Below are positions 1-64,000 of a stretch of 64,000 bases of DNA, piece by piece. Origin of the DNA: Psychroflexus curvus (lineage in GTDB: Bacteria; Bacteroidota; Bacteroidia; Flavobacteriales; Flavobacteriaceae); NCBI RefSeq assembly GCF_020164585.1, contig NZ_JAIQZF010000004.1:186001-250000 (forward strand), in the 5' to 3' direction. The notes under the pieces are model-generated. The model was not told the origin of the DNA. It worked only from the letters and a program-made list of their open reading frames with translations, and ran no database searches. Numbering within the stretch: the first letter of the stretch is position 1; every line of letters starts with the position of its first letter. The translations under genes and the position numbers were made by a program.

Positions 1-1457
1 GCGGAGGAATAATGAGCATGACTTATGCTTTGATGCTTAAAATTTTAAAACCTGAGTTTGAAATTTTAATTCTCGAACGCCTTTCAGAAACCGGCCAGGA
101 AAGCTCTAAAACCATGAACAATGCAGGAACAGGGCATTCTGGCAATTGCGAACTCAATTACACGTTGGTAGAAGATAACGGTCATGTCGATATCTCCAAA
201 GCACTCGATGTATGTCATGATTTCGAACTCACCAAGCAATTCTGGAGCTATCTCATCGAAGAAGATTTTATATCGAATCCAGATTCATTTGTGTTTCCGA
301 CTTCCCATTGCAGCTGGGTACATGACGAAGAACAGGTGAAGCTTCTCAAAAAAAGATTTGAAAAAATGAAAGCCAGTGTGGAGTTTGAGAACATGGAATA
401 TACCGAAGATTTTGACAGCATGCGCGACTGGTTTCCTGTCATTATGAGGAATAGAGACGATAACGAACATCTTGCAGGAACACGAATTAAGCAGGGGACA
501 GAAATTGACTTTGAAGCGGTCACCAAATCTTTTATGAACATCCTGAAAAACGAATTTGATGTCGATATTTTGGTAGATCATGACGTGAAAGATGTCAATA
601 GAACCCACCGGGGTTGGACTGTTGATGGCAAGACTGCCTCTGATGAAAAATCCTTTTCATTTGAAACAGAAAAGATTTTCATTGGTGCCGGTGGCGGAGC
701 ACTCCTACTCCTTCAAAAATCGGAGATTGAACAGCATAGTCATTACGGTGGTTTTCCCGTAAGCGGAAAATGGCTGGTTTGCCGTAACGAAGAGCTTATC
801 AAAAACCATGATGCTCAGGTGTATTCCAAAGCCAGCGGAAATAATCCGCCCATGTCTGCTCCACATTTAGATTCCCGTCACATCGATGGAAAAAAAGCAC
901 TTATGTTTGGTCCGTTTGCAGGATTTAGTACCAAATTTTTAAAAGAAGGCTCCTCCCTAGACCTTCCCCACTCTATTAATTTTGAAAACATTCCTACCTA
1001 TTGGGGGGTCTTTTGGAAAAACCTTGACCTTACCAGATATCTTGTAGAACAGGTGGTGACTGGAAAGGATGCCCAGTTGGAAGAATTAAGGAAATTTGTA
1101 AAAGATGCCAAGTCTGAAGACTGGGAAATGCAAAACGCTGGACAAAGAGTTCAAATTCTTAAGAAAAGTAAAGAAGAAGGAGCCTTGCTGGAGTTTGGAA
1201 CTGAAGTTGTTTCCAACAAAGATGGTACGGTTACAGCTTTACTTGGCGCTTCACCAGGAGCTTCAACCGCAGTCAAAATTGCTTTAGACATTATAAAGCA
1301 GGAATATCCGGATTTACTGAATTCGGACGAAGTCAAAACTAAGCTTAATCACATGATCCCTTTTTGGGATAAACCCGTTGAGGGGAATGAAGATGAATTC
1401 AGAAAAATTCGTGAGCAATGCCATGAGAAACTGGGCCTGAAGGTTAGTGCTGAATAG
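1..1457 (+). CDS. mqo: Malate:quinone oxidoreductase, 5' end outside the window
   Basis: FAD-dependent, membrane-associated enzyme that oxidises malate to oxaloacetate and passes electrons to the quinone pool. The reading frame is open to the left edge: the codons before the first ATG (position 12) read Gly-Gly-Ile, giving GGIMSMTYA, the second half of the FAD-binding glycine loop, so the true start lies upstream. About 484 residues are present. The MNNAGTGHSGNCELNYT block near residue 35 is diagnostic of Mqo, and GAGGGALLLLQKS near residue 230 is a second family signature. Identity is clear; only a few N-terminal residues are missing. Confidence 0.93.
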   Translation, partial: GGIMSMTYALMLKILKPEFEILILERLSETGQESSKTMNNAGTGHSGNCELNYTLVEDNGHVDISKALDVCHDFELTKQFWSYLIEEDFISNPDSFVFPTSHCSWVHDEEQVKLLKKRFEKMKASVEFENMEYTEDFDSMRDWFPVIMRNRDDNEHLAGTRIKQGTEIDFEAVTKSFMNILKNEFDVDILVDHDVKDVNRTHRGWTVDGKTASDEKSFSFETEKIFIGAGGGALLLLQKSEIEQHSHYGGFPVSGKWLVCRNEELIKNHDAQVYSKASGNNPPMSAPHLDSRHIDGKKALMFGPFAGFSTKFLKEGSSLDLPHSINFENIPTYWGVFWKNLDLTRYLVEQVVTGKDAQLEELRKFVKDAKSEDWEMQNAGQRVQILKKSKEEGALLEFGTEVVSNKDGTVTALLGASPGASTAVKIALDIIKQEYPDLLNSDEVKTKLNHMIPFWDKPVEGNEDEFRKIREQCHEKLGLKVSAE

Positions 1458-1754
1458 CGCATTAAATTGTTTTGAAAGTTTTAAATTTTAATAAGAGTAT
1501 GGTGACTAATCAGCCTCTTTATAACATCACTAATCGCAATGCTATTTCAGACAAAGCTCACAAAGCAAACCCGCGAAGAAACGCAAAGTATAGCGTGTCA
1601 CTGATTTAAAAAATTCACCTTCTTGACTAAGCGCAAAGCGATGCTTGCTTGCTTGAAAAAAATTAGTAAAAAAGCGAATTCAGTTGCTGATGTTCGATTA
1701 ATGGATGACTTATTACCTACTATTTATTCAAAAAAAATAATTCAAAAACAATAC
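1458..1754. other. Intergenic stretch with decayed CGCAAAG-type repeat
   Basis: No convincing gene. The part at about 1555-1610 carries several CAAAG/CGCAAAG/GCGAAG words that resemble the repeat family at 50.4-51.5 kb, in a degraded form. The frame of the next gene is open back to a TTG at 1623, but that extension is lysine-rich low-complexity sequence and is not expected in the pcm product. No good mqo terminator was seen. Confidence 0.4.
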
Positions 1755-2387
1755 ATGATGAGTACAAAAAAAGACATGATAGAACGTCAACTAAAAAAAA
1801 GAAGCATTGAAGATAAGGCGGTCTTAAAGGCCATGCAGGACGTGGACAGGAGGCTTTTTGTACCTGAAGATATGAAAGACAAAGCTTATGAGGACAGTCC
1901 CCTGCCTATTGGGAAATCTCAGACGATAAGTCAGCCCTACATCGTTGCCTATATGGCCCAGGCTCTAGGACTGAAAGATAGTGATAGAGTCCTTGAAGTA
2001 GGAACAGGTTGCGGTTATAATGCTGCTGTTTTATCACGCTTAGCCAAACAAATTTATTCGGTTGAAATAATAGAATGGCTGGCTAAACAGGCTAAAGAAA
2101 ACCTCAAAAAAACTGACTATGACACTATTGAAGTTCGACATGCCGATGGTTATGAAGGCTGGCCGGAAGAGGCCCCTTTTGATGCGATCCAACTTACAGC
2201 AGCACCCCCAAAAATTCCTGAAACCCTTAAAAAACAACTTAAGATTGGCGGTAAACTATTAGCACCTGTGGGAACTTCTTCACAAAAATTGGTGCTTATC
2301 GAACGACTGGAAGAGGATAAATTTAAGAAGGAAACCTTACTGATGGTGAGATTTGTACCAATGACGGGGGAGGCTCAAAAAGATTAA
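1755..2387 (+). CDS. pcm: Protein-L-isoaspartate O-methyltransferase
   Basis: Cytosolic repair enzyme that methylates isoaspartyl residues in aged proteins using S-adenosylmethionine. The SAM-binding motif I is VLEVGTGCGYNAAVLSRLA, preceded by the PCMT signature around SQTISQPYIVAYMAQAL. The start is set at ATG 1755 (1758 also possible), giving about 210 residues, the normal family length; the longer frame back to a TTG at 1623 adds an unlikely N-terminus. It lies 43 bp upstream of the split ligD genes on the same strand, so it may share their transcript, which would join protein and DNA repair. Confidence 0.92.
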   Translation: MMSTKKDMIERQLKKRSIEDKAVLKAMQDVDRRLFVPEDMKDKAYEDSPLPIGKSQTISQPYIVAYMAQALGLKDSDRVLEVGTGCGYNAAVLSRLAKQIYSVEIIEWLAKQAKENLKKTDYDTIEVRHADGYEGWPEEAPFDAIQLTAAPPKIPETLKKQLKIGGKLLAPVGTSSQKLVLIERLEEDKFKKETLLMVRFVPMTGEAQKD

Positions 2388-2430
2388 ACATTTGTATCTT
2401 CAACGAGTTAACTATTTTCAAAAGAAAAAA

Positions 2431-3027
2431 ATGGCCAGCAACACATATAAAGAGAAACGGGATTTCGATAAAACAGACGAACCTAAGGGGAGTAAGAAAA
2501 AAAGCAGCGGTGACAAGCCTATTTTTGTCATTCAAAAACACGATGCAAGTCAGCTTCATTATGATTTCAGAATAGAGATAGATGGCACCCTGAAATCCTG
2601 GTCTGTTCCTAAAGGACCAAGCACCGATCCCAGTGAAAAGCAAATGGCAATCCCTACTGGGGATCATCCTGTTGACTATGCAGATTTTGAAGGCGTAATT
2701 CCAGAAGATGAATACGGTGGGGGAACAGTAATGATTTGGGATAAGGGAACCTTTGAGAATATCAAGAGAGATGAAGATGGAAATTCTATGGGTCTCAAAA
2801 CATCTTTCGAAAACGGAACCATTGAAATTGAATTGCATGGAGAAAAACTGAAAGGGGGTTATGCTTTGATAAAGATGGATAGCGGAAAAATGGAAGGCAA
2901 CTGGTTACTCATCAAAATGGATGACGATAAAGCCGATGCTCGCCATAATCCCACCAGCACCGAACCAAAAAGTACTGAAACAGGGAGAACCCTGAATGCC
3001 ATTGAAAAAGAAGAAAGCGACTCATGA
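2431..3027 (+). CDS. ligD: LigD 3'-phosphoesterase domain protein
   Basis: Stand-alone version of the LigD 3'-phosphoesterase module, which trims 3'-phosphates and ribonucleotides at DNA ends during non-homologous end joining. The motif HDASQLHYDFRIE near residue 36 supplies the His, Asp and Arg residues of the active site, and the PSTDPSEKQMAI and HPVDYADFEG segments are typical of the family. ATG 2431 (198 residues) is chosen over an in-frame TTG at 2392. Its last four bases overlap the ligase gene as ATGA, so the two are probably translationally coupled. The C-terminal 30 residues form a polar tail. Confidence 0.9.
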   Translation: MASNTYKEKRDFDKTDEPKGSKKKSSGDKPIFVIQKHDASQLHYDFRIEIDGTLKSWSVPKGPSTDPSEKQMAIPTGDHPVDYADFEGVIPEDEYGGGTVMIWDKGTFENIKRDEDGNSMGLKTSFENGTIEIELHGEKLKGGYALIKMDSGKMEGNWLLIKMDDDKADARHNPTSTEPKSTETGRTLNAIEKEESDS

Positions 3028-4031
3028 AAGCTCTGAAAGACATCCTGGCAGATGAGGTTTTCAAAAAGGCTGAAAAGAAAAAGTTTCCGGGCTTTATGCC
3101 GCTCATGCTTGCTACCTTAACAGAGGACTACTTCGATGATCCGCAGTGGATGTACGAAAGAAAACTCGACGGTGAACGCTGTGAAATTCTAATAGAAAAT
3201 GAAAAGGTTTCTATCTTTTCAAGAAATGAAAAGCAACTGAATTCGACCTATCCTGAATTTGAAAAGGCTTTGGAAAAAGAAAACTATCCCAATCTTATTT
3301 TGGATGGCGAAATAGTCACTTTTGACGGACATGTCTCCAGTTTCAGCAAGTTACAGGATAGAATGCAACTCAAGGATAAAGAGGAAGCGAAAAACTCTGA
3401 CGTGAAGGTCTTTTTATATGTGTTTGACATCATGTATTATGGAGATTTTGCCCTTGATCAACTTCCGTTGAAGGCGCGTAAAAAGGTCCTGAAAGAAGCG
3501 CTTAACTGGGACGATCCCATTCGGTTTGTAGCTCATCGCAATGAAGACGGTAAATCCTACCATGAAGAAGCCTGTAAAAAAGGCTGGGAAGGCATTATTG
3601 CTAAAGACGGGGAATCTGCTTATGTACACAGCCGGAGCAAAAAATGGCTCAAGTTTAAATGCTCTAAAGGCCAGGAACTGGTTATAGGCGGTTTTACTGA
3701 GCCTGAAGGAGAACGTCTGGGTTTTGGAGCTCTGCTTGTTGGCTATTATGAGGAGGGTGCACTTATGTACGCCGGAAAAGTCGGAACCGGATATGCTGAC
3801 GAGTTTCTTAAGAAATGGCGAAAAAAATTTGATCGGGTTGAACTGGACTCCAGTCCTTTTGAAAATTTTGATGACGACGAAAACGGATTCAATCACTGGA
3901 TCAAACCGAAGTATGTTGGAGAATTTGGTTTTACAGAATGGACCGACGATAATAAACTACGCCACCCCCGATTTTTAGGTATTCGAGATGATAAAGAAGC
4001 AAAACAGGTAACTCAAGAAGTCCCAAAATGA
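3024..4031 (+). CDS. ligD: ATP-dependent DNA ligase domain protein (LigD ligase)
   Basis: The ligase module of LigD as a separate 335-residue protein; it seals DNA nicks and ends using ATP. Motif I is ERKLDGER near residue 45, with the adenylated lysine. LDGEIV is motif III, EGIIAKD is motif IV and WLKFKC is motif V; an OB-fold region follows. It overlaps the phosphoesterase gene and the polymerase gene by four bases each (ATGA). No internal stop or frameshift is needed to explain the separation. Partner Ku is not in the window. Confidence 0.92.
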   Translation: MKALKDILADEVFKKAEKKKFPGFMPLMLATLTEDYFDDPQWMYERKLDGERCEILIENEKVSIFSRNEKQLNSTYPEFEKALEKENYPNLILDGEIVTFDGHVSSFSKLQDRMQLKDKEEAKNSDVKVFLYVFDIMYYGDFALDQLPLKARKKVLKEALNWDDPIRFVAHRNEDGKSYHEEACKKGWEGIIAKDGESAYVHSRSKKWLKFKCSKGQELVIGGFTEPEGERLGFGALLVGYYEEGALMYAGKVGTGYADEFLKKWRKKFDRVELDSSPFENFDDDENGFNHWIKPKYVGEFGFTEWTDDNKLRHPRFLGIRDDKEAKQVTQEVPK

Positions 4032-4840
4032 AAATAGAAGACATCGATATATCACATCCCGACAAAGTTATTTTTCCCGACCTGGAAATCACCAAGTTGG
4101 ACATGATAAACTATTACGAAAAGATCGCGGATAAGATGTTGCCTTATCTCAAAGACCGGCCACTCACTCTTCAGCGCTTTCCGGATGGTATTGAATCTGA
4201 CGGTTTTTATCAAAAAAACGCAGCGGATTATTTTCCGGATTTTATAAAAACCATTCCTATAGAAACCAAAGACGGACGCAATACGCAGGTGATTTGCAAT
4301 GACAAGAAAACGCTTATCTATTTAGCAAACCAGGGTGTCGTAACCTTCCACATTTGGCTATCAAAAAAAGAAAAATTACATACACCTGATAAAGTTATTT
4401 TTGATTTAGACCCTCCAAAAAATGCTTTCGAAAAAGTGAAAGAGGCTACACAGAAAATTGGCAACTTCCTTCAAAAAGAAGGAAAAAACCCCCAGGTGAT
4501 GACCACAGGCAAAAGTGGATTTCATATCTGGTATGCCGTCAAACAAACCAAAGATTTTGATGAGCGACGAGAAAAAATAAAAGCGCTGGTTGAAAACATG
4601 AGAGAAAAACATCCTGATATTCTGACTACAGCTATCAGAAAAGATAACCGCGACAATAAAGTGTTTGTCGATTACTTACGCAATGCCTACGGTCAGACTT
4701 CCGTTTGTCCATTCTCTCTCAGACCTATCCCCTCTGCTGGAGTTGCCACGCCAATTCGATGGGATGAATTATCAAAAATCGAAAAACCAGACCAGTATGG
4801 GTTTTCGAATATTTTCAGACGCTTAGGGCAAAAGGCATAG
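4028..4840 (+). CDS. ligD: LigD polymerase domain protein (primase-polymerase)
   Basis: Archaeo-eukaryotic-primase type polymerase of bacterial end joining, here a 270-residue free-standing protein. It fills gaps, often with ribonucleotides, at broken DNA ends. FDLDPP near residue 125 holds the two metal-binding aspartates. TTGKSGFHIWYAV and VFVDYLRNAYGQTSVCPFS are strongly conserved LigD-Pol blocks, and the N-terminus has HPDKVIFP and FYQKNAADY. It starts within the ligase stop codon (ATGA overlap) and ends just before a strong hairpin terminator, so the operon is PE-Lig-Pol in order. Confidence 0.93.
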   Translation: MKIEDIDISHPDKVIFPDLEITKLDMINYYEKIADKMLPYLKDRPLTLQRFPDGIESDGFYQKNAADYFPDFIKTIPIETKDGRNTQVICNDKKTLIYLANQGVVTFHIWLSKKEKLHTPDKVIFDLDPPKNAFEKVKEATQKIGNFLQKEGKNPQVMTTGKSGFHIWYAVKQTKDFDERREKIKALVENMREKHPDILTTAIRKDNRDNKVFVDYLRNAYGQTSVCPFSLRPIPSAGVATPIRWDELSKIEKPDQYGFSNIFRRLGQKA

Positions 4841-4860
4841 GTGGGTTATTGGTATTGTAG

Positions 4861-4897
4861 AATGAGTTATCGGTACCCTCGATAACTCATTTTGTTT
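4861..4897 (+). terminator. Intrinsic terminator after the ligD genes
   Basis: A perfect 12-bp stem, AATGAGTTATCG pairing with CGATAACTCATT, with a 7-nt loop and followed by TTTGTTT. It sits 20 bp after the polymerase stop codon. Confidence 0.8.
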
Positions 4898-5054
4898 AAT
4901 GTCGGTTTGTAAGCCATAAGTTTGATTTTTATTTTAAAATATTCTTAAATCGAAGGTCATAGCCTTTGTTTTTAGTAGTTTGACAATAGTTATAGATTTA
5001 TTTAAAAGATGAATATCTATTTTAATTAGTCAAACATTATATAAAACAAATTAT

Positions 5055-6218
5055 ATGGCAATGATAACAAAACAAGAAGTTTTAAAATTAGTGAATGAAC
5101 AGAGTTCAAATTATGTTTCTATTTACATACCAACACACCGGGCTGGTGCGGAAACATTAGACGGTCAGGATAAAATCAGACTAAAGACTCAGCTTAAAAA
5201 TGCTAAAGCTAAACTAGAACAGCGAGGTTTGAGCGATAAAGAAGTGGAAGAATTGGTCAAACCTGTAAACGAATTGATAAATGACAATGAATTTTGGAGA
5301 CATCAATCTGACGGCTTAGCTATTTTCCTATCTGAAAACACCTTCAAGAAATATACGGTACCCGTCAATTTTGAAGAGTTTAATTATGTAGCCGATGAGT
5401 TTTATCTCAAGCCATTGATGCCGCTTTTCAACGGTGATGGATTGTTTTATTTATTATCACTTAAGAATGATGAGGTTAAATTTTATGAAGGCACCCGATA
5501 TACCATGACAGAAGTTATTACTCCAGAAGAAGTTCCTTCAAGACTGGAAGATGTTGTCGGCTATGATTTTGAACAGAAAAACCTACAGTTTAGATCTGGA
5601 CAGCAAGGCGATAGCAAATCCGGAATGTACCATGGTGCCGGAGAAGGCAAAGCTGAAGAATTGAATGAGATGAAACGCTACTTCAGAGCGGTAAACGATG
5701 GTATAATGACTATGCTTCATGATGACCAAAATCCGCCCTTAGTAGTGTCTTGTCAGGATTTTCAATTCCCTGTCTATAAGGATGTCAATACGTATCAAAA
5801 CCTATATGATGAGCACGTTTCAGGAAATCCAGAGGACAAAGATATCAACCAGCTTCATGAAGAAGCCTGGAGTTTATTGCAACCTCATTTTACTAAGACA
5901 CGCAAAGAAAAGTTGAACTTATATTCAGAATATATCGGAACTGGTAAAGCTTCAGCAGATATAAATATGATTGTAAAATCGGCAATTGAAGGAAGAATTG
6001 ATAGTCTATTTGTGCAAAGCGGAGCCGAAATATTCGGTGATTATGACCACGCTAGTCAGGAAGCGAATATTCAAGACAAACTTACCGATAACAATATTTC
6101 TTTGCTTAACCTTATAGCTATAAAGGTTTTCGAAAAGGGTGGCAGCATTTATATTATGGAAAAAGAAGCGATGCCCGATGAAAACCATAAAAAAGTAAAT
6201 GCTTTATACAGGTATTAA
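5055..6218 (+). CDS. baeRF-family (eRF1-like) protein
   Basis: 387 residues matching the bacterial/archaeal eRF1-like (baeRF) group, probably family 7, from the opening SSNYVSIYIPTHRAG, the central DGLAIFLSE and the C-terminal SAIEGRIDSLFVQ regions. Such proteins are related to translation termination factor aRF1/eRF1 and are proposed to act in ribosome-linked processes or stress, but the role of this family is not established. The canonical GGQ is absent; at residues 182-185 there is GQQG in a flexible glycine-rich segment, so classical peptide release cannot be assumed. The gene stands alone between terminators. No signal peptide or membrane segment is visible. Confidence 0.75.
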   Translation: MAMITKQEVLKLVNEQSSNYVSIYIPTHRAGAETLDGQDKIRLKTQLKNAKAKLEQRGLSDKEVEELVKPVNELINDNEFWRHQSDGLAIFLSENTFKKYTVPVNFEEFNYVADEFYLKPLMPLFNGDGLFYLLSLKNDEVKFYEGTRYTMTEVITPEEVPSRLEDVVGYDFEQKNLQFRSGQQGDSKSGMYHGAGEGKAEELNEMKRYFRAVNDGIMTMLHDDQNPPLVVSCQDFQFPVYKDVNTYQNLYDEHVSGNPEDKDINQLHEEAWSLLQPHFTKTRKEKLNLYSEYIGTGKASADINMIVKSAIEGRIDSLFVQSGAEIFGDYDHASQEANIQDKLTDNNISLLNLIAIKVFEKGGSIYIMEKEAMPDENHKKVNALYRY

Positions 6219-6243
6219 ACTTTCTTTAACTGAGTTCAAGTAT

Positions 6244-6287
6244 CAAGAAATTATTGGGTGTCAAATCCTAATAATTTCTTGTTATTT
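6244..6287 (+). terminator. Hairpin terminator after the baeRF gene
   Basis: CAAGAAATTATT (6244-6255) pairs perfectly with AATAATTTCTTG (6270-6281); three more pairs (GGG with CCT) extend it inward. A short T-rich tail GTTATTT follows, so it may be a weak terminator. Confidence 0.6.
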
Positions 6288-6327
6288 ATGACTTAAAATA
6301 CTTAGTTTTAGTCAAAAATTTAGAGCA

Positions 6328-7428
6328 ATGCAGAAAAGCCAATTACAGAAAATCAACAGTGTTTTATTATTTTGCTTACTTCTGATCATTGGATTATACT
6401 ACGGTTCTTCGTTTTTGATTCCCCTCACTTTTGGCATATTTTTTACCACGCTGATGATGCCAATTTGCAATTTTCTTGAAAACAGACTAAATCTGGGAAG
6501 AATACTGGCGTCATTCATTAGTACATTCATTCTATTTATAGTGGTTGGCGGACTTTTCTTTTTACTATTCAGTCAGCTTAGTTTGTTTATAAATGATCTT
6601 ATAGAAAGAAAACAGGACATCTTTGGTTTTGTTGATAACCTTCAACAGCAAATCGTTGATTCTACGGGGTTCACTCTGGAACAACAAAAAGAAATGTTTA
6701 ATGAGCGTATTTACGGGTTAATCCAAGAAGTTCAAAAACACTTGTCTGATGTTTTTGGAGGTTTTATTGATATATTAGTTAGTTTTTTACTGACATTAAT
6801 TTATGTTTTTCTACTACTGATCAATCGTAAAAAATTCAATGAATTTTTGATGAAATATGTGTCCGAAAAAAACAAACAAAATGCAAAAATAATTTTACAC
6901 AAATCTAAAAATGTTGCCAACCGCTATCTTTGGGGAAGAGCTCAGGTGATGATTGTATTGGCTGTCATGTATAGTATTGCATTTTTTGCCTATGACTTAG
7001 AGTATTCTGCACTGCTGCTAATTTTTGGAGTTTTGGTCACTATTATACCCTATATAGGTCCCTTACTTAGTGGACTTTTACCAGTTCTGTTTATGCTCGT
7101 TATTAGTCAGAATTCCACAGAGATTATTTCATTTACTATCCTCATAGTGATAATTCAACTCATAGAAAGTTATGTTTTGGAGCCCTTGCTTATAGGCTCT
7201 GAAGTCAAACAAAGTCCGTTGTTTGTCATTATAGCTATTGTTCTGGGCGGTGCTATATGGGGCTTTGCAGGACTGATTTTATTTGTGCCTTTATTTGGAG
7301 TTATGAAAATTGTATTTGATAACACTCAGGATCTCAAACCTGTAGGCTTTCTGATTGGTTATGATGACAGTGGAGCTAAATTAGATTTTTTGACCCAATG
7401 GAAAAATAAAATTATGGGAAGAGACTAA
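6328..7428 (+). CDS. AI-2E family transporter
   Basis: 366-residue inner-membrane permease of the AI-2E family (PF01594, TqsA/YdiK-like). There are paired TM segments at residues 10-45 and 60-90, an amphipathic middle part, and a C-terminal group of TM segments that includes SYVLEPLLIG, a family hallmark. Substrates of the family vary (autoinducer-2 export, Na+/H+ or other solutes), so a specific cargo cannot be named. Single gene, 109 bp after the baeRF gene. The start ATG 6328 immediately precedes the first hydrophobic segment and fits the family. Confidence 0.85.
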   Translation: MQKSQLQKINSVLLFCLLLIIGLYYGSSFLIPLTFGIFFTTLMMPICNFLENRLNLGRILASFISTFILFIVVGGLFFLLFSQLSLFINDLIERKQDIFGFVDNLQQQIVDSTGFTLEQQKEMFNERIYGLIQEVQKHLSDVFGGFIDILVSFLLTLIYVFLLLINRKKFNEFLMKYVSEKNKQNAKIILHKSKNVANRYLWGRAQVMIVLAVMYSIAFFAYDLEYSALLLIFGVLVTIIPYIGPLLSGLLPVLFMLVISQNSTEIISFTILIVIIQLIESYVLEPLLIGSEVKQSPLFVIIAIVLGGAIWGFAGLILFVPLFGVMKIVFDNTQDLKPVGFLIGYDDSGAKLDFLTQWKNKIMGRD

Positions 7429-7552
7429 GTAGCGGTGAGTTGGTGAGTTAAGAAATTGATTTTTCAATTTTATAGCTAAACTTTAGTCTTATGTTTTTTG
7501 ACTTAGCTCTTTAAAAAGGCAAACTAACTATTGGATATTAAAGAAGTGAATT
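7429..7552. repeat. GGTGAGT repeat copy and small hairpin
   Basis: GGTGAGTTGGTGAGTT at about 7434-7449 is a short tandem of GGTGAGT, related to the longer run at 60956-61010. It is followed by a small hairpin AAATTGA/TCAATTT (7453-7470), which may be a weak terminator for the permease gene. Confidence 0.45.
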
Positions 7553-8080
7553 ATGGAAAAAATATTATCAGGTATCAAGATTGAATGTCAACAGGGGGAT
7601 ATTGCTGCACAGAAAGACATCGAAGCTGTAGTGAATGCTGCAAATGCTCAGCTTAAAACAGGTGGTGGTGTAGCAGGTGCTATACATCGCGCTGCCGGAC
7701 CTGGTCTTTATGATGAATGCAGATCTTTAGCACCCATCAACCCGGGAGAAGCCGTTATTACGGGAGCTCATGAGCTTCCAAATGATTATGTGATTCATTG
7801 CCTGGGCCCTGTTTATGGCAGAGACCAGCCGGAAGACAAACTCTTGGCAGATTGCTACCGTAATGCTCTGGAAATTTCAGAAGAAAATAAGATTGACTCT
7901 GTTGCATTTCCAGCTTTATCCACTGGTGCTTTTGGATATCCTACAAAAGATGCCGCTAAGATAGCTTTTGAAACTATATCAGAGATGCTTCCAAAATTAC
8001 AATCAGTCAAAAAGATTCGATTTGTACTTTATGGTAAAGAAGACTTAGACATCCACGAAAGCATTGTATCCAATCTTTAG
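7553..8080 (+). CDS. Macrodomain protein (O-acetyl-ADP-ribose deacetylase type)
   Basis: 175-residue single-domain macro protein that probably removes ADP-ribose or O-acetyl-ADP-ribose adducts. Visible ADP-ribose-binding blocks are VVNAANAQL near residue 25, GGGVAGAIHRAAG near residue 37 and ALSTGAFGYP near residue 125, which match the bacterial MacroD/YmdB type including the first catalytic loop. It lies between two transporter genes with no obvious operon partner, so its physiological substrate cannot be read from context. Confidence 0.9.
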   Translation: MEKILSGIKIECQQGDIAAQKDIEAVVNAANAQLKTGGGVAGAIHRAAGPGLYDECRSLAPINPGEAVITGAHELPNDYVIHCLGPVYGRDQPEDKLLADCYRNALEISEENKIDSVAFPALSTGAFGYPTKDAAKIAFETISEMLPKLQSVKKIRFVLYGKEDLDIHESIVSNL

Positions 8081-8128
8081 GCATCCATAAACATCTTAGT
8101 TCAATAAGTTCAAAATTAGAGTCTTACT

Positions 8129-9364
8129 ATGGAAAAAAGGAAGCTTAAAAAAACACTTGGGTTGTGGGACATTCTGATGTTTGGAATAGGAGGGATGGTT
8201 GGCGCAGGCATTTATGCTATTATAGGAGAAGCAGCAGCTTTAGGGGGCAATATGCTCTGGCTAAGTTTTGTAGTGGCTGCCTGTGTGGCGCTTCTCACAG
8301 GCTTAAGCTATGCTGAGTTTGTAAGCAGGTTTCCAGATTCTGGTGGAAGTTTCGAATATATAAAACAAAGTTTAGGACACAAAGCTGCTTTAGTAATGTC
8401 TGTCTTGATGATGTTTACAGGTATAGTAGCGGCGGCGGCTATTGCTATAAGTTTTGCCAGCTATCTCACTAGACTTCTGGAGTTTCCATCATGGATAATC
8501 GTGATTGCTATAATTGGACTGATGGCTTTATTCAACATCTTTGGAGCAAAGTATAGTTCGTATTACAATTCAATTGCTACCATTATTACCCTTCTTGGTC
8601 TTGCTGTAATTATTGCAGTCTGCATTCCCGAGTTTGGCAACACGGACCTTACTGAATTCAACAATTTTGGGTGGAATGGTATTGTTGCCAGTAGTGCCCT
8701 TATCTTCTTTAGTTACGTTGGTTTTGAGGATCTGGTGAAAATGGCCGAAGAAACAAAAAATGCTGAAAAGGTAATGCCTAAAGGCGTTCTGCTAAGCGGG
8801 GTAGCTGTATTAATAATTTACGTGCTTATAGCCATAAGTGCGGTAAGTGTTTTGGACTGGAATAAACTCGCTCAGACCGGGGGACCACTAGCTGCAGTTG
8901 CTCAGACAAAACTAGGAACAATCGGAGCCACAGGACTTGTAGTTATTGCCTTATTTGCAACCAGTAAAACCATTCTGAGTAATATATTGGGAACCTCACG
9001 ATTGCTATATGACGTTGCCAGGGATAGTGATATAGCATGGCTCAAAAAATTTACCACAATTTCTGGTATCGGAAATGCTCCAAATTATGCTATCATAGCT
9101 ATCGCTCTTGTCGCAATTGCTTTTGGCTTATTAGGAGATTTAAAACTGGTAGCGAGCATCAGTAATATTTTTATCTTCATCGTCTTTGGTATGGTAAATT
9201 TCTCTATGCTTGTTTTTCGCTATAAAAATAAAGGAAAACAAAAGGCTCCTTTTCATATTCCGCTGAATATTAAAAATATTCCTGTTCCAACTATAATAGC
9301 TTTAGCAACAATACTTATTCTTTTTGGTTATAACATCTATAATTTAACACAAGGCAACTTATGA
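8129..9364 (+). CDS. APC-superfamily amino acid permease
   Basis: 411-residue inner-membrane transporter with about 12 TM segments. The N-terminal GLWDILMFGIGGMVGAGIYA is the classic first unwound helix of the APC (amino acid/polyamine/cation) superfamily, and FFSYVGFEDLVKMAEETKNA is the family's TM6 region. It most resembles cationic or neutral amino acid permeases of the YfnA/CAT type, but substrate cannot be assigned. It starts 48 bp after the macrodomain gene and may share its transcript. Confidence 0.85.
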   Translation: MEKRKLKKTLGLWDILMFGIGGMVGAGIYAIIGEAAALGGNMLWLSFVVAACVALLTGLSYAEFVSRFPDSGGSFEYIKQSLGHKAALVMSVLMMFTGIVAAAAIAISFASYLTRLLEFPSWIIVIAIIGLMALFNIFGAKYSSYYNSIATIITLLGLAVIIAVCIPEFGNTDLTEFNNFGWNGIVASSALIFFSYVGFEDLVKMAEETKNAEKVMPKGVLLSGVAVLIIYVLIAISAVSVLDWNKLAQTGGPLAAVAQTKLGTIGATGLVVIALFATSKTILSNILGTSRLLYDVARDSDIAWLKKFTTISGIGNAPNYAIIAIALVAIAFGLLGDLKLVASISNIFIFIVFGMVNFSMLVFRYKNKGKQKAPFHIPLNIKNIPVPTIIALATILILFGYNIYNLTQGNL

Positions 9365-9877
9365 TTTAACTATCGGAAACACCTAGGATAAAAAACATGT
9401 CAACTGAGATTTTATTTAAATCGTTCATAGTTTAAATTTCTATCGTCATCATCTTTTAAAAAAAACTTTGAATATGCCTATGCATCTTTAGCTAATTTGA
9501 TGCGTGGTATTTTACATATTGTTTTATTAGCTAAAGTACTTTATGAGGAGGCAAGACCTTATTCTAAAAGCTATTGTACAAATACATTAGTACTTGCCTT
9601 TGATAATATCAAAGAGGAGAGTGCCGTGATAATTTTGATTGATATTTTATAAAATATAACCTTTATACGCTTCCTTTTAAATCAATTTCATTCTACAGTT
9701 GCTCACAAATCTTTATTCTGAAAGTATTCTAAAGCTTTTTAGTAAATCTCATAAATAAATACTAAAATAATTTTGGACTTGAATAATACTTAATTATTTA
9801 ATAATTTAAATAAAATCAACATTCAATTCAATTATATTAATAATTGAACTACTATTAAATTTTTTTAAATAACACAA
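9365..9877. other. 513-bp AT-rich intergenic stretch with a possible gene remnant
   Basis: Very AT-rich, particularly from about 9760 to 9870, where poly-A/T tracts precede the DUF1704 gene and probably hold its promoter. The middle contains an open frame from 9428 to 9652 listed separately. No terminator, tRNA or recognised repeat was found. Confidence 0.5.
9500..9652 (+). pseudogene. Possible small ORF or gene remnant
   Basis: A 50-residue frame from ATG 9500 to TAA 9650-9652; the same frame is open upstream to a TAG just before 9428, giving about 74 sense codons. The predicted peptide (with LHIVLLAKVLYEE and VLAFDNIKEESAVI) has a coding-like mix of residues but matches nothing I recognise. 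The open frame before the ATG suggests the truncated end of an older gene rather than an intact small protein. Uncertain. Confidence 0.25.
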
Positions 9878-11722
9878 ATGCTAAACATATCTGAGTTATC
9901 AAAAAAATCTATTGAATTAATTTTAAAAACACTTGACGAAGATGGAAAAATAGGTGCAACACTTCCTGGTGGCGGTTTACTTCATATTGAAGAAAACCTT
10001 CCTTATTTAATAGTTTACAGAGAACGAGAAAATGATTCTGGTACTGAAAAATTAGTTTTAAGTGAAGCGTCTTATCTGTTGATTGGTCAAAAAGAGTTTA
10101 AGAACTATCAGAAATTAATTTTTGCACTTATAGAAAGGCTCTGTTCTGACTTTAAGTCTTATATGGTATTTGAAATCTATACTGGAGAATCTACCAATTG
10201 TTTTACTATCAAAGCTCCAGTATCAAAAATAGGAAGCACAGTCCATGTACTGGAAAAAGAGCTTAACGAGATAAACGATAAATTTAGCGCACTTTATTTA
10301 AATACTGAAGTGTTAGACACTCCAAACCGGCAAAAAGAAGGTGATCCTGAAATCCTAAGTGTAGAGGATGCAAAAAGATTAGGTGCTATTGTTTTAGGAC
10401 TGGAAATTCCCCCTATCTATCGTAATGAGAGCGGAGATGTTTTTCCGGTTTTTTTAAGACAGTTTAAAGACTACCTGGTAGATTCTATTCACAAAACGAT
10501 TTTTGATTATGTAAGGGTGCATACTTCGTGCAGAATGGAAAGCTATCTGTCTATGGGGAGGGAACACTTAAAAGATAAGGTTTTTGAGATAGATAAAGCT
10601 CTTGCTAAAATAGAACGATCGTATCAATTTTTATGGTTAGTTTCCCCTGCCAATATTCATAATATTAAAGCTACTTTTTTCGAAAGTAATTTCGAAAAAG
10701 TTATAGATTACCATTATCGTATTTTACCCATAGATCCGGATGTTCTCAAAAGAGAGCTCTACAATCTCAAGATTGAAGATATAGATGACCCTGCAATGTC
10801 TCATATATTCAGAGAAAAACGGGAGGAACTCGATCATCAAATTACCATGCTGAACGAAAGAGGAACGCCAAATTTCTTTTATAACAGCATAAGACTTTAT
10901 AAAGGAATAAGCCGGAAACTAAATCAGGAAGCGAAGACCATACTCAGTGAAGTGAATGAAAAAGAAGAGTTTGATGATGGTAACTTTATAGACGCCAAAG
11001 GCTTTGCTAGCTTAGCACGTCGAGAATTTGATTATTTCACCAATCAGGACAAAAACTTCAAAAGTAAAATTCACATTCGAAAGGATGTCAATATCATGAT
11101 GGTTAATAAAGGAGAGCTTTATGTGCCAGCAGATTATAAAATGAATAAAGTTGAAGCCTCGGCATTGATCCAGCATGAGGTTGGGACTCACGTTCTTACC
11201 CATTATAACGGTATACAGCAACCTTTAGAATTATTGAGCAGTGGTTTAGCTGATTATGACCCACTTCAGGAAGGTCTTGCAGTTATGTCAGAGTATTTGG
11301 TCGATGGACTTACCCCTAATAGATTGAGAACTTTGGCTGGAAGAGTTGTTGCAGGTTCTGCAAGATTGGAAGGTGCTAATTTTCAGGAAATATTCAGACT
11401 TCTGAAGATACAGTATGGTTTTTCCTCAGAACGAGCTTTCAATATAACTTCCAGAATTATGCAGGGAGGTGGATTTTTGAAAGACATTATCTACTTGAAG
11501 GGTTTAGTTCAACTTCGTGATTACCTTCAGGATGGTGGTGACTATGAGCCACTATTGGCCGGAAAGTTTGCCTTAAAGCATACCAAAATAATAGAAGAGT
11601 TAACCGAAAGAAAAATTTTACTACCAGGAGCACTCAGACCAAGCTATTTGTTGACTGAAGATGTTACTGAAAAATTAAATTTAATCAGAAATGGGTTATC
11701 CATTTCAAAAATGACAACCTAA
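9878..11722 (+). CDS. DUF1704/QEGLA-motif zinc metallopeptidase
   Basis: 614 residues of the family annotated as flavohemoglobin expression-modulating QEGLA motif protein (DUF1704). The zinc site is visible as H433-E434-V-G-T-H438 followed by Q464-E-G-L-A468, giving two His ligands, the catalytic Glu and a Glu ligand. The eukaryotic members (MATCAP) are tubulin tyrosine carboxypeptidases, so a carboxypeptidase-like activity is a reasonable guess; the bacterial substrate is unknown. No signal peptide, so probably cytosolic. The stop overlaps the next start as TAATG, linking it to the ATP-grasp gene. Confidence 0.85.
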   Translation: MLNISELSKKSIELILKTLDEDGKIGATLPGGGLLHIEENLPYLIVYRERENDSGTEKLVLSEASYLLIGQKEFKNYQKLIFALIERLCSDFKSYMVFEIYTGESTNCFTIKAPVSKIGSTVHVLEKELNEINDKFSALYLNTEVLDTPNRQKEGDPEILSVEDAKRLGAIVLGLEIPPIYRNESGDVFPVFLRQFKDYLVDSIHKTIFDYVRVHTSCRMESYLSMGREHLKDKVFEIDKALAKIERSYQFLWLVSPANIHNIKATFFESNFEKVIDYHYRILPIDPDVLKRELYNLKIEDIDDPAMSHIFREKREELDHQITMLNERGTPNFFYNSIRLYKGISRKLNQEAKTILSEVNEKEEFDDGNFIDAKGFASLARREFDYFTNQDKNFKSKIHIRKDVNIMMVNKGELYVPADYKMNKVEASALIQHEVGTHVLTHYNGIQQPLELLSSGLADYDPLQEGLAVMSEYLVDGLTPNRLRTLAGRVVAGSARLEGANFQEIFRLLKIQYGFSSERAFNITSRIMQGGGFLKDIIYLKGLVQLRDYLQDGGDYEPLLAGKFALKHTKIIEELTERKILLPGALRPSYLLTEDVTEKLNLIRNGLSISKMTT

Positions 11723-12771
11723 TGAAAATTTGTTTTGTTTTAAACGATATAGAAAATGAAAGGTATGGAACCTCAATTATGGTAATGAATAGAGCTCACG
11801 CTCGTGGCCATGAGGTTTATGCCATGGGTATAGGTGATTTTAATTTTCACCATGGAGCACCTATTAGTATTAATAGCACACAAGTGCCTGAAGATGCAAA
11901 AATTAATTCTGCTCAGGATTACCTCGAAGCGTTGAAAAGTTCTAAAGCTCGTAAGAAGATAATTACTTCCACTGAACTGGATGTACTATTTATAAGAAAT
12001 AATCCTACAGAAGAAGGTTCTGGTCGGGAATGGGCTGAGCATGCTGGTATTGCTTTTGGAAAGCTAATACAGCAGCAGGGGGTTTTAGTTTTGAATGATG
12101 CATATGCTTTATCTCAAGCCTTTATAGATAAACTCTATTTTGAGGAACTTCCACCAGAAATAAAACCCAATTCATTGATTACCAGAAATAAAGATGATAT
12201 TCTAAAATTTTGGGAGGAGAATGATAAAAAAATGGTTTTAAAACCTCTTGAAGGCTCCGGAGGTCAAAATGTATTTCTAATAGATGAAAATGAAAAAAAC
12301 CTCAATCAAATTATTGAAACTATAAGTCAGGATGGATATATCATTGCTCAGGAATTTTTGCCTGAAGTGAAAGATGGTGATGTCAGGGTTTTATTAATGA
12401 ATGGCCGCGTTATGGTCAATGATGGAAAACAGTCTATCATAAGACGTGTAAGTGGTGAAGGTGAATTCCGTAGTAATTTTGCACTTGGAGCTACTGCAGA
12501 TACCAGCGATCTTACCCCTGCAATGAAACGAATAGTTGAGCTAACCGCACCAAAACTGATAAGCGATGGACTCTTCTTTGTAGGACTAGATGTTGTAAAT
12601 GATAAGCTGATAGAAATTAATGTTTTAAGTCCAGGTGGTATGGAGCATTTTGAAGAGGTTGGTCTCCCGGATTTTACTGAAATTATAGTTCAAGCTATAG
12701 AACGTAAAGTTGAATATAAAAATCTTTATGGTCATCTATTAACCAATAAGGAGATTGCCTGCATGAAATAA
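11722..12771 (+). CDS. GshB-like ATP-grasp ligase
   Basis: 349-residue ATP-grasp protein resembling prokaryotic glutathione synthetase (GshB): N-terminal GSH_N-like domain (MKICFVLNDIENERYGTS), nucleotide loop KPLEGSGGQNVF near residue 175, DVRVLLMNGRVM, and the Mg-binding EINVLSPGG near residue 305. It should join a carboxylate to an amine using ATP. Because it is coupled to a DUF1704 peptidase and no gshA is nearby, it may ligate another peptide or amino acid rather than make glutathione. Starts inside the previous stop codon (TAATG). Confidence 0.82.
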   Translation: MKICFVLNDIENERYGTSIMVMNRAHARGHEVYAMGIGDFNFHHGAPISINSTQVPEDAKINSAQDYLEALKSSKARKKIITSTELDVLFIRNNPTEEGSGREWAEHAGIAFGKLIQQQGVLVLNDAYALSQAFIDKLYFEELPPEIKPNSLITRNKDDILKFWEENDKKMVLKPLEGSGGQNVFLIDENEKNLNQIIETISQDGYIIAQEFLPEVKDGDVRVLLMNGRVMVNDGKQSIIRRVSGEGEFRSNFALGATADTSDLTPAMKRIVELTAPKLISDGLFFVGLDVVNDKLIEINVLSPGGMEHFEEVGLPDFTEIIVQAIERKVEYKNLYGHLLTNKEIACMK

Positions 12772-12858
12772 TAATTCAACTCTAGACTGATATTTAGTAA
12801 TATCAATTTAAAAACTAAAAAACTTATATAGATAATTGAAAAATTTAACACATAAACT

Positions 12859-13785
12859 ATGAGTCAAGAAACCGACAATCAAATCCCAAGAATTATAGGA
12901 GAATACTCCAGCAATAAAAAAGGCCCTTTACTTTTTGTTACTGCAGGTATTCATGGAAATGAATCCAGTGGAGTAAAAGCATTAGAAGAAGTGTTTGAAC
13001 AGTTAGAAAAAGCAAAACCTGAAATTGAGGGAAAGATTGTGGGTGTATCAGGAAATCATAAAGCTCTCAATCAGAATAAACGCTATATTGACGAAGACCT
13101 CAACCGAGTCTGGACCAAAGAAAACATTCAGCAGAAAAAAGCGGAAACCCACGAGCAAAAAGAAATGTGGGAAATTATTGGGATTTTAAATCAATATCCT
13201 GAAGAGGACTATACTAAGCGTTATTTTCTGGATTGTCACACTACTTCTTCACCAAGTCTTCCCTACGTTTCAGTTCAAGTTGTAAATGATAATGATGAAT
13301 GGGCTCATAAATTTCCAACTTATATTATACGCGGATTTAGCGACATCATTACTGGAGATATAGATCATTACCTAAGTCGAATCGGGATGACAGGTTTTGT
13401 CTTCGAAGCAGGACAACACGAAGATGAAACTTCGGTTGAAAATCACGAAGGTGTCATTTGGCTAGCTTTAAAAGAAGCATGCCAGATAAATCTTACAAAG
13501 ATTGAAACTTATCCAGAGTGCATAAATCGTTTTGCTGAGAAAAATGCTCCTGAACAGAAAACTTTTGAATTGATTCACAGACATGGTCTTGAAGATTCCG
13601 ATGTCTTTGAAATGGAACCTGGGTATGAAAATTTTCAAAAAGTTGAAAAAGGAGAACTCCTGGCCAAACAAAATGGAAATGAAATAAAGAGTAAATGGAA
13701 CGCACGCATATTTATGCCCTTATACCAATTTCAGGGAAACGACGGTTTTTTTATCATTGAAGAAGTAGAATACACTTCAAATTGA
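12859..13785 (+). CDS. AstE/aspartoacylase-family zinc hydrolase
   Basis: 308-residue M14-like zinc hydrolase of the succinylglutamate desuccinylase/aspartoacylase family. Zinc ligands H32 and E35 lie in GIHGNESSG and the third, H127, in FLDCHTTSS; E183 in GFVFEAGQH is the expected catalytic base. These enzymes cleave N-acyl amino acids or, in some branches, terminal glutamyl bonds. It follows the ATP-grasp gene by 87 bp on the same strand and ends at a strong terminator, completing a three-gene set of peptidase, ligase and amidohydrolase. The arginine-degradation ast genes are absent, arguing against a role in the AST pathway. Confidence 0.82.
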   Translation: MSQETDNQIPRIIGEYSSNKKGPLLFVTAGIHGNESSGVKALEEVFEQLEKAKPEIEGKIVGVSGNHKALNQNKRYIDEDLNRVWTKENIQQKKAETHEQKEMWEIIGILNQYPEEDYTKRYFLDCHTTSSPSLPYVSVQVVNDNDEWAHKFPTYIIRGFSDIITGDIDHYLSRIGMTGFVFEAGQHEDETSVENHEGVIWLALKEACQINLTKIETYPECINRFAEKNAPEQKTFELIHRHGLEDSDVFEMEPGYENFQKVEKGELLAKQNGNEIKSKWNARIFMPLYQFQGNDGFFIIEEVEYTSN

Positions 13786-13821
13786 AACTTAATAAGACTT
13801 TTGATTAAAAAATTAAACATT

Positions 13822-13858
13822 AAAAAAGCAGCAAGATTGAAAATCTTGCTGCTTTTTT
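13822..13858. terminator. Bidirectional intrinsic terminator
   Basis: A 16-bp perfect stem, AAAAAAGCAGCAAGAT with ATCTTGCTGCTTTTTT, 5-nt loop, U-runs on both strands. It closes the AstE-like gene (plus) and the dodecin gene (minus), which converge here. Confidence 0.9.
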
Positions 13859-13877
13859 ATTTATCAGTTAAATTGAT

Positions 13878-14081
13878 TTAACTTTCTATTTCAAAAGAAA
13901 CTTTTGCATTTACTGCGTAAGAAACGATTTGATTATTAGTCACGTTTGCATTCATTTCTTTTACATAAATAGATTTAATATTTTTGACGGTCTTTGATGC
14001 TTCAGTTACTGCATTTTGAGTTGCGTCATCAAAACTTTTATCTGAAGTTGCTAATACTTCTATAACTTTTACAATGCTCAT
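13878..14081 (-). CDS. Dodecin
   Basis: 67-residue dodecameric flavin-binding storage protein. MSIVKVIEVLATSDKSF followed by DATQNAVTEASKTV is the typical dodecin beginning, so the start is placed at the ATG at 14081 rather than the ATG at 14105 that would add eight residues. Dodecins bind riboflavin or FMN (bacteria) and are thought to buffer free flavin. Single gene, convergent with the AstE-like hydrolase and sharing its terminator. Confidence 0.92.
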   Translation of the reverse strand: MSIVKVIEVLATSDKSFDDATQNAVTEASKTVKNIKSIYVKEMNANVTNNQIVSYAVNAKVSFEIES

Positions 14082-14246
14082 AATGTTTATTTTTAATTGG
14101 TTCACTACTAAAATAATAAAAACAGAGAGGAAACTAATTGTATTTAAGGATATTTAACAAAAAGCTAAAATCTTATCTTAAATAAGAGTCTATGGACTTG
14201 AATTTTATTCTATGATTTATTATTTTTATAGATTAATTCTGTCCAT

Positions 14247-14432
14247 ATGATGTTTAATAAAGTACGTATTCTTTGTGTTATATTAATAATGTCATCAGTC
14301 TTCACTCTTTATCTTTATGAGAATAACGAGTATAATTTTTTACTCGGTATATTTTCAGCAATAGGTACCGCTTTAATTGTTTTTGGACGATTCAATATTC
14401 TTGAAAGAGAAGATTCACAACAAGGTCGATAA
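14247..14432 (+). CDS. Small two-TM membrane protein, unknown
   Basis: 61 residues with two predicted TM helices (residues 6-24 and 30-48) and a charged C-terminal tail. No family recognised. It lies alone between dodecin (divergent) and the permease-Usp gene. The helix-hairpin shape and clean start make it plausible as a real small membrane protein, but nothing else supports it. ATG 14250 is an alternative start. Confidence 0.5.
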   Translation: MMFNKVRILCVILIMSSVFTLYLYENNEYNFLLGIFSAIGTALIVFGRFNILEREDSQQGR

Positions 14433-14534
14433 TTTTCTGATTAAACTTATCTGTTTTCATCAAAGAGCACTTTTACTTTTTTAATGAAATTTATTAGTTC
14501 ACTTGTAATTTCTATTTAATCAATACCTGTCGTT

Positions 14535-16694
14535 TTGAGTAACCCCAAAGAAAAAAAACCTTCATTAACACGTACTATTTCACTTAAGGCAGCTTTAAGT
14601 ATTGGTGTAGGAATTATGGTTGGTGCAGGAGGAATTTTTGTTTTCCCTGGCATAGCTTCAGGGCAGGCCGGACCTGCCGCCATGTTATCTTTCGTGCTTG
14701 CTGGTGCTATTGCGTTGTTGGTTGCTCTTTGCACAGCTGAACTAGCAACCGCTATGCCTGCTAGCGGAGGTGGGTATTATTTTGTTTCAAGAACTTTTGG
14801 TCCATTCTGGGGTATGCTGATAGGTGTTGGACAATGGATGGGTCTTGTTTTCGCTAGTTCCTTCTACCTGTATGGATTTGCCAGTTATTTGATAGATTTT
14901 CTCAAAGAAATTGGATACCAACCTAAAGATCCAGTGATATTAATTGCCTTAGCTTCTACTTTACTTCTCACTTTTATCAACATCGTAGGAACAAAAAGTG
15001 CAAATAAACTTCAAAATAGTATCGTTCTTGTACTTACAGGAGTATTGACTCTTTTATTTTTGTATGGTACGCTTCAAGCTATTGGAATTATTGGTTCTGC
15101 ACATTTACCAAAACCATTTGCTCCTAAAGGATTCAGCCCTGTAGTAGGAGTTTCCGCACTCATTTTTACTTCATATCTGGGATTTGTTCAAATAGCTACT
15201 GTGGGAGGAGAAATCATCAATCCGCAACGTAATCTACCTCGTGCTTTGGTGGGCAGTGTACTAATTGTAACCCTGCTTTATATTCTCACTTTTTTCGTAA
15301 GCAATAGCTTTCTTTCTGTGTCACAGCTTAAAGAATTAGGAGAAACTGCAATTGTAGAAGTCGCTAGAAGACTTATAGGAGACATTGGCGCATTAGTAGT
15401 TCTTTTTGCCGGCTTGTTGGCGACTCTTTCAAGCGCTAACGGATCTATTTTAAGTTCCTCTAGAACAATTTATGCCTTAAGTAAAGACAGATTTCTGCCA
15501 AATTGGATATCTAAATTACATGAACGGTATGGCACTCCACACCGCGCATTAATTTTCGTGGGTTTACCTATTGCTGGAATCATGTTTGTCGGAAACCTTG
15601 AGATACTGGCGGAAACTGCCTCTTTTCTTCATCTTGTTATTTATGGTCTTATTTGCGCATGTGTGTTAAAGCTTCGTCGAGATCTTCCTATTTGGTATGT
15701 ACCAGGATTTAAAACACCAGGTTATCCTGTTATTCCAATCGCAGGAATGCTGGCTGGATTTGGACTTATATTTTTCATGCAAACCTTGTCTATCATACTG
15801 GGAGGGGCTGTCCTTTTGATTAGTGCCATTTTTTACTTTATCTACGCCAGAGACAAAACCTTGGAAGACCCATCACCTCCACATATAGAACCAAAGTTGC
15901 GTCAGCCGAGAATTTTACTTCCTGTCTCCATACCAATGGAAAAATCTATTCCTTTAGCCATATTAAGAGGTTTCACAGATCTTGAAATTCTGCTACTGGG
16001 TTACAAGGAACTGAAAGAACAAACAAGTCCAGAACAATTTGAGAAAGATGATGATGGCGAATCTCAAAAGGAATTGGATAAGGCTAAAAAAGAACTGGAA
16101 GATGAATCCTTTGATGTCGACACAGAACTGGTTTTTACTTCAGACGTAGCTCAGGCAATAGATAATGTGATCTTAGAATATGACTGCCAGGCATTGCTGG
16201 TAGTGAAGCCGATAAAGGAACTCAACCGACTGCTTATTCCTGTGTATGACATCCATCAACTCAGTAAACGTTATGCGACGGTCATCTATGAACTGACCAA
16301 AGCCAGTGGTCTGCCAGCGAGCTTAATGTTTATTGAAAGCACAGAGAGTTCGGAAGAATCTGAAAACAAAAAGGCTAAAGATACTTCTGCAATGAAAAGA
16401 GAAGCCATAAACAGGCTAAAACAGGCAGGAGTAAATAGAAAACAAATTGAATCGAGTTCTGTACAGGTCAGTGATATTTCTGAAGCGGTGAAAGAAAAAC
16501 ACCAGGCTGATGACCTTGTGATCTTAGTGGAGGCCAATGCTAAAGAACGGGAAAATTTTATCAATAAAATCAGAGGTGAGATTAGTGATAAAATAGATTG
16601 CCCCTTACTTGTTGTTCTTGAAAAACGACAACAGGAAAAAGATTCAGAACCTGAAGATAGCCCGGCAAAAGAGGTGAAGAAAGAAGATAATTAA
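14535..16694 (+). CDS. APC permease with C-terminal universal stress protein-like domains
   Basis: 719 residues: about 12 TM segments of an APC-type amino acid permease (residues 10-435, with LKAALSIGVGIMVGAGG at the first helix) followed by a soluble region of about 260 residues that looks like Usp-type alpha/beta domains separated by a charged linker. The tail may sense nucleotide or stress. The start must be TTG 14535, because an in-frame stop lies at 14517-14519 and the next ATG falls inside TM1. A second permease gene, without a Usp tail, lies at 8129-9364. Confidence 0.82.
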   Translation: MSNPKEKKPSLTRTISLKAALSIGVGIMVGAGGIFVFPGIASGQAGPAAMLSFVLAGAIALLVALCTAELATAMPASGGGYYFVSRTFGPFWGMLIGVGQWMGLVFASSFYLYGFASYLIDFLKEIGYQPKDPVILIALASTLLLTFINIVGTKSANKLQNSIVLVLTGVLTLLFLYGTLQAIGIIGSAHLPKPFAPKGFSPVVGVSALIFTSYLGFVQIATVGGEIINPQRNLPRALVGSVLIVTLLYILTFFVSNSFLSVSQLKELGETAIVEVARRLIGDIGALVVLFAGLLATLSSANGSILSSSRTIYALSKDRFLPNWISKLHERYGTPHRALIFVGLPIAGIMFVGNLEILAETASFLHLVIYGLICACVLKLRRDLPIWYVPGFKTPGYPVIPIAGMLAGFGLIFFMQTLSIILGGAVLLISAIFYFIYARDKTLEDPSPPHIEPKLRQPRILLPVSIPMEKSIPLAILRGFTDLEILLLGYKELKEQTSPEQFEKDDDGESQKELDKAKKELEDESFDVDTELVFTSDVAQAIDNVILEYDCQALLVVKPIKELNRLLIPVYDIHQLSKRYATVIYELTKASGLPASLMFIESTESSEESENKKAKDTSAMKREAINRLKQAGVNRKQIESSSVQVSDISEAVKEKHQADDLVILVEANAKERENFINKIRGEISDKIDCPLLVVLEKRQQEKDSEPEDSPAKEVKKEDN

Positions 16695-16812
16695 GACCCA
16701 TAAGCTTATCCTAAGTATTCAATTCATGCCCTTAAGTTAAACTATCATAAAAACAACTTGCATTTTTTACTTGAAAAGAATACAATTCAGCTTGCGGTGC
16801 TTTGCTGTGTGG

Positions 16813-17415
16813 CTAGAGTGAGACCACTAAGCGCTGATATACTTGAGCGGTCAAAAAGGCATCCCCTAAAGCTGTATGCCTGTCTTTTTTAGGGATATTG
16901 AATTCATCGCACAACTCATCTAAACTTTTATGCATCGGCTGGTGAACCCCTTTGAATTTTGAATATAAACCATCCGTATCCTCAACCTTATTTTTCAACT
17001 TTGGTAATTCCATGTTCTTAAGAGCCAGGTTAATCATTTGGATGTCAAATTGAATATGATGGCCCAGGATTTTAGAACTGCCTAGAAATTTCAGCAGATG
17101 CTTTATGGCCTCCATTTCTGAAGTTAATGTATTCCTTTTATTCTTTACAATCCCATGTATAGCAATACTTTCAGGTTTAATTAGCTTTTGCTTCAGAAAT
17201 ACAGAAAAATGATCTTCCACGTAAATCACGTTTTGATGTAAAGCCACCGCTCCAATTGATAAAATTTTATCTTCTCCTGGAGTTAACCCGGTCGTTTCAC
17301 AATCTAAAACGACCACGCGCTGGTTATTGGTATGTTTGAATTCTTCCTGATATGCCTTCCAGAAATCGGGGTGATTTGTTCGTTTTCCAAATAAATTATT
17401 CAGCCAGTACATCAT
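16813..17415 (-). CDS. DnaQ-like 3'-5' exonuclease
   Basis: 200-residue DEDDh exonuclease: ExoI motif LDCETTGL near residue 38, and ExoIII motif HTALGDAFL near the C-terminus with the catalytic His and Asp. It resembles the epsilon-like proofreading fold, but it is coded with a signalling gene (four-base overlap with the DUF294 gene upstream), not with replication genes. This exonuclease/DUF294 pair is a recurring arrangement in bacteria, often near acetate-uptake genes; none of those are seen here. Confidence 0.85.
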   Translation of the reverse strand: MMYWLNNLFGKRTNHPDFWKAYQEEFKHTNNQRVVVLDCETTGLTPGEDKILSIGAVALHQNVIYVEDHFSVFLKQKLIKPESIAIHGIVKNKRNTLTSEMEAIKHLLKFLGSSKILGHHIQFDIQMINLALKNMELPKLKNKVEDTDGLYSKFKGVHQPMHKSLDELCDEFNIPKKDRHTALGDAFLTAQVYQRLVVSL

Positions 17416-19331
17416 AGAAAATAAGCGAGTTGAAATCGATTTTTTAGTAAACTCTGTACGTCTTTAATGGGTTTAAACGTGCGTTTCAACTTCATTTTAT
17501 CACTCTTGCTTAATTTTGATAGTTCTAAATACCTGCCTGTTGAATTTTGTTTGAAGCCCTCCACAGCTCTGAATTTGGATAATACAAGAAAACTCTTGAT
17601 ACACCCTGCATAGATTTCTTCATTTTGAGGCTCGAGTTCTATCAGTTTTTCAAAACGTTCTACAGTATTGTTTTTGCCCTCTACTGCTTCAGACAAAATC
17701 AAAACCCGGGCCGCCTCTACCAGAGGTTGAATAGCTCTGGCTTTGACATCAAATTCGTCTTTATGCCTGCCATCGTCTTCAATTATAAACTGTCTGAAAA
17801 ATCCTAAAGGCGGTGGATTTTTTACAGCATCTTCGCCCAGGTAGGCGAAAAAGCGCTGATTTTTTTTTAGTTTTTTAAAAATATGCTCACTCAGTTGTTT
17901 TGAAAGTTCTTCCTCGCCATAAACTTTAGCATAATCAAAAAAGATATTACACATCATTATGCTTTTGGATGAAGGATTATCTATCCAATTTGAAAACTTA
18001 CGTTTCCACTGACTCAGACTTAAACAGTACTCAGGATTGCTCGCCATCATTTCTGCCGGGCAAAACACATAGCCTAATTCATTAAAAATAGAACTAACTT
18101 CTTTGGCTAATTCCAAAAAATAGGATTGAATACTTTCTGATTTTTCATCAGAAACATCTTCAAAAACTAAAGCATGGTCCTGATCTGTAAGTAATACTTG
18201 TTCTCCCCTGCCCTGACTCCCGATTCCGAGCCAGGCAAATTTGGCAGGTGGTGTTCCTGTTTTTTTTACGCTCAATTCTATCACCCGCTGCATCAAAGCC
18301 TGTGTAATCAGTCGGCTTACCTTCATGACGTAAGGCATAGGCAAAGCTGTATTTAAATAAGCTTCCAAAAGACTACTCAAAGATTCACGAATTCTGATTA
18401 AAGACTCCAGTTGACTCACACGTTCAATTTGCTTCAGAAGTGCCACAGGGTTATTGGCTTGAGCAGTAACGATATCATGTTCAGACAAAATCCCAACAAT
18501 CTCAGTGTGTTGCGTTCCATCTTCGGTCACACACAAATGTCCAATTTGATGCTGCAAGAGCAAGCTTTGCACATCGGCTAAATGAATATGCGGAGGAACG
18601 CATTTTACCGGTGAAGACATGATTGTGCTTAACTTATCCTCACTGCTCAGAACGCCGTTTGCGACCCAGCGCCGTATATCTTTATCGGTCACAATACCGA
18701 TGGGGAATTTATTGTGTTCAATGATAAGCGAGCTGATTTTATGCTTATTCATGACAAATGCTGCCTGCTGAATGCTTTCATCGGGTGAGAGGCATTTAGG
18801 GTTTTTGGTATAAAAGGCCTGCTGAAAAAAATCCAGTTCTGAAGATGGCTCTTCGCCTGAATTATAATTGCTGGAAAGTAGCTTCCCTTTAGATTCTGAT
18901 GCTTTTGGATTTCTGGTATTGGAAGCAAAGCTTTCCAAAAGAAAGTCCATAACCCTGGTATTGTTCAATAACAAATTTTTAAAAACCTCGAAAGGAATAG
19001 CATACAGCACGCATTCTTCTCTCGCCATAGCCTCCATAGCATAGGTTTGATCTGCAAACAAAGGACGTAAACCCAGTATATCGCCTTCATCGCATATATC
19101 TATCCAATTTGTTGAGCTCAGTTGCTTAGACCTTAAACCAACAGCGCCTTGTTGCACTACATAAAATTCTTTGTGAGCAGTATCGCCTTCCTTAAACAGG
19201 TAATTTCTTCTAGGAACATAATGAACCCGAACCTGAGAGGCTAACTGATGTAAATCCTCAGAGTTCAGATCCTGAAAGGGTGGATATTGCCTTAAAAAGT
19301 CAGCAACACGTTCTACAATAACATTTTCCAT
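17412..19331 (-). CDS. cNMP-binding, CBS-pair and DUF294 nucleotidyltransferase-like protein
   Basis: About 639 residues in order: a cyclic-nucleotide-binding domain (residues 10-120), two CBS domains (about 180-300), a DUF294 nucleotidyltransferase-like domain with GIGSQGRGEQVLLTDQDHAL (the GSxxRxE...DxD catalytic pattern), and a DUF294 C-terminal helical domain. It looks like a cytosolic sensor-enzyme that modifies a protein or RNA in response to nucleotides; substrate unknown. The start is set at ATG 19331, at MENVIVERVADFL, which fits family N-termini, rather than the ATG at 19373. Cotranscribed with the exonuclease. Confidence 0.85.
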   Translation of the reverse strand: MENVIVERVADFLRQYPPFQDLNSEDLHQLASQVRVHYVPRRNYLFKEGDTAHKEFYVVQQGAVGLRSKQLSSTNWIDICDEGDILGLRPLFADQTYAMEAMAREECVLYAIPFEVFKNLLLNNTRVMDFLLESFASNTRNPKASESKGKLLSSNYNSGEEPSSELDFFQQAFYTKNPKCLSPDESIQQAAFVMNKHKISSLIIEHNKFPIGIVTDKDIRRWVANGVLSSEDKLSTIMSSPVKCVPPHIHLADVQSLLLQHQIGHLCVTEDGTQHTEIVGILSEHDIVTAQANNPVALLKQIERVSQLESLIRIRESLSSLLEAYLNTALPMPYVMKVSRLITQALMQRVIELSVKKTGTPPAKFAWLGIGSQGRGEQVLLTDQDHALVFEDVSDEKSESIQSYFLELAKEVSSIFNELGYVFCPAEMMASNPEYCLSLSQWKRKFSNWIDNPSSKSIMMCNIFFDYAKVYGEEELSKQLSEHIFKKLKKNQRFFAYLGEDAVKNPPPLGFFRQFIIEDDGRHKDEFDVKARAIQPLVEAARVLILSEAVEGKNNTVERFEKLIELEPQNEEIYAGCIKSFLVLSKFRAVEGFKQNSTGRYLELSKLSKSDKMKLKRTFKPIKDVQSLLKNRFQLAYFL

Positions 19332-19528
19332 TTCGATTACTCGTTTAAACCAGATGTTTACCTTGGAAGACAAACTTTCCTTTACAATTTACTACTTTTT
19401 TTAAAAATTATTATAAATTCAAATATTGAATCTGTAGTCTTAAAGATTACTGAATTCATTTTGAATTATTTTAAAGACGACTACCGATTTATCTAAAAAA
19501 TACAAGTTCAAACTAAAGTTAATAACCT

Positions 19529-19702
19529 ATGAAAAAGCAACATATTATTTTATTTTGGGCAAGTGGATTATTTCTAGGCCTCATGGTTTGCGCCTATTTT
19601 GCTTGCCCCCTCTGGAAAGTAGCTGTCCCTGTCATGTTATTTTTATCTATAGCTACAGGTGTCACTGGTTATAATCAATTAAAAAAGCCTAAGGACTCAT
19701 GA
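19529..19702 (+). CDS. Small two-TM membrane protein, unknown
   Basis: 57 residues, ATG 19529 to TGA 19700-19702. Two hydrophobic stretches (residues 6-27 and 30-48) and a basic, lysine-rich C-terminus. It is divergent from the DUF294 gene and 58 bp before the WD40-like gene. No family recognised; the two-helix topology, basic tail and AT-rich promoter-like upstream make it a reasonable real gene. Confidence 0.55.
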   Translation: MKKQHIILFWASGLFLGLMVCAYFACPLWKVAVPVMLFLSIATGVTGYNQLKKPKDS

Positions 19703-19760
19703 GGGTTAATGTTTACCAAAGCTTATTATTTTTAAGCTCTAATCCTTTAAGTAAAAACAC

Positions 19761-20642
19761 ATGCCCCTCAACCAAACAAAAGAAATAAAGTCTGTTTTAG
19801 AAATTTATGATATAACTACCAATAAAAGAGAAGTCATCTATGCAGAAACCGGGCATTTTGAAGCGCCTAACTGGAGCAGGAATGACGGCTATCTTCTTTT
19901 GAATAGCGATGCAAAACTTTTCAAATGGGACTTCAAAACCAAAAAGAAAACCGTTGTAGATACGGGCTTTGCTAAAGACTTAAACAACGACCATGGCATT
20001 TCGCCAGATGGAGAACAAATAGTCATTAGTTCAGCTGATGCAGTCCCTGCAAAAGATAAAGAGCAATGGCTTACCTCAAAGATTTATGTACTTCCTGCCT
20101 CTGGTGGTGCCCCTAAACTCGTCACGCCAAAAGAACCTTCATTCTGGCACGGCTGGTCTCCGGATGGGCAAATTTTAACCTATACTGCCAGGCGTGAAGA
20201 GAGTTTTGATATTTATAGCATCGGTATCGATGGTGGTGAAGAAACAAGGCTTACAGACGGGAAATGGCTTGATGATGGCCCTGATTATTCTCACGATGGC
20301 AACTACATTTACTACAACTCCATGCAATCGGGCAGCATGGACATCTGGAGAATGAAAACAAACGGGAGTCAAAAGACTCAACTTACCAAGGATTCGTATT
20401 CCAACTGGTTTCCGCATCCTTCACCGGACGGTTCTTCTGTTGTGTTCTTATCTTACCTCGACGAGCAGGGTGAGGCGCATCCACCTATGAAAAGGGTAGT
20501 CTTAAGACTTTATGACTTGGAAACAAAAACCCTAAAAACCTTATGTGAATTCACTGGCGGACAAGGAAGCATCAATGTGCCCTCCTGGTCACCCGATGGC
20601 AAACGATTTGCTTTTGTGTCTTACGAAGAGGTTAAGTCCTGA
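19761..20642 (+). CDS. TolB-like beta-propeller protein (PD40 repeats)
   Basis: 293 residues built from repeating blades with PD40/WD40-like cores: GISPDGEQIVISS, HGWSPDGQILTYT, PDYSHDGNYIYYN, PHPSPDGSSVVFLS and PSWSPDGKRFAFV. Such propellers resemble the C-terminal half of TolB and the propeller of some peptidases. No signal peptide or TolB N-terminal domain is present, so it is probably cytosolic, with an unknown partner. It ends before a clear terminator. Confidence 0.78.
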   Translation: MPLNQTKEIKSVLEIYDITTNKREVIYAETGHFEAPNWSRNDGYLLLNSDAKLFKWDFKTKKKTVVDTGFAKDLNNDHGISPDGEQIVISSADAVPAKDKEQWLTSKIYVLPASGGAPKLVTPKEPSFWHGWSPDGQILTYTARREESFDIYSIGIDGGEETRLTDGKWLDDGPDYSHDGNYIYYNSMQSGSMDIWRMKTNGSQKTQLTKDSYSNWFPHPSPDGSSVVFLSYLDEQGEAHPPMKRVVLRLYDLETKTLKTLCEFTGGQGSINVPSWSPDGKRFAFVSYEEVKS

Positions 20643-20694
20643 TTACTTTTTAACCCATCGCATTTATTAAACTCATACAATCATATTCACCAGC

Positions 20695-20738
20695 ATCATC
20701 CGTAAAATGACTCACGGTTAGGCGGATGATTTTTTTTG
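20695..20738 (+). terminator. Intrinsic terminator after the propeller gene
   Basis: ATCATCCG (20695-20702) pairs with CGGATGAT (20723-20730) and is followed by eight Ts. The 20-nt loop contains a small inner CCGT/ACGG pairing. Confidence 0.75.
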
Positions 20739-20809
20739 TATTTTATCATTTAGTTCAAGAAGATGCTTTAGTTTAGAGCTTTAAAAGAGCTTATCAAAAA
20801 ATAACAAAA

Positions 20810-20841
20810 TTTGTACTAGATCAAAATTTTTGGTAATTTTA
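20810..20841 (+). promoter_or_regulatory. Candidate Bacteroidota promoter
   Basis: TTTG (20810-20813), a 20-bp spacer and TAATTTTA (20834-20841) fit the Bacteroidota TTTG-N19-21-TAnnTTTG pattern, with one mismatch in the last base of the -7 element. It would give a leader of roughly 90 nt before the small ORF at 20941. Confidence 0.4.
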
Positions 20842-20940
20842 AATTGGTAAAAAGTTATTATTTAAATTTTGAGTGGGTTAACTTAGAACTTACGCTTATT
20901 TATCCGACAATAAAAAAGTCTTTTATAACTAATCACAGTT

Positions 20941-21093
20941 ATGAAAAACATATCCAAAAGAGACGTGAAAATTTTCATCCTTGGCTTCTTTAGTTTCTTT
21001 GTTATCAATCTCATTTCCGATTGGGAAAGTCATAAAGAAGATTTTAAAAGAGGATGGAACGATGCTAAAATGAATAAGCCATTTCATCCTTAA
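20941..21093 (+). CDS. Small membrane-anchored protein, flavobacterial type
   Basis: 50 residues: MKNISKRDVK, a TM helix (residues 10-26), then DWESHKEDFKRGWNDA, a polar helix. Short proteins with one TM helix followed by a WExxKxxFxxGWND-like segment recur in flavobacteria, but I know no function. It is upstream of and probably transcribed with the three paralogous membrane proteins that begin at 21112. Confidence 0.65.
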   Translation: MKNISKRDVKIFILGFFSFFVINLISDWESHKEDFKRGWNDAKMNKPFHP

Positions 21094-21111
21094 TCTATTA
21101 CTTATCAAAAA

Positions 21112-21525
21112 ATGAAAATCGAATTCACCAAAAGAAGACTTTATGCACACCTCATCATTGGTGCATTATGGTTCGTTCTTGGTGTTACTGGGCTTATTTT
21201 AGGGGAAAATATTTACTGGTTTGGATACGGGTATTTAATGATAGGAATTTTATATCTAGGTCATTTTTTATATGATCAAAAACATCAATACCTCATCATT
21301 GAAAACGGAAGGATTACAAAAAACATACTTTACGGGTTTAAGAATAAAATGAATGTAGATGAAATTCAGGAGATCAAAAAAGTTGGAGGAGATTTTATTC
21401 TGAAGCTAGATACCAAGACCTTGAAAATCAATATCGATCTCATCGACAATACAGCCCTACTCAAATTAATGGAAGTTTTGAAAGAAATTGATTTGCCTTC
21501 AGAGAAATCGTTTTTAACAAGCTAA
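21112..21525 (+). CDS. Two-TM paralog 1 (PH-like tail)
   Basis: 137 residues: two TM helices (about 14-32 and 38-58) and a cytosolic part of about 75 residues with alternating strands (ITKNILYGFKNKMNVDEIQ...) that looks like a small bacterial PH-like domain. First of three tandem homologs separated by 3 bp. Closest to copy 3 at the C-terminus (IDLIDNTALLKLMEVLK). No function known. Confidence 0.72.
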   Translation: MKIEFTKRRLYAHLIIGALWFVLGVTGLILGENIYWFGYGYLMIGILYLGHFLYDQKHQYLIIENGRITKNILYGFKNKMNVDEIQEIKKVGGDFILKLDTKTLKINIDLIDNTALLKLMEVLKEIDLPSEKSFLTS

Positions 21526-21528
21526 AAC

Positions 21529-21951
21529 ATGAGGATAAATTTAAAGAAAAGAATACTCCATACTCATCTTATTTTAGGTCTGGTATGGCTGACTTTTGGT
21601 AGCATGTATTTTTTGATAACCAGCGATAGCTTATTCTGGTTTGGCTTTGGTTTTATGGCTATTGGTTTTTTTGATATTCTTCACTATCTCTATGATAGTA
21701 AGCATCAATACCTGCATATCGAAAATGGGAGCATCCGTAAAAATAAACTTTACGGTTTCAATTTTACAACTAAAATTGATGTAGATGATATTCATGAAAT
21801 CAAAAGAGCTGGGGGTAATTATATTCTTAAATCAGAGTCCAGCACTTTTAAAATCGATCCGGCAGTCATCGAAAAGGAATCCCTCAATGATTTGCACAAC
21901 TTTCTAAAAGAGTTGAATTCACCTTCAGAAAAAACCTTTTTAACACGTTGA
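21529..21951 (+). CDS. Two-TM paralog 2
   Basis: 140 residues with the same layout as its neighbours: two TM helices, then a short beta-rich domain (FTTKIDVDDIHEIKRAGGNYILKSES...). It has diverged more at the C-terminus, where copies 1 and 3 share LIDNxALLKLMEVLK. It starts 3 bp after copy 1 ends, so the three are certainly co-transcribed. Confidence 0.72.
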   Translation: MRINLKKRILHTHLILGLVWLTFGSMYFLITSDSLFWFGFGFMAIGFFDILHYLYDSKHQYLHIENGSIRKNKLYGFNFTTKIDVDDIHEIKRAGGNYILKSESSTFKIDPAVIEKESLNDLHNFLKELNSPSEKTFLTR

Positions 21952-21954
21952 AAA

Positions 21955-22386
21955 ATGAAAATAATTTTCAATAAAAAAAGACTTTATTCCAACCTTATGA
22001 TAGGTCTTGTTTGGATAATAACAGGAACCTTATCTTTATTTTTTAGCGATGATATCACAAATTGGACTATTTATGCCTATCTCATTTTAGGTGTTTTTTA
22101 CTTAGGTCAGTTTTTCCTCGAAAATAAAAATCTATACCTGCTCATTGAAGACGGCAGCATTCAGGAAGTCAAATTATTCGGTTCAACTCATAAGCTAAAT
22201 TTAGATGAGATTCAAGACATCAAAAAAGAAGGAGGCGAGTATGTTTTGAAATCAGACACGAAAAAAATCAAAATCGACATTGATTTGATTGATAATGCAG
22301 CCCTCCTCAAATTGATGGAAGTTTTGAAAAAAGCCGATTTACCTCCAGAAAAAAACTATTTCAGTAAGTTTAAAACCCAGCTCTAA
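21955..22386 (+). CDS. Two-TM paralog 3
   Basis: 143 residues, again two TM helices and a PH-like tail (LFGSTHKLNLDEIQDIKKEGGEYVLKS...), starting 3 bp after copy 2. Its C-terminal IDLIDNAALLKLMEVLKKADLPPEK is nearly identical to copy 1, which indicates either a recent duplication or gene conversion. The family is unnamed as far as I can tell. Confidence 0.72.
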   Translation: MKIIFNKKRLYSNLMIGLVWIITGTLSLFFSDDITNWTIYAYLILGVFYLGQFFLENKNLYLLIEDGSIQEVKLFGSTHKLNLDEIQDIKKEGGEYVLKSDTKKIKIDIDLIDNAALLKLMEVLKKADLPPEKNYFSKFKTQL

Positions 22387-22719
22387 TCCTTATTTTTTAG
22401 TTCAAAATATTTCAGTACACCTCAGGTGCCTAAATTGAGATTCAATAGAACCAGGCTGTTTGCCACAAAACCCTCTTCATAACTTCGCTAACTCAATTTG
22501 GGTCAGACCTCCTCTCATTTTTCTTAGCTAAAACATTGATGACATGTCGATTCATTTTTTCAACTTCTGACTTCTCTTCAATTGGAGTTTTGGTAACCTC
22601 TGGCAATTTTGTTATACTTGATATAAGTAATACCTTTAAGATATATCAACAGAACTACTTGGTCCAGAAAGGCCGAAAGCCTAAAGAATCCAACAGGTCT
22701 CTCATTGAAAATGATAATT
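22387..22719. other. Intergenic stretch upstream of the GH2 gene
   Basis: No gene. It contains a minor palindrome CACCTCAGGTG (22418-22428) and, near the right end, a good promoter candidate listed separately. No attenuator or riboswitch was recognised. Confidence 0.5.
22608..22638 (+). promoter_or_regulatory. Candidate promoter of the GH2 gene
   Basis: TTTG (22608-22611), 19-bp spacer and TACCTTTA (22631-22638): the spacing and both boxes fit the Bacteroidota consensus, with only the final G of the -7 element changed. Transcription would begin about 75 nt before ATG 22720. Confidence 0.5.
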
Positions 22720-24564
22720 ATGAAAAAGAGCTTTTTTAATCTATTACTACTTATGATCACAAGTGTACCGGCTTCATCTCAGGAAGACCTTATTGTCAAT
22801 ATTGATGGGAGGGAAACAATTTCTCTTAACGGCACCTGGAATAATATCATAGACCCCTATGAGACAGGGTTCTACAATTATCGGTATAAAGAAAGAGACG
22901 AGAATGATCCTGAAGCTTACTGGAACCGTCCAGTAGTAAAAAAGAAAACGGATAGAGTGGAGCACGGTTATCAGGCACCCTATACCTTACAGGTTCCTGG
23001 AGACTGGAATTCCCAGCGAGATGTATTCAAATACTATGAAGGCAGTGTATGGTACCAAAGAGAATTTGATACGCAGGACTTAGCTGAAAACGAAAGGGCT
23101 TACCTCTATTTTGGAGCAGTGAATTATGAAGCACATGTCTATTTGAATGGCAAAAAATTGGGTTCCCACAAGGGAGGCTTTACACCTTTTAATTTTCACA
23201 TTCCAAAAAAGATCCTGAAATCAGAAAATAACTTTCTGGTGGTTAAGGTGGATAATAAACGTCATGCTCAGGAAATCCCTACTCTGAATACCGATTGGTG
23301 GAATTTTGGTGGTATCACCCGTGACGTCAAACTCGTTGTTGTGCCTGAAACTTTTATCAGCCAATATGAACTTCATCTTAGCCAGGATCAGAATATTCAA
23401 CAGGCTAAAGAAAAAGAGAGTTTTGAATTGGAAGGACGTATTCAACTGAATAGGGCAGCAAAACAAAGCAAGGTCAGAGTTGAAATACCCGAACTAAAGC
23501 TGACGAAAAGTTTCCCAATAACAGGAGATGAGTTAAGTTTTAATTTTGAGGTCAAAAATCTGGACTTATGGTCTCCCGACAATCCCAAATTATACGATAT
23601 TGTGTTCAGCCTTAACGGAAATCAAATCAATGACAAAATAGGCTTTAGAAAAATTGAGACTTCGGGTAAAGATATACTTCTCAACGGAGAAAACATATTC
23701 TTGCGAGGCATCAGTATTCATGAGGAGATAGCACAAGATAAAAGGAGGGCTTATAGCAGAGAAGACGCTGAACAATTGTTTGGTTATGTGCAGGACCTAA
23801 ATGCCAATATGGTGCGGCTGGCCCATTATCCTCACAATGAAAACATGACTAAAGTCGCAGATTCCCTTGGAATCCTGGTTTGGTCTGAAATCCCCGTTTA
23901 CTGGACCATAGATTTTGAAAGTGAAAAGGTGCTGGATAAAGCAAAGCAACAACTTAAAGAGATGGTAATTCGGGACAGAAACAAGGCGTCCGTTATTATA
24001 TGGTCTGTAGGAAACGAAACTCCGGTTTCTCCAACCCGCAACCAGTTCATGAAGTCCTTGATTGACCAGGCAAAAGTGCTGGATGATACCCGCTTGGTTT
24101 CAGCAGCACTCGAGGTGGGATATAATGAAGAGGGCATCAACCACATTGATGACCCGCTGGGGGAATACACAGATATTGTTTCGGTGAATGAATATTTGGG
24201 CTGGTATGGAGGACTTCCAGATGCAGCTCAGTCTGCCCAATGGGAAGTAGCTTACAACAAGCCTCTTTTCTTTAGTGAAACTGGTGCAGGTGCAAAAGCC
24301 GGCTACCACGCAGAAAAGGAAAACAGATGGAGTGAAGAATACCAGGAATGGTTATATAAAGAGCAAATCGCAATGATGAAACGCATGCCCGAAAATTACA
24401 GCGGAATGTCTCCCTGGATTTTAACCGATTTCCGTTCTCCAAGAAGGAACCACCCTGTTTATCAGGAAGGCTGGAATAGAAAAGGCCTTATCGGTAATGA
24501 AGGGAACAAGAAAAAAGCTTTTTACATACTTCAGAACTATTACAATGAACTCGAAAACCAGTAA
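22720..24564 (+). CDS. Secreted glycoside hydrolase family 2 (beta-glucuronidase-like)
   Basis: About 614 residues. The start is set at ATG 22720, giving a signal peptide (MKKSFFNLLLLMITSVPASS), so it acts in the periplasm or outside. The layout is GH2 sugar-binding domain, immunoglobulin-like domain and TIM barrel. The acid/base is E433 in WSVGNETP and the nucleophile E520 in SETGAGA; NEYLGWYGG is also a GH2 landmark seen in beta-glucuronidases. Sugar specificity is uncertain. It has its own promoter and is not within a polysaccharide utilisation locus here. Confidence 0.88.
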   Translation: MKKSFFNLLLLMITSVPASSQEDLIVNIDGRETISLNGTWNNIIDPYETGFYNYRYKERDENDPEAYWNRPVVKKKTDRVEHGYQAPYTLQVPGDWNSQRDVFKYYEGSVWYQREFDTQDLAENERAYLYFGAVNYEAHVYLNGKKLGSHKGGFTPFNFHIPKKILKSENNFLVVKVDNKRHAQEIPTLNTDWWNFGGITRDVKLVVVPETFISQYELHLSQDQNIQQAKEKESFELEGRIQLNRAAKQSKVRVEIPELKLTKSFPITGDELSFNFEVKNLDLWSPDNPKLYDIVFSLNGNQINDKIGFRKIETSGKDILLNGENIFLRGISIHEEIAQDKRRAYSREDAEQLFGYVQDLNANMVRLAHYPHNENMTKVADSLGILVWSEIPVYWTIDFESEKVLDKAKQQLKEMVIRDRNKASVIIWSVGNETPVSPTRNQFMKSLIDQAKVLDDTRLVSAALEVGYNEEGINHIDDPLGEYTDIVSVNEYLGWYGGLPDAAQSAQWEVAYNKPLFFSETGAGAKAGYHAEKENRWSEEYQEWLYKEQIAMMKRMPENYSGMSPWILTDFRSPRRNHPVYQEGWNRKGLIGNEGNKKKAFYILQNYYNELENQ

Positions 24565-24679
24565 TTGATTTGGATTTTCAACTTAATTTCTGGTTAAGTA
24601 TAAATTGCCAATCCTGAATGAAATGAACTAAAAATACCATCATAAATTTTGGTTCAGGAATTTAGGTTAGAGGCATAAA

Positions 24680-24704
24680 AAAACCACTCATAAAGAGTGG
24701 TTTT
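24680..24704. terminator. Bidirectional terminator
   Basis: AAAACCACTC (24680-24689) pairs with GAGTGGTTTT (24695-24704); A- and T-runs on both sides allow termination of both the GH2 gene (plus) and the DUF4382 gene (minus). Confidence 0.85.
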
Positions 24705-24731
24705 AAATTTATATGGATTCAAGAATACTCC

Positions 24732-25502
24732 TTAAAGCACTATCACTTCAAGGACAGTGGTTTCACCAATTACAACCGTTACGTCGTTTACAGTTGCAGT
24801 AAGACCGCTTTCAGACTCTACTTGTAAAGTATAAGTTCCTTCAGGAACTCCGTAAAGTAAAAATTCACCAGTCTCATCTGTATAGGCACTGATTTCTTCT
24901 CCTGAAGCATCATTGGTTGCAGTCACTTTGGTTTCAGTATCAAAAGGTTCAACAGAACCAGCTATGGCGCCGCTTTCTGCACTCGTCGTGATACGAATTA
25001 CAGGCTTAAGCAAAAAACCTCCGTTTCCTTGTGCCACAACAGACTCGTCAACTTTAAAGTCCATGATAAATTCATACGTCACACCTGGCTGTAAGTCATA
25101 ATTCACGTTCAGTTTCAACCCAGACTGTTGCGCACTTGGTGTTTGAAGATCTATAGCTTCACCACTCTTAAGAACAATACTGTTCTCTGCACCTAAGACA
25201 AGACGTACCTGACTTAAATCTCCTGAAGGGATATCTTCATTGACAAGGCTAACAAAATTTCCACCCGTAAGAGTAAGTAAATCATATACCCCAGCATTGG
25301 TTTCCATCATTACAATTTCACCGTCGACTATAGCTTCAACTCCAACAACATCTATGAATACATTTTCATAATCTCCTGGAGCATCAACCAGACGAACAGA
25401 CATACCCGAAGTCGCTTCGACTGAACTGTCATCAGAATCACAACTGATAAATGTAGCTGATATTACAAATACACTTAAAATAACTTTTACTAAATTCTTC
25501 AT
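24732..25502 (-). CDS. DUF4382 lipoprotein with a CarboxypepD-reg-like tail
   Basis: 256 residues. Lipobox at FISC with Cys21 and an acidic DSDDS stretch right after it, similar to the export signal of surface lipoproteins in Bacteroidota (inferred). The DUF4382 domain (RLVDAPGDYENVFIDVVGVE) fills the N-terminal half, and the last 80 residues form a carboxypeptidase-regulatory-like Ig fold (YTDETGEFLLYGVPEGTYTLQVE). Probably a surface-bound beta-sandwich protein of unknown ligand. Separate from the GH2 gene and convergent with it. Confidence 0.8.
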   Translation of the reverse strand: MKNLVKVILSVFVISATFISCDSDDSSVEATSGMSVRLVDAPGDYENVFIDVVGVEAIVDGEIVMMETNAGVYDLLTLTGGNFVSLVNEDIPSGDLSQVRLVLGAENSIVLKSGEAIDLQTPSAQQSGLKLNVNYDLQPGVTYEFIMDFKVDESVVAQGNGGFLLKPVIRITTSAESGAIAGSVEPFDTETKVTATNDASGEEISAYTDETGEFLLYGVPEGTYTLQVESESGLTATVNDVTVVIGETTVLEVIVL

Positions 25503-25872
25503 TTCTTATAATTTTTAAATTAAATAGACAAATACTGTCTTATATTAATATAACAATGCAAAAGGGGATGACCCTAGCTTTAACATACTGATTTTTTGAG
25601 ATTTTTTATCTAAAATCTGTCTTTCCCTTGAACTAAATTGAAGATCAAAACCTTATTAAGGAGCAGAAATATGCCGAGTAGTTTTCAGAAAAAAAGAGAA
25701 TATTAGAAAATGATTGCTCACGATTACGCTTACTGTTCCTGGTCTCAGTCAGTTTCATAGTATTTCCCGGCCTGCACTTGCTGTTTTCAAGGCAAGAATT
25801 ATAAGGAAGCTTAACTGCGTAAGGCTATCATTTCAAATGCTTGACTTATCTTTAAAGTTTAAAATAGCATCT
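25503..25872. other. Intergenic stretch before the DUF885 gene
   Basis: Divergent promoters are expected here. On the plus strand TATCTTTA (25847-25854) could be the -7 box for the DUF885 gene. The frame of that gene is open back to a TTG at 25714, but the extra 53 residues do not look like protein and would hide the signal peptide. Confidence 0.4.
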
Positions 25873-27585
25873 ATGAAATTAGTTTTATGTTTTTTAATCC
25901 CCTTTGCAGTAACGCTTTCCGCAGTGAGTCAGACTCAGTCACAGACCCTGAATTCCATCATCCAAACCTACCAAGCACATAAAGGCTATGACAGAGAAGT
26001 TTATCCGCTAGGTTTGTATACAGAAGCCTATTACAAGCAGGAAGCTGAATTTGCAAAAGAAATCCTGAGTGATTTAGCAGAAATCAATACGGGTGAGCTT
26101 TCAGAAACCGAACAAATTTCCCTGGAACTTTTGAAATTCAAACTACAGGAAACGATAGATTTTTATGCTTACGGTGCCTATTTAAATCCGTTGCTTTCTG
26201 ACTCTGGATTTCACCTCAGCTTGTCTTACCGCGTCAGAGACCTTAACACTTACGACCAGGTGAGAGCTTACCTCAATACACTCAATGCCATTCCTACCTA
26301 TACAGATCAGCATTTGAAACTGCTTCGGAAAGGACTAAAAGACGGTTTCTCTCAACCCCGGATTATTTTTGAAGGCTATGCGTCGACTTACGATTCTCAA
26401 ATTGTTGATCAGGCTGAAGATAGTTATTTCTACGAACCTTTTGAAAGCCTGCCCTCTACTCTGTCAGAAACTCAGAAAGATTCTGTTATCAAAGCCGCCA
26501 AGCTGGCTATTGAAACCAATGTCATCGCCCAGTTTAAGCGTATTAAAACCTTTTTTGAAACCGAATATCTACCAGCCACCAAAACCTCCTTAGGTGTTTC
26601 AGAAGGTCCGCAGGGCGCGGCTTATTACCAGAATAGGCTGAATTACTACACCACTTTGGATTTGACAGCCGAAGAAATTCACCAGATAGGTTTAAAGGAA
26701 GTGAAACGCATCAATTCGGAGATGCAATCTATTGTTGAAGAAGTCAACTTTGAGGGCAGCTTAGATGAATTTATCGCCTTTTTAAGAACCGATGAGCAGT
26801 TTTATGCAAAGACAGGAGAAGAGCTCCTGAAGGAGGCACGCGATATCGCCAAACGTATTGACGCCAAACTTCCTGCTTACTTCAAAACTTTACCGAGAAA
26901 GCCTTATGGCGTCGCCAAAGTTCCGGATGCCATAGCCCCCAAATATACCACCGGACGCTATATCGGCGCCTCCAATGACACACAGCCAGGCTATTATTGG
27001 GTGAATACCTATAATTTACCCAATAGACCACTTTATGTGTTACCCTCCTTAACCGCTCACGAAGCAGTGCCTGGGCATCATTTGCAAAACGCCCTCAATG
27101 CTGAGCTTGGCGATAGCATTCCAAAATTCCGTAAAAGCATGTATTTATCAGCTTACGGAGAAGGCTGGGGCCTGTATTCAGAATTTCTGGCTGACGAAAT
27201 GGGGATATATACAACGCCTTACGAGAGGTTCGGAAAACTGACTTATGAGCAATGGCGTGCCTGCCGACTCGTCATCGACACAGGTATTCATGCGATGGGC
27301 TGGACACGAGGACAAGCCGTGGAGTATTTTACTAAAAACACAGCCTTGTCCTTACACAACATCAACACAGAAGTGGACCGCTACATTTCCTGGCCAGGAC
27401 AGGCTGTGTCTTATAAAATTGGCGAAATCAAAATCAGAGAATTAAGAATTAAGGCTGAGGAAACGCTTGGGCAAAAGTTTAACATCAGAGATTTTCACGA
27501 AGTGATTCTCGAACAGGGCGTGGTGACCTTACCTATATTAGAAAGACGTATTGAAGCGTATATTAAAGAAGTCAGCCAAAATTAG
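25873..27585 (+). CDS. DUF885 family zinc peptidase, secreted
   Basis: About 570 residues. ATG 25873 is preferred because it yields a signal peptide (MKLVLCFLIPFAVTLSAVSQ). The zinc motif HEAVPGHHLQ begins at residue 396 and is the hallmark of DUF885. These are probably zinc carboxypeptidases or dipeptidases acting in the periplasm; a PxGxAxY pattern also appears near residue 240 (SEGPQGAAYYQ). The product likely processes short peptides. Standing alone, upstream of a TM2 protein gene on the same strand (39 bp apart). Confidence 0.83.
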   Translation: MKLVLCFLIPFAVTLSAVSQTQSQTLNSIIQTYQAHKGYDREVYPLGLYTEAYYKQEAEFAKEILSDLAEINTGELSETEQISLELLKFKLQETIDFYAYGAYLNPLLSDSGFHLSLSYRVRDLNTYDQVRAYLNTLNAIPTYTDQHLKLLRKGLKDGFSQPRIIFEGYASTYDSQIVDQAEDSYFYEPFESLPSTLSETQKDSVIKAAKLAIETNVIAQFKRIKTFFETEYLPATKTSLGVSEGPQGAAYYQNRLNYYTTLDLTAEEIHQIGLKEVKRINSEMQSIVEEVNFEGSLDEFIAFLRTDEQFYAKTGEELLKEARDIAKRIDAKLPAYFKTLPRKPYGVAKVPDAIAPKYTTGRYIGASNDTQPGYYWVNTYNLPNRPLYVLPSLTAHEAVPGHHLQNALNAELGDSIPKFRKSMYLSAYGEGWGLYSEFLADEMGIYTTPYERFGKLTYEQWRACRLVIDTGIHAMGWTRGQAVEYFTKNTALSLHNINTEVDRYISWPGQAVSYKIGEIKIRELRIKAEETLGQKFNIRDFHEVILEQGVVTLPILERRIEAYIKEVSQN

Positions 27586-27624
27586 ACCTCATCTCTAAAG
27601 TTAACACAACCTTAAACTAAAATT

Positions 27625-27957
27625 ATGAAAGACAAGACTGCTGCTGCACTTTTAGCTTTTTTCCTCGGAGGCATCGGAATCCATCGCTTTTATCTAAATC
27701 AGATTGGCTTAGGGTTTTTGTACCTTTTATTCAGCTGGACCTTCATCCCATTGATCGCGTCTCTTATAGATTTCATTGTTTTCCTGGCCATGGATAAAAG
27801 AACCTTTGATTATAAGTACAACAAAGAGCCGTTGGTGCAACAACATAATTACTTCAAAAACAGTTCAAGTGAAGAAATTGAAAAGCTGTATAATTTAAAG
27901 ATGAAAGGCATCATTTCACAGGAGGAATTCGATAGGAAGAAAAGAGAGTTGTTGTAA
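27625..27957 (+). CDS. TM2 domain protein with a SHOCT-like tail
   Basis: 110 residues. The first 65 form a TM2 domain: two TM helices with GGIGIHRFYLNQIGLG between them, a motif of DUF TM2 proteins. The C-terminal 40 residues (EEIEKLYNLKMKGIISQEEFDRKKRELL) match a SHOCT module, a short oligomerisation helix pair. A small membrane protein of unknown role, perhaps cotranscribed with the DUF885 gene. Confidence 0.8.
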   Translation: MKDKTAAALLAFFLGGIGIHRFYLNQIGLGFLYLLFSWTFIPLIASLIDFIVFLAMDKRTFDYKYNKEPLVQQHNYFKNSSSEEIEKLYNLKMKGIISQEEFDRKKRELL

Positions 27958-28118
27958 AAAACCAGCCAACTGAGCTAAATTATGTTTGTGTTTTTTTAGT
28001 GAAATACACTAGCGTTAACTTAGCCCTAGCCTAAGAAAAAATTAAAAATAGCTCTAAGCAAAAAATAACTCCGTCTCTTCCTGTTAGAATAAATTCAAAA
28101 AACCTCAGGGCTTAACCT

Positions 28119-28294
28119 GTCCCGTAGGGACTATTTATGGGTAAAATCAAGCATGTAGCTCAGCCAGCGTGCCGTTAGGTACGCCATATACCTTAAGAGC
28201 ATAATTCAAAAGTAGCTTCTTGATATAAAGTACCTGAAGGCACTTGGGTTTTGCGGGTTCTTTCAGGTTACCGAGATAAAGTCTCTAACGAGAC
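28119..28294. repeat. Cluster of four GTNCC...GGNAC palindromes
   Basis: GTCCCGTAGGGAC (28119-28131), GTGCCGTTAGGTAC (28169-28182), GTACCTGAAGGCAC (28230-28243) and GTCTCTAACGAGAC (28281-28294). They share 5-bp arms, a 3-4 nt loop and the ends GT/AC, and lie 50-61 bp apart. Similar short palindromes are scattered in Bacteroidota genomes. A related AACCTCCTTCAGGTT lies at 57654-57668. Confidence 0.6.
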
Positions 28295-28396
28295 AAATTC
28301 AAACTTAACTTTTGAAATAGTATTTAAAAAATAGTCCAGAATTACGAAAACAGCCGGTAGACTTAAACTGACAAGGTTCACGAGACCATATATACT

Positions 28397-28429
28397 AAAA
28401 AAAGACCAGCAGTTTTGCCGGTCTTTTTT
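28397..28429 (-). terminator. Terminator of the dcw operon
   Basis: GACCGGC and GCTGGTC (reading the minus strand) pair with one mismatch around an AAAACT loop, flanked by A- and T-runs of seven or six. It lies 22 bp after the ftsZ stop codon and ends the dcw transcript. Confidence 0.8.
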
Positions 28430-28450
28430 AATACAGTACGATGGATAAAT

Positions 28451-30319
28451 CTAATCTACGTTATCATGTAAAAAAGAGTTATTGGACCTGAAATTTAAAT
28501 TGTCCTTATCTCCTTCCACACTGGTTCTCGATAGAGAATTTCCTTCACGATTGTGATTTAATTCTACACCTGCACGTTTGTAAGCGGGCTGCTTTTCAAT
28601 CTCATCGATATTGTTGGTATTTCTAAATTTATAGTTGAATTGCTTTAATTTAGCTTTTCGCTCTTCAGCTCTCTTGGCAAGTTCAGCCAAAGGCGTGTTC
28701 ATAGGATCAACGTCCTCCGTATTTCTTTCTGAGTCTTCTGAATGTTCTACAGTTCTTCTGGTAAACTGTACTTCTTTTGGCTCTTCCTCTACCGGCTTAG
28801 GTTTAGGCTTTTGAGATGCAGGTGAATTTTTGGCTTCCTCTTCTTCCATAAACTCAGACAAATCATATTTTTTAACTTCAGATTCGGAATTATTTCTAAA
28901 AGAATTGACTTCTTCTGGTTCATTCACTTCAATATCTCTGGCAGGTTTTGACGTGTAGGATTTTGGTTCATCATCTTCGTCTTTAGAAAAGTCAAAACTC
29001 AACATGCCCGAAGAATTTTCATCTTCTTTGACAGGACTATCTTCAATGATTTCAAAATCATCGCCGTGTGCATTCACAATTTCAAAATCCACATCCAAGT
29101 GATTTACACTTACTTCTTCGGATTCATTCTTTTCATCACCGCTCTCCTCTTCAAAATTCAATTCGTGCATGACCTTAGGCTCTTCTTTTTGTTCTGAAGC
29201 CTTTGATCTGGATTGCGGGACATCCATAGAAGATTGCTTTTTGAATCTGCCCGTGGATAAATTTTGCTCAATTCTTTGCTCATCTTCTAGGGTATGAATG
29301 ATCTTTTTGGTTTCGGTATTCACGATTTCATCTTGTTGCTCTGTATCAAAGCCTGTGGCAATTACAGTAACTGAAATGGAATCTTCCAGGCTTTCATCAT
29401 CACCAACACCCATGATGATATTGGCACTGTTACCAGCTTCAGCCTGAATGTGGTCATTGATTTCACCTATTTCATCTAAAGTGATTTCATCGGTTCCTGA
29501 CACAATCAACAGCAATACATTTTTGGCACCTTTAATTTTGTTATCATTTAATAATGGGGAATCCAATGCCTTTTCAATAGCAATTTGGGATCTGTTAGTG
29601 CCTGAAGCTACTGCAGAACCCATGATAGCTGTTCCGCTATTGCTCAATACTGTCTTCGCATCACGTAAATCGATGTTTTGAGTGTAGTGATGAGTTATGA
29701 CCTCTGCAATACCACGAGAAGCAGTGGCCAAAACCTCATCGGCTTTAGAAAACCCCGACTTAAAGCCAAGATTACCATAGACTTCTCTAAGTTTATTATT
29801 GTTAATTACAATGAGTGAGTCAACATTGCTACGAAGTTCTTCCACACCCAGCTGAGCCTGTTCATTTCTGGTGCGACCTTCAAACTGAAATGGAATGGTA
29901 ACGATACCAACCGTAAGAATATCCATTTCTTTAGCGAGTCTGGCAATCACAGGGGCAGCACCAGTTCCTGTACCACCACCCATTCCTGCAGTGATAAATA
30001 CCATTTTGGTATTGGTGCTCAATAAGCTTTTCAGGTCTTCTCGACTTTCCTCAGCCGCCTGTTTACCAATATCTGGGTTGGCTCCAGCGCCAAGTCCTTC
30101 GGTGAGGTCAACTCCAAGCTGAATTCGTGTAGGTACCGGACTATTCTCCAAGGCTTGTGAATCGGTATTACAAACCACAAAGTCAACGCCTTTAATTCCC
30201 TGACTAAACATGTGATTGATCGCGTTAGAACCTCCTCCTCCTACACCAATGACTTTAATGACATTGGATTGATTTTTAGGGAGATCAAATGAGATGTTTT
30301 CAAATTCTTTCTGACTCAT
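28451..30319 (-). CDS. ftsZ: Cell division protein FtsZ
   Basis: 622 residues, much longer than the usual 380-400. The GTPase core holds VIGVGGGGSNAIN (N-terminal nucleotide loop) and GMGGGTGTGAAPVIA, the tubulin signature. From residue 340 a long acidic linker extends to the C-terminus. The EIEKQPAYKRAGVEL segment near residue 577 looks like the conserved FtsA/membrane-tether-binding peptide, followed by about 30 more residues, an odd tail. Last gene of the dcw cluster, 27 bp after ftsA; it forms the division ring on the cytosolic membrane face. Confidence 0.96.
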   Translation of the reverse strand: MSQKEFENISFDLPKNQSNVIKVIGVGGGGSNAINHMFSQGIKGVDFVVCNTDSQALENSPVPTRIQLGVDLTEGLGAGANPDIGKQAAEESREDLKSLLSTNTKMVFITAGMGGGTGTGAAPVIARLAKEMDILTVGIVTIPFQFEGRTRNEQAQLGVEELRSNVDSLIVINNNKLREVYGNLGFKSGFSKADEVLATASRGIAEVITHHYTQNIDLRDAKTVLSNSGTAIMGSAVASGTNRSQIAIEKALDSPLLNDNKIKGAKNVLLLIVSGTDEITLDEIGEINDHIQAEAGNSANIIMGVGDDESLEDSISVTVIATGFDTEQQDEIVNTETKKIIHTLEDEQRIEQNLSTGRFKKQSSMDVPQSRSKASEQKEEPKVMHELNFEEESGDEKNESEEVSVNHLDVDFEIVNAHGDDFEIIEDSPVKEDENSSGMLSFDFSKDEDDEPKSYTSKPARDIEVNEPEEVNSFRNNSESEVKKYDLSEFMEEEEAKNSPASQKPKPKPVEEEPKEVQFTRRTVEHSEDSERNTEDVDPMNTPLAELAKRAEERKAKLKQFNYKFRNTNNIDEIEKQPAYKRAGVELNHNREGNSLSRTSVEGDKDNLNFRSNNSFLHDNVD

Positions 30320-30346
30320 AATTATATATTTTGATTGGTATGCTTC

Positions 30347-31741
30347 TTATTCTGCGTTATCTAAAAAATCTTTCAATTTATCAAACCATTTTTCGACTAC
30401 ACTTCGGCTAGGTCGTGCTGGCTGATTAGGTTGCTCCGGGATGCTTTGCTTGTCATCCCCTTCTCGGGAATCCTCTGTGATTCCGTCGTTAGTGTATTCT
30501 GATGCTGTTTCTGCGGGCTGTTGTGCATTCACTGGCTCTTCTTCCTCTTCCAGTTCCTCACGTTCAGCTCTATCAAGAGCTTTGCGCTCCAATCCGTCCA
30601 TCACCAGGCCTACTGCTGTGGCATAAAGTGGACTTGCGATTTCTTTATCGGTTTCTCCGGCAAGATATTCGTTGGGGTAACCAACTCGGGTATCCATCCC
30701 GGTGACATATTCCACTAACTGCTTCAAATGCTTCAGTTGCGCACCACCACCGGTGATGACAATGCCGGCAATTAGTTTTTTCTTTTGTTCATCATGTCCG
30801 TAGTTTTTAATTTCAAGATAAACCTGATCTATAATTTCTACAGCTCTGTAATGGATCACTTTAGACAAATTCTTCAGTGATATTTCTTTAGGATCTCTTC
30901 CTCGCAATCCGGGAATTGAAACAATTTCGTTTTCTTTATTTTCACCTGGCCACGCCGAGCCAAATTTTACTTTGAGCAATTCGGCTTGCTTTTCTATAAT
31001 AGAACAGCCTTCTTTTATATCTTCTGTAATCACATTTCCTCCAAGTGGAATCACTGCTGTGTGCCGTATAATTCCATCTTTGAAAATGGCTAAGTCGGTG
31101 GTACCCCCACCTATATCGATTAAAGCTACTCCGGCTTCTTTTTCCTCCTGGCTCAATACTGAGTTTGCCGACGCCAAAGGCTCCAATGTCATTCCATTGA
31201 GCTCAAGACCAGAGTTTTTGACACATCTCCCAATGTTACGGATAGATGATATCTGCCCCACTACCACGTGGAAGTTGGCTTCCAAACGTCCGCCAGACAT
31301 TCCCCTTGGCTCCATGATCTCAGACTGTCCATCCACTTTATATTCTTGAGGTAACACGTGGATGATCTCCTCCCCTGGAAGCATCACCAGCTTGTGAACC
31401 TGGTTGCATAGGTTATCGATATCCTCATCTTCTATCACCTCTTCCACATCATTTCTAGTGATGTAGTCGCTGTGTTGTAAACTTCTGATGTGTTGTCCCG
31501 CAATACCTACAGTTACTCCTTTAACATCAATTCCTGAATTAGCCTCCGCTTGTTGGATAGCCTGCTGAATGGATTGAATGGTTTGAGTAATATTATTCAC
31601 TACTCCACGATGAACACCCAGACTTTTGGTTCTCCCAATGCCTAGAATCTCTACTTTTCCATATTCATTTTTGCGACCAATCATCGCTACAATCTTTGTT
31701 GTCCCAATGTCTAAGCCTACTGCAATATTATCTTCTTCCAT
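30347..31741 (-). CDS. ftsA: Cell division protein FtsA
   Basis: 464-residue actin-like ATPase that tethers FtsZ to the membrane. The N-terminal VGLDIGTTKIVAMIG is the phosphate-1 loop and GVALIDIGGGTTDLAIF is the phosphate-2 loop. The C-terminus ends with VVEKWFDKLKDFLDN, an amphipathic helix suited to membrane attachment. A charged acidic linker of about 60 residues before it is unlike E. coli but common in Bacteroidota. Between ftsQ and ftsZ. Confidence 0.96.
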   Translation of the reverse strand: MEEDNIAVGLDIGTTKIVAMIGRKNEYGKVEILGIGRTKSLGVHRGVVNNITQTIQSIQQAIQQAEANSGIDVKGVTVGIAGQHIRSLQHSDYITRNDVEEVIEDEDIDNLCNQVHKLVMLPGEEIIHVLPQEYKVDGQSEIMEPRGMSGGRLEANFHVVVGQISSIRNIGRCVKNSGLELNGMTLEPLASANSVLSQEEKEAGVALIDIGGGTTDLAIFKDGIIRHTAVIPLGGNVITEDIKEGCSIIEKQAELLKVKFGSAWPGENKENEIVSIPGLRGRDPKEISLKNLSKVIHYRAVEIIDQVYLEIKNYGHDEQKKKLIAGIVITGGGAQLKHLKQLVEYVTGMDTRVGYPNEYLAGETDKEIASPLYATAVGLVMDGLERKALDRAEREELEEEEEPVNAQQPAETASEYTNDGITEDSREGDDKQSIPEQPNQPARPSRSVVEKWFDKLKDFLDNAE

Positions 31742-31753
31742 CTTTGTAGATTA

Positions 31754-32473
31754 TTACTTTGTTGTACATACCACTTGATTACCAAACTGCAAATCTATGC
31801 GTTTATACTCATCTAATTTTTTGTATTCCAAAGCTTTTAAATAAAAAACTTTATAGTTAGTCAACTTTCTGTCAAGATAAGAAATTTGACCAAAATTGAC
31901 TAAATAATCTCTACCTCTTACTTCTAAAACGTAGTTATTTACTGATTTTTTTCGGATTGCAATGATATGTTTTTTTAAAAAATCATCAGCCTGTATTCTT
32001 GTCAAAAGCGGATAAACTTCTTTTAGCTCATTTGCACCAACTCCAGATACCAAAGGCACTCTGGATGAGTAGTTTGGAGATAAAGGCATCGCTAGACCAT
32101 CGGCATCCAAATAATAAAATCCATCATCCATTACCCTTGCTATGGGTTCTCTCTGTATAATTTTTGCTGAAAGTATGCCGTCCAGACTATAATAGGCTTC
32201 AGAAGACTTTATCATCTCGTTCGTGTTTAGCACATTTTCAAAACTAGCCAAACGCTTTTCATTCACTAAAGAATCTCCGTTGGACTTCAGCACCTCTTCA
32301 AGTAATTGCTCGACTTCAGCTTCGGTAATGAAAATTTTGGAAGCGTCCAGAAGTTCAACTTTAAGTGACTTGACGGGTTTCAGGTTTTGGCGATGATTTG
32401 CAAAACCCACCAGAAAGAAAACAATCCCCAGGATCAAAATCAATCGTATGTTATGTAGTTTAAATAGTTTCAT
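31754..32473 (-). CDS. ftsQ: Cell division protein FtsQ/DivIB-like
   Basis: 239 residues with one N-terminal TM helix (residues 9-25) and a periplasmic part containing a POTRA-like region (VELLDASKIFITEAEVEQLLEE). Members of this family recruit the late divisome. The start overlaps the murC end by 14 bp. The sequence is poorly conserved and the name rests mainly on size, topology and the position between murC and ftsA. Confidence 0.87.
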   Translation of the reverse strand: MKLFKLHNIRLILILGIVFFLVGFANHRQNLKPVKSLKVELLDASKIFITEAEVEQLLEEVLKSNGDSLVNEKRLASFENVLNTNEMIKSSEAYYSLDGILSAKIIQREPIARVMDDGFYYLDADGLAMPLSPNYSSRVPLVSGVGANELKEVYPLLTRIQADDFLKKHIIAIRKKSVNNYVLEVRGRDYLVNFGQISYLDRKLTNYKVFYLKALEYKKLDEYKRIDLQFGNQVVCTTK

Positions 32474-33812
32474 GCAAATGCTTTGAAATTTTAGCGGCTT
32501 CTACTCCTATGTCTCCTGCACCTAGCAAAACGATAACTTCATCTTTGGCTGTCGCTATTCTATGTTGAATATCAGTTTTAATCATCAAGTGTTTTGAGGG
32601 GTGCTGAATCAAATTCAGAAGAAAATCTGAAGTCACTCCTTCAATAGGTTCCTCCCTTGCCGGGTATATGTCCAAAAGATTCACCTCATCAAACTGAGCC
32701 AGACTTCTGGCAAAATCCTCTGCAAAATCCTGAGTTCTTGAAAATAAATGTGGTTGAAAAATAACAACCGATTTTTTTTCTGAATGCATTTCAGAAATCG
32801 CCTGATACACGGCGTCAATTTCTTTAGGGTGATGCGCGTAATCATCGATTACCACCAAATCGTCTGATTTATAAATGTAATTGAAGCGTCTTTGCACACC
32901 TTCGAAACTGGTTAATGCTTCTCCAAATTCTTTCGCTAATTCTGGTTTAAAATCAACAGCTAGGGCTAAGGCCGCCGCCGCATTGAATAAGTTGTGACGT
33001 CCTGGCAGAGAAAATTGAAGCCCAGTCAAATGAACTTCTCCCTGTTTAAAATTGAATCTGTAACTGCCATTTTCTATTGAAATGTGATTCACCTGTACAT
33101 CCGCCTCTTCTCCAATGCCCAGAGTATATGCGTCTAAACCCAAACCAGATTTGGCATACAAATGACCTTTTGGTACCAATCTTGAAAATTCTTTGAACGT
33201 ATCTACCAGCTTTTGAGAAGTCTCGTAAATATCCAGGTGATCAGCATCCATGGAGTTGATCACTGCTGCAGTGGGATGCAGCTGAAGGAACGACCTGTCA
33301 AATTCATCGGCTTCTACAACAACCACTTCCTCTCCATCCCCGATGTAATTGGTTTTATAATTTTGTAAAATCCCACCACAAAAAGCCGTGAGTTTCACTC
33401 CTGCAACTTTAAGTATGTGAACCAAAATCGCTGAAGTCGTGGTTTTACCATGAGTTCCTGCTACTGCCAGCGTGGGCAGATGTTTGGTGATAATTCCTAA
33501 AACCACCGATCGCTTATACACCTCGAAATCCTGAGTTTTGAAATAGTCAAAGAATTTTGAGGTTTTAGAAATCGCAGGTGTATAAATGACTAATGTTGAT
33601 TCCTTGGATAAGTTCTGAATGTGAGTACCGCTAGCTTCAGAATAAAACACTTCAATTCCCTCTGCTGATAAAGTTTTGGTCAACTCCGATTCTGTCCTGT
33701 CATAGCCAGAGACTGTCAAACCTTTTTGATTAAAATAGCGAGCCAAAGCACTCATCCCGATACCACCGATACCGATTAAGAACACATGTGTATATTGCTT
33801 TAGGTCTTTCAT
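32460..33812 (-). CDS. murC: UDP-N-acetylmuramate-L-alanine ligase
   Basis: 450 residues. ATP-dependent addition of L-alanine to UDP-MurNAc, the first step of the peptide side chain. [15 protein letters not shown] is the UDP-binding N-domain loop and [13 protein letters not shown] the ATP P-loop; [10 protein letters not shown] is the Mur ligase C-domain. Overlaps murG by four bases (ATGA) and ftsQ by 14. Confidence 0.96.
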
Positions 33813-34906
33813 TTCACTTCATTTTCTATACGTTCCACTTCATCTGCAATGCTTTTTGTCGCCAAAGGTCTGGCTAAAGTCAAAATATTTTTAGACAGGC
33901 TTTTTTGAAGGTCAATGTCATTGATCAAATTCTTGATTACCGGCTCAAATTTTACATCCAAATCTGACTCCTTAAGCATAATAGCCGCTTGCTTATCTTC
34001 TATAGATTTTGCATTTTGGGTTTGATGGTCCTCTGCAACATTTGGCGAAGGAATAAATAACACTGGTTTTCCCACCAGACTCAATTCGCTTACCGCTCCT
34101 GCTCCTGCTCTCGATATGATGACATCTGCAACGGCATAAGCCAAATCCATTTTAGAAATGAATTCTAAAACCTTGATAGATTCAGTTGCTTTTGAAACGT
34201 ATCTATCGTAATACAACTTCCCGCATTGCCACAACACCTGAAGGTTTCCGGCTTCAAATAAGGACAACTGACTTGCGATCAATTCATTGATACGCTGCGA
34301 ACCCAGGCTGCCCCCAACAATCAACAAAGTCTTTTTGTTTGGGTCTAACTGAAAATGCTTTAGACCGGCTTCTTTTTTACTTCGCACTTTAAGCAAATCC
34401 TTGCGTATGGGATTTCCTGTAAGTACTATTTTTTCTTTTGGAAAAAACTTATCCATGCCTTCATAAGCCACGCAAATGGAATGCGCCTCTTTGGCAAGCC
34501 ATTTATTGGTAATGCCTGCGTAGGCATTTTGTTCCTGAATGAGTGTTGGAATTTTTAGGATAGAAGCCATTTTTAATAAAGGACCACTCGCAAAACCTCC
34601 GGTTCCTACAACAACATTTGGCTTAAATTTTTTGATTAGCGTTCTTGCCTTCAGCATGGAACTCATCAGTTTGAAAGGAAACATTAAATTCGATAAAGTC
34701 AGTTTCCGTTGTATTCCGGAAATCCAAAGTCCTTCAATCTCAAAACCAGCTTCAGGCACTTTGGTCATTTCCATTTTATCTTTTGCACCGACGAATAGAA
34801 ATTCTGCATCAGGATGTCTTTCCTTCAATTCTTCAGCAATAGCAATAGCTGGGTAGATATGTCCACCTGTGCCTCCTCCAGAAATCATGTATCGTTTTGC
34901 GCTCAT
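33809..34906 (-). CDS. murG: UDP-GlcNAc transferase MurG
   Basis: 365-residue peripheral membrane GT28 glycosyltransferase that adds GlcNAc to lipid I, producing lipid [17 protein letters not shown] is the N-domain acceptor loop and [22 protein letters not shown] is the UDP-GlcNAc-binding signature. Overlaps ftsW by four bases. Confidence 0.96.
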
Positions 34907-36144
34907 ATCGTTTCGCTTAATACTTCTAATGGATTCTCAATGGCCAGATTGTCTTCTTTCTCTTTTTCATCAGCTTCAGCTTTGGCTTTTACTTCATTAT
35001 TGGCACTCACACTTATAACGATGCCTAGAGACAGACACGTCATCCAGATAGAAGTGCCCCCACTCCCCACCAAAGGAAGGGTCTGACCGGTGACGGGTAA
35101 TAATTCAACAGCCACCGCTATGTTGACAAAGGCCTGGAATATGATAGGAATTCCTGCTGCAACAACAAGCAGGCGACCATAAGCCGTTTCTGATTTAGTC
35201 ACTATAATCGCTATTCGATACAACATAAACAGGTAAGCTAAAATCACTCCTATGCCACCAACCATGCCCATTTCTTCTACGATAATCGCATAGATAAAAT
35301 CTGAAGAAGACTGAGGTAAAAAATTACGCTGTACACTTTTCCCTATCCCATTTCCTGTAATTCCTCCGGTAGCGATTGCAATTTTTGCTTTCTCCACTTG
35401 ATATTGTTCCCGACTTTGCTCATCTCCAGTAAAACTTTCGACTCTGCTGATCCATGTATCTACTCTGTTTGGAAACAAATCTGGAAACGCTTTGGCAGTT
35501 AATCCAAATACGGCCAATCCCAGTAGTCCGATACCGAGCACAGTTGCTGTATATTTGAACGTATAACCTCCAACATAAGTAAGCAGCAAAACCATAAGAA
35601 AGATAATGGCTGCTGTTGAAAAATTAGCAGGTAAAATAAGACCCACTACCAGAAAAACAGGACACCAAAGCGGTAAAATAGTTTCTTTGAAGGTATATTC
35701 GGTGTCTTTAATTTTGGATAAATACCTCGCCACATATATCAGTAACACTACTGAGGCCAAGGTTGAAGTCTGGAAGGAAAAATTGACAATCGGGACCTGT
35801 ATCCACCGACTTGCATTCGCTCCCTGCATGGTTGTGCCCTGAAATAATGTAACTATAAGAAGCACGATGACTATTGGCAATAAAATGATAGACAAACCTC
35901 TGAAATAACGATGCGGAATTTTATGGGTCGCATAAAGTATAGAAAAGCCCAATACTAAATGGATGAAATGCTTTACCAAATAAGCAAATGTGCTTCCACT
36001 TGCTCCATTGAGATAAGCCAGATTACTTGAAGCACTGTATACAGGAATAAAAGAAAAAATAGCCAAAAGCGCAGCCACAGACCACAACATCTTGTCTCCT
36101 TTTATGCTTTTAAAAAATTCCTTAAGTCCTGTACTGGTTGACAT
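34903..36144 (-). CDS. ftsW: Peptidoglycan polymerase FtsW/RodA family
   Basis: 413 residues with about ten TM segments. SEDS-family glycosyltransferase that polymerises septal glycan with FtsI. Characteristic stretches are [22 protein letters not shown] and the loop with [16 protein letters not shown]. The acidic C-terminal extension ([15 protein letters not shown]) is soluble. Between murG and murD, as in other Bacteroidota dcw clusters, which supports FtsW over RodA. Confidence 0.94.
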
Positions 36145-36150
36145 TTTTCT

Positions 36151-37494
36151 TTATTTTTTTAGCTGTTGTACTGCATTTTTAAATTGTCTTCCCCTGTCTT
36201 CGTAATTTTCAAACAAATCAAAACTCGCACATGCTGGCGATAAAAGCACAGCATCGCCTTCTTCGGTTAAGTCATAGGCTTTCGAGACTGCATCAGCCAT
36301 ACTGGATGTTTCAAGAATCGTATCCACACAGTTGCTAAAGGCTTCATATATCTTTTGATTATCGATACCCAGGCAAACAATAGCTTTTACTTTTTCGTTG
36401 ACCAGGGCCAGTAAATCTTCGTACTTATTCCCTTTATCAACTCCTCCTACAATCCAAACCGTTGGTGCATTCATACTTCCCAACGCATAAAATGTCGCAT
36501 TCACATTGGTAGCTTTAGAATCATTGATGAATGATACTTTGTTGATTTTGCCCAACTGCTCCAGCCTGTGTTCTACACCGTGAAAGCTTTCCATACTGTC
36601 ACGAATGGTTTGTTTTCTAATCTTAAGCAATCTCGCAGCTGTAGAGGCTGCCATTGCGTTTCTAGTATTGTGGTCGCCTTTTACGGCTAAATCTGTTACA
36701 GACATAGTGAATAAATTATGGTTGAGTTTTATATTAATTTTATTGTCTTCGATAAAAGCGGATAAATCTTCCACAAGCGTCGCCATAGTGAAAGGAATTA
36801 ATTGAGCTTTAACCGGATTTTGTTCCAGCCAGGCCACAATCACTTCATCGTCTTTGTTATAAATGAGGTAGTCGTCCCCGGTTTGATTTTTTGTAATTCT
36901 GAATTTAGCCTCGATGTATTCCTGAAAGTTATTATGATATCGATCTAAGTGATCTGCTGTAATACTTGTTAAAATCGCGATGTGAGGCTTAAAACTTTCG
37001 ATACCATCCAATTGGAAACTGCTGAGTTCGAGCACATAATTATGAACAGAGTGTCTGGCCACTTGTTCAGCAAAACTGAAACCTACATTCCCCGCCATAG
37101 AAACTGATAAGCCAGCATTTTTCAAAATATGAAACACCATATTGGTGACTGTAGTTTTGCCGTTCGATCCTGTAATCCCGATCATGTTAGCATCGGTAAA
37201 CCAGGAAGCAAATTCAATTTCTGAGATCACCTTAATTCCCTTTTTCTTCAGTTTTTGAATTAAGGGCAAATCATCAGAGATACCTGGGCTTTTCACAACA
37301 ACATCTGCAGCTTCAAGTCTTGAAATCGTGTGTCTCCCTTCTTCAAATTCAATTTTTTCTGAATTTAATTTAGTTTTAAACTTAGGCTTTAGTTTTGAAA
37401 AATCCGACAAAAATACCTTGTAAGCATTGACCTTACCTAGAATGGCAGCTCCTACTCCACTTTCTCCCCCACCTAAAACAACTAGTTTTTCCAT
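36151..37494 (-). CDS. murD: UDP-MurNAc-L-alanine-D-glutamate ligase
   Basis: 447-residue cytosolic Mur ligase. ITGSNGKTTVTNMVF is the ATP P-loop; the N-terminus LGGGESGVGAAILG is the substrate-binding Rossmann-like fold; NDSKATNVNATFYAL is a MurD hallmark. It stops 6 bp before ftsW and starts one base after mraY ends, consistent with coupling. Confidence 0.96.
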   Translation of the reverse strand: MEKLVVLGGGESGVGAAILGKVNAYKVFLSDFSKLKPKFKTKLNSEKIEFEEGRHTISRLEAADVVVKSPGISDDLPLIQKLKKKGIKVISEIEFASWFTDANMIGITGSNGKTTVTNMVFHILKNAGLSVSMAGNVGFSFAEQVARHSVHNYVLELSSFQLDGIESFKPHIAILTSITADHLDRYHNNFQEYIEAKFRITKNQTGDDYLIYNKDDEVIVAWLEQNPVKAQLIPFTMATLVEDLSAFIEDNKINIKLNHNLFTMSVTDLAVKGDHNTRNAMAASTAARLLKIRKQTIRDSMESFHGVEHRLEQLGKINKVSFINDSKATNVNATFYALGSMNAPTVWIVGGVDKGNKYEDLLALVNEKVKAIVCLGIDNQKIYEAFSNCVDTILETSSMADAVSKAYDLTEEGDAVLLSPACASFDLFENYEDRGRQFKNAVQQLKK

Positions 37495-38715
37495 TTATCT
37501 AATTTTAAGTGTTACTATGGTGATAACAGCCAATAGAATTCCTATAATCCAAAATCTAACAACGATTTTAGATTCATGAAAACCTTGCTTTTGATAATGA
37601 TGATGAAGCGGAGACATCAAAAAGATACGCCTTCCAACTCCTGATTTCTTCTTGGTATATTTAAACCAGCCAACCTGAAGAATCACAGATAAATTTTCAA
37701 TAAAGAAAATGCCACAGAGAATTGGAATCAGCAATTCTTTACGGGTAGCAATGGCAATTACAGCAATGATTCCGCCAATTGTTAAGCTACCAGTGTCTCC
37801 CATAAATATTTGAGCCGGGTAAGTATTGTACCATAAAAATCCAACGAGAGCTCCCGAAAACGCGGCTATAAAAATGGTCATTTCCCCTGTGCGTGGAATA
37901 TTCATCACATTCAGATAATCTGAGAAAATAACATTACCCGAGACCCAGGCAAATATACCCAGGGTCAACACGATTATAGCTGAGCTTCCTGCAGCCAGCC
38001 CATCAATACCATCGGTAAGATTGGCGCCATTGGAAACGGCAGTAACAATAAATATAACAATCGGAATAAAAATAAGCCAGGCGTAAGATGCTGCCCCCTC
38101 ACTTATCCAGGAAATGGCTTTGGAATAATCCAACTCGTTGTTCTTAAAAAAGGGAATTGTAGTGGTTGTAGACTTCTCTTCTGGTGAGGTTTCAGAAATT
38201 ACCTGTACGTTATTGGTGGTCGTTACCACATTTTCTGTCCTTACCGTAACATCAGGGTGAAAATACATCACTGCACCTACAAAAATCCCAAGCCCAATCT
38301 GGCCAATGACTTTGAATTTCCCTTTTAATCCTTCTTTGTTCTTTCTGAATGTTTTGATGTAATCATCCAAAAATCCAATAGCCCCCATCCAAAGCGTGGT
38401 TACAATCAAAAGAATGATATAAATATTATCGAGTTGAGAGAATAATAAAACGGGGATAAGCGTTGAAAAAATAATAATTAGCCCTCCCATTGTGGGTGTG
38501 CCAGCCTTTTCTTTTTGGCCTTCCAGGCCGAGTTCTCTTACACTTTCTCCTATTTGTTTTCTTTGAAGGAATAAAATGATGCGTTTACCAAAAATTGTAG
38601 AAATCAAAAGTGATAAGATGATAGCAGCGGCTGCTCTAAAAGATATGTACTGAAACAAGCGAGCTCCAGGAAGATCGTAACTGTTTTCTAAAAATTCGAA
38701 TAAGTGGTACAACAT
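37495..38715 (-). CDS. mraY: Phospho-MurNAc-pentapeptide transferase
   Basis: 406-residue integral membrane enzyme that loads phospho-MurNAc-pentapeptide on undecaprenyl phosphate (lipid I). [17 protein letters not shown] has the DDxxK catalytic region, and [15 protein letters not shown] the second Asp site; [11 protein letters not shown] is also diagnostic. An insertion of about 55 residues between TM helices (around [18 protein letters not shown]) is typical of Bacteroidota MraY and is likely periplasmic or surface-exposed. Confidence 0.96.
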
Positions 38716-38718
38716 ATC

Positions 38719-40182
38719 TTATTTATTAAACTGAGCTAATAACTCTTTCACAATTTTTAAATCGTCAAAATCTGATCTCACCCCATGAACTTCCTGGTAA
38801 GTTTCATGTCCTTTTCCCGCAATCAAAATAATATCTCCTTTATGAGCTAAACTACAAGCTGTTTTGATAGCCTGTTGCCTGGAAGTAATGCTCAAAGTTT
38901 TAAACACATCCTGAGACTCCACGCCTTTTTCTATATCGCTTATTATCTCTTCCGGATCTTCTGTTCTTGGGTTATCACTGGTGAAAATAACTTTGGTGCT
39001 CAGGTTCCCGGCAATTTTACCCATCACTGGACGCTTGGTTTTATCTCGATCTCCTCCACAACCTACAACGGTAATGAGGTCTTCATTTCGGGTTCTGATA
39101 TCGTTGGTAGTCTGTAACACGTTTTTTAAGGCATCTGGAGTGTGGGCGTAATCCACAATCACATGAATACCCGTCGTTGAAACATGATGCTGATACCTTC
39201 CATCAACCGGCTTCAACTGACTCAGCGTCTGTAAGTTTTCAAGTTCATCGACTCCAAGCAGGTCTGCTGCTGCATAAACGGCTAACAAGTTATAGGCATT
39301 AAAATCACCTATAAATCTCGACCAGACTTCATTTCCGTTGATAGTCAACTTTAATCCTGAAAAGCTCTTTTCAAGAATTTTAACTTTATAGTCTGTAAGG
39401 TTTTTAACTCCGTACCCATAAGTTTTGGCCTTGGTATTCTGAAGCATATAGTTGCCATTCTTATCGTCAATATTGGTGATTGCAAACGCATCTTTAGACA
39501 ACTGGTCAAAAAATCTTTTTTTAACGTCTCTGTATTCAGCAAAAGAATTGTGATAATCCAGATGGTCCTGAGAAAGGTTGGTGAAAATTCCACCTTTAAA
39601 GTCGAGCCCTAGAGTCCTGTGCTGGGCAATACCGTGAGAACTCACTTCCATAAAACAAAACTCTACTCCAACCTCATTCATCATTTGGAGGTATGAGTTA
39701 ATCTTCAGAGAATCTGGAGTCGTCAATTTGGTTGAAAATTCCTTATCGTCAACTTTTATAGTGACGGTAGAAATCAAACCCACTTTAAAACCAAGCGCTT
39801 TAAATAGTTGATACAGCAAAGAAGTTACCGTGGTTTTACCATTGGTTCCGGTAACTCCAACAAGCTTTAAGTTGGACGACGGGTTTCCGTAATAATTGGA
39901 AGCCATAATCGCCAATGCCTCTCTGGTATCCTTCACCTGAACATAAGTGATCCCTGGAGCTAATTCAGAAGGAAGGTCTTCACATACAACCACCTGAGCA
40001 CCTTTAGAAATAGCCGCATCTATAAATAAATGTCCATCTGCAGCAGTACCTCTTATGGCAACAAAGGCATCCTGATGAGTTACAGAACGGCTATCGAAAT
40101 GAAGGTTATTCACTTCCAGAGCCGTTGAACCTTTTACAGATTTAATAGGAACTTTATATAATATGTCTTTTAATATATTCAA
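38719..40182 (-). CDS. murE: UDP-MurNAc-tripeptide ligase (meso-DAP type)
   Basis: 487 residues. The P-loop GVTGTNGKTTVTSL binds ATP; the substrate-selecting motif DNPRTEDP contains DNPR, which indicates meso-diaminopimelate rather than lysine. It overlaps ftsI by four bases, and mraY begins three bases after it ends. Confidence 0.95.
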   Translation of the reverse strand: MNILKDILYKVPIKSVKGSTALEVNNLHFDSRSVTHQDAFVAIRGTAADGHLFIDAAISKGAQVVVCEDLPSELAPGITYVQVKDTREALAIMASNYYGNPSSNLKLVGVTGTNGKTTVTSLLYQLFKALGFKVGLISTVTIKVDDKEFSTKLTTPDSLKINSYLQMMNEVGVEFCFMEVSSHGIAQHRTLGLDFKGGIFTNLSQDHLDYHNSFAEYRDVKKRFFDQLSKDAFAITNIDDKNGNYMLQNTKAKTYGYGVKNLTDYKVKILEKSFSGLKLTINGNEVWSRFIGDFNAYNLLAVYAAADLLGVDELENLQTLSQLKPVDGRYQHHVSTTGIHVIVDYAHTPDALKNVLQTTNDIRTRNEDLITVVGCGGDRDKTKRPVMGKIAGNLSTKVIFTSDNPRTEDPEEIISDIEKGVESQDVFKTLSITSRQQAIKTACSLAHKGDIILIAGKGHETYQEVHGVRSDFDDLKIVKELLAQFNK

Positions 40183-42146
40183 CTTGAAATTAAATTTACG
40201 TGTTGGTTATTTGATATTTTTGCACCGCTTTTTATCGACTGTTTCACGATTTCACCATCGCCAACAAGAGTCACTTTAAGACCTAGATTTTCTAATATGG
40301 AAACCGCATCCATAGCGGGATATCCTGTAAGGTCTGGCATGACGGTTTTGTACTTTTGAGAAACTTCATAGTAGTTTTCATAAGCGGAATTTGCCAGGTC
40401 AGCTTCTTGGATAACTTTCTCAGAAATCTCGTCTTTAATGGGTGTATCGATATAAATCTTTTGGGCAATTTTTTCAAAAACTGGTGCAGCAACTGTACTT
40501 CCGTAATAACCTATTTTAGGGTTTGGCTTATGAATTACCACAATACAGGAATATTTAGGTTCATCTGCAGGAAAATATCCCACAAAGGAAGAGACGTAAC
40601 GGCCAGATTCTATCCAATATTCGGTTTGGCAGGTTCCGGTTTTTCCAGCCATTTTGAAATTATCATGACGGATATTACTCCCGGTTCCTTTTTCTACTAC
40701 GCTTTCCATCATGCTTCTCAGTTTCAAAGCGGTCTCTTTGGAACAAATACTTCCTTCAATAATAGGTTCTGAATACGACTCGATTAGTGAATGTTTATCT
40801 CTTACCTGTTTAATGAATTTTGGTTTTACCTTTAGTCCATTATTGGCAATCGCGTTATAAAAAGTTAAGGTTTGCAGTGATGTCAAAGTCACTCCATAGC
40901 CAAAAGACATCCAGGGCAAGGTTGTCCCATACCAGTTGGAATCATCTGGATGAGGAATGGTAGGCTGACCTTCACCCTTAATTTTTAATCCGATTTTTTT
41001 GTTCAGTCCCATATTATAAAGTCGATTCACGAATCGTTCGGGGTTGTCTTTATAATTGTCGTAAATCATTTTTGAAAATGCAGTGTTAGAAGATACCTGA
41101 AAGGCTTCGGCAGCCGAAATCTTACCGTAACCACCACGTTTTGAATCATAAACTTTACGGTCATAAAACTGAGCTACACCATTTTCGGTGTTGAAAACTG
41201 TACTGGTATCGATAACTTTATCTTCCAAAGCTGCAGCCATGCTCATCAACTTAAATGTTGAGCCAGGTTCGTGCGGTTCGTATACGGCATAGTTAAGTTT
41301 CTCGTAATATTTATCAGAACCTTTGATGCGACCTAGATTGGATATCGCCTTAATTTCTCCGGTTTTGGTTTCCATAACCACCACACTTCCATGATCTGCT
41401 TCAAAATGCTCAAGCTGTCTTAGCAGGGCATGATGAGCAACATCCTGGATATTGACATCAATTGTAGAAATAACATCGTAGCCATCTTCTGGCTCCACTT
41501 CATTAACATCGCTTATCGGTTTCCACTGCCCTTTAGCTATTTTTTGTTTCAACCTCTGCCCCTCTTTACCTCTTAAGTAGTCATCGAAGGCACCTTCCAG
41601 GCCTACATTTCCAAAACCAACGGTACGCTCTCCAATTTTGCCAAGCGGATGTTCTCTCACCGTAGATTGTTCTGCTATGAAGCCACCTTTATAAGGCCCA
41701 AGATTGAATAGTGGAAATTCCCGTATGGCCACATATTCTGAATAATCCAGTTGCTTAGCTATAAGTAAATACCTGTTTTTGACTTCCCTGGCACGCTTTA
41801 ATTTCTGAAGGTGATAGTTTTTAGTATGTCCAAGCAGCTTGGACAATTCTGAAGCTAAAGCTGAAGCATGTTTCTGAAAATTGCTTTCTGAAACAGTGAT
41901 AGCATCAAATCTGATATCGTATTTAGGAACCGAAGTCGCCAACAAATTCATATTGGTATCATAGAGATTACCACGATTAGGCTCAATACTAAAGTTTCTG
42001 TACACTGTTTCCTGAGCCAGGTCTTTATACTTTTGGCCCTCAACAATCTGAATATCGAAAAGCTTGTAGCCCAAAGCTATAAACACGATGACCAGCGCAG
42101 TTGCTATAATGTAAAACCGACTTAAAATGCTTTTGTCTGTTGTCAT
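40179..42146 (-). CDS. ftsI: Septal transpeptidase (PBP3/FtsI-like) with one PASTA domain
   Basis: 655 residues: N-terminal TM anchor (residues 9-30), PBP dimer domain, transpeptidase domain and a C-terminal PASTA domain (VMPDLTGYPAMDAVSILENLG). Active-site motifs are STFK, SSNTAFSK (SxN) and AGKTGTCQ. It crosslinks septal peptidoglycan outside the inner membrane. Placed one base after the ftsL-like gene; PASTA is usual in Bacteroidota FtsI. Confidence 0.95.
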   Translation of the reverse strand: MTTDKSILSRFYIIATALVIVFIALGYKLFDIQIVEGQKYKDLAQETVYRNFSIEPNRGNLYDTNMNLLATSVPKYDIRFDAITVSESNFQKHASALASELSKLLGHTKNYHLQKLKRAREVKNRYLLIAKQLDYSEYVAIREFPLFNLGPYKGGFIAEQSTVREHPLGKIGERTVGFGNVGLEGAFDDYLRGKEGQRLKQKIAKGQWKPISDVNEVEPEDGYDVISTIDVNIQDVAHHALLRQLEHFEADHGSVVVMETKTGEIKAISNLGRIKGSDKYYEKLNYAVYEPHEPGSTFKLMSMAAALEDKVIDTSTVFNTENGVAQFYDRKVYDSKRGGYGKISAAEAFQVSSNTAFSKMIYDNYKDNPERFVNRLYNMGLNKKIGLKIKGEGQPTIPHPDDSNWYGTTLPWMSFGYGVTLTSLQTLTFYNAIANNGLKVKPKFIKQVRDKHSLIESYSEPIIEGSICSKETALKLRSMMESVVEKGTGSNIRHDNFKMAGKTGTCQTEYWIESGRYVSSFVGYFPADEPKYSCIVVIHKPNPKIGYYGSTVAAPVFEKIAQKIYIDTPIKDEISEKVIQEADLANSAYENYYEVSQKYKTVMPDLTGYPAMDAVSILENLGLKVTLVGDGEIVKQSIKSGAKISNNQHVNLISS

Positions 42147-42147
42147 T

Positions 42148-42462
42148 TTATTTGGTCTTTACTAAAATTTTATAAGGCGGTTTATCGGATAAACCAATAG
42201 AGCGTTGCTTCATCTTCCTTGCAACGTTAGACTCCATTTTTTGCTGCATCACGGTTTTACGCGTGTCCACAAATTCACTTCTGAGTTCCTTGAGTTGCTG
42301 ATTGAGTTCTGCAACTCTGTACACTTTTCGTTCCGCACTATGAGAACTGGCAATCATTATAATAGCAAGCAAAGCACAAAACACAATAAAAGCCCAGTTG
42401 GTGAAAGCGCCTTCGCTTACCAAAAATTTACCTTTCAATATGTTTCCTATACCATTTGACAT
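42148..42462 (-). CDS. ftsL: FtsL-like division protein
   Basis: 104 residues: cytosolic N-terminus, one TM helix (residues 20-40) and a periplasmic coiled coil (RVAELNQQLKELRSEF...). FtsL sequences are very diverse, so the name is given by topology and by position between rsmH and ftsI. Confidence 0.85.
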   Translation of the reverse strand: MSNGIGNILKGKFLVSEGAFTNWAFIVFCALLAIIMIASSHSAERKVYRVAELNQQLKELRSEFVDTRKTVMQQKMESNVARKMKQRSIGLSDKPPYKILVKTK

Positions 42463-42464
42463 GA

Positions 42465-43367
42465 TTATAACTTTTCTCCAATTCGTAATTTCGCACTCCT
42501 CGATCTGTTGTTTAACTTCATTTCGGTTGGAGTTGGCGTCATCAGCTTTCCAACTTTTTTGAAAGGAACCAGCATATTTCCATAAAAATCTTTTTCTGGT
42601 GCTCCAGAAAATTTCCCATCTCTTATAAATCGCTTCACCAGCCTGTCTTCCAAAGAATGATAGGAGATCAAACTCAGTCTTCCGCCTTGTTTAATCAAAT
42701 CTGGTGTCTGGAGCAAAAACTCTTTAAGAACTTCCATTTCCTGGTTGACTTCAATGCGAATAGCCTGATATACCTGAGCCAAAAACTTATTGACTTTGGT
42801 AGGTGGAAAAAATGGAGTTAACAAAGCATTCAATTCTGAAGTTGACTGAATTGGCTTTACTGCTCTTTCTTCTACGATAGCTTTAGCCAACTTTCTGGAC
42901 ATTTTTATTTCTCCATATTGCCATAGCAATTGAGATAATTGCTTTTCAGAGTAAGTGTTGATCAGTTCTGAAGCACTTAGTCCGGTTTGTTGATCCATCC
43001 TCATATCCAATTCAGCATCAAACCTTATGGAAAAGCCTCTCTCCCCCTCATTAAACTGATGAGAGGAAACCCCAAAATCTCCAAGAATGCCGTCCACGTG
43101 TTTCACTCCTTCCAGCTTCAGAAAACGCTTTATAAATCTAAAATTGGCTGGAATCAGCGTGAATCGCGGATCATCGATTGTGTTTTCCTGAGCATCTTGA
43201 TCCTGATCAAATGCATATAGCTTTCCATGATCTCCAAGTCGAGATAATATTTCTCTGGAATGACCACCACCACCGAAAGTCACGTCCACATAAACACCGT
43301 CTGGTGTTATGGACATGCCGTCAATGCTTTCTTTTAGCAGAACAGGGATGTGGTAAGCCTCACTCAT
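42465..43367 (-). CDS. rsmH: 16S rRNA m4C1402 methyltransferase RsmH
   Basis: 300 residues (303 if the upstream in-frame ATG at 43376 is used). The SAM-binding motif VDVTFGGGGHSREIL and the substrate loop GDFGVSSHQFNEGERGFS match the RsmH/MraW family. The start MSEAYHIPVLLKES fits the family, so ATG 43367 is preferred. The gene overlaps the mraZ end by a few bases. Confidence 0.95.
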   Translation of the reverse strand: MSEAYHIPVLLKESIDGMSITPDGVYVDVTFGGGGHSREILSRLGDHGKLYAFDQDQDAQENTIDDPRFTLIPANFRFIKRFLKLEGVKHVDGILGDFGVSSHQFNEGERGFSIRFDAELDMRMDQQTGLSASELINTYSEKQLSQLLWQYGEIKMSRKLAKAIVEERAVKPIQSTSELNALLTPFFPPTKVNKFLAQVYQAIRIEVNQEMEVLKEFLLQTPDLIKQGGRLSLISYHSLEDRLVKRFIRDGKFSGAPEKDFYGNMLVPFKKVGKLMTPTPTEMKLNNRSRSAKLRIGEKL

Positions 43368-43815
43368 TCGTATCAAAATTCATAACGTCTTCAGCTAAAT
43401 CTGCAAAGTCTTCAGAATCGCTAATGACTGATTCATAGTTCTTTTTATCCCAAATCTCTACAATATTAATTGCAGAAGAAACCACTATTTCCTTTTCAAT
43501 TGCAGCAAAATTGATGAGGTCTTTGGGAATTAACAATCTACCATTGGCATCGACTTCGATGATTTTGACACCAGCAGAGAATTTTCTTATAAAATCGTTG
43601 TTCTTCTTATTGAATCGATTCAAACCATTCATCTTATCCATCAGTAAGTTCCATTGACTCATCGGGTATAATTCCAGACAAGGCTGAAACACTGAACGTT
43701 TCAAAACGAAACCCTCCTCAATAATAGGAAGCATCTGCTTTTTAAGGCCAGATGGTAGCATAAGTCGACCTTTTGTGTCAACTTTGCATTCGTAAGATCC
43801 TATTAGGGTATTCAT
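43360..43815 (-). CDS. mraZ: Transcriptional regulator MraZ
   Basis: 151 residues. Two SpoVT/AbrB-like DNA-binding repeats: DTKGRLMLPSGLKKQ near residue 10 and VDANGRLLIPKDLINFA near residue 85. MraZ controls its own dcw operon by binding GTGG-type repeats upstream. ATG 43815 (MNTLIGSYECKVDTK) is chosen over the ATG at 43869, which would lie inside the operator repeats upstream. First gene of the cluster. Confidence 0.95.
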   Translation of the reverse strand: MNTLIGSYECKVDTKGRLMLPSGLKKQMLPIIEEGFVLKRSVFQPCLELYPMSQWNLLMDKMNGLNRFNKKNNDFIRKFSAGVKIIEVDANGRLLIPKDLINFAAIEKEIVVSSAINIVEIWDKKNYESVISDSEDFADLAEDVMNFDTNE

Positions 43816-43835
43816 GGTAAGTTTGATTTCAATTT

Positions 43836-43843
43836 CAAATATA
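43836..43843 (-). promoter_or_regulatory. -7 promoter box of mraZ/dcw
   Basis: On the minus strand the sequence reads TATATTTG, a perfect TAnnTTTG -7 element, about 21 bp before ATG 43815. No TTTG -33 element sits at the usual distance; the region is instead filled by the three GTGGTA repeats, so the operon may depend on or be blocked by MraZ. Confidence 0.65.
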
Positions 43844-43853
43844 TCGAAATTTT

Positions 43854-43879
43854 TACCACTTTTTACCACTTTCTACCAC
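43854..43879 (-). promoter_or_regulatory. Putative MraZ operator: three 10-bp-spaced GTGGTA repeats
   Basis: On the minus strand GTGGTA occurs at 43879-43874, 43869-43864 and 43859-43854, an exact 10-bp period. Two copies read AAAGTGGTAA, the form of the MraZ box (AAAGTG-type) described in Mycoplasma, and the GTGG core matches the E. coli repeats. They lie just upstream of the -7 box. MraZ binding has not been tested here. Confidence 0.6.
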
Positions 43880-43881
43880 AT

Positions 43882-43890
43882 TGTGGATAA
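43882..43890 (-). promoter_or_regulatory. Perfect DnaA box 1
   Basis: Minus strand reads TTATCCACA, the exact E. coli-type DnaA box (TTATNCACA). It abuts the MraZ repeats. Confidence 0.6.
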
Positions 43891-43972
43891 CTTTTTCCAC
43901 TAGAAACTTTTATGACTTGTTGAAAGCAGTAACTATCTATACTTCCAGAGATTCTCATAAATCCCAAATCCT

Positions 43973-43981
43973 TGTGGATAA
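43973..43981 (-). promoter_or_regulatory. Perfect DnaA box 2
   Basis: A second TTATCCACA on the minus strand, same orientation and 91 bp from the first. Confidence 0.6.
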
Positions 43982-44129
43982 AGTCTGTAATCTTGTTTTT
44001 TTGAAGAAAATTTAAGAACGGTAACTGGAACTTTGGCAAAAATCATGTTTTAAAAGTCTTATTTACACTCTTTTACATTTCGAAAAGACAAGTCTCAAGA
44101 ACTGTAGGTATTTCTTATACAAATATCTT

Positions 44130-44137
44130 TATATTTG
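44130..44137 (+). promoter_or_regulatory. -7 promoter box of the hydrolase gene
   Basis: TATATTTG, a perfect TAnnTTTG element, 23 bp before ATG 44161. A -33 element at the usual spacing is not obvious. Confidence 0.55.
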
Positions 44138-44160
44138 GATTTTGAAATTCTGAAAACCCG

Positions 44161-44925
44161 ATGGAAGAACACATAACGCAAGAAGGCAAGTTTAAATACT
44201 TTGAAAGAGGTGAAGGTACTCCAATTGTTATTTTACATGGACTGATGGGTGGTTTAAGTAACTTCGACGGAGTTATGACTTACTTCCCTGAAAAGGGCTA
44301 TAAGGTTGTCGTCCCAGAATTACCACTTTACGACTTGCCACTTCTTAAAACCAACATAAAAAACATCACCAAGTACATCAAGGAATTCATTGACTTTAAA
44401 TCTTACGGTCAGGTCATTTTAGTAGGAAACTCCCTTGGAGGTCATGTAGGATTATTAACTACTAAACTCTATCCTGAAATTGTCAAAGCTTTGGTTATTA
44501 CCGGGAGTTCAGGACTTTACGAAAGTGCCATGGGTGAAAGTTACCCAAAACGTGGCGATTATGAATACATCAAAAAGAAAGCTCAGGACGTGTTTTATGA
44601 CCCGGAAGTCGCTACTCAAGAAATCATTGATGATGTTTACAGCGTGGTCAACGACAGAAGTAAATTGTTAAGAACTTTATCGATTGCCAAAAGCGCTATT
44701 CGTCACAATATGTCGAAAGATTTACCAAACATGGAAACACCAACCTGTATCATCTGGGGAAAACAAGACCAGGTTACTCCTCCACAAGTAGCTAAAGATT
44801 TTGATAAACTTCTACCAGATTCTGAATTATTCTGGATAGACAAATGTGGGCATGCGGCTATGATGGAACATCCAGACCAGTTCAACGATCTCTTGTATGC
44901 ATGGCTTGAGAAAAGAAATTTCTAA
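44161..44925 (+). CDS. Alpha/beta-fold hydrolase
   Basis: 254-residue cytosolic hydrolase. Nucleophile Ser in the GNSLGGH elbow near residue 88, Asp in WGKQDQVTPP and His in DKCGHAAMMEHP complete the triad; the oxyanion-type HGLMGG appears near residue 24. Resembles esterases or C-C bond hydrolases; substrate unknown. Paired with engB (12 bp apart) in the same direction, an arrangement also common in flavobacteria. Confidence 0.85.
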   Translation: MEEHITQEGKFKYFERGEGTPIVILHGLMGGLSNFDGVMTYFPEKGYKVVVPELPLYDLPLLKTNIKNITKYIKEFIDFKSYGQVILVGNSLGGHVGLLTTKLYPEIVKALVITGSSGLYESAMGESYPKRGDYEYIKKKAQDVFYDPEVATQEIIDDVYSVVNDRSKLLRTLSIAKSAIRHNMSKDLPNMETPTCIIWGKQDQVTPPQVAKDFDKLLPDSELFWIDKCGHAAMMEHPDQFNDLLYAWLEKRNF

Positions 44926-44937
44926 GACACTTATCTC

Positions 44938-45537
44938 ATGAAAATTAAAACCTCAGCATTCGTCGTAAGCAATTCGGATGTGGCTAAATGCCCTGTTTCG
45001 CACTTGCCAGAATATGCTTTTATAGGAAGAAGTAATGTGGGAAAATCCTCTTTGATTAACATGATTACAGGCCGGAAAAATCTTGCTAAAGTTTCTGGGA
45101 AACCGGGTAAAACAAGGCTTATCAATCATTTTCTCATCAATGACAATTGGCACCTTGTAGATTTACCAGGCTATGGCTACGCTAAGGTCAGCAAGCTGGA
45201 GAAGAAAACATTTCAGAAATACATCACCGCTTATTTCGAAAAGCGTCAGCAGCTTGTCAACACGTTTATCCTGATCGACTGCAGACATGAACCTCAACCC
45301 ATAGACCTAGAATTTCTGGAATGGATGGGAACCAATGCAATTCCATTTTCTATTGTCTTTACCAAAGCAGATAAATTGAAGCCCCAAGCCTTAGAAAAAA
45401 ATATCGCTGATTATAAAGCGAAACTGGCAGAAACCTGGGCGGAACTACCCCCTTATTTTGTCACGTCATCTGCTAACAAAACCGGACGAGATGAAATTTT
45501 GGATTACATCCAAAACATTAACGAGACGTTGAAGTAA
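44938..45537 (+). CDS. engB: Ribosome biogenesis GTPase EngB (YihA/YsxC)
   Basis: 199-residue GTPase needed for large ribosomal subunit assembly. G1 is GRSNVGKSSL, G3 DLPGYGYA, G4 TKAD, and G5 TSSANKTG. Follows the hydrolase gene with a 12-bp gap. Its stop codon abuts that of the convergent 123-residue gene. Confidence 0.95.
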   Translation: MKIKTSAFVVSNSDVAKCPVSHLPEYAFIGRSNVGKSSLINMITGRKNLAKVSGKPGKTRLINHFLINDNWHLVDLPGYGYAKVSKLEKKTFQKYITAYFEKRQQLVNTFILIDCRHEPQPIDLEFLEWMGTNAIPFSIVFTKADKLKPQALEKNIADYKAKLAETWAELPPYFVTSSANKTGRDEILDYIQNINETLK

Positions 45538-45909
45538 TTATATCCTGGACTTTATTTTTTCAATCAGCGTTTCGACCTTTTCAATTTGATTGAGTTCATC
45601 TTTCCCCATCAAAAGGCTTAAGTCATAGTTATCCTGATATAATATGACTGGCAAATCGTAGAGTTTTTCAAATTTAGATTTGAACTTGCGTTGGTATTCC
45701 TTTTTATGCAAAAAGACCATTTCGATATCGCTTTTCTTTCGGAAAGCTTTCCATTTCCTGTTTTCAGAAATGGCACCAAAAGTCAGTTCACATAAATTAC
45801 ACTCATACGTTTTTGGACTTAAAATCTTATGAACACTATCAAGCAATGAATTATGAACTCCAGAGTTGGCGTTATAAACAAAAATTAGAGCCTTATTCTT
45901 TTGCATCAT
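45538..45909 (-). CDS. Conserved flavobacterial protein, unknown
   Basis: 123 residues, no TM segment. The N-terminus IFVYNANSGVHNSLLDSVHK and the segment YECNLCELTFGAISENRKWKAF are reminiscent of a family seen in flavobacteria with a Cys-x-x-Cys pair, but no function is known to me. Begins within the stop codon of gldC (ATGA overlap), so it is in the gldB-gldC operon. Confidence 0.72.
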   Translation of the reverse strand: MMQKNKALIFVYNANSGVHNSLLDSVHKILSPKTYECNLCELTFGAISENRKWKAFRKKSDIEMVFLHKKEYQRKFKSKFEKLYDLPVILYQDNYDLSLLMGKDELNQIEKVETLIEKIKSRI

Positions 45910-46244
45910 TTAGCATCTTTAATGTCTAATTTTTCTGCAAAATAATCACAGAAATCCTTCATGGTTGCCGTCATTTTCTCGTCATCGGTAGCTCTTTGGA
46001 AAGTATCAGTCATTCCCACAAAAATTTGATGAAAAAACTTTTTCATCTCATCTACTGGCATTTCTTTGGTCCAAAGATCTATACGTAAAGTTTCTTGAGC
46101 TTTATGATCCCAAATGCTAAGAAAAGCAGCTTTGGCTTCTTCATTGTCTATACCGCCATCCTGTGCAGACCAGGTTAATTTTTCTGGAATTCTATTTTCG
46201 TCGGTAATAACGTTGATTTTGATTTCAGACTTTTTTTCAATCAT
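45906..46244 (-). CDS. gldC: Gliding motility protein GldC
   Basis: 112-residue cytosolic protein required for full gliding. The segment VITDENRIPEKLTWSAQDGGIDNEEAKAAFLS, about residue 12 onwards, is the core GldC signature. It starts two bases after gldB ends and overlaps the next gene by four bases. This gene pair is strong evidence for a gliding Bacteroidota host. Confidence 0.92.
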   Translation of the reverse strand: MIEKKSEIKINVITDENRIPEKLTWSAQDGGIDNEEAKAAFLSIWDHKAQETLRIDLWTKEMPVDEMKKFFHQIFVGMTDTFQRATDDEKMTATMKDFCDYFAEKLDIKDAK

Positions 46245-46246
46245 AA

Positions 46247-47203
46247 CTAAGGTTTGTAATTTGATTTTTTAAAAATAACATCAGACTCGAGTTTTAATAG
46301 CTCTTTTATGCTTGTTTTAGGATATTTATCTATATAAGCTTTTACAATTTGCCAGCCGATGTATTGACCAATTCTGGGAGAAGATTCATTATCCAGTTCC
46401 AGATAAAATTTTGAATAAGGAGAGAGGCTTATAAATCTGTTTTCCAGACGAATATCAGTTGAATAAATCAAATCGTTTTCTACAAAAAAAGACCAGATCT
46501 GAGTTTCATTCTCATCGGCCCATTTTAACTGATCTTCGGAATAATAAATTTTTGCAGCATCAGGTTCAAAAGGCATTAAAAGGTCTTTTAAATAAAGTAT
46601 TTTCCCATGGTAAACCATGTCAGACAAAAAGGTCCTGGATCGTTTAGCATTCAATTTTTGCTTAGCAAATTCTTGCACTATGTCGGATATTAAAAATTCT
46701 TTATCCTGTTGAAAAGCAATATATTCAGCCAGACCATTATAAAATTTATGGTCTTTGCCGAGGTAATTATCTAAGGAAATCAGTAGCAGGTCGTCTGTCA
46801 AAATAAGCTTTTGTCGATAATTGACTTCCTCGGCCAAGGTGTAAACTGTGGGTATGGTGTAGGCTGGAAAGTAGTACTTAGCGTATTTAAAAAAGCGCTC
46901 AATGCGCTCGGTTTCACCTTTAAAATCTGGAAAGCTTTTTTTGACTTCAGTGTTGATTTCATGCTGAAGATCGCTTTGCATTTTGACCACCCATAAACTA
47001 TCTGGGACTTGTTCTGAAAAAAGTTTAGAATACCTGGATTTTAATGCTCCTAATTCATCAGGCGAAGCTTCTGCAAACTGAAAATCGAAGCGTTCAACAT
47101 CCAAATTAACCTCTAAAGTCTCTGCCTCAGAATTCAATTTTGAATCTTGGGTGCAGGCAGATAAAACCAAAAAAAGACTTAACAAGAGTAAAGGAAACCT
47201 CAT
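46247..47203 (-). CDS. gldB: Gliding motility lipoprotein GldB
   Basis: 318 residues. Signal peptide ending in LSAC gives an acylated Cys17. GldB is essential for gliding and is a lipoprotein required for the GldA/F/G-associated machinery and the T9SS-linked motor. The body (KSRYSKLFSEQVPDSLW, KYYFPAYTIPTVYTL) fits the family. First gene of the gldB-gldC-unknown operon and divergent from nadE. Confidence 0.92.
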   Translation of the reverse strand: MRFPLLLLSLFLVLSACTQDSKLNSEAETLEVNLDVERFDFQFAEASPDELGALKSRYSKLFSEQVPDSLWVVKMQSDLQHEINTEVKKSFPDFKGETERIERFFKYAKYYFPAYTIPTVYTLAEEVNYRQKLILTDDLLLISLDNYLGKDHKFYNGLAEYIAFQQDKEFLISDIVQEFAKQKLNAKRSRTFLSDMVYHGKILYLKDLLMPFEPDAAKIYYSEDQLKWADENETQIWSFFVENDLIYSTDIRLENRFISLSPYSKFYLELDNESSPRIGQYIGWQIVKAYIDKYPKTSIKELLKLESDVIFKKSNYKP

Positions 47204-47241
47204 ATTTTTAGTGGTAATGTTTAGTAACTAAATAGATTATT

Positions 47242-47249
47242 TATATTTG
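47242..47249 (+). promoter_or_regulatory. -7 promoter box of nadE
   Basis: TATATTTG, perfect TAnnTTTG, with TTTA 18 bp upstream (47220-47223), 28 bp before ATG 47277. Confidence 0.55.
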
Positions 47250-47276
47250 ATGCAAATGTAAGTATTAAAGCCTAAA

Positions 47277-48068
47277 ATGAGTCCCATGAAAGCCCAGAAA
47301 ACAATTGACCACATTACAGAATGGATGAAGGATTATTTGAAGGAAAGCAATCAAAATGGTTTTGTGATTGGAGTTTCTGGAGGAATAGACTCGGCTGTGA
47401 CTTCAGCACTTTGTGCTAATACAGGAAAACCTACCTTATGCGTGGAATTACCCATACATCAACATAAATCTCAAGTTTCCAGAGCGAGAAAACACATTGA
47501 ACATCTGGAAGGTAGATTTGCTAATGTGAGTTCTGTGAAGGTAGATTTATCCAACACCTTCGACACGTTCAAGGCTAGCCTCCCTGAAATAGAGGATAAA
47601 GATTTACAGGATTTTTCACTTGCCAATTCCAGAGCCAGATTAAGAATGACAAGCCTTTATTATTTTGCCGGCATACATGGCTATTTAGTTGTCGGTACTG
47701 GAAATAAGGTTGAAGATTTTGGGGTCGGTTTTTATACAAAATATGGTGATGGCGGTGTAGACTTAAGTCCTATAGCAGATTTGATGAAGAGTGAAGTGTA
47801 TGAACTTGCTGAAAGTTTAAGCGTCATTGACGAGATTCAGGAGGCAGAACCCACCGATGGTCTTCATGGAGACCACAGAACAGATGAAGATCAGATTGGG
47901 GCAAGTTACGATGAGCTGGAATGGGTGATGGGATTTGATGGTGAGGTCTCAGAAATATCAGATCGACAACAAGAAGTTTTAGAACTTTATAAAAAACTGA
48001 ATACAGCCAATCAACACAAAATGCAGCCCATCCCTGTTTGTGAAATTCCCAGAGATTATAAAGAATAG
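47277..48068 (+). CDS. nadE: NAD synthetase, ammonia-dependent
   Basis: 263 residues. GVSGGIDSAVTSAL is the PP-loop; ATP pyrophosphatase and NaAD-binding residues are in the segment GTGNKVEDFGVGFYTKYGDGGVD. It has no glutaminase domain, so it uses free ammonia. ATG 47277 and 47286 are both plausible starts. Its location beside gldB is conserved in flavobacteria. Confidence 0.94.
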   Translation: MSPMKAQKTIDHITEWMKDYLKESNQNGFVIGVSGGIDSAVTSALCANTGKPTLCVELPIHQHKSQVSRARKHIEHLEGRFANVSSVKVDLSNTFDTFKASLPEIEDKDLQDFSLANSRARLRMTSLYYFAGIHGYLVVGTGNKVEDFGVGFYTKYGDGGVDLSPIADLMKSEVYELAESLSVIDEIQEAEPTDGLHGDHRTDEDQIGASYDELEWVMGFDGEVSEISDRQQEVLELYKKLNTANQHKMQPIPVCEIPRDYKE

Positions 48069-48169
48069 CCTATATCCCTGAGTTGATTACTCTAGTTATA
48101 TTAAATTCGGTAGTTTTATCTTTAAATTTTATTAAAGCTTTACACTCGAAGACACAGAGAGCACGTAGG

Positions 48170-50119
48170 TTACAAGACCCTGTTCAATTTGTTGGAAATC
48201 AAAACTTCCAAACCATTATATTCCATCGTCTCGCGCATAAGTTCGATATCTACTTCTTCCTTTTGATCTCTTATGACTTCACTCAAATCCTGTACTTTTT
48301 TTCGGATAAGATAACGACGGAGGTTCAAAATGGTTTCCATCACTTCCCTTGGATCCAAAACACTTTTGTCAATCACAAAAATCTCCTGACGCTTCCAGTC
48401 GTGTAGTTGATTTTTTTCATTTTCCATCAAAATAGAAGTTACCTCCTGAGCTAATTCTGGTTTAAGATGATTGACAAACGTATCAACCTTTAAATTGCCA
48501 TCTTTTGCGAAAACTTCAATGATTTGTTCGTATAAGTCTTTGAAAACAGGATTGGAGAACTCAACTTCATCTTCCTGCAATTCAATAAAAATCTTTTCAA
48601 AAACAACATATTCACGTTTTACTTCTACATGTGTATCTTCTTCAAAATCAAAATCAAAATCGATAAAAACAGCAGTTTGATCGCCGTACCTCAACAACAA
48701 CTGAATGATACTTCTTTCCAAAACGTATTGATGATCTACTTTAGAAACAGGGCTTTCCGTTGTTTCTTTGACTACTTCAAGAGGTTTTCGCCTTGTTCCT
48801 CTGCCTGCTTCTTTTCTGTCTTTAGCGAGAATTTGTGCCAGTGTACTAAATAATACATCCTCTGATACATCGAGAAGATTGGAAGAGGTTTGGATATAAA
48901 TCTCCTGGGTAATCTGATCTGGTATCTTGGAAATCGAATTCACAATATCTCTAACCACTTCAGCCTTCTTTACAGGATCTTTTTCTGCATCTTCCAATAA
49001 AAGCGAGGCTTTAAATCGTATAAAATCCTGAGCATTTTTATCGAGATAGGCTTGTAAATCTTCTTGCGAATTGGCTTTCGCAAAGCTGTCGGGATCTTCT
49101 CCTTCAGGAAACAAGCACACTTTTACGTTCATGCCTTGTTCCAAAATCAAATCAATCCCTCGAATAGAAGCTCTCAATCCCGCTGCATCTCCATCAAATA
49201 AAACGGTAACATTGTTAGTCAATCTGCTAATCAGGCGGATTTGCTCAGGGGTAAGTGCTGTTCCAGAAGAAGCCACGACATTTTCAATTCCGGTTTGGTT
49301 AAACTGAATCACGTCCGTGTAGCCTTCCACTAAATAACAATTATCCGCTTTAGCTATAGCCTGCTTAGCCTGGTAAAGTCCGTAGAGCACTTTACTCTTG
49401 TGATAAACTTCACTTTCTGGTGAATTGAGATATTTAGCTTGCTTTTTATCGTTAGTCAGAATTCGACCTCCGAAACCAAGCACACGTCCAGACATGGAGT
49501 GAATCGGAAACATGACTCTACCTTTAAACCTGTCAAAACGTTTTTCGCCTTTAACAATAGCAAGCCCTGTCCTTTCCAAGAATTCCAATTTATAAGCTTT
49601 CGCCAGAGCTTTATCGGTAAACGCCTGCCACTCGTCTGGAGAATATCCGAGATCAAATTTTTCAATGGTTTCAGAAGTAAATCCACGGTTTTTGAAATAA
49701 CTTAAGCCTACAGACTTACCCTCATCGGTATGCAGCATTTGATTGACAAAGAAAGTTTTGGCAAATTCATTGACCAAATACATACTTTCCCTTTCACTTG
49801 CTTTTTCTTTTTCTTCTGAAGACTGTTCTGTTTCTTCGATTTCGATATTGTAGCGTTTTGCCAAATGCTTGATGGCTTCAGGATAAGTGTAATGCTCGTG
49901 TTCCATTAAGAACGCTACTACATTTCCTCCTTTTCCGGAACTGAAATCTTTCCAGATTTGCTTTACCGGAGAAACCATAAAACTGGGGCTTCTCTCTTCA
50001 GTAAACGGACTTAATCCTTTGAAATTACTTCCCGATTTTTTCAGTTGAACGTAATCGCCGATAACTTCCTCAACCCGGGAAATATCAAATACTTTATCAA
50101 TGGTGGTCTTACTTATCAA
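48170..50119 (-). CDS. dnaG: DNA primase DnaG without zinc-ribbon ligands
   Basis: 649 residues. N-terminal zinc-binding-like domain, TOPRIM catalytic core (VEGYTD and LFDGDAAG) and a C-terminal DnaB-binding part. The N-terminal residues that are normally Cys-His-Cys-Cys are Ser37, Thr40, Asp58 and Ser61 (in KGLSPFTEE and WKDFSSGKGG), so zinc is not bound, a known flavobacterial trait. The start is TTG 50119, since no ATG is near; MISKTTIDKVF is the family start. Convergent with nadE. Confidence 0.93.
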   Translation of the reverse strand: MISKTTIDKVFDISRVEEVIGDYVQLKKSGSNFKGLSPFTEERSPSFMVSPVKQIWKDFSSGKGGNVVAFLMEHEHYTYPEAIKHLAKRYNIEIEETEQSSEEKEKASERESMYLVNEFAKTFFVNQMLHTDEGKSVGLSYFKNRGFTSETIEKFDLGYSPDEWQAFTDKALAKAYKLEFLERTGLAIVKGEKRFDRFKGRVMFPIHSMSGRVLGFGGRILTNDKKQAKYLNSPESEVYHKSKVLYGLYQAKQAIAKADNCYLVEGYTDVIQFNQTGIENVVASSGTALTPEQIRLISRLTNNVTVLFDGDAAGLRASIRGIDLILEQGMNVKVCLFPEGEDPDSFAKANSQEDLQAYLDKNAQDFIRFKASLLLEDAEKDPVKKAEVVRDIVNSISKIPDQITQEIYIQTSSNLLDVSEDVLFSTLAQILAKDRKEAGRGTRRKPLEVVKETTESPVSKVDHQYVLERSIIQLLLRYGDQTAVFIDFDFDFEEDTHVEVKREYVVFEKIFIELQEDEVEFSNPVFKDLYEQIIEVFAKDGNLKVDTFVNHLKPELAQEVTSILMENEKNQLHDWKRQEIFVIDKSVLDPREVMETILNLRRYLIRKKVQDLSEVIRDQKEEVDIELMRETMEYNGLEVLISNKLNRVL

Positions 50120-50309
50120 TGGAAAATAATTTAAAATAAAGGTAAAATAAATTAGTTTAAGAAGTTGATAGAATTTGATTAATAGCGCACTCTTTTTTCA
50201 TACAAAGGAAAATAAAAATCATGATAATTAATACTATAATTTTCAAATATATCCTTGTCTAAGACCTATAAATGATACGTTCATTTAGATCAAAAATAAG
50301 TTGACATCC

Positions 50310-50344
50310 AAGTCCTCACAGGTTTTAAAAACCTGTGAGGACTT
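50310..50344. repeat. 35-bp palindrome, dispersed Bacteroidota type
   Basis: Arms of 17 bp match perfectly around a single central A: the left arm begins AAGTCCTCACAGG and the right is its reverse complement. Similar CCTCACAGGTTTT palindromes are found widely in Bacteroidota intergenic DNA. It has no U-run and the adjacent dnaG gene points away, so it is not its terminator. Confidence 0.75.
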
Positions 50345-50440
50345 ACTCCATTCTAATACTTAAATCAAAAAAAATATTTAATCGTCAAAGTCAATGCTAT
50401 TTTTAGATAAGTTTTAAATGTTAAGCTTAGCCGCCTAATA

Positions 50441-50547
50441 TTTCACGCAAAGGCCACTAAGTGCTTTCGCAAAGTTCGTGAAAGCATAGTAACCCTCTAA
50501 AGGCTTAGCGATCTTTGCGGTTTTATCTTTCCGAGCTTTGCTTGATA
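50441..50547. repeat. CGCAAAG repeat unit R1
   Basis: Left end TTTCACGCAAAGGCCACTAAG and right end CTTTCCGAGCTTTGCTTGATA form imperfect inverted ends. The middle reads AAAGCATAGTAACC and GGCTTAGCGATC, shared with R2-R4. Confidence 0.72.
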
Positions 50548-50550
50548 TAT

Positions 50551-50659
50551 TTTCACGCAAAGGGCGCTAAGTGGTTTCGCAAAGTTCGTGAAAGCATAGT
50601 AACCATCCCAAGGCTTGGCGATCTTCACGTTTTTTTGTCTTTGCGAGCTTAGCGAGAAA
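50551..50659. repeat. CGCAAAG repeat unit R2
   Basis: 109 bp with left end TTTCACGCAAAGGGCGCTAA and right end CTTTGCGAGCTTAGCGAGAA. Same orientation as R1 and spaced 110 bp from it. Confidence 0.72.
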
Positions 50660-50692
50660 TTTCTTTGTAGGTTTTGCATGGAATTTTTCATA

Positions 50693-50735
50693 CAATGTCC
50701 GCCCAAGAGTTTACGCAAAGCACGCAAATTAAATA
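50693..50735. repeat. Left half of an interrupted repeat unit
   Basis: TTTTTCATACAATGTCCGCC and ACGCAAAGCACGCAA align with the first 45 bp of R4; the rest of the unit is missing and the GxxExxY gene comes next. Confidence 0.5.
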
Positions 50736-50745
50736 AATGATCGTA

Positions 50746-51123
50746 TCATAAGCCATTTACAACCCTATGAATACCGCTTTTAAGAAATTTGGTATTAAAG
50801 TTAATTAACAAGCCTAGTTTTATATTAGATAGCTTAAGGTAAGTTAATAGTTGAGCGTAATGAACAGGGGCTAAATTTTCTAAGGATTTAATTTCAAGAA
50901 CTAATTTATTTTCAACGACTAAGTCCAACCTATACCCCATATTCATTTTTACTTCCTTATAAACAAATGGCATTGGAACTTGTTGCTGAACCCTTAAACC
51001 TGTTTCTTCTAAATCATATTTTAATGCAGATTCGTAGGTCGATTCTAACAACCCAGGACCAAGGTTTTTATGTAACTCTAGAGCTACTCCTATCACCTGA
51101 TAAGAAAGTTCATTTTCAGTCAT
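50746..51123 (-). CDS. GxxExxY protein (PD-(D/E)XK nuclease-like)
   Basis: 125 residues. The signature GLLESTY (GxxExxY) is at residues 24-30 region GPGLLESTYE, and the catalytic-looking D...ExK pattern is YRLDLVVENKLVLEIKS near residues 70-85. Members of this family are thought to have a PD-(D/E)XK-like fold, but no activity is established. The gene lies between repeat units R2 and R3, with the halves of another unit touching it on both sides. Cytosolic, start ATG 51123. Confidence 0.85.
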   Translation of the reverse strand: MTENELSYQVIGVALELHKNLGPGLLESTYESALKYDLEETGLRVQQQVPMPFVYKEVKMNMGYRLDLVVENKLVLEIKSLENLAPVHYAQLLTYLKLSNIKLGLLINFNTKFLKSGIHRVVNGL

Positions 51124-51177
51124 CCATTATTCAATTGTTGAACTATAAAATTAATAAAGTTCCTTGATAAGATGCAA

Positions 51178-51201
51178 GAGATTTATTCTTTGCCTAGTAT
51201 A
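51178..51201. repeat. Right half of the interrupted repeat unit
   Basis: CTTTGCCTAGTATATTTTCAG at 51188-51208 matches the R1/R2 junction CTTTGCTTGATATATTTTCA, so the end of one unit lies here, on the other side of the GxxExxY gene from its left half. Confidence 0.5.
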
Positions 51202-51202
51202 T

Positions 51203-51309
51203 TTTCAGGCAAAGGCCACTAAGTGCTTTCGCAAAGTACGCTAAAGCATAATAAGCATTTAGAGGCTTGGCTATCTTCACGGATTTATCTTTGCAAGCTT
51301 TGCGAGAAA
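51203..51309. repeat. CGCAAAG repeat unit R3
   Basis: 107 bp; left end TTTCAGGCAAAGGCCACTAA, right end CTTTGCAAGCTTTGCGAGAA. Same orientation as the others. Confidence 0.72.
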
Positions 51310-51335
51310 TTTCTTTGTAGGTTTTGCGTGGTGTT

Positions 51336-51464
51336 TTTCACGCAAAGGGCGCCAAGTAGTTTCGCAAAGGGCACTAAGTGGTTTGGTAAAGTACGCAAAA
51401 GTATAGTAACCATCCCAAGGCTTGGCGATCTTCGCGTTTTTATCTTTGGGAGCTTGGCGTGGAT
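51336..51464. repeat. CGCAAAG repeat unit R4
   Basis: 129 bp; left end TTTCACGCAAAGGGCGCCAA, right end CTTTGGGAGCTTGGCGTGGA. It is about 20 bp longer because the TTTCGCAAAGGGCACTAAG segment is duplicated near the left end. Confidence 0.72.
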
Positions 51465-51492
51465 TTTTTAAATTTAAAAACTTGGAATGGGA

Positions 51493-52470
51493 TTATTTCT
51501 CTCTATCAATCACGTAATCTATCATCAATTGAAGTGAAGCTTTGTAAGGTGAGTCTGGATATTTCTGAAGGATTTCTGAAGCCTCTTCCTGAAAGGCTTT
51601 CATTTTGGTTTGCGCATATTCCAAACCTCCGGAAGATTTTACAAAGTCTATGACTTCATTGACCCGCTGCTTATTTTTGTTGTGATTTTTTACCGAATTG
51701 ATGATCCAGTCTTTATCTTTCTTTGACACCTGATTTAAGGTGTAAATAAGAGGAAGTGTCATTTTCTGTTCCTTGATATCTATTCCTGTTGGCTTGCCTA
51801 TTTTTTGTTCACCATAGTCAAACAAATCATCTTTGATCTGAAATGCCATGCCGATCAACTCTCCAAATTTACGCATGGACTCCACATGTGCAGATTCTGG
51901 TCTTACAGCAGCTGCTCCAAGGCTACAGCAAGCCGCGATAAGCGTTGCTGTTTTTTGACGAATAATTTCGTAGTAAATATCCTCAGTGATGTCAAGACGA
52001 CGAGCCTTTTCAATTTGAAGCAACTCCCCTTCACTCATTTCTCTGACAGCCACTGAAATGATTTTCAATAGATCAAAATCATCATTATCAATAGAGAGCA
52101 GCAAACCTTTGGACAGTAGAAAATCACCTACCAAAACAGCAATTTTGTTTTTCCACAGGGCATTGATGGAAAAGAAACCACGACGCTGATTGCTATCATC
52201 CACAATATCATCATGAACCAAAGTGGCTGTATGAATCAATTCAATAACTGAAGCTCCTCTGTAACTTCTATCATTAACTTCACCATCGGAAACCATCTTG
52301 GCTACCAAAAACACAAACATAGGCCGCATTTGCTTACCTTTTCTGTTAACGATAAAATGAGTGATTTTGTTTAGAAGCGCTACACGGGAAGACATGAAAA
52401 GCGAGAACTTTTTTTCAAAAAGTTCCATCTCATGAGCTATCGGTTCTTTTATTTGTGAGACTGTTTTCAA
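51493..52470 (-). CDS. Polyprenyl synthetase (long-chain trans-prenyltransferase)
   Basis: 325 residues from TTG 52470, which gives the family-like start MKTVSQIKEPI; TTG 52479 would add three residues. Condenses isopentenyl diphosphate into a long polyprenyl diphosphate for menaquinone or lipid carriers. The two Asp-rich motifs are LVHDDIVDDS (about residue 80) and QIKDDLFDYG (about residue 210). Long-chain (octaprenyl-like) is inferred from size. Confidence 0.9.
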   Translation of the reverse strand: MKTVSQIKEPIAHEMELFEKKFSLFMSSRVALLNKITHFIVNRKGKQMRPMFVFLVAKMVSDGEVNDRSYRGASVIELIHTATLVHDDIVDDSNQRRGFFSINALWKNKIAVLVGDFLLSKGLLLSIDNDDFDLLKIISVAVREMSEGELLQIEKARRLDITEDIYYEIIRQKTATLIAACCSLGAAAVRPESAHVESMRKFGELIGMAFQIKDDLFDYGEQKIGKPTGIDIKEQKMTLPLIYTLNQVSKKDKDWIINSVKNHNKNKQRVNEVIDFVKSSGGLEYAQTKMKAFQEEASEILQKYPDSPYKASLQLMIDYVIDREK

Positions 52471-52532
52471 GACCCACAAATATAGAATTTAATATATTAA
52501 GAAAATCTGAAAATCAAGTTTAAAAAACAGGT

Positions 52533-53579
52533 TTAGACCTTAATTTTATTAGCCAATTGACCACAGGCTGCATCGATATCTTTTCCTCTTGAATGACGTA
52601 AGGTCACTGTGATGCGATTGGCCTCGAGGGCATTGACATATTTAGCCACTGCAGCATCACTTCCTTGCTGAAAACCACCATCATCAATAGGATTGTATTC
52701 AATGATGTTGACTTTACAGGGTATGGCCTGGCAAAATTCAACCAGCGCTCTGATGTCTTCTTCTCTGTCGTTGATCCCGTTCCAAACGATATATTCGTAA
52801 GTCACTGATTTCCCTGTTTTCTCGTACCAATACACCAGAGATTCTTTTAAATCGGCTAAGGGAAATTTAGCATTGAAAGGCATAATCTGGGTCCGTACCT
52901 CATCGATTGCAGAATGTAGGGATACGGCTAAATGAAATTTCACCTCATCATCTGCCAGTTTTTTAATCATTTTTGGCACGCCGGAAGTGGATAAAGTAAT
53001 TCGGCGTGGAGACATTCCCAGTCCTTCCGGTGACGTGATTTTTTCTATGGACTTCAAGACGTTGTTATAATTCATCAATGGTTCGCCCATGCCCATATAG
53101 ACAATATTGGATAAAGGAATACCATTGTAAAGCTTGCTTTCTTTGTCGATGGCCACCACCTGATCGAAAATTTCGTCAGCATTCAAATTTCTGAGACGTT
53201 TGAGTTTGGCTGTCGCGCAAAATTTGCAATCCAGACTACAGCCCACCTGTGAGGACACACAAGCAGTTGTTCTCGACATCGTCGGAATCAAAACAGATTC
53301 AACCGTGAATCCATCGTGAAGCTTAACGGCATTTTTAATGGTTCCGTCCTTGCTCCTTTGCATCTGGTCTACTTCAATATGGTTAATGACAAAATTGTCT
53401 TCCAGCATTTGCCTGGTTTCCTTAGACAAGTTGGTCATTTCCTCAAAATTATAAGTGGCTTTGTTCCACAACCAATCATAAATTTGAGTACCCCGAAAAG
53501 ATTTATCTCCCTGAGAAACAAAGAAATCTTGTAATTCTTTTTTACTAAGCGCGCGTATGTCTTTTTTTGAATTTTTCAC
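52533..53579 (-). CDS. rlmN: 23S rRNA/tRNA methyltransferase RlmN
   Basis: 348-residue radical SAM enzyme forming m2A2503 in 23S rRNA and m2A37 in some tRNAs. The CxxxCxxC cluster site is GCSLDCKFCATAKL. The start is GTG 53579, with a perfect TAATTTTG -7 box ending 5 bp upstream, so the transcript may be leaderless. Confidence 0.94.
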   Translation of the reverse strand: MKNSKKDIRALSKKELQDFFVSQGDKSFRGTQIYDWLWNKATYNFEEMTNLSKETRQMLEDNFVINHIEVDQMQRSKDGTIKNAVKLHDGFTVESVLIPTMSRTTACVSSQVGCSLDCKFCATAKLKRLRNLNADEIFDQVVAIDKESKLYNGIPLSNIVYMGMGEPLMNYNNVLKSIEKITSPEGLGMSPRRITLSTSGVPKMIKKLADDEVKFHLAVSLHSAIDEVRTQIMPFNAKFPLADLKESLVYWYEKTGKSVTYEYIVWNGINDREEDIRALVEFCQAIPCKVNIIEYNPIDDGGFQQGSDAAVAKYVNALEANRITVTLRHSRGKDIDAACGQLANKIKV

Positions 53580-53583
53580 TTTG

Positions 53584-53591
53584 CAAAATTA
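53584..53591 (-). promoter_or_regulatory. -7 promoter box of rlmN
   Basis: Minus strand TAATTTTG, perfect TAnnTTTG, with a TTTG 22 bp upstream. Transcription should start at or a base or two from the GTG at 53579. Confidence 0.5.
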
Positions 53592-53669
53592 GATAAAAAA
53601 GAAGGGAATCTTCCAAAAAGTATGTTATACCAATCAAGTTTTTGTGACACTGTGATATGAGTGTTATTA

Positions 53670-53720
53670 AAATTTTCTCGCAAAGCAATCTAAGAAAGCG
53701 CAAAGCACGCAAAGACATGT
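53670..53720. repeat. Decayed CGCAAAG repeat
   Basis: TTCTCGCAAAGCAATCTAAG and GCGCAAAGCACGCAAAGAC lie between rlmN and the next gene. They look like a worn copy of the repeat family at 50.4 kb. Confidence 0.45.
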
Positions 53721-53738
53721 GTTTTCTGAAAATTCAAA

Positions 53739-54602
53739 CTAGTGATACTTCGAAAACAAATCTGAAGCTTTGTTGTAGGCAGATTCAAAACTGGTCATGC
53801 GAATGGAGTTTTCAATATTTTTAGAATTGAAATAGGACAGCATTTTTTCGGTTTGCATATTGCCGGTAAGGTCATCTTTTGCCATAGGACAGCCGCCAAA
53901 GCCTTGAATCGCTCCGTCAAATCGTCTACAGCCAGCCTGAGTGGCGGCATGAACTTTTTCGTGCCAGGCTTCTGGTGTTGTATGCAGGTGTGCGCCAAAT
54001 TCCATGTTTGGGTATTTGGGGATAAGTGTAGAAAACAGGTCTTCAATCACATCAGGAGTAGAAGTCCCTACGGTGTCGGAGAGTGAAAGAATCTCAACCC
54101 CAAGATTGGCGAGCTTCTCTGTCCATTCCCCAACGATATCTGCACTCCAGGGATCGCCATAAGGATTCCCGAACCCCATGGATAAATAGGCCACCACCGA
54201 TTTATTGGAAGCTTTAGCTATGTCTAAAATCGATTTCAAAACGTCGACAGATTCAGCTATGGTTTTATGCGTGTTACGCATTTGAAAGTTTTCGGATATT
54301 GAAAATGGGTAGCCCAGATAATCGATTTCAGGAAACTTCGACGCATCTTCTGCTCCTCTTGTATTGGCTACAATCGCCAGAAGTTTGCTTTGAGTCTGAG
54401 ACAAATCCAGCATGGACAAAACCTCCGCTGTATCCTGCATTTGCGGGATAGCTTTGGGAGACACAAAACTTCCAAAGTCTATGGTGTCAAAACCACATCT
54501 TAAAAGAGATTGAATATATTTTACCTTTTCATCGGTTGGGATAAAAGATTTGATGCCTTGCATGGCATCTCGGGGACATTCAATTAGTTTGACTGATTTC
54601 AT
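53739..54602 (-). CDS. Hydroxymethylglutaryl-CoA lyase-like protein
   Basis: 287 residues, TIM barrel of the HMGL/DRE-TIM superfamily. IECPRDAMQGIKSF at the start (usual ECPRDG site), the metal-binding GAHLHTTPE, and GGCP in the flexible loop with the catalytic Cys near residue 235 fit HMG-CoA lyase, the final enzyme of leucine breakdown. Other HMGL-family activities cannot be excluded. The ATG is 54602, with a -7 box directly upstream. Confidence 0.85.
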   Translation of the reverse strand: MKSVKLIECPRDAMQGIKSFIPTDEKVKYIQSLLRCGFDTIDFGSFVSPKAIPQMQDTAEVLSMLDLSQTQSKLLAIVANTRGAEDASKFPEIDYLGYPFSISENFQMRNTHKTIAESVDVLKSILDIAKASNKSVVAYLSMGFGNPYGDPWSADIVGEWTEKLANLGVEILSLSDTVGTSTPDVIEDLFSTLIPKYPNMEFGAHLHTTPEAWHEKVHAATQAGCRRFDGAIQGFGGCPMAKDDLTGNMQTEKMLSYFNSKNIENSIRMTSFESAYNKASDLFSKYH

Positions 54603-54607
54603 GAGCC

Positions 54608-54615
54608 CAAATATA
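54608..54615 (-). promoter_or_regulatory. -7 promoter box of the HMGL gene
   Basis: Minus strand TATATTTG, perfect TAnnTTTG, whose end is only 5 bp before ATG 54602; TTTG is 17 bp farther upstream. Likely leaderless transcript. Confidence 0.5.
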
Positions 54616-54648
54616 CAGTTTTAAGTTATTTTCAAAAATGAAATCAAC

Positions 54649-55266
54649 TTAAAGTAAAATCAGAATAGAAATAGCTACAAATGTGAAAATCTGAAACCAT
54701 TTCAAAAATGAATAAGACTTGGTCGTTTTGAATAAAAATTTGGAAAGTTGATCAGAAAGAAGTGCGACCAGACTAAAAATCACGAACGCCTGAAACATAA
54801 ACAATCCTCCTAAAACATAAAACTGCATCATCAGATCCTTTTCTGTATCCCACAGAAAACCTGGAAAAAACGCCAGAAAAAAAATCGTGACTTTAGGATT
54901 CAGAATATTCATGATAAAACCCGTTTTAAAATCAGATAAAGCAGATTTTTTAGAATCCACAGTTTTGTCCTGAGTAAAATTTTGAGAGGGAGACGAATAG
55001 ACTTTGTAGGCCAGGTATAGTAAATAAAGAGCTCCTGCAATTTTAATACTCCAGAAAAGAGGTTCAGAGTTTTTGATAACCAAGGACACTCCGAAGGCAA
55101 CCAGCGAGGTATGAATGATGATTCCGAAAACTAAGCCTAGGGCTATAATCATTCCCTTTTTGTAGCCTCCAACCAGACTTTGAGAAAGCACATAGATGAT
55201 ATCTGGTCCTGGAGAAAGGGTTAATAAGATAGACGCTATTAGAAAGGGGATGAGTTGTTCTAACAT
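54649..55266 (-). CDS. LysE/RhtB-family amino acid exporter
   Basis: 205 residues with six TM segments. The N-terminal LTLSPGPDIIYVLSQSLVGG is the family signature. Exports amino acids or related compounds; substrate unknown. Six bases from pyrD on the same strand, so the two are co-transcribed. Confidence 0.88.
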   Translation of the reverse strand: MLEQLIPFLIASILLTLSPGPDIIYVLSQSLVGGYKKGMIIALGLVFGIIIHTSLVAFGVSLVIKNSEPLFWSIKIAGALYLLYLAYKVYSSPSQNFTQDKTVDSKKSALSDFKTGFIMNILNPKVTIFFLAFFPGFLWDTEKDLMMQFYVLGGLFMFQAFVIFSLVALLSDQLSKFLFKTTKSYSFLKWFQIFTFVAISILILL

Positions 55267-55271
55267 AAAGT

Positions 55272-56294
55272 TTAGGACATTTTATCCAAAATAGCTTGAT
55301 TGATGGCTTTCACAAGCCCAGGGCCTTCGTACACGAACCCTGTGTAAAGCTGAACCAAACTCGCACCAGCCTCCAGTTTTTCCAGGGCATCTTCAGGAGT
55401 CATAATCCCGCCAACCCCTATAATCGGAAAAGCCTTGTTGCTTTTTTCTGATAAAAATCGAATCACCTTTGTGGACGATTTCGTTAATGGTTTTCCACTC
55501 AACCCCCCAGTTTCTTCTTTATTTTCTGAGGTTAAACCTTCTCTGGAAATCGTCGTATTGGTAGCAATCACACCTGCAATTTTAGTGTCGTCTACAATCT
55601 CGATAATATCCAAAAGTTGAGAGTCTGTAAGGTCTGGCGCTATTTTGAGTAAAACAGGTTTCGGTTTGGATTTCTTCTGATTTTTATTTTGCAAATGACT
55701 TAAAAGCCTTGTTAATGGCTCTTTATCCTGAAGCGCTCTCAAATTTGGTGTGTTTGGAGAACTTACATTGACAACAAAATAATCTACATAATCGAATAAG
55801 GCTTCAAAATTATAGTCATAATCATTTACGGCCTCTTCATTAGGAGTGATTTTATTTTTCCCAATGTTTCCTCCAATTAAGACGTTGGTGTTTTTTTTCA
55901 AGCGTTTGACTGCCTCATCTACGCCTTCATTATTAAATCCCATTCTGTTGATGATGGCAGAATCCTCTTTTAGTCTAAACAGTCTTTTTTTAGGATTACC
56001 GGCCTGAGCTTTTGGAGTGACTGTTCCGATTTCAATAAACCCAAACCCTAAATTAGAGAGTTCTTTATAAAGTTCAGCGTTTTTGTCAAAGCCAGCTGCC
56101 AAACCCACAGGATTTTTGAATTTCAATCCAAAGACTTCTCTTTCCAGACGCTTATCTTCAAAAGTGAACATCTTTCTTAGCAGTTGAGAAACTCCGGGGA
56201 ATCGATGAGCCAATTTTAAAGAGCTAAAACTAAAATGATGTACAGCTTCGGGATCAAATTGAAATAATAAGGGTCTTAAAATTTGTTTGTACAT
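55272..56294 (-). CDS. pyrD: Dihydroorotate dehydrogenase, quinone-type (class 2)
   Basis: 340-residue FMN enzyme for pyrimidine synthesis, membrane-bound by its N-terminal helices. [18 protein letters not shown] and [11 protein letters not shown] bind FMN/substrate and [13 protein letters not shown] holds the Ser catalytic base of class 2. A -7 box lies 20 bp upstream and the gene is divergent from pepT. Confidence 0.95.
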
Positions 56295-56313
56295 CTTTAT
56301 TAGAATTTAGTTG

Positions 56314-56321
56314 CAAAAATA
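56314..56321 (-). promoter_or_regulatory. -7 promoter box of pyrD
   Basis: Minus strand TATTTTTG, perfect TAnnTTTG, 20 bp from the start codon. Confidence 0.45.
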
Positions 56322-56374
56322 AAGTAAATCTCACGAAGTCAATCGAATTCTGGAAGGTTTAATGGCTTCAAATT

Positions 56375-56382
56375 CATATTTT
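56375..56382 (+). promoter_or_regulatory. -7 promoter box of pepT
   Basis: TATTTTTG, perfect TAnnTTTG, 21 bp before ATG 56404. Confidence 0.5.
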
Positions 56383-56403
56383 TGAACAAAATAAAACCAG
56401 TAC

Positions 56404-57639
56404 ATGATCAATTCTCAAAAGCTTCTCGAAAGATTCCTGACCTATATCAAAATCGATTCACAAAGTGACCCCCAAAGCGACACCACACCAAGTACAGAAA
56501 AACAGTGGGACATAGCCAATCTGCTCAAAAACGAATTGAAAACTATAGGCTTACAAGACGTCACTATAGATCACAAAGCTTACATCATGGCGACGCTTCC
56601 GTCCAATGTAGAGCATGAGGTGGATACCATTGGATTTGTTTCGCATTTTGACACTTCACCAGATTTTAAAGCTTCAGAGATTAATCCTCAAATTCATAAG
56701 AATTATGACGGAGGGGATATCGTCTTAAATAAAGAGAAAAATATTGTGTTGTCGTCTAGTTATTTTGAAGAAATCAAACAATACAAGGGTCAGACTCTCA
56801 TCACCACCGATGGTACAACTTTGCTAAGTGCAGATGATAAAGCCGGCGTGACCGAAATCATTACAGCCATGGAATATTTGGTGAACCATCCGGAAATCAA
56901 ACATGGCAAAATACGAGTAGGTTTTACTCCTGATGAAGAAATCGGTAGAGGCGCACACCATTTTGATGTTGAAAAATTTGGAGCTAAGTATGCCTACACT
57001 ATGGATGGCAGTGAAATTGGAGAGTTAGAGTATGAAAACTTTAATGCAGCTTCTGCTATTTTAAAATTTAAAGGAACGAGTGTTCATCCGGGCTATGCTA
57101 AAAATAAAATGGTGAATTCCATGTATATGGCTCAAAAATTTATCGATGTCCTGCCTAAAGACGAAGTTCCAGAGCAAACTGAAGGCTATGAAGGCTTTTT
57201 TCATTTGTCTAAAATCTCAGGTAACATAGAGCTAACAGAGCTGAAGTACATCGTAAGAGATCACGACCGAGATAAATTTGAAGCCAGAAAGCAGTTAATG
57301 AAGGATATTGTTACAAAAATGAACAATAAACTAGAAGGAGCAGACATCAGTATTGAGGTGAAAGACCAGTATTTCAATATGAAAGAAAAGGTTGAGCCTA
57401 TTAAATATATTGTGGATATCGCTGAGCAGGCCATGAAAGAACTCGACATCAAGCCTATTCTAAAGCCAATAAGAGGTGGCACCGATGGTGCACAATTAAG
57501 CTATAAAGGTCTACCCTGCCCTAATATTTTTGCTGGAGGACATAATTTTCATGGAAAATATGAATATGTCCCGCTTGAAAGCATGGTGAAAGCTTCAGAA
57601 GTTATCGTCAAAATTGCAGAACTCACAGCAAAACAATAA
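56404..57639 (+). CDS. pepT: Tripeptide aminopeptidase (peptidase T)
   Basis: 411-residue M20 zinc aminopeptidase that cleaves the N-terminal residue of tripeptides. Zinc and catalytic sites: [12 protein letters not shown] (His, Asp), LLSADDKAG (bridging Asp), [10 protein letters not shown] (Glu-Glu), YTMDGSEIG and a C-terminal [10 protein letters not shown]. Cytosolic. Good family length. Confidence 0.94.
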
Positions 57640-57653
57640 ACCTATCTGACGAA

Positions 57654-57668
57654 AACCTCCTTCAGGTT
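57654..57668. repeat. Small palindrome AACCTCCTTCAGGTT
   Basis: 5-bp arms around a 5-nt loop, related to GTACCTGAAGGCAC at 28230 when read on the other strand. Confidence 0.35.
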
Positions 57669-57783
57669 GCTGTCTGATTGAACTTCACTGCCTTTTTCAA
57701 ACCCAAAGATTCAGCGGAATAAATCCAATTCTGATTTCAAACTTTAGCACTTTTTAAGTATATTAGTTAACAAATTCTTATCA

Positions 57784-58821
57784 ATGAAATTTTTCAAATA
57801 CCTCTTTTTTCTTATCGTTCTGGTTTTTGTTATAGGATCGCTTTACATCGCCACCATTAGTGTTCCTGATGAAAAAACAATAAAGTTTGAAACTCCAATA
57901 GCAGCTGAGCTTTTCAAGCTAAAAATACAAGATTTATCCACTTACAAGAATTGGTTTAGTTTTCCAGAAAAGCCCATATCAGAACCCAGACTGAGCAACC
58001 CTGGGGATTTTGAAAACACAACACTTTCCTGGCAAAATGAGACGTTTGAAGCCATAAATTTTCAAAATAAAAGACTTACGGAGGATTCTATTATTCAACA
58101 ACTCGTTCTCAAAACCTGGATAAGTTCTTCGGAAATTGATATAAATTGGACATTTGCAACTTCAGATAAAAATTCAACTATTGCAGTTGACTTAAAATCG
58201 GATGCCAGCTTTTTGCAAAAAACAGAATATATATTTAAAGGAAAAACGCATTTAGAAATTGCTGAAAAAACCATAAAAGAAAGCTTGAAAACACTTGAGG
58301 ACACTATTCAAAAAGAAATCTCTGTTTATGATATTTCTCCTATTGGACTGGTAGAAACCGGCGGATTTTATTTGCTTCATGCTACCTCTGCTGCCAAACT
58401 TAACTTCAAGACCATTCTTGATAAATCCATACCTGTTTTTGAAAGTGTAGAGAATTTTATGGAAGAACAGCGGTTTGATGTGTATAAAGGCAGAATTGTA
58501 CTTTTTGAAAATTTGTATGAAGATGCAGACAACATCATATTTTCTTCTGGCATAGGGACAGAACAGGCTGTTGCTATTCCAGATTATTTTGAAGTGTTAT
58601 CCAAACCTATACGAAGAAGTACGTACTTCAAAACCCAACTTGCTGGCGATTATGTCAATCTAAAACAACTTTTATCTGTAAGCCAGTCCGCTGTTGAAAA
58701 AAGAGATTTGGTCATCAACAGATTTCTTAAGCCCTTTCTGGTGTTTGAAGTCGATAGGAATGATACTGTAAATCCCGCCGAGCTGGTTACCAATTTTTAT
58801 ATTCCTATAATTGAAGAGTAA
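57784..58821 (+). CDS. SRPBCC/GyrI-like domain protein with membrane anchor
   Basis: 345 residues. N-terminal TM helix (residues 5-25), a region that looks like an SRPBCC/polyketide-cyclase-like fold (residues 40-160) and a C-terminal GyrI-like effector-binding region (residues 180-340). Similar flavobacterial proteins are annotated as SRPBCC or effector-binding proteins without a known ligand. Recognition is moderate. Its stop overlaps the crcB start as TAATG. Confidence 0.6.
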   Translation: MKFFKYLFFLIVLVFVIGSLYIATISVPDEKTIKFETPIAAELFKLKIQDLSTYKNWFSFPEKPISEPRLSNPGDFENTTLSWQNETFEAINFQNKRLTEDSIIQQLVLKTWISSSEIDINWTFATSDKNSTIAVDLKSDASFLQKTEYIFKGKTHLEIAEKTIKESLKTLEDTIQKEISVYDISPIGLVETGGFYLLHATSAAKLNFKTILDKSIPVFESVENFMEEQRFDVYKGRIVLFENLYEDADNIIFSSGIGTEQAVAIPDYFEVLSKPIRRSTYFKTQLAGDYVNLKQLLSVSQSAVEKRDLVINRFLKPFLVFEVDRNDTVNPAELVTNFYIPIIEE

Positions 58822-59201
58822 TGAAATCAGCTTTGCTTGTTTTTTTAGGAGGTGGTTTAGGCAGTCTTGTTCGCTATTGGGTTGCTTTATTTGTCAACCA
58901 GCAACTGGATTCTAAGCTCAACCTCTACGGCACCTTTACCGTTAATATTGTAGGAAGCTTGCTCATTGGCTTACTCATGGGCTGGTTTTTGAAATCTGAA
59001 ACTCCTTATCCCAACCTTCAACTTTTAGTGATCGTGGGGTTTTGTGGTGGATTCACTACCTTTTCTACCTTTTCTGCGGAAAACCTGGACCTGCTCAAAA
59101 ACAACTTTTACATAGAGTTTCTCTTGTATGGTTTAGGCAGTTTGTTGCTTGGAATACTCGCTGTTTTTTTAGGCGTTTTGATCATGAGAATAAAAACCTA
59201 A
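58821..59201 (+). CDS. crcB: Fluoride channel Fluc/CrcB
   Basis: 126 residues, four TM helices. GGGLGSLVRYWV, GTFTVNIVGSLLIG (conserved Asn) and GFCGGFTTFSTFSAEN (Phe-box) are diagnostic. It exports fluoride. The coupling to the upstream gene (TAATG) is unusual, since crcB commonly stands alone or under a fluoride riboswitch, which is not seen here. Confidence 0.93.
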   Translation: MKSALLVFLGGGLGSLVRYWVALFVNQQLDSKLNLYGTFTVNIVGSLLIGLLMGWFLKSETPYPNLQLLVIVGFCGGFTTFSTFSAENLDLLKNNFYIEFLLYGLGSLLLGILAVFLGVLIMRIKT

Positions 59202-59280
59202 TGTTTACGAAATGTTGAATAACTTTTCACGAGCGAGACTCACCGCCGCTGGCGAAATAGACTTTTGGTAAAGCTGGTAG

Positions 59281-60207
59281 CTAATAACCTCTATTCACAT
59301 CCACTTCATTCAATAAGGAGTCTCCATTTTTCATGCGCTTGTAATTTTCCAATAACTGATTGGCGACCGACTCAGGGTCTGTCATGCTGGCTACATGTGG
59401 TGTGATTTGAATACGGGGATGGCTCCAAAATGGATGAGACTCTGGCAAAGGTTCTTCCTGAAACACATCCAAACTAGCACCTTTTATGACACCCTGGTCT
59501 ATTGCAGAAATCAAATCGGCTTCCACCACATGTTCTCCTCTTGCGACATTAACCAGATATCCATCTGGCTTTAGTTTTTTAAACACTTCAAGATTCAAAA
59601 CACCTTTGGTTTCTGAAGTCACGGGAAGTAAACAAACCAAAACCTGAGTATTTTCTAAAAACTCATCCTGCTCCTCTGCCCCAAAAACTTTGACACCGTC
59701 AACAATTTTTGAAGAGTTTGCATAACCTTTGACATCAAATCCATTTGCTTTTAACACGTTGCCAGCGGCTTGTCCTAAAACACCATAACCCATAATACCA
59801 ACACTGGTTTTCTCTGGAGTTTGATAGGATTTCACTTTCCAGGTTTTGGACTCCTGATCCTGAAGATGAGTGAAAAGATTTCTGGAAACCGCCAGGCATT
59901 GTAAGAGTACAAAATGACTCATATCTTTTGTCAATTGATCATCTACAATTCTTGTGACTTTTACACCTTCTGGCAAATTTTCATCTTTTAAAATATGATT
60001 GACTCCAGCGCCCATAGAGGCAATTACTTTTAAGTTGGGATAGCTTTGATAAAGCCCTTCCGGATGCTTCCAGGAAATGGCAAATTCTATATCTTCAGGT
60101 CTTTGGACATCGGGGTAAATTTGGATATCGAGAGATTTATTTTTTTCCTTCAAAGTGGAAGCCCACTTTTCTGGAGCTCTTGCGGTACTGACTAATACTA
60201 TTGACAT
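59281..60207 (-). CDS. D-isomer 2-hydroxyacid dehydrogenase (GhrA-like)
   Basis: 308 residues. NAD(P)-binding GIMGYGVLGQAAGNVL near residue 138, catalytic Arg in VNVARGEHVVEADL, and His in HPRIQITPHVASMT. Reduces glyoxylate, hydroxypyruvate or similar 2-ketoacids; specificity uncertain. Confidence 0.85.
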   Translation of the reverse strand: MSIVLVSTARAPEKWASTLKEKNKSLDIQIYPDVQRPEDIEFAISWKHPEGLYQSYPNLKVIASMGAGVNHILKDENLPEGVKVTRIVDDQLTKDMSHFVLLQCLAVSRNLFTHLQDQESKTWKVKSYQTPEKTSVGIMGYGVLGQAAGNVLKANGFDVKGYANSSKIVDGVKVFGAEEQDEFLENTQVLVCLLPVTSETKGVLNLEVFKKLKPDGYLVNVARGEHVVEADLISAIDQGVIKGASLDVFQEEPLPESHPFWSHPRIQITPHVASMTDPESVANQLLENYKRMKNGDSLLNEVDVNRGY

Positions 60208-60297
60208 GTTTTTTAAATTTTAAATCGAAGTTACGCTTCAACTAGTGTGCTGTCTGAATTAACCTAACATAGGTTGATACTTACAAGATAGATCATT

Positions 60298-60528
60298 CTA
60301 AGACCCTCCCATCATATGTCTAATGAGGTCTAAAAGAGACTCATCTCTCCAGTAAAACCTTAGAAAAACCAATGAGATAATGAAAATAAAGAAACCTAAT
60401 AAAACAAACAAAGTTCCTTTGTAATACTTATTGTGTAAGCCTTTGTCTTTGATATAGGAATAGATCAAAATGGAAACAAAAGCAACTACGAAAAAAATGA
60501 TAAAGGCAATTCGCCCAGGAGTAAACAT
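60298..60528 (-). CDS. Small two-TM membrane protein, flavobacterial type
   Basis: 76 residues: TM helices at residues 8-24 and 40-60, a basic loop (DKGLHNKYYKG) between, and a polar tail. The MFTPGRIAFIIFFV start and HNKYYKGTLFVLL block recur in flavobacterial small proteins, but function is unknown. Divergent from the MazG-like gene (37 bp between starts). Confidence 0.72.
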   Translation of the reverse strand: MFTPGRIAFIIFFVVAFVSILIYSYIKDKGLHNKYYKGTLFVLLGFFIFIISLVFLRFYWRDESLLDLIRHMMGGS

Positions 60529-60565
60529 AAATGTTTTATTTTACACAAAAATACTTCTTATTCTT

Positions 60566-60955
60566 ATGAAAAAACCGCTAGACCAAGTAAAAAAATTCCA
60601 TAAAGCTTTTGGATTGGATGTTTCTGAGTCTCAAAAAGCCGATTTAGGACTCGAAAAGAATCTGTTGCGATACAAACTTATGCGTGAAGAAAATGAAGAG
60701 TATTTAGATGCTGCTACCCAGGGCGATAGGGTTGAAGTGGCTGATGCTTTGGGAGATATGCTTTATATTTTATGCGGTACCATCATTTCTCACGGCATGC
60801 AACACAAGATTGAAGAAGTCTTTGAGGAAATCCATCGCAGTAACATGAGTAAGCTTGGAGAAAACGGCAAACCCATTTACAGAGAAGATGGAAAAGTATT
60901 AAAAGGCCCAAATTACTTTAGACCGGAACTGAAAAGGATTATTGAAAGTGAATAG
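60566..60955 (+). CDS. MazG-like nucleotide pyrophosphohydrolase
   Basis: 129 residues, all-alpha NTP-PPase fold. Metal sites: REENEEY (EExxE-like) and ALGDMLY (ExxD-like) near residues 35-65. Probably hydrolyses damaged or abnormal NTPs. ATG 60566 is chosen over an upstream frame start at 60470, which overlaps the divergent gene. Confidence 0.82.
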   Translation: MKKPLDQVKKFHKAFGLDVSESQKADLGLEKNLLRYKLMREENEEYLDAATQGDRVEVADALGDMLYILCGTIISHGMQHKIEEVFEEIHRSNMSKLGENGKPIYREDGKVLKGPNYFRPELKRIIESE

Positions 60956-61030
60956 GTGGTGAGTCTTTGAGTTGGTGAGGTGGTGAGCTTTGGAGCTTGT
61001 AAGTGGTGAGTCCCCCTCCTTTGGAGGGGC
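60956..61030. repeat. GGTGAGT tandem and CCCCTCC palindrome
   Basis: Several GGTGAG words at 60956-61010 in varied spacing (also at about 7434-7449), then CCCCTCC-TTT-GGAGGGG (61013-61029). This second motif resembles a dispersed Bacteroidota palindrome. Confidence 0.55.
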
Positions 61031-61047
61031 TAAGGGAGGTTTGTTTT

Positions 61048-61662
61048 TTAAAACAATCCATTGATTTCACCGTCAATTTTATTTAAAATGACTCCAAAGT
61101 CTTCCTGCTTATCTACAAAATCTAATTCATCCACATCTATAATGAGCAATTTACCTTTGTCGTAGGTTTGGATCCACGCTTCATAGCGTTCGTTAAGTTT
61201 GTTGAGGTAATCTATGGAGATAGAGTTTTCGTATTCTCTTCCTCTTTTCTGAATTTGCTTGACTAAATTTGGAACACTACTTCTGAGATAAATCAACAAA
61301 TCTGGAGCTTCGGTTACAGACTCCATAAGATTAAATAGTGAAGAATAATTTTCATAATCTCTATTAGCCATTAAGCCCATCGAATGTAAGTTGGGAGCAA
61401 AAATAAAAGCATCTTCATATATAGTCCGATCTTGAATAATGTCGATATTGCTTTCACGGATTTGAAGAATCTGTCTAAACCTGCTATTTAAAAAATAGAT
61501 CTGTAAATTGAATGACCAACGCTTCATGTCTTCATAAAAATCTTGTAAAAAAGGATTTTCGATAACATCTTCGTATTCTGCTTTCCACTTGTAGTGGTTT
61601 GCGATGAGTTTGGTCAGTGTGGTTTTTCCAGCTCCTATGTTTCCAGCGATTGCAACGTGCAT
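61048..61662 (-). CDS. Deoxynucleoside kinase
   Basis: 204 residues. P-loop GNIGAGKTTLTKLIA at residue 7, and DRTIYEDAFIFA (DRx-like) near residue 77, plus the lid-like region QKRGREYENS. Phosphorylates deoxynucleosides for salvage; whether it prefers dA, dG or another base is not visible. Downstream of the 282-residue exported-protein gene, with 4 bp between. Confidence 0.88.
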   Translation of the reverse strand: MHVAIAGNIGAGKTTLTKLIANHYKWKAEYEDVIENPFLQDFYEDMKRWSFNLQIYFLNSRFRQILQIRESNIDIIQDRTIYEDAFIFAPNLHSMGLMANRDYENYSSLFNLMESVTEAPDLLIYLRSSVPNLVKQIQKRGREYENSISIDYLNKLNERYEAWIQTYDKGKLLIIDVDELDFVDKQEDFGVILNKIDGEINGLF

Positions 61663-61666
61663 ATAA

Positions 61667-62455
61667 TCAGTTATTTACAATATTAAATTCGTACGTATAA
61701 AGTACTTTATCGCTGTAAATATAGAGGTTTTCAGCATTGAAATAAAACTGATTGAAGCTAATTTTAGGTTTTTTAAAACTGATTTTAAATTCTGGATTTT
61801 TATAGAATAATTCTAAAAGATTTTCGGTTTGAACCATGACCTGATTTTTAAAAATATTGAAAGACAATGCATTTTCAAAAGTAAATTCGTCGATAAGGCT
61901 ACCGTTGATGTTGAATTTTGAAAAGCCTTTGGAATGCCTAAGCCAGGAGTAGTTGTAATTGCTTCTGAAGCCTATGATTTCTTCATTAAGCGGAAGTGAA
62001 GAACTTCTTGTACTCAAGGATTCATAATCAAAAAGCTCAAGCTGCTGAAGGTCTGCATTGAAAATCCAAAGTAAATTATCTTTTGAAATTCCAGCAAAAT
62101 CAACAGTTTTAAAATTTAAGATCCTATTGAAATTTAAGCGCTCGATTTCGTTGAGGCGGTTGTCCAAAATCACAACGGTGTTGGCCTCTTTATAAAACAA
62201 CAGAATTTTAAGCGGATTTAGTAAATCAACGCCTTCAAGTTTACCGAGTTGCAAATCCTGAAATTGGAATTTCTTTTGATTTTCAGTTTTGAAAAACACA
62301 TTTGTTCTAGAAAAATAAAAGTGTTGATAGGTATCAACACCCCAAAACTGATCGGCATTTACTGGCAACCTATCTACAAGCTTCAAGCTAGAGGACTGTG
62401 CGCTTAAAGCCAACGGAAACAAAATCAGAAGAAAAAAGGGAAAAAAGCGGTTCAT
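61667..62455 (-). CDS. Exported protein, possible beta-propeller
   Basis: About 262 residues from ATG 62455, chosen because it gives a signal peptide (MNRFFPFFLLILFPLALSAQ); an upstream ATG at 62515 would overlap the next gene by 16 bp. Repeated short strands with hydrophobic cores (ILLFYKEANTVVILD, NLLWIFNADLQQLELFD) suggest a propeller. Family not known to me; seen in other flavobacteria near the kinase. Confidence 0.7.
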   Translation of the reverse strand: MNRFFPFFLLILFPLALSAQSSSLKLVDRLPVNADQFWGVDTYQHFYFSRTNVFFKTENQKKFQFQDLQLGKLEGVDLLNPLKILLFYKEANTVVILDNRLNEIERLNFNRILNFKTVDFAGISKDNLLWIFNADLQQLELFDYESLSTRSSSLPLNEEIIGFRSNYNYSWLRHSKGFSKFNINGSLIDEFTFENALSFNIFKNQVMVQTENLLELFYKNPEFKISFKKPKISFNQFYFNAENLYIYSDKVLYTYEFNIVNN

Positions 62456-62499
62456 GAAAAAATTGATGTTGTGAAATATACCAAATAAAGGTTTGTGAT

Positions 62500-62823
62500 T
62501 CAAATTCCAGACCATAAACAGTCGAGGCCATCCGTAATCATATGAAAAATAAGGCCTATGCAGAAAAGTTTAATCCATTTATTTTTAAAAATAAACAAGC
62601 TCAACACATAAATTGTAATAGCAACTTTGGAATGAAAGGTATGAAATCCAATGCTACACCGACCGGGGTCAAAAATGGGCACAGCCCATAAATGGTCGAT
62701 ATCTACGATCATGGTAGACAATAAAATTAAATAGCCCTTCCACAAATGCTTTGGACTGTAAATCCATGCAATGAGCAGAATAATGATAAAATGATTGCTA
62801 TAATGTACTAAAGTTTGCCACAT
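62500..62823 (-). CDS. DUF6122 family membrane protein
   Basis: 107 residues with several hydrophobic helices. TMIVDIDHLWAVPIFDPGRCS and GFHTFHSKVA carry conserved His/Asp residues as in metal-dependent membrane hydrolases, so a hydrolase function has been suggested for such proteins (inference). First of a run with the exported protein and kinase. Confidence 0.75.
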   Translation of the reverse strand: MWQTLVHYSNHFIIILLIAWIYSPKHLWKGYLILLSTMIVDIDHLWAVPIFDPGRCSIGFHTFHSKVAITIYVLSLFIFKNKWIKLFCIGLIFHMITDGLDCLWSGI

Positions 62824-62919
62824 ATTGATTTCCTAAGCTGTCTTGCAAAATACAGTTAAACAGCTCTTAAACGCAAGGCGTTTTAATGAATAAATAGTCC
62901 TTTTACCCAACAAAAACCT

Positions 62920-62927
62920 TATTTTTG
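62920..62927 (+). promoter_or_regulatory. -7 promoter box of rpe
   Basis: TATTTTTG, perfect TAnnTTTG, 15 bp before ATG 62943; a short leader is expected. Confidence 0.45.
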
Positions 62928-62942
62928 CAAAAAAATACTCCC

Positions 62943-63605
62943 ATGAGCGACAAACTTATTGCCCCTTCCCTACTTGCAGCAGATTTTGCAAACCTGCAGC
63001 GCGATATTGAACTCGTTAATGATAGCGAAGCAGATTGGTTCCACATCGATATTATGGATGGTGTTTTTGTCCCAAACATTTCTTATGGAATGCCCGTTCT
63101 TAAGGCTATGACAAAACATACCAAAAAATTTGTAGATGTTCACTTGATGATTGTAGACCCAGATCGCTACATCAAGGACTTTGCAGATTTGGGATCGAAT
63201 ATGTTGACGGTTCACTATGAAGCCTGTACGCATCTTCATAGAAGTTTACAATCTATCAAACAACACGGTATGCAAGCTGGAGTTGCTTTAAATCCGCATA
63301 CCAATGTTGAAGTGCTAAGAGATACCATTACCGATATTGACATGGTGTGTCTGATGAGCGTAAATCCAGGTTTCGGAGGTCAGCATTTTATAGAACGAAC
63401 TTATGATAAAGTTAAGCGACTTAAGGCTTTGATAAAAGAAGAAAATGCTCACACAAAAATTGAAGTAGATGGCGGCGTGACCGATAAAAATGCAGAAGAA
63501 CTGGTAAATACTGGTGCTGATATTTTAGTAGCCGGTAGTTTTGTGTTTAAGGCTGATAACCCTAAACAAACCATTTCTGATTTAAAACAAATGATAAATA
63601 AATAA
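62943..63605 (+). CDS. rpe: Ribulose-phosphate 3-epimerase
   Basis: 220 residues. HIDIMDGVFVPNIS, DVHLMI, MSVNPGFGGQHF and EVDGGV are the expected catalytic and metal-binding motifs of the TIM barrel. Converts ribulose-5-phosphate and xylulose-5-phosphate in the pentose phosphate pathway. ATG 62943 is chosen over an in-frame TTG at 62925. Confidence 0.96.
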   Translation: MSDKLIAPSLLAADFANLQRDIELVNDSEADWFHIDIMDGVFVPNISYGMPVLKAMTKHTKKFVDVHLMIVDPDRYIKDFADLGSNMLTVHYEACTHLHRSLQSIKQHGMQAGVALNPHTNVEVLRDTITDIDMVCLMSVNPGFGGQHFIERTYDKVKRLKALIKEENAHTKIEVDGGVTDKNAEELVNTGADILVAGSFVFKADNPKQTISDLKQMINK

Positions 63606-63607
63606 TT

Positions 63608-64000
63608 ATGGTATATGATGTTTTAATTGTTGGAGGTGGTCCTATTGGGATTGCATGTGCACTGGAGGCGAAGAAGAAAAACCTTTCTTACATCATCCTT
63701 GAAAAAGGGGCTTTAGTCAATTCCTTGTACAATTATCCAGATAAAATGACTTTCTTTTCTACCTCGGAAAAGCTGGAGTTGGATCACATTCCTTTTGTCA
63801 GTAATAATCCAAAACCCTCAAAACAGGAAGCTTTGGAATATTACAGACGAATTGTCGAGTCTAAACAAGTTCAAATTCAATTATTTGAAAAAGTTGAAAA
63901 TGTAAGCAGCGAAGATCATGTGTTTACTACCACCACTTCAAAATCTACTTACCAATCTAAAAACCTGGTTATTGCCACTGGTTTTTATGATATCCCAAAT
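63608..64000 (+). CDS. YpdA-like FAD/NAD(P) reductase, truncated at the window edge
   Basis: 131 residues seen, then cut by the edge. VYDVLIVGGGPIGIACALEA is the FAD-binding loop and NLVIATGFYDIPN the next conserved stretch of the YpdA (putative bacillithiol disulfide reductase) family. Begins 2 bp after the rpe stop codon. Confidence 0.82.
   Translation, partial: MVYDVLIVGGGPIGIACALEAKKKNLSYIILEKGALVNSLYNYPDKMTFFSTSEKLELDHIPFVSNNPKPSKQEALEYYRRIVESKQVQIQLFEKVENVSSEDHVFTTTTSKSTYQSKNLVIATGFYDIPN

Follow-up and report, generated by a model that had tools for sequence, protein, structure and literature searches.

The repeat array around a GxxExxY gene

The window, a 64,000-nucleotide stretch of the Psychroflexus curvus genome (G000:C30:186001-250000; all positions are counted within this stretch), carries a repeat array between dnaG and a polyprenyl synthetase gene, both names being read from translations. 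In a 133-nt register, four direct repeats lie at 50421-50553, 50531-50663, 51183-51315, and 51338-51470, and the second, third, and fourth are 72, 77, and 71% identical to the first copy. They are placed two per side of a 125-amino-acid open reading frame. Their TTTCACGCAAAG-type starts, which are those of R1 to R4 in Table 1, coincide with the starts that a sequence-only reading of this DNA had given for four direct repeats, two flanking each side of the gene. The window contains the string CGCNAAGNNCGCNAAG 13 times when up to one mismatch is allowed (0.05 expected from shuffles), and 12 of these sites lie within 50446-51459. Four units of the array are gene-less, and one, decayed, bears the GxxExxY gene.

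In the stop-codon-side arm of the gene-bearing unit, the first words are decayed and are followed by CGCAAAG and CGCAAAT, 9 bp apart (pair at 50714-50729). The gene had been described as inserted in a split unit; the left part unit and the right end piece are present, but both are decayed, and such flanking pieces fit gain and loss of the gene equally. Judging from the alignment, the left edge of the array is probably the decayed arm at about 50193. The sequence-only reading also regarded each unit as a foldable hairpin. Folding of R1 to R4 as single-stranded DNA gave z values of -2.07, -1.94, -1.24, and -2.01 against shuffles. Folding is weak: units that fold only 1.2 to 2.1 SD better than shuffles do not support the hairpin as the recognized object, and we rejected it as a selected feature. 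A search with Rfam gave no rRNA family match in 50100-51600, and a microRNA match in this region was far below threshold (24.3 bits against a gathering score of 100) and was taken as chance. A separate, near-perfect palindrome of 35 bases at 50310-50344 is unlike the repeats.

Table 1. Features of the array and its surroundings (positions within the window)
Feature	Position	Strand	Words or basis
Decayed left arm, aligning with the start of the G004 gene-less unit at the same locus	50193..50208 (about)	+	MAFFT alignment, sequence
Gene-less unit R1	50441..50548	+	Words at 50446 (+), 50504 (-)
Gene-less unit R2	50551..50662	+	Words at 50556 (+), 50614 and 50639 (-)
Stop-codon-side arm of gene-bearing unit	50689..50729 (about)	+	Sequence; counterpart arms in relatives
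GxxExxY gene, 125 aa, predicted PD-(D/E)XK nuclease fold	50746..51123	-	
Start-codon-side arm, decayed (CTTTGCC and flank)	51178..51201	-	Sequence
Gene-less unit R3	51203..51311	+	Words at 51230 (+), 51289 (-)
Gene-less unit R4, extra arm segment	51336..51464	+	Words at 51341, 51363 (+), 51421, 51444 (-)
Lone half unit (TTCTCGCAAAG...CGCAAAGCACGCAAAG) between two genes	53675..53714	+	No partner arm seen

The GxxExxY protein has a predicted PD-(D/E)XK fold

The translated open reading frame matches TIGR04256 (145.6 bits against a cut-off of 35; E 7e-43) and PF13366 PDDEXK_3 (139.6 bits against a cut-off of 22; E 8e-41), and these GxxExxY/PD-(D/E)XK families are its sole matches in Pfam and NCBIfam. 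A sequence search of solved structures gave no significant relative (best E, 0.36). The predicted fold is that of PD-(D/E)XK enzymes, nearest to Cas4, and the structural matches of the model include Cas4 and restriction enzymes; the structural re-ranking covers Foldseek's own matches only, and a family's absence from it carries no meaning. The putative active site comprises E27, D67, E77, and K79, plus Q91 and Y95. E27, E77, K79, and Y95 occur in 127 of 127 proteins, and D67 and Q91 occur in 126 of them. With an active-site D...ExK and the predicted fold, the window protein appears to have both hallmarks of the PD-(D/E)XK superfamily, and we infer from the model that it is a Cas4/RecB-like nuclease of this superfamily.

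Among genomes of the window's genus, family, and order, 26 of 60 contain GxxExxY, as do 55 of 109 sampled from across the phylum (the P. curvus genome, G000, is included in both counts and has two such genes). In the PMC papers searched, which do not extend to subscription papers or preprints, we found no published function for GxxExxY, TIGR04256, PF13366, or IPR026350; the mentions of GxxExxY there were not about repeats, and that of the accessions was made in passing. PDDEXK_3 and six repeat strings were absent from these papers, and no description of a nuclease-repeat pairing was found in them.

Inverted word arrays flank GxxExxY genes

In relatives, inverted arrays of short words, varying by locus, lie directly outside many GxxExxY genes. 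The word is a 7-base CRCNRA(G/T), and an arm typically holds 3 to 4 copies, mostly 8 to 12 bp apart and facing inward. This pattern was defined after inspection of the first loci; a de novo 7-mer count and a second set analyzed under unchanged criteria served as guards against post hoc word choice. At least two inward words were counted as a chain. The first set held 132 loci (21 added late), and 129 entered the chain count, three short-flank loci being left out. Inward chains stood on both sides of 53 of these 129 genes versus 2 of 4,802 control windows and on at least one side of 96 versus 63 of 4,802, while outward chains on both sides were found at 13 of the 129. An inverted-repeat score of at least 18 was reached by 43 of 108 genes (L072, L090, and L107 left out) versus 8 of 4,832 control windows of the same loci. 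The control windows overlap one another, so that Fisher values based on them are nominal. Six broken-frame loci (L029, L051, L053, L100, L102, and L287) were kept in the flank counts and left off the trees.

The de novo count yielded words of the same kind. Inward CGCAAAG was found in 77 of 222 near flanks versus 22 of 1,626 far flanks, CACAGAG in 39 versus 7, and CGCTAAG in 31 versus 5 of the same flanks. In total, near flanks contained 501 words, and the control contained 53 words and 10 pairs. The distances between words peak at 8-10, 16, 20-22, 30-32, and 42, and the median distance from the gene to its nearest word is 26 bp upstream of the start codon and 14 bp downstream of the stop codon. 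Across the arms of 47 nonidentical loci (49 were alignable), word identity was 0.89 versus 0.45 for spacers, a contrast partly built in because words were located by the pattern (degenerate word positions, 0.75). Over the 60 genomes, CGCNAAGNNCGCNAAG gave 173 matches, and the pattern read backwards gave 9. In G087, two GxxExxY genes lie 477 bp apart, about one unit length.

The named relatives were the best 80 of at least 546 matches from many phyla, many of the records being metagenome-assembled, and within this selection a chain or the inverted-repeat score was found at 40 of 77 loci. These came from Bacteroidota (26/54), Cyanobacteriota (3/5), Fidelibacterota (2/2), Acidobacteriota (1/4), Chloroflexota, Chlorobiota, and Methanobacteriota (1/2 each), Ignavibacteriota, Spirochaetota, Thermodesulfobacteriota, and Electryoneota (1/1 each), and records without a phylum (1/2).

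The second set consisted of 28 new loci plus the next 60 matches in listed rank order from the 109-genome draw, 88 in all; loci already in the first set (G000, G040, G053) and a G063:C52 match 41 bases from a contig end were skipped, and L304 was left out, which gave 87 loci with enough flank. Two-sided inward chains were present at 30 of the 87 versus 1 of 563 controls (outward, 5 of 87), and 44 of the 87 versus 0 of 563 had an inverted-repeat score of at least 18. The claim that repeats flank GxxExxY genes beyond chance was thus borne out in both sets. No pair of loci between the sets was at least 95% alike over 500 bp, and within the second set this applied to L281/L283 and L325/L326. Genes without two-sided chains (76/129 in the first set and 57/87 in the second) owe this to decay, to other words, or to having none; one clade of the second set is almost without words.

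The words do not go with HUH transposase genes

HUH transposase genes (PF01797) occur in 35 of the 60 genomes. Our sample started from the first 40 PF01797 matches in listed order that cover 100 or more profile positions, minus one contig-end match and two G032 copies with a score equal to one already taken, plus two long copies from the P. curvus genome; 39 were gathered and 37 counted (L379 and L395 left out). An inward CRCNRA(G/T) chain was found on either side of none of these 37 genes from the same genomes. Eight of the 37 had an inverted-repeat score of at least 18 through other palindromes, which indicates that the flank test does detect REP-like flanks; scoring was commoner for GxxExxY genes (43/108 and 44/87). 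The words therefore go with GxxExxY and not with HUH genes, and the HUH transposase was rejected as their partner. An outward-facing chain lies downstream of one HUH locus (L381), and G012 and G009 each have a CGCAAAG stretch some hundreds of bases past the HUH gene, outside that gene's own repeats.

Word letters and spacing follow the protein clade

On a tree of 127 proteins, the spacing class of the arms (64 labelled) required 6 changes versus 19.1 after shuffling, the second word letter (93 labelled) 15 versus 27.8, and the seventh (95 labelled) 2 versus 7.8, with 0/1000 in each case. Label shuffles ignore relatedness; a version with one locus per genomic site, as well as contrasts within one slot and within one genome, served as guards. 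With one locus per site, spacing changed 6 times versus 13.8, the second letter 9 versus 15.8, and the seventh 2 versus 3.9 (0/1000 each). In the second set, the corresponding values were 9 versus 15.3 for the second letter and 4 versus 12.5 for the seventh (0/1000 each), and 4 versus 6.5 for spacing (10/1000).

Within single genomes, arms also differ by protein clade: G052 has CACAGAT (L014), 9/10-spaced CGC (L227), and 8-spaced CGC (L230) arms, and G010 has 8-spaced CGC (L243) and CACGAAT (L245) arms. At the slot between E2 and E1 genes (names read from translations), spacing divides by protein subtype: the three labelled loci with gx2 proteins (L021, L228, L232) all belong to the 9/10 class and have 12-bp steps, whereas the six labelled gx1 loci (L025, L034, L231, L235, L236, L243) are all 8-spaced. 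Words were too few for a label at L035 and L234, and the broken copy in G026 is unlabelled. The gx1 loci may share descent, so this is a comparison of two types at one slot rather than of nine independent events. The suggestion of a logic like that of RAYT/REP pairs with an unrelated enzyme gains support from these results, as inverted flanking arrays follow the protein clade in both letters and spacing.

Units come and go at genomic sites

The dnaG/polyprenyl synthetase gene order was found in 15 of the 25 dnaG-matching genomes of the genus, P. curvus included, in the stretches fetched. Among these 15, array and gene occur together in P. curvus only; G004, whose dnaG is 94% identical, has one gene-less unit, G024 has a sequence that we read as a decayed gene-less unit, and 12 have neither unit nor gene. 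G004 supports the expectation that relatives lacking the gene would retain a unit at this locus, and those 12 genomes speak against it.

At the E2/E1 slot, 12 of 27 genomes carry GxxExxY (one copy broken, in G026), and nine carry four-helix-bundle genes of two kinds (G004, G008, G009, G016, and G003; G015, G001, G021, and G025), so that both sorts of cassette share this slot. These four-helix-bundle calls were read from translations, and TIGR02436 stands at eight of the nine among the matches listed. In G019, G022, and G006, the slot is short and has no gene; in G014, it contains a gene-less stretch that resembles an arm; and in G007 and G017, it is unreadable. At this slot in P. curvus, the GxxExxY unit is followed by what appears to be the right arm seen in the four-helix element of G004. 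Reading of the sequences of nine relatives at the L026 locus gave a similar picture: the site is clean in G000, G005, and G020, G015 has the right arm only, G021 has arms without a gene, G025 has a decayed gene fragment and an arm, G008 has a CACAGAG-type arm, and G004 and G024 have other sequence there.

These comparisons indicate that units come, go, and can leave arms behind. A clean recent insertion of a gene-bearing unit, with exact ends or a target duplication, was not found at the compared sites, and movement by the unit's own enzyme is therefore something that we infer; at the dnaG and L026 loci, the empty sites are too diverged or carry remnants, and the insertion junctions were not placed.

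Dispersed gene-less copies probably travel in a MITE-like carrier

The exact string CGCNAAGNNCGCNAAG has 33 matches in the P. curvus genome. A dispersed gene-less family there has 19 copies of 85 to 122 bp with no GxxExxY gene near them. Its conservation extends past the arms to GTAACTAATCAGT ends, giving an element of about 255 bp. Both GTAACTAATCAGT ends were recognized in 7 of the 14 copies examined, the other 7 lacking one or both, and among the 7 two-ended copies, an 8-bp target duplication is exact in 2 and matches at 7 of 8 positions in 2. The family thus shows the terminal inverted repeats and target-site duplication that characterize MITEs, and its most fitting interpretation is a MITE-like carrier in which the hairpin is a passenger. 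Because of the GTAACTAATCAGT ends and the 8-bp target duplications, it was probably spread by another enzyme, and after these had been seen, we dropped the dispersed copies as proof of mobilization by GxxExxY. A count of the GTAACTAATCAGTA end over the genome, with at most one mismatch, gave 9 matches, all on contigs other than the window's.

Co-occurrence of repeat and gene across genomes gave a mixed picture. The CGC-type pattern, the only type taken into these counts, is present in 17 of 26 genomes with the gene versus 7 of 34 without (P 6e-4). Outside the genus, the counts are 5/9 versus 2/24 (P 0.009), but within it they are 12/17 versus 5/10 (P 0.42), and many units of the P. curvus genome have no gene nearby.

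A second class of cassette has a similar layout

TIGR02436 genes, which we take to encode four-helix-bundle proteins without nuclease function, occur in 43 of the 60 genomes, in up to 17 copies per genome. They too have inverted word arrays on both sides, the words being mostly different from those of GxxExxY. An inverted-repeat score of at least 16 was found at 14 of 30 genes versus 1 of 569 controls, and one of at least 18 at 7 of 30 versus 1 of 569; the frame is broken in three of these 30 genes. The result speaks for array-gene-array as a layout and way of life of general use, and it cautions that not every gene of this layout need be a mover. The four-helix-bundle cassettes of these genomes are presumably of the S23/IVS protein type.

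A selfish nuclease-repeat pair as the best explanation

Arrays that flank the gene, and whose words and spacing change with the nuclease, make gene and repeats look like one selfish unit. We favor, at a probability of roughly two in three, a selfish nuclease-repeat pair in which the nuclease would recognize its own arrays in the manner of RAYT/REP, with cutting and movement as its presumed consequences. By our estimate, an intact unit measures about 0.48 kb and consists of an arm, a gene of about 125 codons, and an inverted arm. In this scheme, the words in its own arms would be the double-stranded binding sites of the GxxExxY protein, which would probably line the array as an oligomer and would cut in or beside the arms; repair or recombination may then copy or exchange the unit at other arm-bearing sites. 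Gene-less units such as R1 to R4 would be non-coding derivatives or targets of the nuclease unit. Direct recognition is suggested by the way in which letters and spacing follow the protein. The weakness of folding, the closeness of word distances to helical multiples, and the better preservation of words than of spacers speak for double-stranded DNA and against a hairpin. Exchange of the unit as a whole is suggested by the presence of arms past the stop codon, together with site turnover. A wider version, to which we give somewhat less than an even chance, holds that self-propagating cassettes of about 0.48 kb occur across phyla, that their PD-(D/E)XK nuclease takes the words and spacing of its own inverted arrays as an address in double-stranded DNA, cuts there, and homes or is exchanged between intergenic slots that bear arrays, and that the four-helix class competes in parallel for these slots. 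If so, many CGCAAAG-, CACAGAG-, and CACAGATT-type repeats would be addresses of nuclease cassettes.

The arrays and the gene could instead be moved by unrelated machinery, such as a DDE transposase or repeat recombination, with the nuclease riding along or binding otherwise. The dispersed units of P. curvus do sit inside an element that has terminal repeats of its own and, in some copies, 8-bp target duplications, and TIGR02436 genes share a similar architecture (score of at least 16 at 14/30 versus 1/569) and the same slot. A mere passenger, however, has no cause to track the arms, which differ according to the GxxExxY protein, also between copies in a single genome and at a single slot; in addition, none of the nine genome matches of the GTAACTAATCAGTA end lies on the window's contig, and the HUH genes of the same genomes lack inward words (0/37). 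We regard this alternative as unlikely, though it is the strongest of the rivals. Still less probable is that the arms are regulatory, acting as operators for autocontrol or as RNA stems that stabilize or process the mRNA. Their closeness to the gene (medians of 26 bp upstream and 14 bp downstream) suits such a role, and coevolution would also fit an autoregulator, but arrays also lie past the stop codon, gene-less units exist alone, folding is weak, and units are gained and lost at sites.

A role in defense or competition, in which incoming DNA is the object of the nuclease and the arms serve for marking or tuning, seems very improbable. The nearest structural matches of the model include Cas4 and restriction enzymes, and PADLOC gave a weak Cas4 match (E 0.007), but the same arms are found without the gene, and at E 1e-5, none of 50,697 phage records gave a match, while a search of 72,556 plasmid records gave 8. 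Short words in AT-rich, and hence repetitive, genomes might suggest chance or base composition, but this explanation has a negligible probability and is refuted by the same-locus controls (2/4,802 and 1/563) and by the backwards pattern (173 versus 9 matches of CGCNAAGNNCGCNAAG).

Relation to known systems

RAYT/REP systems have a gene between two inverted repeats that coevolve with the protein, gene-less repeats elsewhere, and repeat arrays by some genes; RAYTs are related to IS200/IS605 transposases, and the gene-repeat correlation is reported to be strong (PMC2817692). GxxExxY genes resemble them in their inverted flanks, their coevolving arms, the gene-less units elsewhere, and the repeat arrays that adjoin some of the genes. 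They differ in having a putative PD-(D/E)XK nuclease and tandem 7-base words, in showing no gene-repeat correlation within the genus, and in that the HUH genes of the same genomes carry other palindromes. Since it encodes no HUH enzyme, the unit is not a RAYT. If the selfish-pair reading is true, the RAYT/REP way of life has evolved anew on the basis of an unrelated enzyme. GxxExxY would then have a candidate substrate in its cognate DNA array, and repeat families otherwise taken as noise would have a possible origin. If the nuclease reads word and spacing, the series of clades and arrays would be a ready set for studying the specificity of small PD-(D/E)XK enzymes.

The 23S rRNA intervening sequence is described as a selfish element of about 0.4 kb with a very small S23 open reading frame, which sits in 23S rRNA and is excised from the RNA by RNase III (PMC4990558). 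The four-helix cassettes that share a slot with GxxExxY units are presumably of its protein type, but its open reading frame encodes S23p and not the GxxExxY nuclease, and the window array lies between dnaG and a polyprenyl synthetase gene. Cas4/RecB-type nucleases (4ic1, lambda exonuclease, AddAB) share with GxxExxY the predicted fold and the D...ExK...QxxxY residues, whereas the GxxExxY protein has only about 125 residues and its own flanking repeats. The Rpn recombination-promoting nucleases and TnsA of Tn7 are PD-(D/E)XK enzymes linked to DNA mobility; they belong to other families than GxxExxY, and we know of no inverted word arrays surrounding their genes. MITEs are short, gene-less, intergenic units with inverted ends. 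The CGCAAAG unit differs from them in having no demonstrable terminal repeat or target duplication of its own; its likeness to them is that, in the P. curvus genome, many CGCAAAG copies ride inside a MITE-like element.

Gene-less elements of the Psychroflexus curvus genome

In the P. curvus genome, we found a gene-less element of about 255 bp that has GTAACTAATCAGT ends and carries the CGCAAAG hairpin, and some of the copies show 8-bp target duplications. The end sequence has nine matches in the genome. Several gene-less CGCAAAG units also form a tandem array at one locus (L249), where no ORF of at least 110 aa overlaps the array.

Inverted repeats beside other gene families

TIGR02436 genes, which encode four-helix-bundle proteins, themselves often have inverted word arrays on both sides (L173-L202); TTAGA and GTTGATAGTT-like sequences are among the words that make up these arrays. 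The occupant of the intergenic E2|E1 slot (L143-L170) differs by species within the genus, being either a GxxExxY gene (two subtypes) or a four-helix-bundle gene (two kinds), and both are accompanied there by inverted arms of their own. Strong inverted-repeat flanks were also observed at the HUH (PF01797) transposase genes L381 and L383, where they are TAGCTCCGTTAGGAGC-like, as well as at L376-L378, L389, and L394; these genes look like ordinary RAYT/REP pairs.

Unusual GxxExxY gene arrangements and other repeats

At three sites, the GxxExxY match is enclosed by an 883-aa open frame, so that it either is fused to a larger gene or has inserted into one. Two GxxExxY genes stand in tandem in one genome, offset from each other by 477 bp, which is about one unit length. 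Within the window, a lone half unit of the repeat located between two genes has neither a partner arm nor a nuclease gene. The window also contains the near-perfect palindrome AAGTCCTCACAGGTTTTAAAAACCTGTGAGGACTT, and three relatives (L117, L119, and L122) have similar palindromes in the corresponding intergenic region.

Coordinates of repeats, slot examples, and GxxExxY matches
Feature	Location
Palindrome AAGTCCTCACAGGTTTTAAAAACCTGTGAGGACTT	window 50310-50344
Lone half unit	window 53675-53714
E2|E1 slot examples	L145 1000-1501; L147 1060-1498
Match in 883-aa frame	G083:C9:91044-91385
Match in 883-aa frame	G111:C1:72354-72692
Match in 883-aa frame	G095:C22:338277-338615
Tandem GxxExxY genes (L334/L338)	G087:C1:1593381 and 1593858
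~255-bp element copies, P. curvus	L248, L250, L251, L253, L255, L256, L258-L261
Tandem CGCAAAG array (L249)	G000:C12:466.5-467.4 kb
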